From: a virus
IMG/VR virus record: IMGVR_UViG_3300032053_000379
Span: 1 to 28,904 of that record
Direction: 5' to 3' (one strand)
DNA length: 28,904 bases
Shown: positions 1 through 28,904 of the stretch, in pieces
Position numbering within the stretch: the stretch's first letter is position 1
How the letters are laid out: each line of letters begins with the position of its first letter
Notes under the pieces: generated by a model
What the model saw: only the letters and a program-made list of their open reading frames with translations
Databases searched by the model: none
Told to the model about the DNA's origin: nothing
Made by a program: the position numbers and the translations under genes

Positions 1-1798
1 CTGACGTTTTTCCGGAATCTTCTATGAGTAGATCGGTAAACCACTTAGAGTATAAAGTGCCGCCTAAAATTTTCAACGCAGAGGTACTGGAAACGTTATT
101 AGAAACTAGTTGCATACGGCCACTGGACAATGCTTCTGCTTTAACGCCAGCGAATTTTTGGTTAAAGGCCGCTGTCCAATCGCTCAGCGTTAGAGAGGAA
201 AAAGAGCTACCGCCAAAGTCAGCAGTGGTAAAGGTATACGTTTGAGCCGGTGTATTATCCACCGATAATGATAATGAACTATCAGTTGATATATTCCACG
301 ATGAAAATAGAGTTGTTACAAGGGTTGCAGCTTTTGCTTTTTCACTTAAAAGGGTGCCATTCTGATATAAACGAATATGGGAGAATTCATTGGTGGGGAA
401 TTTTAAAATATCATTGGCAAACAGCGTCACATCTTCATTGCTCTGCAGAGACATAATTTGAATAATTTCTGCATTGAAAGAGTTAGCATATAAGAGTATA
501 CACGTAGAATTTTCAGTTAGACGCGCCTTAAATATATAAGCTTGACTGTTAATTGCTGCTACAATTTCAGCAAGAGTAGCGGCCGCGATATTGACAAAAT
601 CGCTAGTGCTAAAAGTGACCGTTTCCTCACTCGAATCAACGCGTACACGTAGAAACATACCGTTTAAAAGAGCATAAGGTCCTATGCTTGCGCTGATGAC
701 TTGTGGGCGCGGTAGTGGAAAATTAGCGAGTTGAAGAAATTCTTCTTTACCAGAGGCATCGTCTAGAAGTGCGTCAACGGACTGACCAGTGTATGATGGC
801 TGAAAACCGCTACCGTCGTCTATATATAGCAAGGAAGGATAGCCCGCTTGTGTCGGCTCAGTTACTACGGCCGAAGCTATTCCTTTATTGTCACTACTAT
901 CATACAGCCCGATAAGACTACTTAAAACCGCGCTTTTTGTGCCGCGGGCCAGCGTTAGTGTGTAAGTCTTTATTCTTTCGCGCAACTCTAAGTCAGTCTC
1001 TATGTCGCGGCCGTTTGTTAATGGAGATATGTTGATCACAGCGGCGCCACTAAACGGCATATTTACAAACTCAGAGATAGTGCCAATGCCTGCGTTGGCA
1101 TTGCTGCCGGTTTGAGCTGCCACTGCTTCTACATTATTAGTGGTATTTTCTCCGGCTGGAATAACAGAGTCGCGTAAAGAGCTATATTGAATCGCAGGTG
1201 ACTGATTATTGGCAGGTATCTTAATGCTAGTTCCCGCAGGAATAACACGGTCCGTCTGTCCTTGCGCATCAATGACCTGATCAGAAATTAGATGATTTTT
1301 TTGTAAAGCCGCAGACAGCTGAATTGTATAAAAAGTAACGTTATCCGTAATACTGCTGTAATTGATCGGCCCTTCAAAGTTCGATGTTCCTCGCCCAATA
1401 AAAAGAGAACCAGTGGGATTCCAATTTGCGGCGTTGGTGACGTACAATTGAGTCGCACCGGCTATTGGCGCTGGCTTGATTGGATAAAGGGATGTGCTGC
1501 GCTTAGTTATTAGTGTATTCTGGAACTGAACAAAGCCAGATGCTCGGGTTGCACTGTGACGAGACAGGCCGAAATCGGCCGCTCTTGCGTCTAAATCGGA
1601 GTTTTTAAGGGCGTTAATATTCAATAATTCTAATATATTAAGTATTGCGACGTTATTCTCAAAATCGTTAGTAGCGGCGGCTTCAAGTAGAGTAAGTAAT
1701 ACAGAACCGGTGTGCAGATCGCTTATCGGCGTATTTGCTATTATCCGCCGCACCATATTGCCGAGTAACTGATTAAAAGATTTTATTTGAATTGCCAT
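1..1798 (-). CDS. Baseplate J-like protein, 3' end cut by window edge
   Basis: The frame is open from an ATG at 1798 to the window edge (599 codons, no stop). An AGGGA ribosome binding site lies six bases upstream. The translation has baseplate J / T4 gp6-like landmarks. Residues 31-41 (GSVLLTLLEAA) and 68-90 (DLDARAADFGLSR, then ATRASG) match the N-terminal J pattern. Residues 187-195 read IPAGTSIKI. Residues 224-245 carry the usual A-Q-T-G-S-N-A-N-A-G-I-G stretch. Residues 262-292 carry GRDIETDLELRERI followed by ARGT. In the family this protein forms the wedge ring around the hub, and its rearrangement triggers sheath contraction. It follows the LysM/gp25-like wedge gene by 40 bp, the normal position. 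The visible part is already longer than many P2-type J proteins. Residues after about 350 resemble repeated beta-rich domains and are not recognised. The class call is firm; the C-terminal part is unseen. Confidence 0.85.
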   Translation of the reverse strand, partial: MAIQIKSFNQLLGNMVRRIIANTPISDLHTGSVLLTLLEAAATNDFENNVAILNILELLNINALKNSDLDARAADFGLSRHSATRASGFVQFQNTLITKRSTSLYPIKPAPIAGATQLYVTNAANWNPTGSLFIGRGTSNFEGPINYSSITDNVTFYTIQLSAALQKNHLISDQVIDAQGQTDRVIPAGTSIKIPANNQSPAIQYSSLRDSVIPAGENTTNNVEAVAAQTGSNANAGIGTISEFVNMPFSGAAVINISPLTNGRDIETDLELRERIKTYTLTLARGTKSAVLSSLIGLYDSSDNKGIASAVVTEPTQAGYPSLLYIDDGSGFQPSYTGQSVDALLDDASGKEEFLQLANFPLPRPQVISASIGPYALLNGMFLRVRVDSSEETVTFSTSDFVNIAAATLAEIVAAINSQAYIFKARLTENSTCILLYANSFNAEIIQIMSLQSNEDVTLFANDILKFPTNEFSHIRLYQNGTLLSEKAKAATLVTTLFSSWNISTDSSLSLSVDNTPAQTYTFTTADFGGSSFSSLTLSDWTAAFNQKFAGVKAEALSSGRMQLVSNNVSSTSALKILGGTLYSKWFTDLLIEDSGKTS

Positions 1799-1838
1799 AG
1801 TTATCCCTATTTTACTCTACAACACCTTATAGAGCGTA

Positions 1839-3434
1839 TTATAACGCCACCGTAAAACTAATTGGTATTACAGTATTAGACCCTGCCATTTTAACCGTTA
1901 ACTGTATTGAAAAATATGATGCCCCTGTATTACCGCCATTTCCATTGTAGTATTCAATACTTAACTGCTTTAACCCATCAAACCGCGAATCTGCCGCAAT
2001 TTGCTCGTTGATAGCAGAAGCCAGCAATCGCTTTAAGGAATTAGTCGCCTTGTTGGTTAACCCCGCGATTGACCGTAGACCAAATGGCAAATATCGCTTT
2101 AATTCCCCTAACTCTATTGTTAGTTTTAACTGGATCGCTTGTATGGCGTTTTCAATGCCAAAGCTTAACTTCACGTCGCTAGACGGCACGATCATAAGAT
2201 CGCCGGTTTTACTCAACATTAGGTCGATCTTGGCGAGTTGTTCATCGGTTGAACTAGTCTTTAAAAACCACGGCGTTTCCTGTAATACATCGGAGGGCGC
2301 GCCCGCTTTAGACGGTATCACCAGATAAAGACTGCTATTAACTGTATTAGGCTGAAAAATACGAACTGATGCATTATCACTTATCTTATATCTTGAAAGA
2401 TTGCTCGCACCGCTTAGTTCTAATATTAAGTCACCACTTATTGGCACAGCTTTTATGCTCACTATAGCGCGTAATTCTTCTATTGGCTGCGTATTTGACT
2501 GTAATGCCACTAATTGATTGACAAACAGTTGATTCGTCAATAAGTTACCATCGATATCAGTTGGCGCTATATTTATCTGATTAGCTGATGCGTTTGAAAT
2601 TAAAAACACTCGCTTGCCAATCTCATCAATATACGGTGGCTTTAATCCGTTAGCGATTGCGATCTCAATCCATCTATCGTGTTCTCCTAAAGTTCGCGCT
2701 GCTAACCCAGCTAAATCTTCGCCGTAATTCAATTTAGCAACTTGGCCATTAGCATATTGTCCAATTTTGATATCCGGGTTATTAGCATTGATTTTAGCAA
2801 GCAAGAAGGGGTCTATAGAAACAGAGTTAAGACTAAGAATATTAGCAATTATGAAATCAATCGTTCGGATGCTGTCTTGAAAATATTGCAATAACTGCAT
2901 ATCATTCACGGTAGCGGCCACTTGACTTTTCTGAGTTGGGCGTGAATATATGCGATTATAGTCTGAGTCTGCGGTTCCGCGTTGGGCTGCGTATTCATCC
3001 CGGGCTAGTTCAATTTGTGAGCGTATCGTAACAAAATTTTGTTTGGTAAAGCCCTTAACCTCGTTTGTCGTTTGAGCGATAAGGCGCGATTCTTCATTGG
3101 TTATTGGGATAATCGTTATCGGCATAACTTCAAAGACCAGGGAGAAGCGCGCCGACACCGCGTTATCCGAAAGAGGATTAAAGAATGAGGGAAGGGAGCG
3201 CTGTGCTGCTATAAAATCTGAAAAATCATCAAATTGAGTTTTAAAGGCATCGGAATCAATGGATCGGGCGCCATTGTTTAATATCTCCAGGCGTAAAAAT
3301 TCCCACTTATCGCGCAGTTGGGTCCAGCGTAACGGAATAAGGGCGGGTATGTCCGCCATAGTCAACGGGTCACCACCTTGAACCTTAAACCATAAGTCGA
3401 TTTTAGCAATCTGTGCGTAAATACCCGAAAACAT
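1839..3434 (-). CDS. Baseplate wedge protein with LysM-like and gp25-like domains
   Basis: 531 residues, beginning with ATG at 3434, one base after the stop of the upstream baseplate gene. Residues 1-200 are mostly helical and unrecognised. Residues about 231-280 look like a LysM module: a YGEDLAGLAARTLG stretch, then RWIEIAIANGL and PPYIDEIG, as in baseplate proteins of the XkdP/gp53 type. Residues about 405-531 resemble the gp25/lysozyme-like wedge fold: GDLMIVPSSDVKLSFG, ELKRYLPFG, ASAINEQIAADSRFDG and a final pair of beta strands. In contractile tails gp25 and the LysM protein are separate small proteins that bind J at the wedge core. Here both seem to sit in one chain, which is inferred from motifs only. 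The neighbours (spike and hub upstream, J downstream) fit a wedge role. Confidence 0.6.
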   Translation of the reverse strand: MFSGIYAQIAKIDLWFKVQGGDPLTMADIPALIPLRWTQLRDKWEFLRLEILNNGARSIDSDAFKTQFDDFSDFIAAQRSLPSFFNPLSDNAVSARFSLVFEVMPITIIPITNEESRLIAQTTNEVKGFTKQNFVTIRSQIELARDEYAAQRGTADSDYNRIYSRPTQKSQVAATVNDMQLLQYFQDSIRTIDFIIANILSLNSVSIDPFLLAKINANNPDIKIGQYANGQVAKLNYGEDLAGLAARTLGEHDRWIEIAIANGLKPPYIDEIGKRVFLISNASANQINIAPTDIDGNLLTNQLFVNQLVALQSNTQPIEELRAIVSIKAVPISGDLILELSGASNLSRYKISDNASVRIFQPNTVNSSLYLVIPSKAGAPSDVLQETPWFLKTSSTDEQLAKIDLMLSKTGDLMIVPSSDVKLSFGIENAIQAIQLKLTIELGELKRYLPFGLRSIAGLTNKATNSLKRLLASAINEQIAADSRFDGLKQLSIEYYNGNGGNTGASYFSIQLTVKMAGSNTVIPISFTVAL

Positions 3435-3435
3435 C

Positions 3436-4317
3436 CTATCGTCCTATAATATTACGACCGCCAACGATCGTACCGATCACGCCCTTTACTTTACTGGCCG
3501 TACTCTTTATATCTGTCAATAAACTAGACCCTTTTACGCCATCAAGGCCAAGATCGCGCAGGCGCTGTGGCTCTAGAGCGAACATGCCCACTTGACCCAC
3601 AGGTTGCATATCATACGCCCGCAATGAAATGCCATATACGTACAACATTGGATCACTAACCGATCGTGTAAGAGTAAAAGACCGTAGATTGCATTTATAG
3701 ATAACCCCGTCTTTATAATTCGCAAACCACAGTGGATGTCGGCGATCCGTGACGGGAGCACCGTTTATTCCGGCCGCGTCTCTCTTATATTCTAGAAAAA
3801 ATTTATATAAATTATGAAAAGTAGCATACCCAGTAGTTTCAAGGTTGGCAGGCATACCACTTTCATTGGGGCGCGAAAATATCGACTTGGTCTGATTCCA
3901 GGCGTTCATGGCGGTACTTATTGTTTTTCCAAAAAAACCGCCTAAAATGCCGGCAGATTGATCAATGGTGAAAGAAGAGCGAGATGCCTTTACAAGATCT
4001 CCTTGGATAGCGCTATCATATTTATATTGTGAAACTAAACCAGTAGTACCTGAAATTTGTATATCGTAATACCGTTGCTCGGTATGTTCTTCTACGGTGC
4101 CATACAGTGTAGGAGTGATATTAGACGCAAAAGTAGTGGAAATTGATAGATTTTGCGGCGCGATCGGTAGAAACACCTCATAAAAATCTTTCTCATCTGT
4201 GGCATTGCCTAAATATAGTCGGAATGCGTAGGGCGTAGATCGCCACCAAAAATCATTATCTGTCGGATAATGGTTGTCAGCTAACCTTTTCTTAAAATCA
4301 GGGTAAGATGGACTCAT
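3436..4317 (-). CDS. Baseplate/tail assembly protein (XkdP-like N-terminal type)
   Basis: 293 residues from an ATG at 4317 behind a GAGAGG ribosome binding site. Residues about 45-95 have a pattern known from XkdP/gp53-type baseplate proteins: VFLPIAPQNLSIS, then TLYGTVEEHTEQRYYDIQISGTTG. This is a 'beta-strand, G-x-V, D-I-x-I-x-G' layout used to dock on the inner tube or hub. No LysM domain follows; the LysM-like module is in the next gene instead. The middle is helical (YATFHNLYKFFLEY), then WFANYKDGVIYKC and a beta-rich LRSFTLTRSVSDPMLYVYGISL. The gene sits between the spike and the LysM/gp25-like gene, so it is taken as a baseplate hub-proximal protein. No catalytic motif is visible. The exact structural role is uncertain. 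Confidence 0.5.
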   Translation of the reverse strand: MSPSYPDFKKRLADNHYPTDNDFWWRSTPYAFRLYLGNATDEKDFYEVFLPIAPQNLSISTTFASNITPTLYGTVEEHTEQRYYDIQISGTTGLVSQYKYDSAIQGDLVKASRSSFTIDQSAGILGGFFGKTISTAMNAWNQTKSIFSRPNESGMPANLETTGYATFHNLYKFFLEYKRDAAGINGAPVTDRRHPLWFANYKDGVIYKCNLRSFTLTRSVSDPMLYVYGISLRAYDMQPVGQVGMFALEPQRLRDLGLDGVKGSSLLTDIKSTASKVKGVIGTIVGGRNIIGR

Positions 4318-4330
4318 TTTTAGGCCTCTC

Positions 4331-4342
4331 TATTATTTTATA
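4331..4342 (-). promoter_or_regulatory. TATAA-type promoter-like motif
   Basis: The minus strand reads TATAAAATAATA in the 39-bp gap before the baseplate gene starting at 4317, just ahead of its GAGAGG ribosome binding site. No -35 box is apparent. It is one of a set of similar motifs found in most intergenic gaps of the late block and could be a phage-specific late promoter or simply AT-rich spacer. Confidence 0.25.
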
Positions 4343-4356
4343 ACATATTAACTTAA

Positions 4357-5355
4357 TTAGAGAGTGCCTTTTATCTTGTTTAAGGCGGTTCTGACCTGTA
4401 AAATTTGAGACCATTGTGGGGCTAAATTGACTGGTGAGGCGGGTCCAACTGGGGTTATGATCGTTTGAAGGGCTAACGCGTCTATAAGTTTTATGAGTTG
4501 ATCAATAAGTTCAGTACCGTCAGTTCCTATCGCTATTTTAGGTGATTTTATCGAAACTGACGCGCTCGCGGTTGTTTTATATTGCTTTGTTGATAGTGTA
4601 AAAGTATTTTGCGAGTTTATAGTAGTAATTTTTGTAGTTAAATCAACGCTCTCTGCCCCTTTTTGCATTTGTAGTACAACATTGCCGGATGAGAGCGATA
4701 TGGTGCCACCACTCTTATCGATCTTAATAAACTGTGGCTTTGATTGAGCATTGTCATTTATGATCCAACTGCCAGTTTTATCAAATTTATAGAATGAAGT
4801 ACCCACTGATTCATTATAAGTAGGTATCGGTATGATATCGCCCTTAGGAGGATCGTTTAATTTAGCCGCATTAGTCGGAACACCTCTGAATTCAACCTTA
4901 TATTCGCCTTGATCGTTTATCGATTTGCGCACCCCATTAAACTCGGATATATATTCTTGCGCTGTCGTACTTCTAATATTGACCTGTCGACTAGGATGAC
5001 GAACGCAGCCTAAAATCACGCCCTCTTTTGCCTTGCCGTTTAAAAAAGCTACAACGACCGTATCGCCAGCTCTTATGGCGTAACTGCCAAAACTAGCGGC
5101 GTTCTCATCAGCCTTAAACGATCGCAAGGTATATTCTTCATAATTATACGGCCCGCCAAAGCGCGTAAGCATGGTACATAATACGGGAATACGGCGATTT
5201 TCGCTATTCACTTCTACTATGTACCGCATTTCACCGTGTGTGGTTAAAAATATTACCTCGCGAACAATACCAGTGCGAATATTGTTGTCCCGACGATCTG
5301 TTGCCGCCGTAGTTTGTTGAGAACGCCAAATTGAGCTATCGCGAATTATGCCCAT
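4357..5355 (-). CDS. Baseplate central spike protein (gpV/gp5-like)
   Basis: 332 residues from ATG at 5355, four bases after the hub gene's stop codon. Residues about 26-122 form an OB-fold-like part: TGIVREVIFLTTHGEMRYIVEV early on and AGDTVVVAFLNGKAKEGVILGCVRHP at its end. That ending is the classic spike OB-fold closing pattern. Residues about 165-285 are short repeating beta strands (FIKIDKSGGTISLSSGNVVL, TKITTINSQNTFTLSTK), consistent with a trimeric beta-helix needle. The C-terminal LIDALALQTIITPVGPAS and VNLAPQWSQI segment resembles the end of phage spike proteins. Position next to the hub supports the assignment. The spike plugs the hub and pierces the outer membrane. No lysozyme domain is present. 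Confidence 0.75.
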   Translation of the reverse strand: MGIIRDSSIWRSQQTTAATDRRDNNIRTGIVREVIFLTTHGEMRYIVEVNSENRRIPVLCTMLTRFGGPYNYEEYTLRSFKADENAASFGSYAIRAGDTVVVAFLNGKAKEGVILGCVRHPSRQVNIRSTTAQEYISEFNGVRKSINDQGEYKVEFRGVPTNAAKLNDPPKGDIIPIPTYNESVGTSFYKFDKTGSWIINDNAQSKPQFIKIDKSGGTISLSSGNVVLQMQKGAESVDLTTKITTINSQNTFTLSTKQYKTTASASVSIKSPKIAIGTDGTELIDQLIKLIDALALQTIITPVGPASPVNLAPQWSQILQVRTALNKIKGTL

Positions 5356-5358
5356 TTG

Positions 5359-7932
5359 TTATTCTTTCTCATCACTGCTGTTCCACAGACTATTTAACGG
5401 GGCTATACTAGAAACGACGTTTTCTTTATTGCTTAAATCTTGACGTGGGGTCTCATCAGTTGTTTTATCAAGCATGCCCCCAGTCGTCATATGTGCCCAT
5501 TCTGTAGTCGAACTACTCAACGGTTTACGATCTTTATCGACTATTACGCCTCTAATGAAATGAATAGACGTCATAAAGGAACGCGCTGCTGAGTCAGACA
5601 TAGACATGCGGTGCGCTATATTTTCGACGTGTGCCAATATCCATGGCTCATTAGGATCTTCTGCCAGCTCGTTCGTGTTCCGCTCGATAGTCGCCTTAGG
5701 TTTATTTTTTAACGCCGCCTGCGTTAAATTACTCTGAAAATTAAAGGCACGCAACGGGAACATGATGTTGTCGCCAACCTGTATATAATTGTCCTGCCCT
5801 ATAAAATTTATAGTACCATTTAGCATCAGATGTGTGTTGAAATACCACTCCCTCAAAAGATATTTCCATATAAGCGTATTAATGATCAAAATAGGATCAC
5901 TGTTTAAGAGTGTCTGCATCCCTGTAACTGCGGCATTAACTCCAGTATCCACAGTAGGGGGCGCGACAAGCTTCTTGACCGGCGCCTTAGTGTTTTTGGC
6001 GATCTTTGCCGCTCTCTGTTCCTCAGCGGCTTTTTTTGCTAAAATATCGCGTGTCGAGTTTAATTTTTCGGCACGTAACACAGCGGCATCGTATTCCTTT
6101 TCGGCGTTATCTTGCTGCGCAACTAGCATATCTAATTTTTTACCAATTGTTTTTAATTTACCCTGTGCGACCTCATACACCCTCTTCCTTGAATACCAAT
6201 TTTCACTGTGCCAATTAATGCCCTTTTCTTTTAAATCTAAATCATTAAATTCTTTATATTTTACTTGAAAATCCGCTTTTGCATCAATAAACTGTTGTCG
6301 CACAGAAGGACGAATCGGCCCCTTAGCAGTTAATGATATCGACCCCGATTCCGTTATCTCAATTACCATATAAAGTCTATCTTTTTCGTTACTCCATTTC
6401 TTTACAGCTGCATCCGCTTGAATGACTTCATCGCGTATTTTTTTGATATATGCCTTATCCTTCGCCGCCGTGATCGCAGTAGCAGTGGCAGTTTTTGTAG
6501 ATGCGACATGGGATGTAGGGGTTGGTTGTGTTACAGTTTTTGCAGATGCGAGTAAGTCAATATCCGGCCAATAACGGCATGACTCCATTCGAGGACGAAA
6601 GCCTTCACGAGAAAAAGCCATAGTATCAAAGCTTTGTGATGTTAATTTCATCGATGAATTTAACGCGGCATCTTTTAATTGATGATCGTATAAAATTTCT
6701 ACAAAGTTATATTTATCGCGCCAGTTATTCCCTGCTTCTACGGATACGATCTCCTTTAAGGGAATTTGCACGGTACGCAGATCAAAGAAACGCGCCGCAA
6801 TTTTTCCCATAGTGGCACGGCGGGATGCATCACTTAAATCTTTCCCCGCTGTGGCGGCTATCTCGTCTATATCGCGCACTAAAAATGGCCGAAAACGCTT
6901 ATAAAGAGCTAAAACCGGCACACTATCTCCGTTGGGCCCAAATTCCCAACGCATATCGCATATAAGTTCATTTAGCACAGGATTGCAGGCATCATTTAAG
7001 ATTTGCCACATTTGATTTTGGCCGGTAACACTATCAGCAGAAAGTATACACCACCCTTCTGCTACCGGTGTATATTGATCAAAAAATACGCCGTTTACTG
7101 GCGCGGAATTTTCTCGCGTTACCTTACCTAAATAAGGAACTACTAGCCGCGCGACATCGTTCGATGTACTTTCTATTTTGATGCTTTGAACAGTTTCTCG
7201 AAGAGACGGAGGCATTTTATCTATTGACGTGAACAGATCCGACTCTTTAAATTTAAAAAAGGTCACTAGATCGGATGGGAAACGAAAGGCTACATTGGCC
7301 CGTATTATCACGTTTTTAGGTAAATCTTTGTTGCCTGTATCGACGCTTAACCCCCACATCATCAACAGCGCCGCCAAATTTTGATCGGAAGACCACTGCA
7401 TCTCTCCGCCGCTGCTCGCCATGTATGCGCCATAGAATAATCGCTGTGAAAAAGACAAAGTATCTTCTTCGCTACCCCTAGATATTGGATCTATGTATAA
7501 CACAGTGTCAAATACAGTCCCCCAATCAACTCCAGTAACCGTGTACACCGTTGTCCTTGTCCCAGACGCGCTCACGTTAGCCGAAGCGCGCACGGATTCA
7601 ATTCGGCCTAACATCTTTACTTGTTTGGCGTTTGCTTTTACGTATAGATCATTTTTAGTGAAGGGGGTTTGCGACATCAGAATGGCTAGCCAACTACCGG
7701 GCGTAAGAAGCGCTAACCAATTTTTAGTAGGGGCTAAAACCATAGAAAATGCACCACTAGAAACAGCTTTTTGTTTCTGTATGTCAATGCTTATAATACT
7801 TTTATCCAATCGAATAACATCGACAGCGTGAGGATCAGGTATATGGGATGCGGTATCTATGGGCATGGAACTAAAACGATCGCGATAGTTCCAAATTATC
7901 ACTGCTGCATGCGGAGTTTTTATCATTGACAT
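5359..7932 (-). CDS. Baseplate hub protein with long charged helical insertion
   Basis: 857 residues, ATG at 7932 (a second ATG two codons on is also possible; the ribosome binding site is weak). Residues 1-460 show a beta-rich hub-like architecture: DVIRLDKSIISIDIQKQKAVSSGAFSMVL, then TPGSWLAILM, then GRIESVR and VYTVTGVDWG. This is the layout of gp27/gpD-type hub proteins that bind tube and spike. Residues 675-800 return to hub-like beta segments (NGTINFIGQDNYIQVGDNIMFP). Between them, residues about 465-660 are very rich in Lys, Ala, Glu and Gln with heptad-like helices (AQQDNAEKEYDAAVLRAEKL) and a Pro/Lys-rich end. This looks like a coiled-coil or linker insertion. The gene lies between tape measure and spike, the normal hub position. 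Hub function is inferred from fold pattern and context. Confidence 0.65.
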   Translation of the reverse strand: MSMIKTPHAAVIIWNYRDRFSSMPIDTASHIPDPHAVDVIRLDKSIISIDIQKQKAVSSGAFSMVLAPTKNWLALLTPGSWLAILMSQTPFTKNDLYVKANAKQVKMLGRIESVRASANVSASGTRTTVYTVTGVDWGTVFDTVLYIDPISRGSEEDTLSFSQRLFYGAYMASSGGEMQWSSDQNLAALLMMWGLSVDTGNKDLPKNVIIRANVAFRFPSDLVTFFKFKESDLFTSIDKMPPSLRETVQSIKIESTSNDVARLVVPYLGKVTRENSAPVNGVFFDQYTPVAEGWCILSADSVTGQNQMWQILNDACNPVLNELICDMRWEFGPNGDSVPVLALYKRFRPFLVRDIDEIAATAGKDLSDASRRATMGKIAARFFDLRTVQIPLKEIVSVEAGNNWRDKYNFVEILYDHQLKDAALNSSMKLTSQSFDTMAFSREGFRPRMESCRYWPDIDLLASAKTVTQPTPTSHVASTKTATATAITAAKDKAYIKKIRDEVIQADAAVKKWSNEKDRLYMVIEITESGSISLTAKGPIRPSVRQQFIDAKADFQVKYKEFNDLDLKEKGINWHSENWYSRKRVYEVAQGKLKTIGKKLDMLVAQQDNAEKEYDAAVLRAEKLNSTRDILAKKAAEEQRAAKIAKNTKAPVKKLVAPPTVDTGVNAAVTGMQTLLNSDPILIINTLIWKYLLREWYFNTHLMLNGTINFIGQDNYIQVGDNIMFPLRAFNFQSNLTQAALKNKPKATIERNTNELAEDPNEPWILAHVENIAHRMSMSDSAARSFMTSIHFIRGVIVDKDRKPLSSSTTEWAHMTTGGMLDKTTDETPRQDLSNKENVVSSIAPLNSLWNSSDEKE

Positions 7933-7945
7933 ATTCTATAATCCA

Positions 7946-10900
7946 TTATTTTGTGGGCATCAATGGCAATTTTTGATTGTTAAGCGAATGCCGTGTCTCC
8001 GCCTTACTGGTCCCAGGCCCTGGAGTACCGCTGATATCAGCCATAAAGTTCATAAAACGCCCACCCGCGCCTACGTTCTTTGACATGTCTAACGGTTCAT
8101 TGAGCTGCGGTATCGAAGATCGATCAAATCCTAACCGATCTGCCAACATCTCAGCCGCTGCCTTAAATATAAGCGCCCCCGTATTTATATTTTCGCCGGC
8201 TTGTGATAATTGTGGTAAACTCATGTCTTGAAACGCTTTCCCTACGCCTTCGCGGAACGTGGCGGGATCCATGCCAGCTGCCAGCGCTTGCATCGCTGTT
8301 GATAATTGTGTAAACGTCTCAGAAACGCTCTTGATATACGGAAATGATTCTTGCATCTTTTCCATAGTCGATTGAACAATGCGATTAGTTTGTTCAGCCG
8401 CCGTTACCACCGCACTTTCTGCCGTAGTAACTCCTTTACCATTGACACCAACATCACCTTCTCTTGGGGCTACTCCTCTTGACATCGAAGTAATGAACCC
8501 AAGATGTCCCATATGCGCCCGTTGCGACACCGCATTGACGACTGATTTCGCTGGCTGGGACATTTGATCCCATATCGTCGTAGCGTTTCTACCACCGGGG
8601 TTAAGAAACGCGTTCATTATCTCTTGATCAGTCTGGGGATCGCCCAACGTAGAACCGTAATTAGTGAATGTTTTTCGTATAGTAGATTCGATCGAAGCCC
8701 TTAACAGATCTCGATTAAGTTTACCCCCAGGAGCGAGTGCGGATAAGTTCATCCGATTGGCAGTAGCGGCCCCAGCGGCCTCGCCCTTAGTATTTGTTAC
8801 CCTCTCTACTTCTCGCAATTGCTCGATGCCCGTGTACATCAAGGTGTTTAAGTCAGGCAATGACATATTTGGCGCTGCTCTTCGCAATATGCTGATCTGC
8901 TGCATTGTTCCTAGGTCAAATCCGGCTCTTCTACTAAGATCGCCGGTTTTTGCCATCGCTGCTTCTACCATTGGGGCAGCAAGATTCTTAGGAATTCCAG
9001 CGTCTGTGGCCGCTTGCACGCCAGTGGCCATATATTGTTGCATAGTGCCAGTGACATCGATACCCATCTGTGCCGAACTGGCAGAAAGAGTGACTATTCC
9101 TGATACCATCTGACCAATATTTTTAGAACTATCTAAGCCAGCCGCCACCGCTTCTCGCAATATCTTGCCCATCGCGGTTGGGTCACCGCCTGCGCCCGCG
9201 ATCTGTCCCGCCATCCCTATAAACTGCGATTCTGACGCTACTAATCCCCTGCGCGTCGCTGTACCGGCTTGTGCCAGCAAACCAACCGCGTTCGCGCCAG
9301 TGAATTGCGCGCCCATCGCCGCGGTAGCTTCTGCAAAAAGCGTGGGAGCCATGGTTTCAAGGTCAACGCCAGCAGCCGATAATCGTGCCCGACCCGCTTG
9401 ACTGGTAGCGGCATTAAAGATGTCGTCACGACGGGCACCAGTGCCTCGTAATCCATACGCCGCGCCTGATACGGCATTATAAGTAGTTTGCCCCATCATA
9501 GCCGGAACGGCGTTTATGACGTCGGCCGCGCGCATCCCTGTCTGAGCAAATACCAACGCTTGCTGCGCTGCCATAGCGTCAAGTCCCATTATGCCTCTCG
9601 TGAGAGAACCTGCTCCTTCACCGCCGGCCTGCGTTGCTCCGATTAAATTTCCACCAGCCCCTGTTTTTAACGCGTTTATAGTCGCTTGAGAGGCGTCAGC
9701 CCCTAATATTGCCGCACCAGTTTGATAGGTAGTGGCACGCGCTGATTCAGATAAATAAGCCACTTGGTTAAAGGCACTTAGGCGGGCATACGCTCTAACA
9801 TCGCCTTTCGCTACGTTGCGCCAATCTTGATAAGCACCAACGACCATCTCTCCCATCTGCGCGCCGATCTGCGCTTGTTGCATTGGGAGTTCGACGGCGC
9901 CATACTGCACCGTTTTTGCAGTTTCACGGACGGCGGTGATAAGGCCTTGGATGGCTATGCCCCACCCGCCAGATAAAACACTTAAGATTTTAGCACCTAA
10001 GGCATCAACCGCGCCTGGATCTACGCCAGCTTTTCTAGCTGCAGATTCTTTTTCAGAAAAAACATCTCTTGCTTGCTCAAATTTTTCGCTTAACTCATCT
10101 TGATTCTTAGCGTTTGTGTTAATGGCTTCATCTAATTCTTGAAATGATTTAATTAATTCTTTTTGCGCGACGGCGTACTGCGATCGTAGATCTTCAGCTG
10201 AAATAGCACCACCTTTTACCTGCTGTGCCAATTCAGTTGCCTTTTCCTCACGCCCAATACGCTCTATTAAACCCCTTCCACTTTCATACGTTTTTGTGAT
10301 GTCCGGTTTAAACTGTAAGGCACGCTGTACTAAAGCTTCTTTTTTATATACACCGGTTAACTGAGCAGCGTTCACATCTATCGTCGCTGCATTTTCCGGC
10401 AGCGTTGGATCCTCTAAAGCTACCCTCATACCCATGCTCAATTCTTCTCTTTTAGCGATCAACGCCTCTTGTTCGCCCATTAATTGCGTCGTCGTTTTCG
10501 CTCTCGACATAGCAAACGCACTAACGCGCTGCAAAGGATTTGCCATCGTCGCGGCCCGCACTGATCCTTGATATTCAGGGGTCGTCGTGTAACGTAGCGC
10601 GTTAACTAGACGTGCTTCAGCCATTGGTTCAAGACGCTGTTGTTCTTCTTCGCGCACGCCACGTAAAGAGTTTTGTGCACGAACATAATCCTCTGCAAAC
10701 GGGCGAACTTTCGCTTGAACAAAAGCTTCTAATGGATCTCCACGTAATTGTAGCTCACCAATCCCTCTAGCTCGCATAGTTTCTGCTATTTCTAGCATTT
10801 GAGCTTCGGCGGCAGATTGTTTTTGTATAGTTTCTGTGATCTTAGCGGTCGTCTTATTGACGTCTCGTTCTCTTTGCTGATATGCCGCGGCAACTAACGG

Positions 10901-11020
10901 AGACTCCCATCTCCTACGACCAATCTCTGGGGCACTGAAACCGCCAGCTGAGTTAACAGGAGAACGGGCTTTATTTACGCCATTGGGATCATCGGGTTGG
11001 TCAATCACTGGTATCCTCAA
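7946..11020 (-). CDS. Tail tape measure protein
   Basis: 1024 residues, Ala/Gln/Thr-rich. The N-terminal third is helical and coiled-coil-like (QRERDVNKTTAKITETIQKQ; ELDEAINTNAKNQDELSEKF). A hydrophobic helical segment near residues 340-365 (ILSVLSGGWGIAIQGLITAV) is followed by an Ala/Gly-rich body with repeated GAQ/AGG patterns (AAIL...ATINALKTGAGG, QFIGMAGQIAGAGGD). This composition and length, together with its place right after the frameshifted chaperones and before the hub, identify the tape measure. It sets tail length and is later ejected. The first possible start is TTG at 11020, because a TAA precedes it two codons upstream. GTG at 11008 has GAGG six bases ahead and is a good alternative. 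The start overlaps the end of the frameshift product (stop 11001-11003), suggesting translational coupling. Confidence 0.8.
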   Translation of the reverse strand: MRIPVIDQPDDPNGVNKARSPVNSAGGFSAPEIGRRRWESPLVAAAYQQRERDVNKTTAKITETIQKQSAAEAQMLEIAETMRARGIGELQLRGDPLEAFVQAKVRPFAEDYVRAQNSLRGVREEEQQRLEPMAEARLVNALRYTTTPEYQGSVRAATMANPLQRVSAFAMSRAKTTTQLMGEQEALIAKREELSMGMRVALEDPTLPENAATIDVNAAQLTGVYKKEALVQRALQFKPDITKTYESGRGLIERIGREEKATELAQQVKGGAISAEDLRSQYAVAQKELIKSFQELDEAINTNAKNQDELSEKFEQARDVFSEKESAARKAGVDPGAVDALGAKILSVLSGGWGIAIQGLITAVRETAKTVQYGAVELPMQQAQIGAQMGEMVVGAYQDWRNVAKGDVRAYARLSAFNQVAYLSESARATTYQTGAAILGADASQATINALKTGAGGNLIGATQAGGEGAGSLTRGIMGLDAMAAQQALVFAQTGMRAADVINAVPAMMGQTTYNAVSGAAYGLRGTGARRDDIFNAATSQAGRARLSAAGVDLETMAPTLFAEATAAMGAQFTGANAVGLLAQAGTATRRGLVASESQFIGMAGQIAGAGGDPTAMGKILREAVAAGLDSSKNIGQMVSGIVTLSASSAQMGIDVTGTMQQYMATGVQAATDAGIPKNLAAPMVEAAMAKTGDLSRRAGFDLGTMQQISILRRAAPNMSLPDLNTLMYTGIEQLREVERVTNTKGEAAGAATANRMNLSALAPGGKLNRDLLRASIESTIRKTFTNYGSTLGDPQTDQEIMNAFLNPGGRNATTIWDQMSQPAKSVVNAVSQRAHMGHLGFITSMSRGVAPREGDVGVNGKGVTTAESAVVTAAEQTNRIVQSTMEKMQESFPYIKSVSETFTQLSTAMQALAAGMDPATFREGVGKAFQDMSLPQLSQAGENINTGALIFKAAAEMLADRLGFDRSSIPQLNEPLDMSKNVGAGGRFMNFMADISGTPGPGTSKAETRHSLNNQKLPLMPTK

Positions 11021-11875
11021 GCATTATAGACAAATCCTTGCCAAAATCCGGCCCAAATTCTTCTTTAGCCTTCTTGATCTGCTCATCGACCCACTTATCA
11101 TCCCGCTTAGCCAATGGTGACTGCTCCGTTGGTGATGATTCTGGGGCGCGCATGGCCGTATCGTATTCTTTGTGTTCTTTAGCTTCTTCTTCTAGAGCCC
11201 ATTGCTCCGCGCTATCGACCTGTTCTTTCTCTATCTTATCAGCTTCCTGCTCAGCCTCGACTTGAGCGACGTTGCGACGTATAGCCTTATCTTGATATTC
11301 ATAATAAAGTTCTTCTACCGTATAGGATTGAAGTAATGGATCTTTTAGTGGGCGTTGATAGTATTCTGACCACCAAGCTTGAAGTTTTAATAAAAGACGA
11401 AGTTCAGAATTTTCTGAACTTTCAGCGTGGCCCCTGATTATGTCCGTTATAGCGTCAAAACGAGAGAGCCGCCTTAATTGCCCCTCGTTAGCTATTTTCC
11501 CAATGGATCTTTTTGCTCAGCAGAAGGTTGCTTCTTAAGGCGTTCTATCCATTGAGCTTCTTGCACCATAACCTTATCGAACAACTCAACCAGCACGTTC
11601 TCGTCAAGGAAGTCAAGGCCGCCGTTGCTGTTCTGCCACCAATCTGGCGCTTTGATGATGCGACCGCGAAGTGCGGATATCACCGTTGCAATGCCTTGTA
11701 AGTTACTGGAAGGATTGGCCGATTCGCCAACCAGGCGTCCGCGCTCTAGTTCGACCTGACGCTTCTGCAGGATACTGAGCACGCAGACGACGGTGAACTC
11801 GCCAGCGTATTTTTGCTCAGTGATGGCGCCGGTAGACTCAAAATAAAAAACACTTTCGTTCTTTGGTAGATCCAT
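11001..11875 (-). CDS. Tail assembly chaperone, -1 frameshift product (gpGT-type)
   Basis: A G GGA AAA heptamer (11501-11495) lies directly before the TAG of the 127-residue upstream frame. Slipping back one base gives ATA GCT AAC..., a frame open for 164 codons to TGA at 11003-11001, so the fusion would be 291 residues. The extension begins IANEGQLRRLSRFDAI. It contains LRLLLKLQAWWSEYY and a Glu/Lys-rich tail (VEAEQEADKIEKEQVDSAEQ), the acidic helical style of gpT regions. It has no ATG near its beginning, so it can only be reached by frameshifting. In lambda and many other tailed phages the G and GT products sit between tube and tape measure, and their ratio governs tail assembly. That placement is identical here. 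The slippery site and open frame are seen directly; usage is inferred. Confidence 0.85.
11459..11501 (-). promoter_or_regulatory. Programmed -1 ribosomal frameshift signal
   Basis: The minus strand has GGGAAAA at 11501-11495, in phase as G GGA AAA for the upstream frame (X XXY YYZ type, one base different from lambda's GGGAAAG). The zero-frame TAG follows at once. Five bases later AACGAG (11489-11484) can pair with CTCGTT (11464-11459), a 6-bp stem at a typical spacing for a stimulatory hairpin. The heptamer is clear; the stimulatory role of the stem is inferred. Confidence 0.85.
11492..11875 (-). CDS. Tail assembly chaperone, unshifted form (gpG-type)
   Basis: 127 residues from ATG at 11875, preceded by TAGGAG eight bases upstream, ending in TAG at 11494-11492. 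The sequence starts MDLPKNESVFYFES, has a beta-like N-terminus, a helical middle (TVVCVLSILQKRQVELERG) and ends with ...QKDPLGK exactly on the slippery heptamer. No family motif is strong enough for a name on sequence alone. The call rests on size, position between the tube genes and the tape measure, and the frameshift signal at its last codons. It should act as a cytoplasmic chaperone that coats the tape measure before tube polymerisation and is absent from the virion. Confidence 0.75.
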   Translation of the reverse strand: MDLPKNESVFYFESTGAITEQKYAGEFTVVCVLSILQKRQVELERGRLVGESANPSSNLQGIATVISALRGRIIKAPDWWQNSNGGLDFLDENVLVELFDKVMVQEAQWIERLKKQPSAEQKDPLGK

Positions 11876-11899
11876 GTGCCACTCCTATTTTATAGATAT

Positions 11900-11905
11900 A
11901 TTATA
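11900..11905 (-). promoter_or_regulatory. TATAAT promoter-like motif before chaperone gene
   Basis: The minus strand reads TATAAT at 11905-11900 in the 59-bp gap between the third tube-like gene and the chaperone gene. A start site about seven bases on would leave an 18-base leader containing TAGGAG. There is no convincing -35 box. Confidence 0.3.
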
Positions 11906-11934
11906 CTTATCTTAATGTTGAGGAGATGGGTTGC

Positions 11935-12684
11935 TTAAAAAAGACGCTTAACTTGAGGTAAATATTTAACTAATACTTGTTTTGCCTCAGGCACCCCAGC
12001 ACCTGCAGCCTTTTTTGCATCATCTATTGCTTTAACCGCAGTTGGCGGAAGGGCGGCTGTAGGAAGAAGTGGCGATATTTCTGGTGGAGTTACTTTTGCC
12101 ATCTTTTGTAGCGTAACATCTGGCGATTCTGATACGCGGGATTCTATGATATTGGGAGGTTCTGGATCTCTTTCATCGCGCCAACCAATGGCTTTCCAAG
12201 CTAACGTGATTGACCCTAACGCTTCTGCTTTTAACTCTTCTGCGCGAGAAGTTATCTGTGCTTTTCCTGTTAAAAACAGCAGTTGATCAGTTTTAGAGTC
12301 ACGCACCTCGATCGTTATGTATTTGTGAAATAAGAAAGAAAGCACGTCTGGCATGATCAGGTTCTGCGTCGGACTCTGACCAGGCAAACGCAGGCCACCG
12401 ATGGTTCCTTCTACACTAACCATGGTGGGCACTAATTCTACGGGTAACGGGTTATCGATAGTTCTAATCTCACGTGTTTCCGTGTTGATACGCCACGAGA
12501 TCGCGGTCGCGAAAGCAGCCAATTCTCCGTTAATCTTCAGCATACAGCGCGCGCCAGAGGCATATTTAGCTTGGGGGCGTAGCGAGTAAATTTCTCGTAA
12601 GGTGTCGCCTACGTTTTCAGCGGCACTCGATATAAGATTCTGGCCTTCTAAAGCCGGGAATAATTGATTAAGAAGGTTCGCCAT
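11935..12684 (-). CDS. Tail tube-like protein, third paralogue
   Basis: 249 residues, ATG at 12684, two bases after the stop of the second tube-like gene. Residues about 40-105 align by eye with the N-terminal domain of the two upstream tube proteins: GARCMLKINGELAAFATAIS here against GANAKIKLNGLTVAFATDMS there. Both are followed by a beta strand, a P-x-E/L-x segment and V-x-V-x-G-T/S. A second beta segment (YITIEVRDSKTDQLLFLTGK) resembles the second half of a tube fold. The C-terminal 60 residues are Pro/Ala-rich (LLPTAALPPTAVKAIDDAKK) and unlike the other two copies. It could be a tube-initiator or tail-terminal ring protein rather than the main tube subunit. Membership of the tube-fold family is supported by alignment and tandem placement; the specific role is open. 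Confidence 0.55.
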   Translation of the reverse strand: MANLLNQLFPALEGQNLISSAAENVGDTLREIYSLRPQAKYASGARCMLKINGELAAFATAISWRINTETREIRTIDNPLPVELVPTMVSVEGTIGGLRLPGQSPTQNLIMPDVLSFLFHKYITIEVRDSKTDQLLFLTGKAQITSRAEELKAEALGSITLAWKAIGWRDERDPEPPNIIESRVSESPDVTLQKMAKVTPPEISPLLPTAALPPTAVKAIDDAKKAAGAGVPEAKQVLVKYLPQVKRLF

Positions 12685-12686
12685 AA

Positions 12687-13310
12687 TTAAACAAACTGTT
12701 GCCCTACGCCAGACATACCCGTAGAGAACGAATCCTCATCAGCATAGATACCCATGAACGTAAAACGCTGTATAGCAGTCGATCTTTTCGTTAGCTGAAA
12801 ATCAGACCTTGTCAATCTACAATCCCTTATGATAGCAACACGCTTCGATTGAGTCGTATTTGATCCAATATCTTGATATTTTTGATATATCTCTATATCA
12901 AACCGAAACCCAACATCAAGCGACTTAGGATCAAAGGACAGATCTGCTCGCCCATCATTTAAATTGCTCGGACTGAACGTCTTCTTCAACTCGTCCAACT
13001 TTGCCTTTGTGTTCTCATTAAAGCCTTTAGGTGCTCTTGTGTAGCCACCGATACCGTTTCCATGCGGCGACACGCCGTCAGGTACTTGTGCTACGGCGCC
13101 AGCCATCCCTTTTATGTAGCGGATAACGGTGAAGCTACCGCTTACGTCATAAGAAAGCGGCTCCACGGAAGAAGGCTCGTACATGCCTAATAGCCGGGGA
13201 GCCGCGTGCTTGACGTCGATAGTATATGACATGTCTGTAGCAAACGCGACCGTAAGCCCGTTTAGCTTAATCTTAGCGTTCGCACCGGTCAAAAAGAACG
13301 TCTGTGACAT
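12687..13310 (-). CDS. Tail tube-like protein, second paralogue
   Basis: 207 residues from ATG at 13310 with GAAGG upstream. It aligns along its length with the 182-residue tube protein next to it. The N-terminus has TGANAKIKLNGLTVAFATD against TGANAKIRLGNITIAYAQD; a G-x-YE-x-x-S-x-EP motif is followed by Y-x-V-x-G and IRY. The C-terminal half has FDPKSLDVGFRFDIEIYQK against FDPKNLLSSETFTLEIMQK, then IIRDCRLTRS against KLHDCRFVRK. It carries an extra loop near residues 75-115. Both are probably tube-fold proteins from gene duplication. One may polymerise and the other may make a special ring at the baseplate end, or the tube may be mixed. Which one is the main subunit cannot be told from sequence alone. 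Confidence 0.65.
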   Translation of the reverse strand: MSQTFFLTGANAKIKLNGLTVAFATDMSYTIDVKHAAPRLLGMYEPSSVEPLSYDVSGSFTVIRYIKGMAGAVAQVPDGVSPHGNGIGGYTRAPKGFNENTKAKLDELKKTFSPSNLNDGRADLSFDPKSLDVGFRFDIEIYQKYQDIGSNTTQSKRVAIIRDCRLTRSDFQLTKRSTAIQRFTFMGIYADEDSFSTGMSGVGQQFV

Positions 13311-13325
13311 ATCGCCTTCTAATAA

Positions 13326-13874
13326 TTACACTAAATCTGCGTCGCCTGACCTTGCGACCTGGTCGGCAGCGGCGGAGGTAGAATCGTCGTCGTGCAATAT
13401 GCAGTTGAACGCGTAACCGTCGGTCAATATGCCGCGCTTGTTGACGCTTGCGCCCTTGCGGACAAAGCGACAATCATGCAGTTTCACGATCGATTTAGGA
13501 TTTGCGGCATCCATACCTTTTTGCATGATCTCGAGCGTGAAGGTTTCCGAGGATAGCAAATTTTTCGGGTCAAAATGCATGCTAGCGTTGCCCCCTGTTC
13601 CTGGGACTAGTTTCTTCATGCCGTTACCACCAGCGGCGGCTTGGAAGGGTTTTCCTGTTGCTGCTGCGCTTGCCGCATAACGAATGATGCTTAGCGTACC
13701 TTGTACGGAATAAGCGACCGGTTCATTAGAAACTACCTCGTAGCGGCCCATCGTCTCGACCGGGATCGAGGTGACTTCTACGTTGTAGCTAACGTCTTGG
13801 GCGTACGCGATCGTGATGTTACCCAACCTGATTTTGGCATTAGCGCCAGTGATAAAAGACGGTGTATAACCCAT
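13326..13874 (-). CDS. Major tail tube protein candidate, first paralogue
   Basis: 182 residues from ATG at 13874 with AAAAGGAG seven bases ahead. It is the first tube-like gene in the transcript and is preceded by two hairpins in its leader. By eye its codons favour G/C endings, as in the sheath gene, unlike the AT-rich baseplate genes; both points suggest high expression. The fold pattern is all-beta: NAKIRLGNITIAYAQDVSYNVEV, YSVQGTLSIIRY, FTLEIMQK, IVKLHDCRFVRK. In myoviruses the tube gene normally follows the sheath gene directly. Here the two are separated only by a pair of HNH endonuclease genes. The tube forms the inner channel through which DNA passes. Confidence 0.7.
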   Translation of the reverse strand: MGYTPSFITGANAKIRLGNITIAYAQDVSYNVEVTSIPVETMGRYEVVSNEPVAYSVQGTLSIIRYAASAAATGKPFQAAAGGNGMKKLVPGTGGNASMHFDPKNLLSSETFTLEIMQKGMDAANPKSIVKLHDCRFVRKGASVNKRGILTDGYAFNCILHDDDSTSAAADQVARSGDADLV

Positions 13875-13889
13875 AACTTAACTCCTTTT

Positions 13890-13906
13890 TGGAGTACGGT
13901 ACTCCA
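13890..13906 (-). promoter_or_regulatory. Hairpin in tube gene leader
   Basis: TGGAGTA / TACTCCA forms a 7-bp perfect stem with a three-base loop (CCG on the minus strand). It ends just before the AAAAGGAG ribosome binding site of the tube gene. A 5' hairpin at this spot could stabilise the mRNA or control access to the start. It has no U-tract of the kind a terminator needs. Confidence 0.6.
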
Positions 13907-13926
13907 TACCAAGTATTTTTTTAGGA

Positions 13927-13943
13927 TAAGGCACTATGCCTTA
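13927..13943 (-). promoter_or_regulatory. Second hairpin between HNH stop and tube gene
   Basis: TAAGGCA / TGCCTTA is a 7-bp perfect stem with a three-base loop, 20 bases upstream of the other leader hairpin. On the minus strand it is followed by A-rich rather than T-rich sequence, so it is not a typical intrinsic terminator for the HNH gene. It probably belongs to the tube leader. Confidence 0.5.
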
Positions 13944-13954
13944 ACCCTACTATT

Positions 13955-13960
13955 AGTATA
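13955..13960 (-). promoter_or_regulatory. TATACT promoter-like motif before tube leader
   Basis: The minus strand reads TGTTATACTAATAG here, between the HNH stop (13973) and the leader hairpins. A start a few bases on would give a transcript beginning just before the first hairpin. This would let the tube be expressed independently of the sheath transcript, which meets a terminator at 15336-15368. No -35 box is clear. Confidence 0.3.
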
Positions 13961-13972
13961 ACATCGATTCAC

Positions 13973-14620
13973 TTAAATTTTGTTGCTTTTTCTTAAATTA
14001 TCTTTTGCCCATAGCGGCTGAAGATTTGTGTAATGACAGGCTTTTTTCAATTGTTGAGGATCTGATAGATCAAACGATGACAACGGCATCATGTGGTCGA
14101 TATGCCAAGTCCCCCGACCCCAATTCTTCCAAGACATACCGGGGAGGAACTTAGATTCAATGTAGGACTGTAGCTCTGGGATGGAGCATCCTAAGTTACG
14201 AATAGCTGAGCCTCGCTGACCCTTCCCGCGCAAGGCTGCGTTTAAACGTGCCCTCAATACCGTGCGCAAACGATACGTGGTTGAGCGATGATATAGTTGC
14301 CTATGGTAGCAAGTATCGCACGTATCCCCGTGGTAGCGACTACCGATTATAGGGCCTTGGCATGCCTTGCAATTTTGCTGATAATCTCTTATCTTCTGTT
14401 TGATCATGGTCTTGCGGCGATGACAACCTCGGCATGTTGGGCCATCGTACCATATCCTAGCCAGCACTACGCCGCATAAAATACATGGGTTGCCACTTCT
14501 ATGCTTATGGGGCGTTGTTCGATACCTTTTCATGTAGCATGCGATGCAGATAGTCGGGTCTGCATTAGCCCAACGCTGGGTAACCTTAGTTTTACAGATA
14601 ATGCAACTTTTTGTGGCCAT
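13973..14620 (-). CDS. HNH homing endonuclease with multiple zinc-binding pairs
   Basis: 215 residues from ATG at 14620. Six CxxC pairs (C6/9, C25/28, C46/49, C63/66, C84/87, C101/104) suggest three zinc ribbons for DNA binding. The C-terminal HNH part has GSAIRNLGCS, FLPGMSW, then WHIDHMMPLSSF with the catalytic D175-H176. YTNLQPLWAKDN follows with the second and third motif residues (N199, N208), and the end is KSNK. It is a free-standing homing endonuclease of the type common in phages, cutting alleles that lack it. It lies between sheath and tube genes and is transcribed in the same direction as both, divergently from a second HNH gene 70 bp away. No ribosome binding site is visible; a TATAAT lies eight bases ahead of the ATG. 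The C-terminus closely matches the HNH protein at 20641-21387. Confidence 0.85.
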   Translation of the reverse strand: MATKSCIICKTKVTQRWANADPTICIACYMKRYRTTPHKHRSGNPCILCGVVLARIWYDGPTCRGCHRRKTMIKQKIRDYQQNCKACQGPIIGSRYHGDTCDTCYHRQLYHRSTTYRLRTVLRARLNAALRGKGQRGSAIRNLGCSIPELQSYIESKFLPGMSWKNWGRGTWHIDHMMPLSSFDLSDPQQLKKACHYTNLQPLWAKDNLRKSNKI

Positions 14621-14628
14621 AATAAGTC

Positions 14629-14634
14629 ATTATA
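14629..14634 (-). promoter_or_regulatory. TATAAT just upstream of HNH start
   Basis: The minus strand reads AGTATAATGACTTATT directly before the ATG at 14620. A transcript starting about seven bases downstream of the -10 would be nearly leaderless, matching the absence of a ribosome binding site. There is no clear -35. Confidence 0.4.
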
Positions 14635-14678
14635 CTATATCAATAATATTAAATGTCTTTGTTGAAGGTATTTATTGG

Positions 14679-14684
14679 TATAAC
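14679..14684 (+). promoter_or_regulatory. Extended -10 upstream of plus-strand HNH gene
   Basis: The plus strand reads TTGGTATAAC six bases before the ATG at 14691, an extended -10 (TG-N-TATAAC). The gene has no ribosome binding site, so a leaderless message is plausible. Confidence 0.4.
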
Positions 14685-14690
14685 GGCTTT

Positions 14691-15332
14691 ATGGAAAAGA
14701 CATGTACACGCTGTAAAATTACAAAAACACTTGATCAATTTCATAAAGAAGTACGAGGAAAATTCGGTGTTAAGTCGAAGTGTAATAAGTGCATTACTGA
14801 GTTAAGTCAGCAATGGAAAAAAGAAAATCCAGAGCGCGAACGAGCTAACAGGAAGCGATGGAACGCGACTAATAAGACTCAGCACCATGAAATGACATAC
14901 AACTGGCGTGATGCTAATAAACAGCGTCATGCAGAATATGTTGCGAAATATCAACGGGATCGCAAGGCCGTTGATCCCTTGTTTAAATTGACCTGCCAGT
15001 TCCGAAGTCTTTTATATAATCATTTAATGAGAAAAAATTTAAAGAAACATCAGAGGGTTGAGCGCTATCTTGGTTGCTCTTTTGAAGATTTTAAAAAACA
15101 CATTGAATCGCAGTTTGTATCTGGGATGACTTGGGAAAACTATGGAACTTATTGGTCGATAGATCACTGTTGCCCATGTTATCAAGCACAAAACGAAGAA
15201 GAATTCGATAAATTACAACACTTTAGTAATCTACGGCCCGTGACCGTCGTTAAGAATCTATTCAAATCCAATAAAAAAACTAAAGAAGCAGAGAGTCTTT
15301 GCGTTAAACTTCTTGGTCGATCTTGGATCTAA
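14691..15332 (+). CDS. HNH homing endonuclease, plus strand
   Basis: 213 residues from ATG at 14691 (MEKTCTRCK). An in-frame ATG at 14544 exists, but it would overlap the divergent HNH gene and add an unlikely hydrophobic stretch, so the later start is chosen. One zinc-ribbon pair set is seen (C5/C8 and C31/C34). A long basic helical linker follows (residues 40-95). Then comes the HNH part: ERYLGCSFEDFKKHIESQF, SGMTWENYG, WSIDHCCPC with D158-H159, FSNLRPVTVVKNLFKSNK with N180 and N190. The residue before ID is Ser rather than His (WSIDH against WHIDH), as in some active family members. It runs against the surrounding virion genes, so it needs its own promoter and has its own terminator. Homing function is inferred. 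Confidence 0.8.
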   Translation: MEKTCTRCKITKTLDQFHKEVRGKFGVKSKCNKCITELSQQWKKENPERERANRKRWNATNKTQHHEMTYNWRDANKQRHAEYVAKYQRDRKAVDPLFKLTCQFRSLLYNHLMRKNLKKHQRVERYLGCSFEDFKKHIESQFVSGMTWENYGTYWSIDHCCPCYQAQNEEEFDKLQHFSNLRPVTVVKNLFKSNKKTKEAESLCVKLLGRSWI

Positions 15333-15335
15333 ATA

Positions 15336-15368
15336 AAAAGGGCCTCATCTTTACGATGAAGCCCTTTT
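15336..15368. terminator. Bidirectional intrinsic terminator
   Basis: AAAAGGGC pairs with GCCCTTTT, then after one C/A mismatch TCATC pairs with GATGA around the loop TTTAC. Read on the minus strand the stem is followed by TTTTTATTT, a strong terminator for the sheath gene (stop at 15385). Read on the plus strand it ends CCCTTTTCT and serves the HNH gene that stops at 15332. It separates sheath transcription from the tube and baseplate genes. Confidence 0.8.
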
Positions 15369-15384
15369 CTATAAGATCGGCTAA

Positions 15385-17571
15385 TTACGCTACTGACTGT
15401 GCTCTTTGGAGCGTGATCGTAGCGAGTATGAAGTCAATGCCTTCGACCAGTTTCACAGTCACGTCGATGTAGATTATGTTGCCCTCAAGGCGGACGCTTA
15501 GTGAATGATACCCGTTAGGCGCATCAGCTGTCGAAACCGTGATCCCTTGCGACAGGTACGTACGAAGGATCGAGTCGGCAGTAGAAGCAACCTCGGTCGC
15601 CTTCACCGTATTCTTGACGCCAACGTACAGGTTTTCCATCTGGTTGCGGAAGTCATAGGCGAGGATGTCGGCTGCGTACAACACGTTTGCTCTGTTGTAC
15701 ACCCAGTTACCATCTCTACCGTAGGTTGTATTGTCGACCACAACGCGGAAGCCACCGGTCTGTGGGGCTTCAAGGAACGAGATACCGCTCTGGATAGCTT
15801 CATCCGCCATCGTGTCCGGATCAAAGTCGCCCACGATGTCCTCAGCTGCTGTACGCATTGGCTGCCCAGTCTGTCGGATACCGCTGCAGTTCATGCGCTT
15901 GAACGTCATCGGGGTTCCGATCGGCGAACCACCGCGCGCACCGGCGAGGAGGCAAGCAAGCGCCCATGGCTGATACCACCTGATGTTACCTTGTGCGTCA
16001 CTCTGACGGATGTCTTGGATGAACAGCTGCGATCTCGCGTCTGCTATGATGCCAGACTGCGCTTTGCAGTTGTCAAACGAGTCCTTCATTGACAGGTAAC
16101 CTTGACGCTCGGACTTCTTCTTGGTAGTCGCCATCATGCTGAGATGCGTCTTCACGGCCTGGTGGAGACCAGCTAGCGTGTACGAGGAAAGAGAATCAGT
16201 GAGACCGTCTAAGATGTCTTCGGCAGCGTCGCGTGAGAACAGCGGGACGACGGAGTTAACACGCACCTTAGAGAATTTCTCAAGTGCGGTCACCATATCC
16301 ACGGTCTGTGACGCGCCTTTCGCACCGCCAGAGAGCGCAGTCTCGATCAGTGCGTCAGCAAGACCAGTCATCGCCTGGTTGGCGATCAAGGCTTGCAGCG
16401 ACTGCGAGAAGAAACCAAGCGTATCAGAAGCGTCCTTCTTCATGCGAGCGGGCTTGTTGGCCGCGCTAAGCGCGCCGATGTCTGACACATAATCAAGAGC
16501 AAGCGGTGGGAGAACGCCGTACAGTGGCACGGACACTTCTGAGGCCCAACCCGTTTGCAGGTTGATGTAGCGAACCATATCACCAAGGGTCGGATAGGAT
16601 GCCTTATCGAGCGTGAAAACTGGCGATCCGTTAAGCTTCAGGATCATGGAGCTAGCGTTCACCGATACGGAGGCTGATGCGCCTACGCCGGTGTACCCGA
16701 TCGACATCACGATGTTACCGCCCAGCGCTTCCTCTTCTTTCAGGAGGTCACGGGTGCTGAAGATGCTCATCGTAGATGATGGCTCGAGCGCCGGCGAATA
16801 CATCGCCGGAGTTATTTTCATCGTCGCTAGTGGAGTACCGAGCTTGTTGGCGAGCTCGAAGCTGCGACCCCAACCGCTGCGGTGCAGGTTTGAACCGGCC
16901 GCCATCGCGAACGATATAGTGCTTGCGCCATCGATGCCGCCGACCACGACCGTCATGCCAGCGGGAAGACCAGCGGACCAGTTCCCGGCACCAGCAAGAG
17001 CAGCAATGAGGTCTGCGTTATCGGTGATCGCTGGGAACGTGAACGTGTTTGGCGCTCCACCGTTCATGTAAAGATCAAACTTATTGCCAGTCACGATCGA
17101 AGCCTCGTTGAACGTTGCGGAGGAGAGGGCTACTGCAGGAACTTCGCCGATCAAAACGTTCTTGTAGGTGATAAGGTTACCACCGATACCGTACTCACGC
17201 GACTTTACCGTGCCGTAGGAGCTGGCAAGAACGAGCTGAGCACGAAGAGAGGCGTTGGTCTTATAAACGTAGATAGCCTGCGCGCCCGATGGGATCGCCC
17301 CGTCAGTCGCTGGGCTAAACAGGAAACTAGCTGCATCGACGATCGGACCGGAGCGATACTTATCGCGGATAGCTGGCATCTGGTCAGGACTAAAGACGTT
17401 GTTCGCGATCTCGACCTCAGCACTGCCTGGCGCGCCAGCATCGGCTTCGCCGAAGATAGCAACAAGGCCAGTAGGGCTAAGTGGGAAGCCGCCGCCTAAG
17501 TCTATGATACTCTTAGAGTATGCGCCGGGGACCCAGATAGTCGCGCCGTTGAATGAAACATTAATCGCCAT
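15385..17571 (-). CDS. Tail sheath protein
   Basis: 728 residues, ATG at 17571, with AAGGAG and an ideal seven-base spacing before it. The sequence begins with a sheath-like N-terminus (FNGATIWVPGAYSKSII, then TGLVAIFGEADAGAPGS). Residues about 85-110 (PSGAQAIYVYKT) are also typical. The C-terminal domain fits the conserved sheath core: ANVLYAADILAYDFRNQMENLYVGVKN, ADSILRTYLSQGI, LEGNIIYIDVTVKLVEGIDFI. The middle region with Ala/Gly/Ser-rich beta segments would be the surface insertion. In the virion it stacks around the tube and contracts on infection. Codons favour G/C third positions by eye, unlike the AT-rich baseplate genes, as expected for a very abundant protein. The transcript ends at the hairpin 15336-15368. 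Confidence 0.85.
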   Translation of the reverse strand: MAINVSFNGATIWVPGAYSKSIIDLGGGFPLSPTGLVAIFGEADAGAPGSAEVEIANNVFSPDQMPAIRDKYRSGPIVDAASFLFSPATDGAIPSGAQAIYVYKTNASLRAQLVLASSYGTVKSREYGIGGNLITYKNVLIGEVPAVALSSATFNEASIVTGNKFDLYMNGGAPNTFTFPAITDNADLIAALAGAGNWSAGLPAGMTVVVGGIDGASTISFAMAAGSNLHRSGWGRSFELANKLGTPLATMKITPAMYSPALEPSSTMSIFSTRDLLKEEEALGGNIVMSIGYTGVGASASVSVNASSMILKLNGSPVFTLDKASYPTLGDMVRYINLQTGWASEVSVPLYGVLPPLALDYVSDIGALSAANKPARMKKDASDTLGFFSQSLQALIANQAMTGLADALIETALSGGAKGASQTVDMVTALEKFSKVRVNSVVPLFSRDAAEDILDGLTDSLSSYTLAGLHQAVKTHLSMMATTKKKSERQGYLSMKDSFDNCKAQSGIIADARSQLFIQDIRQSDAQGNIRWYQPWALACLLAGARGGSPIGTPMTFKRMNCSGIRQTGQPMRTAAEDIVGDFDPDTMADEAIQSGISFLEAPQTGGFRVVVDNTTYGRDGNWVYNRANVLYAADILAYDFRNQMENLYVGVKNTVKATEVASTADSILRTYLSQGITVSTADAPNGYHSLSVRLEGNIIYIDVTVKLVEGIDFILATITLQRAQSVA

Positions 17572-17572
17572 C

Positions 17573-17797
17573 TTATATCTCCTTCATACCTAATTTGATC
17601 AAATCGTTCTTAAATAATATCATCTTATTAACAAGAGGGTAATCCCGGCAAAAGAGTGCCCACTTAGTGCGTCCCGTTTCGCTAAAATAACCCTTGACTT
17701 CTATTATAACACCAGTGTCAAGCTGAAAATCAGGGCTAAATGTCCTACCGTCTGATAATTTAAATCGCGTTGCCCTACTTCCCCCTATACGGGCTCG
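17573..17797 (-). pseudogene. Remnant of a PD-(D/E)XK homing endonuclease
   Basis: The gap between the small gene at 17828 and the sheath contains an open frame of 74 codons with no start: a TAG lies at 17800-17798 and the first ATG is close to the end. The translation reads RFKLSDGRTFSPDFQLDTG, then VIIEVKGYFSETGRTKWALF, then RDYPLVNKMILF. This is the catalytic core of T7 endonuclease I-like nucleases: P-D, then E-x-K in EVKG, then K and a YP segment. T7 endonuclease I has PDF...G-I-F-V-E-x-K-G in the same arrangement. The N-terminal half is missing. The sheath's ribosome binding site lies inside its last codons, which may explain why the 3' part was kept. The catalytic D, E and K are intact, so decay is probably recent or the piece is selected for another reason. 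Confidence 0.65.
17703..17708 (-). promoter_or_regulatory. TATAAT motif upstream of sheath
   Basis: The minus strand reads GTTATAATAGAAG, inside the endonuclease remnant and about 130 bp before the sheath ATG. It resembles TATAATAGAG before the 402-residue gene (20626-20621). It could be the sheath promoter, but it may equally be coding sequence of the remnant. Confidence 0.2.
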
Positions 17798-17827
17798 CTA
17801 TAATCCTATAACAAAAACAAATGCTTA

Positions 17828-18109
17828 TTACAGTTTAATACCGTATTGCATCAACGCGGCGTCAAAGGATGCCATCGTCTCGCTATCCTTCAAACCGCGT
17901 CCTCTAAAATCTGCCGCTATGATCTCTTTTCTATGAGCCACTGGGATGTGTGAGGAGCGCTTGACCCACCATGCATCGAAAGGAACTAATTCCTCTGCGG
18001 CAACGCTAGGAATCAGCTTCTTCTCTTCTTCGCGTTTCTGACTCTCCATCGCCTTGATCTCTTCTAAAATCTTATTCATGTCTTCTGTGCCCTTCTTTTC
18101 CTTGGCCAT
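17828..18109 (-). CDS. Small conserved-looking virion-cluster protein, function unknown
   Basis: 93 residues starting at ATG 18109, chosen because GGAGATAAC precedes it. The in-frame ATG at 18142 would read through the ribosome binding site and overlap the upstream gene. The N-terminal 45 residues are charged and helical (MAKEKKGTEDMNKILEEIKA). The C-terminal half reads PFDAWWVKRSSHIPVAHRKEIIAADFRGRGL and ends FDAALMQYGIKL. It has an aromatic W-W motif and a helix with HRKE, a compact fold typical of small tail-assembly or neck-linked proteins. I do not recognise a named family. It lies 11 bases after the tail terminator candidate and before the sheath, so a role in tail completion or sheath assembly is possible. 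Confidence 0.7.
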   Translation of the reverse strand: MAKEKKGTEDMNKILEEIKAMESQKREEEKKLIPSVAAEELVPFDAWWVKRSSHIPVAHRKEIIAADFRGRGLKDSETMASFDAALMQYGIKL

Positions 18110-18119
18110 GTTATCTCCT

Positions 18120-18755
18120 TTATTCGTCGATATCCTCAACACGCTCTGGCGTGACTGTAATTTCGAGGTCGTCTACCGGGTTGAAGTTCTCTTGCTGCAA
18201 GAAGTTCTGTGTCGTACAGCGCACGCGAACCCAGCGGGTCCATATATTTTCTGACTGATACGTAGTATCCTTTTGATAATCAGACGCGCTCCACGTCTGC
18301 AGTTGCATGCCTAATTTTTCGGCCGTTCTTTTTTCTTTAAAAAGGATATAGGCTAAGATGTAATATAACCACAACGTTTGGTCGCTGTTGCGGTTTGAAC
18401 GAATGCCAATATCGATGTAGGTTGTAAACACGCCCGTTGTTATGGTTCCCTCTGCGCCATTATCGAAATGGTCACCTACCGCGGCCTTGCCCTCGTCTTC
18501 TGCATCTGTAGACAGATGGATACTGAAGCACGGGATACGGTTGACGTTGTAACTCCATGATTGCACGACAGGTATCGTGGTCTCAAAGAACCAGGTTTTA
18601 ATCTGATCGATATAATCTTGCCCATATGATGCCTTTAGCTCGTCGGTCAAAAATTGAGAAAATATATCGTCAAACGCGGTCGTGTTCTGGCGCAGGTTGT
18701 CGATCCCCTGCTGAACAACCCGCTGAATGGCTATTTCTGGCATCACGAATCCCAT
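18120..18755 (-). CDS. Tail terminator/tail completion candidate
   Basis: 211 residues, ATG at 18755 with GAGG six bases upstream. The N-terminus is helical (MPEIAIQRVVQQGIDNLRQN). Then come IKTWFFETTIPVVQSWSY and IPCFSIHLSTDAEDEGKAAVGD, a central beta strand pair, TTYIDIGIRSNRN and LWLYYILAYILFKEKR, and a C-terminal beta part with RVRCTTQNFL and DLEITVTPE. This alpha/beta layout, with a strand 'x-I-x-I-x-x-R' and a conserved helix before two strands, is common in tail terminator proteins of myoviruses, placed just before the sheath. The terminator caps the finished tube and joins the tail to the head connector. The assignment relies mostly on gene order. Confidence 0.45.
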   Translation of the reverse strand: MGFVMPEIAIQRVVQQGIDNLRQNTTAFDDIFSQFLTDELKASYGQDYIDQIKTWFFETTIPVVQSWSYNVNRIPCFSIHLSTDAEDEGKAAVGDHFDNGAEGTITTGVFTTYIDIGIRSNRNSDQTLWLYYILAYILFKEKRTAEKLGMQLQTWSASDYQKDTTYQSENIWTRWVRVRCTTQNFLQQENFNPVDDLEITVTPERVEDIDE

Positions 18756-18769
18756 TTTATCCTCTAATA

Positions 18770-19390
18770 CTAACGTCCGTATCGCTCGATTATATGATCA
18801 ACTGCGACCTTAACATTTTGCTCTAACTGCTGATTGATGTAGTCCAACAACGGGGCCGCATCAATCTTCTTCTCTGGTAACACCCACTGTGTCGCCGGAT
18901 TTTGATCACTGGTTGCTGTACGAAACACGACACTGCCTGAGCGGTTCCCTTGTTTACTAGCCCTCTTTTGTGTCACAGTAGCGTTGTGCGCCGCTTGCCC
19001 ATCAAACATATTTGGCGGACCATTAACGGATCGCGATTGATCGATCGGTATCTGTTTATATCGCATGCCCGTTTTCTTGGAAACTTTCGCGTTTTTCAAC
19101 AAACGCGGCAACATCGGCAACGGCGGTAAAAAAAATCCAGTTTGCCCTGTTGATGTCCCAATCTTCACGCCACTATGATCCCTTATAATAGTCACACTAC
19201 TTAAAAAATCTTCGCCTAGCCCATGCCCTAACTGCCGTGCTTCTTGTAACGCATAATCCGCAGCCGCATTAATCGCTTGCTCTAATTCCATATTTAACGC
19301 TGCCAACATCATCTCTATCGTTCTAGGGTCCAAGTTGTTGAGTTGCAGCCTAGTTTGTATGCGATGTACCTCTTCGTGTAAATTAACCAT
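18770..19390 (-). CDS. Neck protein, HK97 gp10-like candidate
   Basis: 206 residues, ATG at 19390 overlapping the stop of the upstream gene by eight bases, so probably translationally coupled. The N-terminal 60 residues are helical (MMLAALNMELEQAINAAADYALQEAR). FLSSVTIIRDHSGVKIGTSTG is a beta segment. The middle carries PMLPRLLKNAKVSKKTGMRY, a basic loop. The end has SVVFRTATSD, TQWVLPEKKIDAAPLLDYIN and a terminal helix VAVDHIIERYGR. The W-x-x-P...L-x-x-x-I and terminal helix pattern is typical of gp10/neck family proteins that sit between connector and tail. Location next to the tail terminator candidate agrees. Confidence 0.5.
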   Translation of the reverse strand: MVNLHEEVHRIQTRLQLNNLDPRTIEMMLAALNMELEQAINAAADYALQEARQLGHGLGEDFLSSVTIIRDHSGVKIGTSTGQTGFFLPPLPMLPRLLKNAKVSKKTGMRYKQIPIDQSRSVNGPPNMFDGQAAHNATVTQKRASKQGNRSGSVVFRTATSDQNPATQWVLPEKKIDAAPLLDYINQQLEQNVKVAVDHIIERYGR

Positions 19391-20591
19391 TCTGCTTTTT
19401 AAGGGCTTTTGCTCGCATGTCCTTCAAAAAATTATCGCGATCCATATAGCCCCAATCCTGTCTAAAAACAATGCGAATACGGCCATTTGGCTCTATCTCG
19501 ATCTGTGGCTTGGACAAGTAACAATAATCATTCTCTAAGATCGGTTCGGGCCGTGCAGGATTCGAGGAATAGGCTTCAACGGTGACAGGCTTTTTGCTGA
19601 GTTCTTCTAATTTGGCCTGTAGTTCGCGCAGTTTACCCTCTAACTCATCGATATCTTTGCCGGCATCACCGGTCAGCTTGTTGTGCTGGCCAGATAACTC
19701 TTGAACGCGCGACTCTAGTTTATCGAATAACTTCATCATACGTTGCTCAACCTGTTGAAGATCAACCACAACGTTGTGACGAATCTCTTTGCGAATGTGC
19801 TCCACTTCCTCGTAAATATCGGCGATGTTGTGGCGTCGATAATCATCAGTCAAGCGCTTTAAGCCGCCAGCGATATCTAGATCGCTGAGCGCATTTTCAT
19901 CAAGAAATTGCAGTTCCGCTTCATCCTCAGGGAGATACCACTCGAACACGCTCATCAACTCTGCGGTCAGTTGAGGAAGCGATTTGTGGGTGAACTGATG
20001 GACTATCTTGTGGCCATTTGAGATGCGGCCAGAATAGATATCGTTGATGTGCTTGCGGATGCTAAGGATATATTGATCGATATGGATATCTTTAAAGTCT
20101 TCATCTTTCATATCCCGTATCGAATCGCGCAACCAACGGAACACGCCGTTGCCAACTAGCTTCAAGGAATCGCCGTGGGTCACTTCTAGGGTCGCACCAC
20201 CGCCCATCGGGCCGCGGATTATGTTCTTTTCAAGGCCCTCAGCGGATTCACTTTTTTTAACTTTTGACGCCGCGTCATCTTTCTTCTTTTTATTGCTTTC
20301 AATCCGAGCGCGCTTCTTCTCTTCCTTATGTTCTTTAAGGTGACGTTCTCTTTCCTTCTCATCTTTGATGCTGCGCTTGGTTTCTAGGCCAGCTTGCTTA
20401 CGCTTCGGTGAATCGCCATGCCAGTTACCGCCCGTATCCTGGCCAGAATGCTCAGGCGCTCCCTTATCGGGCGCGGTATATTTCCCTGCGATAGATTTTG
20501 GCGGACGCCCACGTGCGCTGTTGTCTTTACCTTTACCGTGCAGCACCCATTGGATCATGCGCCATTGAGCTTTACTAACAGCTTTCGGCAT
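19383..20591 (-). CDS. Large coiled-coil protein of the neck region, function unknown
   Basis: 402 residues, ATG at 20591 with GAGG upstream. The N-terminus (MPKAVSKAQWRMIQWVLHGK, then PPKSIAGKYTAPDKG) resembles short N-terminal segments seen in several phage structural proteins. Residues 61-115 are extremely Lys/Glu/Arg-rich (DEKERERHLKEHKEEKKRAR). Residues 155-230 are helical, and 255-335 look like a long coiled coil (VEQRMMKLFDKLESRVQELS; ELEGKLRELQAKLEELSKK). A small beta part at the end has QIEIEPNGRIRIVFRQDWGY. No enzymatic motif is visible. Codons are moderately GC-rich. Its position between head-closure and gp10-like genes suggests a virion or assembly protein such as a whisker- or collar-like factor, but this is only context. 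Confidence 0.65.
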   Translation of the reverse strand: MPKAVSKAQWRMIQWVLHGKGKDNSARGRPPKSIAGKYTAPDKGAPEHSGQDTGGNWHGDSPKRKQAGLETKRSIKDEKERERHLKEHKEEKKRARIESNKKKKDDAASKVKKSESAEGLEKNIIRGPMGGGATLEVTHGDSLKLVGNGVFRWLRDSIRDMKDEDFKDIHIDQYILSIRKHINDIYSGRISNGHKIVHQFTHKSLPQLTAELMSVFEWYLPEDEAELQFLDENALSDLDIAGGLKRLTDDYRRHNIADIYEEVEHIRKEIRHNVVVDLQQVEQRMMKLFDKLESRVQELSGQHNKLTGDAGKDIDELEGKLRELQAKLEELSKKPVTVEAYSSNPARPEPILENDYCYLSKPQIEIEPNGRIRIVFRQDWGYMDRDNFLKDMRAKALKKQNG

Positions 20592-20620
20592 ATTATCCTC
20601 GTTAGATCGTATCTATCTCT

Positions 20621-20626
20621 ATTATA
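20621..20626 (-). promoter_or_regulatory. TATAAT promoter-like motif before the 402-residue gene
   Basis: The minus strand reads CGCTATAATAGAGATAG in the 49-bp gap downstream of the HNH gene. It would give a leader of about 20 bases with the GAGG site. No -35 is seen. Confidence 0.35.
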
Positions 20627-20640
20627 GCGGATTGGCACCC

Positions 20641-21387
20641 TTAATCAACAATAGAACATTTATTACTCTTACTACGATTCTCTTTCGCCCAAAGTGGCTG
20701 TAAATTAGTATAGTGACAAACCATCTTCAGTTGCTCAGTGTTAGTAAGATCAACAGAAGAGATTGGAATAATGTGATCAATGTGCCAGCCATAAAAGCCA
20801 TAGTTATCCCAAGTCATGCCAGGAAGAAACTTTGATTCAAGATAGGATTTAAGTATCAATATTGAGCAGCCAAGATCTTTAACCGCCGAACCAGATTTTG
20901 CATTATTTTTAAGTGCACTCTTAAAGCGACTCCTTAATATGTGCTGTAAACGATACTGTATATTGCTGTGATATCGTTTATAATCTGCCGTTCGCGATAA
21001 TGTTCTTTTTAATTCAATATTGTTATCGAACCATGTTCTGCGATAACACAGTTGACTACAATATTTTTTTTTAGCAGTCGTTGATGAAAAGCTGCGACCA
21101 CAACGTAAACAGTTATTGATTTTAACTACAGTGCCCCTAGATTTTGTGCGACTATGGCAATTTCTGCACATAGTGCCAATGCGTGTCTGAAATACGCGAT
21201 TGCATAATATGCACTGCTGATCATGCCGTGGATACTTAGCATTTACCCATTGCGTTTTATATTTGGCGATACACGCCTTACAAAAATGCGCAATATATCC
21301 TTTACCAGTAATAGGAAAATTTACAATATTAAACATATTATTACATTGCTTGCATCGTCGCATATTATGAATTGTTGTATCGTCCAT
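20641..21387 (-). CDS. HNH homing endonuclease with zinc-binding pairs
   Basis: 248 residues, ATG at 21387, weak ribosome binding site (GAGAG). Metal-binding pairs are C12/15, C36/39, C59/62, C74/77, C93/96 and C110/114, i.e. about three zinc ribbons. The HNH part reads GSAVKDLGCSILILKSYLES, FLPGMTWDNYG, then WHIDHIIPISS with catalytic D204-H205, then CHYTNLQPLWAKEN and KSNK. The C-terminal 85 residues are nearly the same as in the HNH protein at 13973-14620 (shared FLPGM, WHIDH, CHYTNLQPLWAK), so the two are paralogues spread within one genome. The N-terminal zinc parts differ more, which may mean different target sites. The gene sits between two head-tail joining genes, a typical homing insertion at a gene boundary. 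Confidence 0.85.
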   Translation of the reverse strand: MDDTTIHNMRRCKQCNNMFNIVNFPITGKGYIAHFCKACIAKYKTQWVNAKYPRHDQQCILCNRVFQTRIGTMCRNCHSRTKSRGTVVKINNCLRCGRSFSSTTAKKKYCSQLCYRRTWFDNNIELKRTLSRTADYKRYHSNIQYRLQHILRSRFKSALKNNAKSGSAVKDLGCSILILKSYLESKFLPGMTWDNYGFYGWHIDHIIPISSVDLTNTEQLKMVCHYTNLQPLWAKENRSKSNKCSIVD

Positions 21388-21404
21388 AATTCTCTCTACA
21401 ATTA

Positions 21405-22205
21405 TTAACCGGCTAATGGTTCTAATGTGGCATGAACCAAAAAGTCTTTTCGTACTAAAAGTTCCTGCGATAGCCTTATAGCTTGCTTATTTCCAGCAAT
21501 AAGCTCTTGCGTGATCCTAAGTTCTCTTAGAGCCTGTAAAACAGTGTACACGGGAGAAGCATAATACGATACAGCATAAACCTGCCCTTGTCCAGTGATA
21601 GGATCAAGTTCTGGGGTATGACCGTCTATCCACTCAATCTCGCCGTTCGTTATTCTAAAATCCACGTTCGCTGTATAAGTCTTTAAAACATTGTTTTTTA
21701 CTGTAGACAGATTATCGATCGATGTGATAGGGTAACGCAAGCGCTGACGCTTATTGGATCTTACCTCATATTCCTTTAATTCCCACAGTCTTACCTCGTA
21801 TCCTTTCAATATCAGTTGATCATATTGACCAAAATCTGCTTGAGTGCCATCGTCATATGTGGTTGGAAACGTGACGATGGTGGTACCTAACTCTAAAGTG
21901 CCCTGTTGCTCAAATACTTTTTCTAAAGAGTTTCCAGAAAACATGCCTATGATTTCTCGTTCATCGTAGTACATGAAACCTTTTGCGCCGCATATTGTGC
22001 AATTAGGATCGTGAGTGTGATCGTCTAATTTACGTAAATTCGGGCATGGTTGAGCGCGCTTGTGCGTGAACTTCACCCCTCTTTGGCGCAGCAATTGATC
22101 AAAATTAGCAGAACGTATGCTAGGGTCTGGTAAAAATGGGGGCATCTGCGGGGGCGTAGACAATGGCACCGATGGTAATATTTGATCTGGACGCTTCATC
22201 GGCAT
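21405..22205 (-). CDS. Head closure/neck protein with Cys/His cluster
   Basis: 266 residues from ATG at 22205, with AGGAGA upstream (the alternative ATG two codons later is less well spaced). The N-terminal 35 residues are Pro-rich. Residues 54-73 hold C54, H63, H65, C69, C72-G73 (C-P-N-L ... D-P-N-C-T-I-C-G), a probable zinc site. This type is familiar from phage neck proteins with 'C...C-x-x-C-x-G-x-G'. The middle is beta-rich (TIVTFPTTYDD, DQLILKGYEVRLWELKEYEV) and the C-terminus is helical (TVLQALRELRITQELIAGN). It is the first gene of the minus-strand virion transcript in this window, next to neck and tail terminator candidates. It may connect the portal/adaptor ring to the tail. Role inferred from order and motif. 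Confidence 0.5.
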   Translation of the reverse strand: MPMKRPDQILPSVPLSTPPQMPPFLPDPSIRSANFDQLLRQRGVKFTHKRAQPCPNLRKLDDHTHDPNCTICGAKGFMYYDEREIIGMFSGNSLEKVFEQQGTLELGTTIVTFPTTYDDGTQADFGQYDQLILKGYEVRLWELKEYEVRSNKRQRLRYPITSIDNLSTVKNNVLKTYTANVDFRITNGEIEWIDGHTPELDPITGQGQVYAVSYYASPVYTVLQALRELRITQELIAGNKQAIRLSQELLVRKDFLVHATLEPLAG

Positions 22206-22249
22206 AAAGTGGTTTCTCCTAGTTTACACTGCGACCTGCAGACATATTA

Positions 22250-22255
22250 ATTATA
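22250..22255 (-). promoter_or_regulatory. TATAAT motif for the leftward late block
   Basis: The minus strand reads GTGGTATAATTAATATG, 45 bases ahead of the ATG at 22205, in the 109-bp divergent gap. It would start transcription leftward with a leader of about 38 bases. The -35 region is not recognisable. Confidence 0.35.
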
Positions 22256-22272
22256 CCACCACCGGGCTCTCA

Positions 22273-22300
22273 TTGCCTTACCTAAGATACACGATATAAT
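22273..22300 (+). promoter_or_regulatory. Rightward sigma70-like promoter of the small-gene cluster
   Basis: TTGCCT at 22273-22278 and TATAAT at 22295-22300 are 16 bp apart. A second TATAAT lies at 22304-22309, five bases before the ATG at 22315. Either gives a very short leader or none, and the first gene lacks a ribosome binding site. Confidence 0.45.
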
Positions 22301-22314
22301 ATATATAATACGCT

Positions 22315-22575
22315 ATGTTAGATAAACAGATTCTTATATTGCAGAAGATCGTAGATGCTGATGGAAGTTGCGCGTGGATGTCTCCAGCATCATGTGCACT
22401 ATGTCCACTGGGGCACTTAAAGCGCCGATCTGACGGCACTTTTTTAAGTTGCGTAGATGGGGTAGGTATAAATTCTTTAACGGCGCCAGAAGCGAACGTG
22501 CGAATTAAGGAAGCGGCCGAGGCATTACTGACTATTTTTTGTTTGGAGTTACTACTGAAACGCGGGAAGATATGA
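22315..22575 (+). CDS. Small Cys4 protein, first of a tandem pair
   Basis: 86 residues, ATG at 22315. C19, C27, C30 and C46 lie in DGSCAWMSPASCALCPLGHL and FLSC. A G-x-C...C-x-x-C-P-L pattern is shared with the next gene, where the fourth Cys is closer. Four cysteines could hold a zinc ion or an iron-sulphur cluster. The rest is helical, ending KEAAEALLTIFCLELLLKRG. The gene leads a rightward cluster of small genes and starts directly behind a promoter without a ribosome binding site. Its TGA overlaps the ATG of the next gene (ATGA). I know of small phage proteins with this cysteine pattern but not of a proven function. Confidence 0.7.
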   Translation: MLDKQILILQKIVDADGSCAWMSPASCALCPLGHLKRRSDGTFLSCVDGVGINSLTAPEANVRIKEAAEALLTIFCLELLLKRGKI

Positions 22576-22817
22576 CCCTTAGTGAGCAGCAAAAAGCTAT
22601 ACTGCAAGAAATTTTAAACTTGCAGGGAAAATGTTTGGACGGCAGACCGCGTTGTCAGTTATGCCCGCTTAAAACCCTTTGCTTACCTGAATTCTTAAAA
22701 CCACTACCGCCTACCCAATCACAGCGATTTAACTTAGCATTGCGTATCTTACTCCATAGCTCACTCATTGATCCTGAAGTGACCTTAGAAGACATTCTGC
22801 GCGATTACAATCGCTGA
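22572..22817 (+). CDS. Small Cys4 protein, second of a tandem pair
   Basis: 81 residues from ATG at 22572, which overlaps the stop of the first gene; the in-frame ATG at 22539 would lie inside that gene and is less likely. C21, C28, C31 and C37 fall in GKCLDGRPRCQLCPLKTLC. The helix before it (QKAILQEILNLQG) matches QILILQKIVDADG in the neighbour, so the two arose by duplication. The C-terminal part is helical (QRFNLALRILLHSSLI, then EDILRDYNR). A metal-binding role is inferred from the cysteines. Coupled translation with the first gene suggests they may act together. Confidence 0.75.
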   Translation: MTLSEQQKAILQEILNLQGKCLDGRPRCQLCPLKTLCLPEFLKPLPPTQSQRFNLALRILLHSSLIDPEVTLEDILRDYNR

Positions 22818-22825
22818 TAGGACCT

Positions 22826-23023
22826 ATGCGGCGCTACCTTGAGAAGGATATACAGGCGGCATATACGGCTACTGAGAAGGACTGTTTGATAGCTCTATCT
22901 TTCCTTAATATCCTATATCACTTGGATGTTATAGCGGCAAAACACATATACAGTGAAGCGCGGTACCGTTTTTTCCAAACGCGATACCTCGCGCATCGCG
23001 ATGACCTATCTCACCGTCAATAA
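22826..23023 (+). CDS. Small helical protein, function unknown
   Basis: 65 residues, ATG at 22826, eight bases after the preceding stop, with AGGA just ahead. The sequence is mostly helical (MRRYLEKDIQAAYTATEKDC, then LIALSFLNILYHLDVIAAKH) and ends RFFQTRYLAHRDDLSHRQ. It has no cysteine motif, signal peptide or membrane helix. Its place in a packed series of small rightward genes is the main support that it is real. Confidence 0.6.
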   Translation: MRRYLEKDIQAAYTATEKDCLIALSFLNILYHLDVIAAKHIYSEARYRFFQTRYLAHRDDLSHRQ

Positions 23024-23033
23024 ATAAATAACG

Positions 23034-23039
23034 TATAAT
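23034..23039 (+). promoter_or_regulatory. TATAAT six bases before ATG 23046
   Basis: The plus strand reads ACGTATAATGATATC directly before the ATG at 23046. There is no ribosome binding site between the two, so a leaderless transcript is plausible. The -35 position has no recognisable box. Confidence 0.4.
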
Positions 23040-23045
23040 GATATC

Positions 23046-23243
23046 ATGAAATATAAAGTCGATAATGCGCTTATGGCGAAATATTTTTACGAAGAGTTCG
23101 ACTTCGCCCGCCACATGCATATCAACCAATTTTTAAGTATTGTCAGCGCGTTAGACCCAAAATTAAAGCGCGGCATCGATTCAACGATCGTTACTCTATT
23201 GAAGAGTAAATATACATGGGGCGATAAATGGCTAAGCCTCTAA
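23046..23243 (+). CDS. Small protein with F-x-SI...DP motif, function unknown
   Basis: 65 residues from ATG at 23046. The segment MHINQFLSIVSALDPKLKRG resembles IQHIERFTSILCSVDPAFLP in the 57-residue gene at 23736. The rest is helical (DSTIVTLLKSKYTWGDKW). It lacks a ribosome binding site but lies six bases behind a TATAAT. The 3' end overlaps the next gene by 16 bases. I cannot assign a function. Confidence 0.6.
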   Translation: MKYKVDNALMAKYFYEEFDFARHMHINQFLSIVSALDPKLKRGIDSTIVTLLKSKYTWGDKWLSL

Positions 23244-23509
23244 ATCCTTTAATCGCGTCTCTTGGAGTATGGGAGGAGGGGTGGCGTGCCAAATGTAAGA
23301 ACAACGGCGAAATTTATACTATACGCGGCCGCGGGATCGCCGAAGGGTATCTTAGCTGTGAAAATGAATTTGGTTATCTCCACGACATCAATTATGAAGA
23401 GTTAGATTTTTATGACTATTCGGTCGAATGCTTTCATGACTGGGAAGAAAAACCTTTATTTACAAGCACTTATAGACGATGTAAGAAGTGCGGTAAGGAA
23501 GCAGGATGA
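23228..23509 (+). CDS. Small protein with C-terminal zinc-binding tail
   Basis: 93 residues, ATG at 23228, with GGGG six bases ahead. The N-terminal part looks like a small beta barrel (GEIYTIRGRGIAEGYLSCEN, then EFGYLHDINYEELDFYDY). The C-terminus has C68-x-H70-D-W and later Y-R-R-C85-K-K-C88-G. This C-x-H-D-W...C-x-x-C-G pattern is often seen in small phage proteins and probably binds zinc. It overlaps the following zinc-ribbon gene by ATGA, so the two are coupled. Function unknown. Confidence 0.65.
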   Translation: MAKPLNPLIASLGVWEEGWRAKCKNNGEIYTIRGRGIAEGYLSCENEFGYLHDINYEELDFYDYSVECFHDWEEKPLFTSTYRRCKKCGKEAG

Positions 23510-23733
23510 ACTGCCGCAGTTGTCATAAAAAATTTTACGTGATCGCCCGATCTTTGTCAAAATTTTGCCCATTCTGCGGGCGAAATTTGCTCTCTAGTGT
23601 GATACGTTGCCAAAAATGCCTAACGTTGCTTAGTTTGCATCAACGATATTGTCCACTATGCAATGCTGATTCTCACTTAGCATTGCAATTTTGCGAGGAA
23701 GATGATCGCTGGTCATCCCATGGCTACGATTGA
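23506..23733 (+). CDS. Double zinc-ribbon protein
   Basis: 75 residues, ATG at 23506 overlapping the previous stop. Two four-cysteine units are plain: C3/C6 with C21/C24 (CRSC, then FCPFCG), and C35/C38 with C49/C52 (CQKC, then YCPLCN). This is the layout of double zinc-ribbon proteins, which often bind nucleic acid or proteins of the transcription machinery. The C-terminal residues are acidic (CEEDDRW). In an early-type cluster it could modulate host functions, which is inference. Confidence 0.7.
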   Translation: MNCRSCHKKFYVIARSLSKFCPFCGRNLLSSVIRCQKCLTLLSLHQRYCPLCNADSHLALQFCEEDDRWSSHGYD

Positions 23734-23735
23734 TC

Positions 23736-23909
23736 ATGAAATCCTGCTATTCCCTTGAAAATATCCAACACATTGAACGATTTACCAGCATCCTATGTTC
23801 TGTAGACCCCGCGTTCCTTCCTCTTTGGCAGATCGTATCTCATGAGCTAAGTTACACCTTAATACGCTTTTACGCACAGCAAATTATCAAGAAAAATATT
23901 CGCGGTTAG
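23736..23909 (+). CDS. 57-residue protein, related to the gene at 23046
   Basis: An ATG at 23736 follows the zinc-ribbon stop by two bases and runs to TAG at 23907-23909. The translation begins MKSCYSLENIQHIERF and continues TSILCSVDPAFLPLWQIV, SHELSYTLIRFYAQQII. The F-x-SI-x-x-x-x-DP stretch is also found in the protein at 23046. It fills an otherwise empty gap in a tightly packed operon, which supports coding. Function unknown. Confidence 0.55.
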   Translation: MKSCYSLENIQHIERFTSILCSVDPAFLPLWQIVSHELSYTLIRFYAQQIIKKNIRG

Positions 23910-23948
23910 ATTAAAAACGCGATAAGATTGTAATTGGGGGTACTTATC

Positions 23949-24218
23949 ATGCCAGTCAACCCTGATTACTCCTATGATGCTATAACCAGTTCGGTCACGC
24001 AATGGACCCACTTCAGAGCGCCTTTACTGCGTAAAGCCGCTGATATTAGTAACCTAATCTCCTTTATTATGATATTGCCTAAATTTAACCTAAAAGTACC
24101 AAAAATATTAGAGATAGAGTTGCGCGATGAGGCCGCGGCGGTGCGACACATGCTTTCAAGGTCCACAAGGATAAGCCTCAACAGCCGATCGACGCGGATG
24201 CGGGATAAAAAGAAATGA
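23949..24218 (+). CDS. Small protein, function unknown
   Basis: 89 residues from ATG at 23949 (MPVNPDYSYDA). GGGGG lies eight bases before it; the upstream TTG in the same frame is not needed. The middle reads RKAADISNLISFIMILPKFN, then LKVPKILEIELRDEAAAVRH, mostly helical and hydrophobic but too mixed for a clear membrane segment. The last 20 residues are basic and Ser/Arg-rich. The stop overlaps the next start (ATGATGATG). No family is recognised. Confidence 0.5.
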   Translation: MPVNPDYSYDAITSSVTQWTHFRAPLLRKAADISNLISFIMILPKFNLKVPKILEIELRDEAAAVRHMLSRSTRISLNSRSTRMRDKKK

Positions 24219-24436
24219 TGATGAAGAGCACCAACGATGCCGCGTGCGCGTATCGTTTCGTGATAATCATGCGTAAGTTAGGTTGGCCGCCGATATCTCG
24301 TCAGGCAATAGATAACCTATGCCGTGCCGCGCTAGACATACAATGGACCGACATCATGTCGTCTGTGATGTTCCCCCTACCGTTCTCCAACGAACACCAC
24401 GAGGACGATGATTCGTACGGACCTGACTACGATTGA
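24215..24436 (+). CDS. Small acidic-tailed protein, function unknown
   Basis: 73 residues. Three consecutive in-frame ATG codons (24215, 24218, 24221) make the exact start uncertain; the first overlaps the previous stop. It is helical in the N-terminal part (YRFVIIMRKLGWPP) with an Asp/Glu/His-rich end (NEHHEDDDSYGPDYD). It is the last gene of the rightward cluster, and its stop abuts the stop of the convergent minus-strand gene with no gap. No terminator is seen between the two. Confidence 0.5.
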   Translation: MMMKSTNDAACAYRFVIIMRKLGWPPISRQAIDNLCRAALDIQWTDIMSSVMFPLPFSNEHHEDDDSYGPDYD

Positions 24437-25231
24437 TTATTTCTTGGGAGTTTGTTTTTCAGCGCCGTATAATTTTTCAGCATCTATGTCGGCGCCTGGC
24501 GGATATTGATACGGCACTATCTTGCGCGCGTAAGGTTCACCGTTCAAATCTACGTATTTATGCTCATGTAGGTCTTTATCGGTGATATTTTTAGCCGCCT
24601 GCATTACATTGCGAACACTATCCTTAAAATGCTTATCTAGGTCCCACTTCTTATCAAGCGACAACCCCTCAGGATGGTTCATCTTGTATACGTTCTCGCG
24701 AGCGACAGGAGAATTAACCGACGATACTAGGTAGGCTACGGCTTCGTTCATGAGATGGTGCATGTGATCTGGATGGCCTTTGCCCTGCAGATGCTCGTTG
24801 ACGTTGTGGGGTGCGGTCACGTAATCTGGGAGCGCTGTCATGGCGTGGGTTATCATGGAGCGCGCCACGGGATGCATCGTCGAGTACATCTTGTTGATGA
24901 AGGCCTGACGCGACTTCCAACCATGTACGTCTGCGATCTTGTCAACAACGTTATGGTACGCCTCGTGCGCCACGTTGGCCTGCTGCGCGGTGGGATGTTC
25001 TTTGTGAGAAGGATGTTCTACGTCCACGCCCGCGCTGCCTAAACTCGATACTCCTTCTACGGCAGGATGATATTCTTCGCCCATGCGTCGCTTGATCTGC
25101 TTGTTGGAGAGAAGGGCCACCGATGATTCGGGGCGCGTCATGCTGCCAGGGAGTAACTTGGGCGCTTTGATGATGTGGATCTTCTCAAGTAGTTCCCACT
25201 GCGCGTTACTGTTAAATACTATGCGTTTCAC
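24437..25231 (-). CDS. Putative phage metallopeptidase-like protein (HEAYH)
   Basis: 264 residues from GTG at 25231, 14 bases after the stop of the gene upstream. Residues 85-93 read ANVAHEAYH, a HExxH zinc motif (H89, E90, H93). Seventy residues further NEAVAYLVSS (E163) could give the third ligand, as in gluzincins. The region between is helical (MYSTMHPVARSMITHAMTAL) and His-rich (GHPDHMHHLMNEA). The first 50 residues are basic with a Pro/Ser loop. If real, it may be a virion or maturation protease, or a host-directed protease. The weak point is that HExxH occurs by chance and His is abundant throughout this protein. Codon use is mixed; GC-richer in its central part. Confidence 0.5.
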   Translation of the reverse strand: MKRIVFNSNAQWELLEKIHIIKAPKLLPGSMTRPESSVALLSNKQIKRRMGEEYHPAVEGVSSLGSAGVDVEHPSHKEHPTAQQANVAHEAYHNVVDKIADVHGWKSRQAFINKMYSTMHPVARSMITHAMTALPDYVTAPHNVNEHLQGKGHPDHMHHLMNEAVAYLVSSVNSPVARENVYKMNHPEGLSLDKKWDLDKHFKDSVRNVMQAAKNITDKDLHEHKYVDLNGEPYARKIVPYQYPPGADIDAEKLYGAEKQTPKK

Positions 25232-25245
25232 CGAAAAACACCGGA

Positions 25246-25644
25246 TTATTTTGTTTTGGGGGCATGCGGGACAGAGTCTATCAACTTCTTTCCCTCATCA
25301 CTTAACTTGAGGTAGCGCGGGTCTTTCTTACGCTCGTCTGGGTGGATGTTACTCCACTCATCGCCCTTATCCCCTTTACGCTGTTTTTTAGCCGCTACTT
25401 TAAATTCTTTCTCGACGCGCGCCCTATCTGTGGTCGAACCTGACGTGGTATACCGATGCGCGGCCTTGTTTGGGCCTACGTTCTCGTATCGCTCGGCAAC
25501 GCGGTTCTCTTTACGTTTTATGTTGTCTTTAGGATCGTATTGACCGCCACCCTTTGGACCATATTCACTTTTAAGTAAATATTTAAGTTCACACAGGTTT
25601 CTTGCTAGCGTCTCAAGTCGATCAAACACGTCATCGTATCTCAT
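25246..25644 (-). CDS. Charged protein paired with metallopeptidase-like gene
   Basis: 132 residues, ATG at 25644. The first 27 residues form an amphipathic helix (MRYDDVFDRLETLARNLCEL). The rest is highly charged and low in hydrophobic residues (GPKGGGQYDPKDNIKRKENR, FKVAAKKQRKGDKGDEWSN), likely disordered. It precedes the HEAYH gene in the same transcript. It has the same Lys/Gly/Asp-rich style as the N-terminal part of the 402-residue neck-region protein. A DNA- or virion-associated role is possible. No known domain is recognised. Confidence 0.55.
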   Translation of the reverse strand: MRYDDVFDRLETLARNLCELKYLLKSEYGPKGGGQYDPKDNIKRKENRVAERYENVGPNKAAHRYTTSGSTTDRARVEKEFKVAAKKQRKGDKGDEWSNIHPDERKKDPRYLKLSDEGKKLIDSVPHAPKTK

Positions 25645-25796
25645 ACTGACCGCTTTCGTTGGCGATAGATAAAACTCTACTATAAGTTAATTGTATCATG
25701 GGAAGAAGTAAGATGGGCGATTTTAAAAAGGTAGGGCCCCTGTTATAAGCGATCCTATAAGTCATTAACTCGATTACTAAGTGAAATATAAGCGAG

Positions 25797-26024
25797 TCAC
25801 TCGTCGTCCGGCGCCCACCGCATGACGCTCGCGCCTTCTGGGAAATCGTCGAAATCGTCTACCCCGCTCCACAAACGTACCACGCATCTCTGCTTGCCGG
25901 CGCTGTCCATCTTGAACGGTCTCTTGCCGGTCTCCTCCAGCGTGAAGTCCACGTGCTCCGCCTCGAGCACGGTCTCCTCGTCGGTGTCAAGGTCAAGTAT
26001 GGTCACGCGATACCTATCTGCCAC
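25797..26024 (-). CDS. Small acidic protein, function unknown
   Basis: 75 residues, starting with GTG at 26024, which overlaps the end of the membrane protein gene by 11 bases; GGAAGGGGAAG lies just before it. The chain is beta-like and acidic (YRVTILDLDTDEETVLEAEH, then VDDFDDFPEGASVMRW). Its codons end mostly in G or C, like the cassette genes further right and unlike the baseplate genes. No family recognised. Confidence 0.6.
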   Translation of the reverse strand: MADRYRVTILDLDTDEETVLEAEHVDFTLEETGKRPFKMDSAGKQRCVVRLWSGVDDFDDFPEGASVMRWAPDDE

Positions 26025-26307
26025 GACGCTTCCCCTTCCGCCGCGCCTTGGCCTTTAACTTAGTCTTAGCCTCATTTTCCTCGTCCATCACCACGGCCAG
26101 GCAACCGCCGAACAGCACGAGCAACAACCAAGCGCCGAAGCCCAGCGCGTAGGCCTTGTTAGACTCCTCGCCCATCACCACGCACCCCAGCATCGCGAAC
26201 AGCCAAATGCTCCCGAAGAACACGAACCCGAACACGCCTAGCGCGACCATGTTGATGAACGTCTTCACCATGATGTCGGCGAAGTTAAGAACGGTGCTCT
26301 TGCGCAT
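26014..26307 (-). CDS. Small two-helix membrane protein
   Basis: 97 residues from ATG at 26307, chosen because GGAGG sits five bases before it. The frame is open further upstream to 26466, but that part has no ribosome binding site and an unlikely composition. Two membrane segments are visible: residues about 17-45 (NMVALGVFGFVFFGSIWLFA) and about 52-73 (ALGFGAWLLLVLFGGCLAVV). The C-terminus is strongly basic (KTKLKAKARRKGKRRGR), which by the positive-inside rule would lie in the cytoplasm. It could be a small inner-membrane protein that alters the envelope, for example in lysis or superinfection exclusion, but nothing fixes this. It is coupled with the acidic protein downstream. Confidence 0.6.
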   Translation of the reverse strand: MRKSTVLNFADIMVKTFINMVALGVFGFVFFGSIWLFAMLGCVVMGEESNKAYALGFGAWLLLVLFGGCLAVVMDEENEAKTKLKAKARRKGKRRGR

Positions 26308-26710
26308 GCGTGCCTCCAAGTGTTTTCTACCGGAGTTATACCCGGCGGAGGATGGAGCTTGAAGTGTGGTGAGGACCTCACCGGTGGAAGTGCTCCTGGA
26401 GATCGCCGGAGATACAAGCGTACGGGGTACCTTGGCGCCAGTTCCCCGCTGAGGGTGGCGGGCCATAAATTTCAGGATATAGAAGAGTACCGGTACCCGA
26501 AGCGCAGGTCCCCTTGGAAGGCTAGCGGGCCCTGTTTGCTGGGATGAGTCTTGGGCGCAGAGGATGAGCCGAGAAGGTATAGGGCTATAGTTGTGTGGGT
26601 AGGCGCGGCAGGTACCCGAACTGTTTAAAGGGATTCCTTAGGTTAATAAAGGTTACCGGGTACTGTTTTAATATAATATTATTTATTTTTAAATATTATT
26701 TAAAACCTAT
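26308..26710. other. Gene-free GC-rich, structured stretch
   Basis: No convincing gene is seen. Positions 26320-26640 are unusually G-rich on the plus strand. They contain nested inverted repeats: GGAGC (26354-26358) with GCTCC (26392-26396) enclosing GGTGAG / CTCACC around GAC, and CGGGG...CCCCG near 26423-26448 enclosing TGGCGCCA. GGTACC occurs three times, two of them in GGTACCCGAA. From about 26650 the sequence turns abruptly AT-rich. It could encode a structured RNA, or be the long leader of the minus-strand membrane protein gene. Neither possibility can be decided here. Confidence 0.4.
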
Positions 26711-26784
26711 TTAATATATTATTATAAATAATAAATAAATAAATAATAAATTATATATATATAATATATATATAACAACAAGAC
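26711..26784 (+). repeat. AT-rich promoter-like repeat, copy A
   Basis: A 74-bp tract of A and T almost without G or C, ending ATAACAACAAGAC. Copy B (27898-27964) is identical except for a 7-bp deletion of ATAATAA in the middle. Both stop being alike exactly where the leader hairpin begins. Candidate -10 boxes are TATAAT (26760-26765) and TATAAC (26771-26776). The tract probably acts as a strong promoter with an UP-like element. No -35 consensus is seen. Confidence 0.65.
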
Positions 26785-26798
26785 TCACGGACGTGTCA
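26783..26798 (+). promoter_or_regulatory. Leader hairpin 1 with CsrA/RsmA-like site
   Basis: TCACGGACGT (26785-26794) fits the CsrA/RsmA consensus (A/U)CANGGANG(U/A). The full 6-4-6 stem seen in the other copies has two mismatches here, leaving a short CAC/GTG stem. It lies seven bases before the GAGGTG ribosome binding site of the first cassette gene. Confidence 0.4.
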
Positions 26799-26813
26799 CA
26801 CACAGAGGTGTTA

Positions 26814-27002
26814 ATGGTAAGACAAGTGAAAGAGATCCGCGTCAACGCTCCTTCCGAGCACGAACAGATCACCATCTTGTTCACAGACGGCTCTTCCGAA
26901 GGGTTCTACACCAACAAGCACGGAGAGATGTGCATCCTTGACACAGAGATCCCCGTAGACATCACCATCGACATGCTCATGCCCTGCAAGATACGCGACT
27001 GA
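26814..27002 (+). CDS. Cassette gene 1, small beta-rich protein
   Basis: 62 residues from ATG at 26814, with GAGGTG upstream. A GTG at 26793 is in frame but lies in the hairpin leader, and equivalent extensions are broken by stops or frame in other cassettes, so it is not used. The chain has alternating strands: EQITILFTDGSSEGFYTN, then EIPVDITIDMLMP. It resembles the first gene of the next cassette (27994): I/L-T-x-x-F-x-D-G followed by a V-x-x-TI segment, suggesting a duplicated early gene. Codons are G/C-ending. Function unknown. Confidence 0.75.
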   Translation: MVRQVKEIRVNAPSEHEQITILFTDGSSEGFYTNKHGEMCILDTEIPVDITIDMLMPCKIRD

Positions 27003-27019
27003 AGCGGTGTCGGTAAACC

Positions 27020-27035
27020 GGCTCACGGATGAGTC
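27020..27035 (+). promoter_or_regulatory. Leader hairpin 2 with CsrA/RsmA-like site
   Basis: GGCTCA-CGGA-TGAGTC forms a 6-bp stem (one G-U pair) and a four-base loop. The core TCACGGATGA matches the consensus (A/U)CANGGANG(U/A) in full and equals the RsmE-bound core of the Pseudomonas hcnA leader as I recall it. GGAGG follows seven bases later, and ACGGA also overlaps this ribosome binding site. Confidence 0.6.
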
Positions 27036-27052
27036 ACTTAACGGAGGTACTG

Positions 27053-27262
27053 ATGACAAGAGACGCTTATTGTTGCCAGCTCATCGACCAGATCGACGCC
27101 ATCAAGAATGAGCTCAGAGAGTACGAGGACGAAGGAGAGCTTGGTCCTACTTGGCTCTACGCTCTTCTCCGAGACCTGACCTGGATAGACGGCAGGGAGA
27201 CGATCGAGCTCTTAAAGGAAGCTGGCTTCATCCACTACTTCGGTAACATCAGGATCAAGTGA
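27053..27262 (+). CDS. Cassette gene 2, small helical protein
   Basis: 69 residues from ATG at 27053, with GGAGG five bases ahead. It begins MTRDAYCCQLIDQIDAIKNE, followed by an acidic helix (LREYEDEGELGPTWLYALLR) and ends EAGFIHYFGNIRIK. The upstream in-frame ATG in the hairpin is rejected because it lacks a ribosome binding site. It seems to be an alpha-helical protein of unknown function. It shares the leader design of cassette genes 1, 4, 5 and 6. Confidence 0.7.
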   Translation: MTRDAYCCQLIDQIDAIKNELREYEDEGELGPTWLYALLRDLTWIDGRETIELLKEAGFIHYFGNIRIK

Positions 27263-27300
27263 GCTGGTTCGATAACAAACCAACGATAAAGGGAGGATAT

Positions 27301-27822
27301 ATGAAACAGAGAGAAGCCGTATACTCAGCGACCATCAACGCGCTGCAAGAATCTGGCATCAAGTTCGAGAAGGGCATGGACGTCAACAAGGTCATGACCA
27401 AGGACATCAGGACCAAGATCATCAGCATAGTAGAAGCAGGCTTCAAGGCAGGGACCGTCACCTTCAAGGACAACGTCGGCAACAACGAGAAGATGTCTGA
27501 TCCCTCCAAGCTCCACGCCTACGTGATAGGGTTGGTCAACAACTGGCATCGCAAGGACAAGGAACTCAACGGTGGGACGCAATATGCTCCCAAGAACCCT
27601 GGTTCAAGGACTGGACTGCAGGATCAGCAGCTGAAGGCGCTTCGGGCAGTAAGGACGCAGTTCGCAGACCAGCCCGAGAAGCTCGCGAAGATACAGGAAG
27701 CGATAGACAGCAGGATCGTGACCTTGAAGATGGGCAAGGCGACGAAGGTCAGCTTCAACTCAGCAGACCTTCCGACCGAGCTTGCCGAAGCGTTAGGCAT
27801 CGACCAGACAGAGACCGAGTAA
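27301..27822 (+). CDS. Cassette gene 3, conserved-looking early phage protein
   Basis: 173 residues from ATG at 27301, behind AAAGGGAGGATAT. The N-terminal half has helices (REAVYSATINALQESGIKFE; DIRTKIISIVEAGFKAG). The centre reads NNWHRKDKELNGGTQYAPKN, PGSRTGLQDQQLKALRAVRT. The 'K-x-LNGG-x-x-Y-x-x-KNPGSR' block with a following helix reminds me of uncharacterised proteins in other phages, but I cannot check this. It lacks the hairpin leader of its neighbours and would be co-translated with gene 2. Its codons are the most G/C-ending of the region, suggesting strong expression. Function unknown; a DNA-associated role would be a guess. Confidence 0.75.
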   Translation: MKQREAVYSATINALQESGIKFEKGMDVNKVMTKDIRTKIISIVEAGFKAGTVTFKDNVGNNEKMSDPSKLHAYVIGLVNNWHRKDKELNGGTQYAPKNPGSRTGLQDQQLKALRAVRTQFADQPEKLAKIQEAIDSRIVTLKMGKATKVSFNSADLPTELAEALGIDQTETE

Positions 27823-27840
27823 AGCTAAGCACCTCCGACG

Positions 27841-27874
27841 GGCTGGGGCTGGCCATTGATGGCTGGCCCCAGCC
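27841..27874 (+). terminator. Strong hairpin at end of first cassette
   Basis: GGCTGGGG (27841-27848) pairs with CCCCAGCC (27867-27874); the inside CTGGCC / GGCTGG can also pair with G-U wobbles around ATTGAT, giving a stem of about 14 bp. No U-tract follows, so it may stop RNA polymerase only weakly or protect the 3' end after processing. Confidence 0.55.
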
Positions 27875-27884
27875 TGACACTGCT
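27871..27884 (+). repeat. Direct repeat AGCCTGACACTGCT, copy 1
   Basis: Fourteen bases identical to the last fourteen of the window (28891-28904), both shortly after a strong hairpin. TACGCC occurs close by in both. It marks a repeating cassette boundary. Confidence 0.7.
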
Positions 27885-27897
27885 ACGCCTGACTAAT

Positions 27898-27964
27898 TTA
27901 ATATATTATTATAAATAATAAATAAATAAATTATATATATATAATATATATATAACAACAAGAC
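27898..27964 (+). repeat. AT-rich promoter-like repeat, copy B
   Basis: 67 bp, identical to copy A (26711-26784) apart from a 7-bp deletion. It ends with the same ATAACAACAAGAC next to a leader hairpin. The strict conservation of such low-complexity sequence suggests recent duplication or gene conversion, or strong selection as a promoter. Confidence 0.65.
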
Positions 27965-27976
27965 GCATGATGTGTC
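27962..27976 (+). promoter_or_regulatory. Leader hairpin 3 without GGA
   Basis: GACGCA-TGA-TGTGTC has a perfect 6-bp stem counting one G-U pair. At the fourth pair U-A of copies 2, 4 and 5 is changed to G-U, keeping the pairing. The loop has lost one G, so the CsrA-like GGA is absent. GAGGTG follows eight bases after the stem. Confidence 0.5.
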
Positions 27977-27993
27977 ATAACCCCGAGGTGCTT

Positions 27994-28170
27994 ATGAATA
28001 ATACCTTCACTCTCACACGCATCCACTACTACCATAGCCGTCTCACCCTAACGTTCGCAGACGGCCGCAAGTTGCAATTCAACGCACCGGAGAGCGTTTA
28101 TGGCTGGGGCAATGAGGAGGTCGAGGTCACCATCAAAGAGATAGAGGCTCACGACCCAGACTCGGAATGA
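27994..28170 (+). CDS. Cassette gene 4, relative of cassette gene 1
   Basis: 58 residues from ATG at 27994 with GAGGTG ahead (a further in-frame ATG at 27967 lies in the hairpin). The pattern RLTLTFADGRKLQFNAP, then EEVEVTIKEIE parallels cassette gene 1 (ITILFTDGSSEGFYTN, then PVDITIDML). The tail is acidic. The same position behind an AT-rich repeat supports duplication. Function unknown. Confidence 0.7.
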   Translation: MNNTFTLTRIHYYHSRLTLTFADGRKLQFNAPESVYGWGNEEVEVTIKEIEAHDPDSE

Positions 28171-28191
28171 CTAAGTAAGCACATCTAACTC

Positions 28192-28207
28192 GGCTCACGG
28201 ATGAGTC
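28192..28207 (+). promoter_or_regulatory. Leader hairpin 4 with CsrA/RsmA-like site
   Basis: GGCTCA-CGGA-TGAGTC, identical to hairpin 2 although the flanking genes are unrelated. It holds a complete TCACGGATGA core. GGGAGG follows eight bases later. Confidence 0.6.
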
Positions 28208-28226
28208 ACTTAACCGGGAGGTACTT

Positions 28227-28496
28227 ATGGGTGAATGGTATGAGAACGAGTCACGGTACACGCATGTTGGGTTCGTAGAGACTGGTGAGCACAGCATCTA
28301 CGAGTTCGAGATCTACAGAGATCGACGAACCAACGATCTCGTGTGCTTAGACCACGAAGACCCGGACGCTCCGGTCAGCCTCAGCGAGGTCCGCGAATTC
28401 TTTAAGGAGCGCGGTGACTACGGGGTCTTTGAGGCCGAGATCAGGAAGGTCGTGCTCGATCAAGCCAACGAGGTGATCGAGAGAATCCTTAAGTAA
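28227..28496 (+). CDS. Cassette gene 5, small acidic protein
   Basis: 89 residues from ATG at 28227 with GGGAGG ahead. It begins MGEWYENESRYTHVGFVETG; beta strands (HSIYEFEIYRDRRTNDLVCL) are followed by helices (LSEVREFFKERG; IRKVVLDQANEVIERIL). It is acidic overall, fairly common for early phage proteins that bind host targets. No family is recognised. The reading frame is independent of the leader ATG, which is out of frame here, confirming that the leader is untranslated. Confidence 0.7.
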   Translation: MGEWYENESRYTHVGFVETGEHSIYEFEIYRDRRTNDLVCLDHEDPDAPVSLSEVREFFKERGDYGVFEAEIRKVVLDQANEVIERILK

Positions 28497-28509
28497 GCGC
28501 AACTTACTC

Positions 28510-28525
28510 GACTCAAGGATGAGTC
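28510..28525 (+). promoter_or_regulatory. Leader hairpin 5 with CsrA/RsmA-like site
   Basis: GACTCA-AGGA-TGAGTC, a perfect 6-bp stem and a four-base AGGA loop. The core TCAAGGATGA fits (A/U)CANGGANG(U/A), and CAAGGATG also matches the SELEX-type CARGGAUG. AGGAGG follows eight bases on. Compared with hairpins 2 and 4 a G-U pair becomes A-U, keeping pairing. Confidence 0.6.
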
Positions 28526-28544
28526 ACTTATCTAGGAGGTACTG

Positions 28545-28844
28545 ATGATAAAGATCACCGATAAAGAGATACGCTTGATTATGACTCTCGATGACTACGA
28601 ACAGGCGTTCGATGCGCCGCTCGACATGATCTTGAAGGAGGTTGGGGTTGGGACGATCGCGGAATGGTTAGGCAAGCAGTTCCCTGGGTTCATGACGTAC
28701 GATCAATGGTGTGTGACATATGAGGGCGGTATAGGAGAGTGGTTCAACAGCCGCGGCGGTTCAGTCTTCTACTGTGAGCTTGGCCTACTACTCATGGTTC
28801 TTGCAGATGCAGACAATGTATCAATAGTTGTCTTGCGTGGATAA
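28545..28844 (+). CDS. Cassette gene 6, function unknown
   Basis: 99 residues from ATG at 28545 with AGGAGG ahead. It begins MIKITDKEIRLIMTLDDYEQ, then helical LDMILKEVGVGTIAEWLGKQ; the centre holds Trp/Tyr/Gly-rich FMTYDQWCVTYEGGIGEWF and the end is hydrophobic (CELGLLLMVLADADNVSIVV). It is acidic and likely soluble. Its leader ATG would stop after eight codons at the TGA overlapping the real start. No family is recognised. Confidence 0.7.
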   Translation: MIKITDKEIRLIMTLDDYEQAFDAPLDMILKEVGVGTIAEWLGKQFPGFMTYDQWCVTYEGGIGEWFNSRGGSVFYCELGLLLMVLADADNVSIVVLRG

Positions 28845-28849
28845 GCGAT

Positions 28850-28872
28850 GGGCGGGACATGATGTCCCGCCC
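28850..28872 (+). terminator. Strong hairpin at end of second cassette
   Basis: GGGCGGGACA pairs perfectly with TGTCCCGCCC around a three-base TGA loop. It lies six bases after the stop of cassette gene 6. The following bases (TACCTCTCTACG) are pyrimidine-rich but not a run of T. Confidence 0.6.
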
Positions 28873-28890
28873 TACCTCTCTACGCCCTAC

Positions 28891-28904
28891 AGCCTGACAC
28901 TGCT
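28891..28904 (+). repeat. Direct repeat AGCCTGACACTGCT, copy 2
   Basis: Identical to 27871-27884 and again shortly after a strong hairpin. In the first cassette it is followed within 14 bases by an AT-rich tract, so a third cassette may begin just outside the window. Confidence 0.65.

Follow-up and report, generated by a model that had tools for sequence, protein, structure and literature searches.

A divergent contractile-tail phage, represented by the 28.9-kb IMG/VR record IMGVR_UViG_3300032053_000379 (28,904 nucleotides; this whole stretch is called the window below), most probably joins two tail chaperone frames by a programmed −1 frameshift. We put at about 0.93 the probability that its G gene encodes a chaperone, that a minority of ribosomes slip by −1 at a GGGAAAA heptamer with the help of a hairpin, and that the product is a G-T fusion with a tube-recruiting T part. 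Within the phage family of the window, the frameshift and an overlapping internal start seem, on comparison of the sequences, to replace each other. The features concerned have the following positions in the window.

11492-11875, minus strand: G, the candidate short tail assembly chaperone frame, 127 amino acids plus a TAG stop (11494-11492)
11882-11886, minus strand: ribosome-binding site of G, AGGAG, by reading of the sequence
11495-11501, minus strand: candidate slippery heptamer G GGA AAA, in the X XXY YYZ register
11001-11495, minus strand: T, the −1 frame extension, 164 codons, with a TGA stop at 11003-11001
11517-11519, minus strand: nearest upstream stop of the −1 frame, TGA, closing T 8 codons ahead of the slip
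11459-11489, minus strand: hairpin, AACGAGGGG, a 13-nt loop and TCTCTCGTT, starting 5 nt past the heptamer
11550-11552, minus strand: T-frame ATG at the conserved G tryptophan (A-TGG), after which the T frame stops 5 codons on
7946-11008, minus strand: probable tape measure gene, with GTG 11008 behind GAGG and an alternative start at TTG 11020
11935-12684, minus strand: tail-tube-like protein directly upstream of G, with a weak PHROGs major tail protein match (E 0.002)
15385-17571, minus strand: tail sheath (PHROGs tail sheath, E 4e-37), a query for relatives

The 3' end of G in the window reads GAT CCA TTG GGA AAA TAG. As the initial annotation had stated, GGGAAAA directly abuts the stop of the 127-codon frame, and it stands in the correct register for slippage. 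The same annotation described a −1 frame of 164 codons without a start of its own that ends within the start of the tape measure gene, and both points held. The T frame has no ATG, GTG or TTG in its first 114 codons, the first ATG, at codon 114, leaves 50 codons, and the T stop overlaps the tape measure GTG, the most likely start of that gene, by 8 nt. Around the slip site G and T overlap by 8 codons only. A start-to-stop gene call had been expected to overlook the second half, and T is indeed absent from the start-to-stop ORF list at 60 amino acids. No in-frame T start with a ribosome-binding site was found in the open frame of the window. Because the frame is closed upstream at 11519 and offers no ATG, GTG or TTG for 114 codons, an internal T start is unusable there. 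The stem had been placed after a 5-nt spacer and given 6 bp; the position was right and the length was not, as the stem can be extended to 9 pairs. Taken by itself the window hairpin is weak, with z values of −0.51 (81 nt) and −1.6 (50 nt after the heptamer) that do not set it clearly apart from shuffles.

Loci of relatives were fetched from viral contigs and genomes through alignments of the sheath, the hub and T. Profiles of G and T detected both genes in 161 loci, which reduced to 79 non-redundant loci at 95% nucleotide identity, the window included; the relatives are uncultured myophages. Single-protein scans of viral contigs with G or the tape measure as query gave no match; the relatives came from the sheath alignment and from those made after it. 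In all 79 non-redundant loci T overlaps G and is offset from it by −1, and the two were never found in one frame (0/79). Identity of T to the window was 32-52% across 45 relatives. The T alignment (46 members) has 15 invariant columns, and the WW, P, D-P and Y-E positions are among the invariant ones. Because it is conserved as a protein, T is a real coding frame; G is likewise conserved as a protein (51-member alignment). One contig assigned to a Cytophagales bacterium genome (LNEN01000305.1) agrees in length and coordinates with a viral record of 146,658 bases (L113 / L050). It appears to be of the window's phage type, so that it may either have been binned wrongly or point to the host.

A GGGAAAN heptamer in the slip register was present within the last 11 codons of G in 39 of the 79 loci, against 0.17 expected from the 42 in-register GGGAAA in 218,160 codons of the relatives' other ORFs. 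The heptamer was GGGAAAC in 27 loci, GGGAAAA in 10, and GGGAAAT and GGGAAAG in 1 each. From the end of the heptamer to the last base of the G stop the distance is 3 to 24 nt. Whatever the distance between heptamer and stop, a hairpin starts 3-11 nt past the heptamer, mostly 4-8 nt, in 39/39 of these loci. The stems at this position vary by clade (GCCGAC/GTCGGC, GGAGAG/CTCTCC, ACGGAGAT/ATCTCCGT). The mean fold z was −3.05 in the 39 loci vs. −0.82 in relatives of the ATG type described below, for which the 50 nt from the G stop served as control (P = 1.4e-7). On comparison across loci, the pairing of heptamer and hairpin argues strongly for programmed −1 frameshifting in the half of the family that bears the heptamer, the window among it. 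Together with the −1 offset in every locus, it supports the joining of the two frames that had been proposed from the window sequence.

The G alignment gave an AlphaFold2 model with a mean pLDDT of 91. In a Foldseek search against predicted viral structures, this fold matched, at probability 1.00, proteins of Bacillus phage JL and Lactobacillus phage 521B that are annotated as tail assembly chaperones. The PHROGs chaperone families phrog_25000 and phrog_1038 were matched weakly by 7 and 6 of the 51 G members, respectively. G had no Pfam match and no match among solved structures. The predicted fold and the weak profile matches support the assignment of G as a tail assembly chaperone, in keeping with the initial proposal. 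In the AlphaFold2 model of T (mean pLDDT 86) a long helix comes after a small helical domain, and the fold search with T gave no match at E ≤ 0.001.

The proposed order of tube, chaperone and tape measure was borne out in related sequences, as a homologue of the tube-like protein was present in 78 of the 79 loci and stood at the upstream edge of G in 77. The tape measure candidate had no family match and was therefore assigned by its position and by the narrow length range of its homologues. It has 1,020 residues, and complete homologues mostly fall between 904 and 1,035 residues, as expected for a length ruler. A Baseplate_J protein is also encoded in the window. Other observations were made in this region. 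Three tube-like proteins with a common N-terminal motif, phrog_3776, are encoded in a row (11935-12684, 12687-13310 and 13326-13874, minus strand), and homologues of the three genes occur in nearly all relatives. Three endonuclease VII/HNH-like genes lie within the tail operon (13973-14620, minus; 14544-15332, plus; 20641-21387, minus), the first two on opposite strands with an overlap of 77 nt. The hub-like protein (5359-7932, minus) has an insertion of about 200 residues, rich in charged residues, which is absent from the homologue in L004.

Of the remaining loci, 35 of the 79 have no GGGAAAN. They carry instead an in-frame ATG inside G, and the T frame is open back to this ATG. In most cases a tryptophan codon near the G 3' end supplies its TG, and the base just before that codon its A (A-TGG). 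At the T ATG the upstream ribosome-binding energy averages −6.4 kcal/mol, close to the −7.2 at the G starts themselves. It was −2.0 at the same spot in the frameshift group (P = 1.7e-11) and −1.8 kcal/mol at other out-of-frame ATGs inside G (P = 5e-18). Among the 38 loci of the frameshift group, 36 have the T frame closed somewhere from the conserved tryptophan to the G stop. For the ATG group 7.7 of 35 frames were expected to be open, a test that is partly circular because openness is among the features that define the group; the Shine-Dalgarno test depends little on openness. A search for a slip site in the ATG group gave only chance heptamers, in few loci. Relatives with a disrupted heptamer had been named in the initial annotation as evidence against the frameshift. 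Taken literally, such relatives exist; since they carry an ATG and a ribosome-binding site, and the window has neither, they do not refute the frameshift, and the claim stands. The predicted covalent fusion is not universal in the family, as these 35 relatives have a start in place of the heptamer.

The two signals are nearly exclusive: among the 79 loci, 38 have the frameshift signal only, 35 the ATG only, 1 both, and 5 fall outside these classes. The locus with both (L121, 4929-5020) has an ATG with CAGGAAG upstream and a GGGAAAC with a 10-bp hairpin in one overlap, and is possibly an intermediate able to make both T alone and G-T. Of the five others, L106 has CCCAAAC with a hairpin-forming sequence and L144 has a GTG; the G ends of L051, L056 and L184 have no GGGAAAN heptamer, and these loci have no T start either. 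L051 and L056 look eroded. L184, among the window's nearest relatives, keeps a hairpin-forming sequence, but its G end reads GGGGGAAAAG.

A third layout was found in Myxococcus phage Mx1 (OR576727), the only tblastn match of G among named phages (30% identity over 96% of the query). A recognisable T (23%) adjoins its G. Unlike the T of the window, it has its own GTG behind AAGGAG, 2 nt past the G stop, and the Mx1 G/T overlap holds no slip heptamer. In Mx1 (L002) the chaperone/tape measure block (74303-77763) and the sheath (at 39319) are about 32 kb apart; in the window and relatives the two stay within a few kb of each other.

The start-bearing relatives raise the question of whether T is a separate protein in the window too, made by internal initiation or re-initiation. 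The in-frame ATG of 35 loci, preceded in most of them by a strong ribosome-binding site, and the GTG of Mx1 speak for it. Against it, in the window, stand the upstream closure and the long stretch free of start codons; the ATG at the equivalent tryptophan meets a stop after 5 codons, and the first ATG comes only after the conserved T motif. We consider a separate T in the window very unlikely. Another account would make the frame break an assembly error or a decayed gene, with G and T as one ordinary gene, and the window is indeed a single metagenomic contig for which we found no second read of the same virus. Against this, the 79 non-redundant pairs share two frames at −1 offset with none in a single frame, and both frames are conserved as protein. 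We rejected an assembly error on this evidence from relatives and give the account almost no credence.

It could further be argued that G and T, though translated, have another role than that of tail assembly chaperone and are, for example, two virion proteins of the same layout. The missing Pfam and solved-structure matches of G and the lack of a significant fold match for T speak for this. The location of the pair, flanked by tube and tape measure, argues against it, as do the frameshift signal and the predicted-fold and profile matches to annotated chaperones, and we find it highly improbable. Our reading of the window is a frameshifting chaperone gene, for which lambda provides the model.

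The slippery site of lambda is GGGAAAG. The window pair resembles lambda gpG/gpGT in its place between tube and tape measure genes, the −1 shift near the G 3' end, the scheme of a short and a fusion product (predicted in the window) and a GGGAAA-type slippery site. It differs in having GGGAAAA, a hairpin 5 nt downstream and a contractile tail, in the lack of detectable sequence similarity to the classic families, and in that about half of its relatives do without the shift. Across tail chaperones the −1 frameshift is widely conserved; lambda uses the G part to bind the tape measure protein and T to bind the tube subunit, and the proportion of the two products is important (PMC5009743). The G to G-T ratio has been reported as essential in lambda (PMC5009743) and TP901-1. 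Slippage in the window, its efficiency and the molecules bound by G and T are carried over from lambda by analogy. The 127-residue G would serve in tail assembly as a chaperone and probably coat the tape measure protein. Of the ribosomes on G, a minority would slip back one base at GGGAAAA, aided by the downstream hairpin, pass the TAG and make a predicted 291-residue G-T fusion, whose T part would recruit tube subunits. The window pair is a divergent member, in a new family, of the known gpG/gpGT frameshift group.

Other systems have parallels with the family as well. To judge by its title, a 2022 paper by Vladimirov et al. suggests that T4-like phage tail chaperones are made by a non-frameshift route. 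In Vandenendeviridae, a tail chaperone −1 frameshift was argued from uninterrupted −1 frames across the family (PMC12846349). As in the window, the tail is contractile and an unannotated −1 extension lies between chaperone and tape measure; unlike the GGGAAAN and hairpin of the window family, the site there is GTTTTT and is reported as conserved throughout (PMC12846349). In Microbacterium cluster EA, some subclusters frameshift; in others, with no evident frameshift, each of the two frames appears to be expressed on its own (PMC7302621). Unlike the window family these are siphophages, and the passage concerned is one sentence long, with no start-site analysis. The GeneTack authors noted that, in homologous genes, translational coupling may take the place of recoding and vice versa. 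In the open-access literature we found no quantified, near-exclusive exchange of slip site and internal start in one phage family.

We think it likely that in this family the programmed frameshift has been swapped for a Shine-Dalgarno sequence and an ATG internal start at the conserved G tryptophan, probably more than once, that the fusion is dispensable there, and that L121 is an intermediate. The two modes cluster strongly in both the G/T tree and the neighbour-protein tree. A single split between them was rejected in the neighbour tree (AU P = 5e-4) because the ATG-type locus L038 is nested in a frameshift clade that has full support. The ribosome-binding site of L038 is weak, and with this locus removed one split was not rejected (P = 0.92). 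L125 and L181 change position from tree to tree, and Mx1 gives a weak root owing to its long branch. On these sequence trees, at least one exchange is certain and two or more are probable.

The window supplies a half-gene that start-to-stop callers skip and puts a highly divergent phage family into the gpG/gpGT scheme. Mechanistically the site is ordinary among tailed phages, its family is new, and it is worth more within the paired set of variants than by itself. The 38 frameshift-only, 35 start-only and 1 dual natural variants of one chaperone form a direct test set for covalent fusion against a mere dose of T as the requirement of tail assembly. If the exchange is true, T of the ATG-type phages would be a separate protein whose rate is set by initiation, and neither a covalent G-T fusion nor a low fixed ratio would be needed for contractile-tail assembly in these phages.
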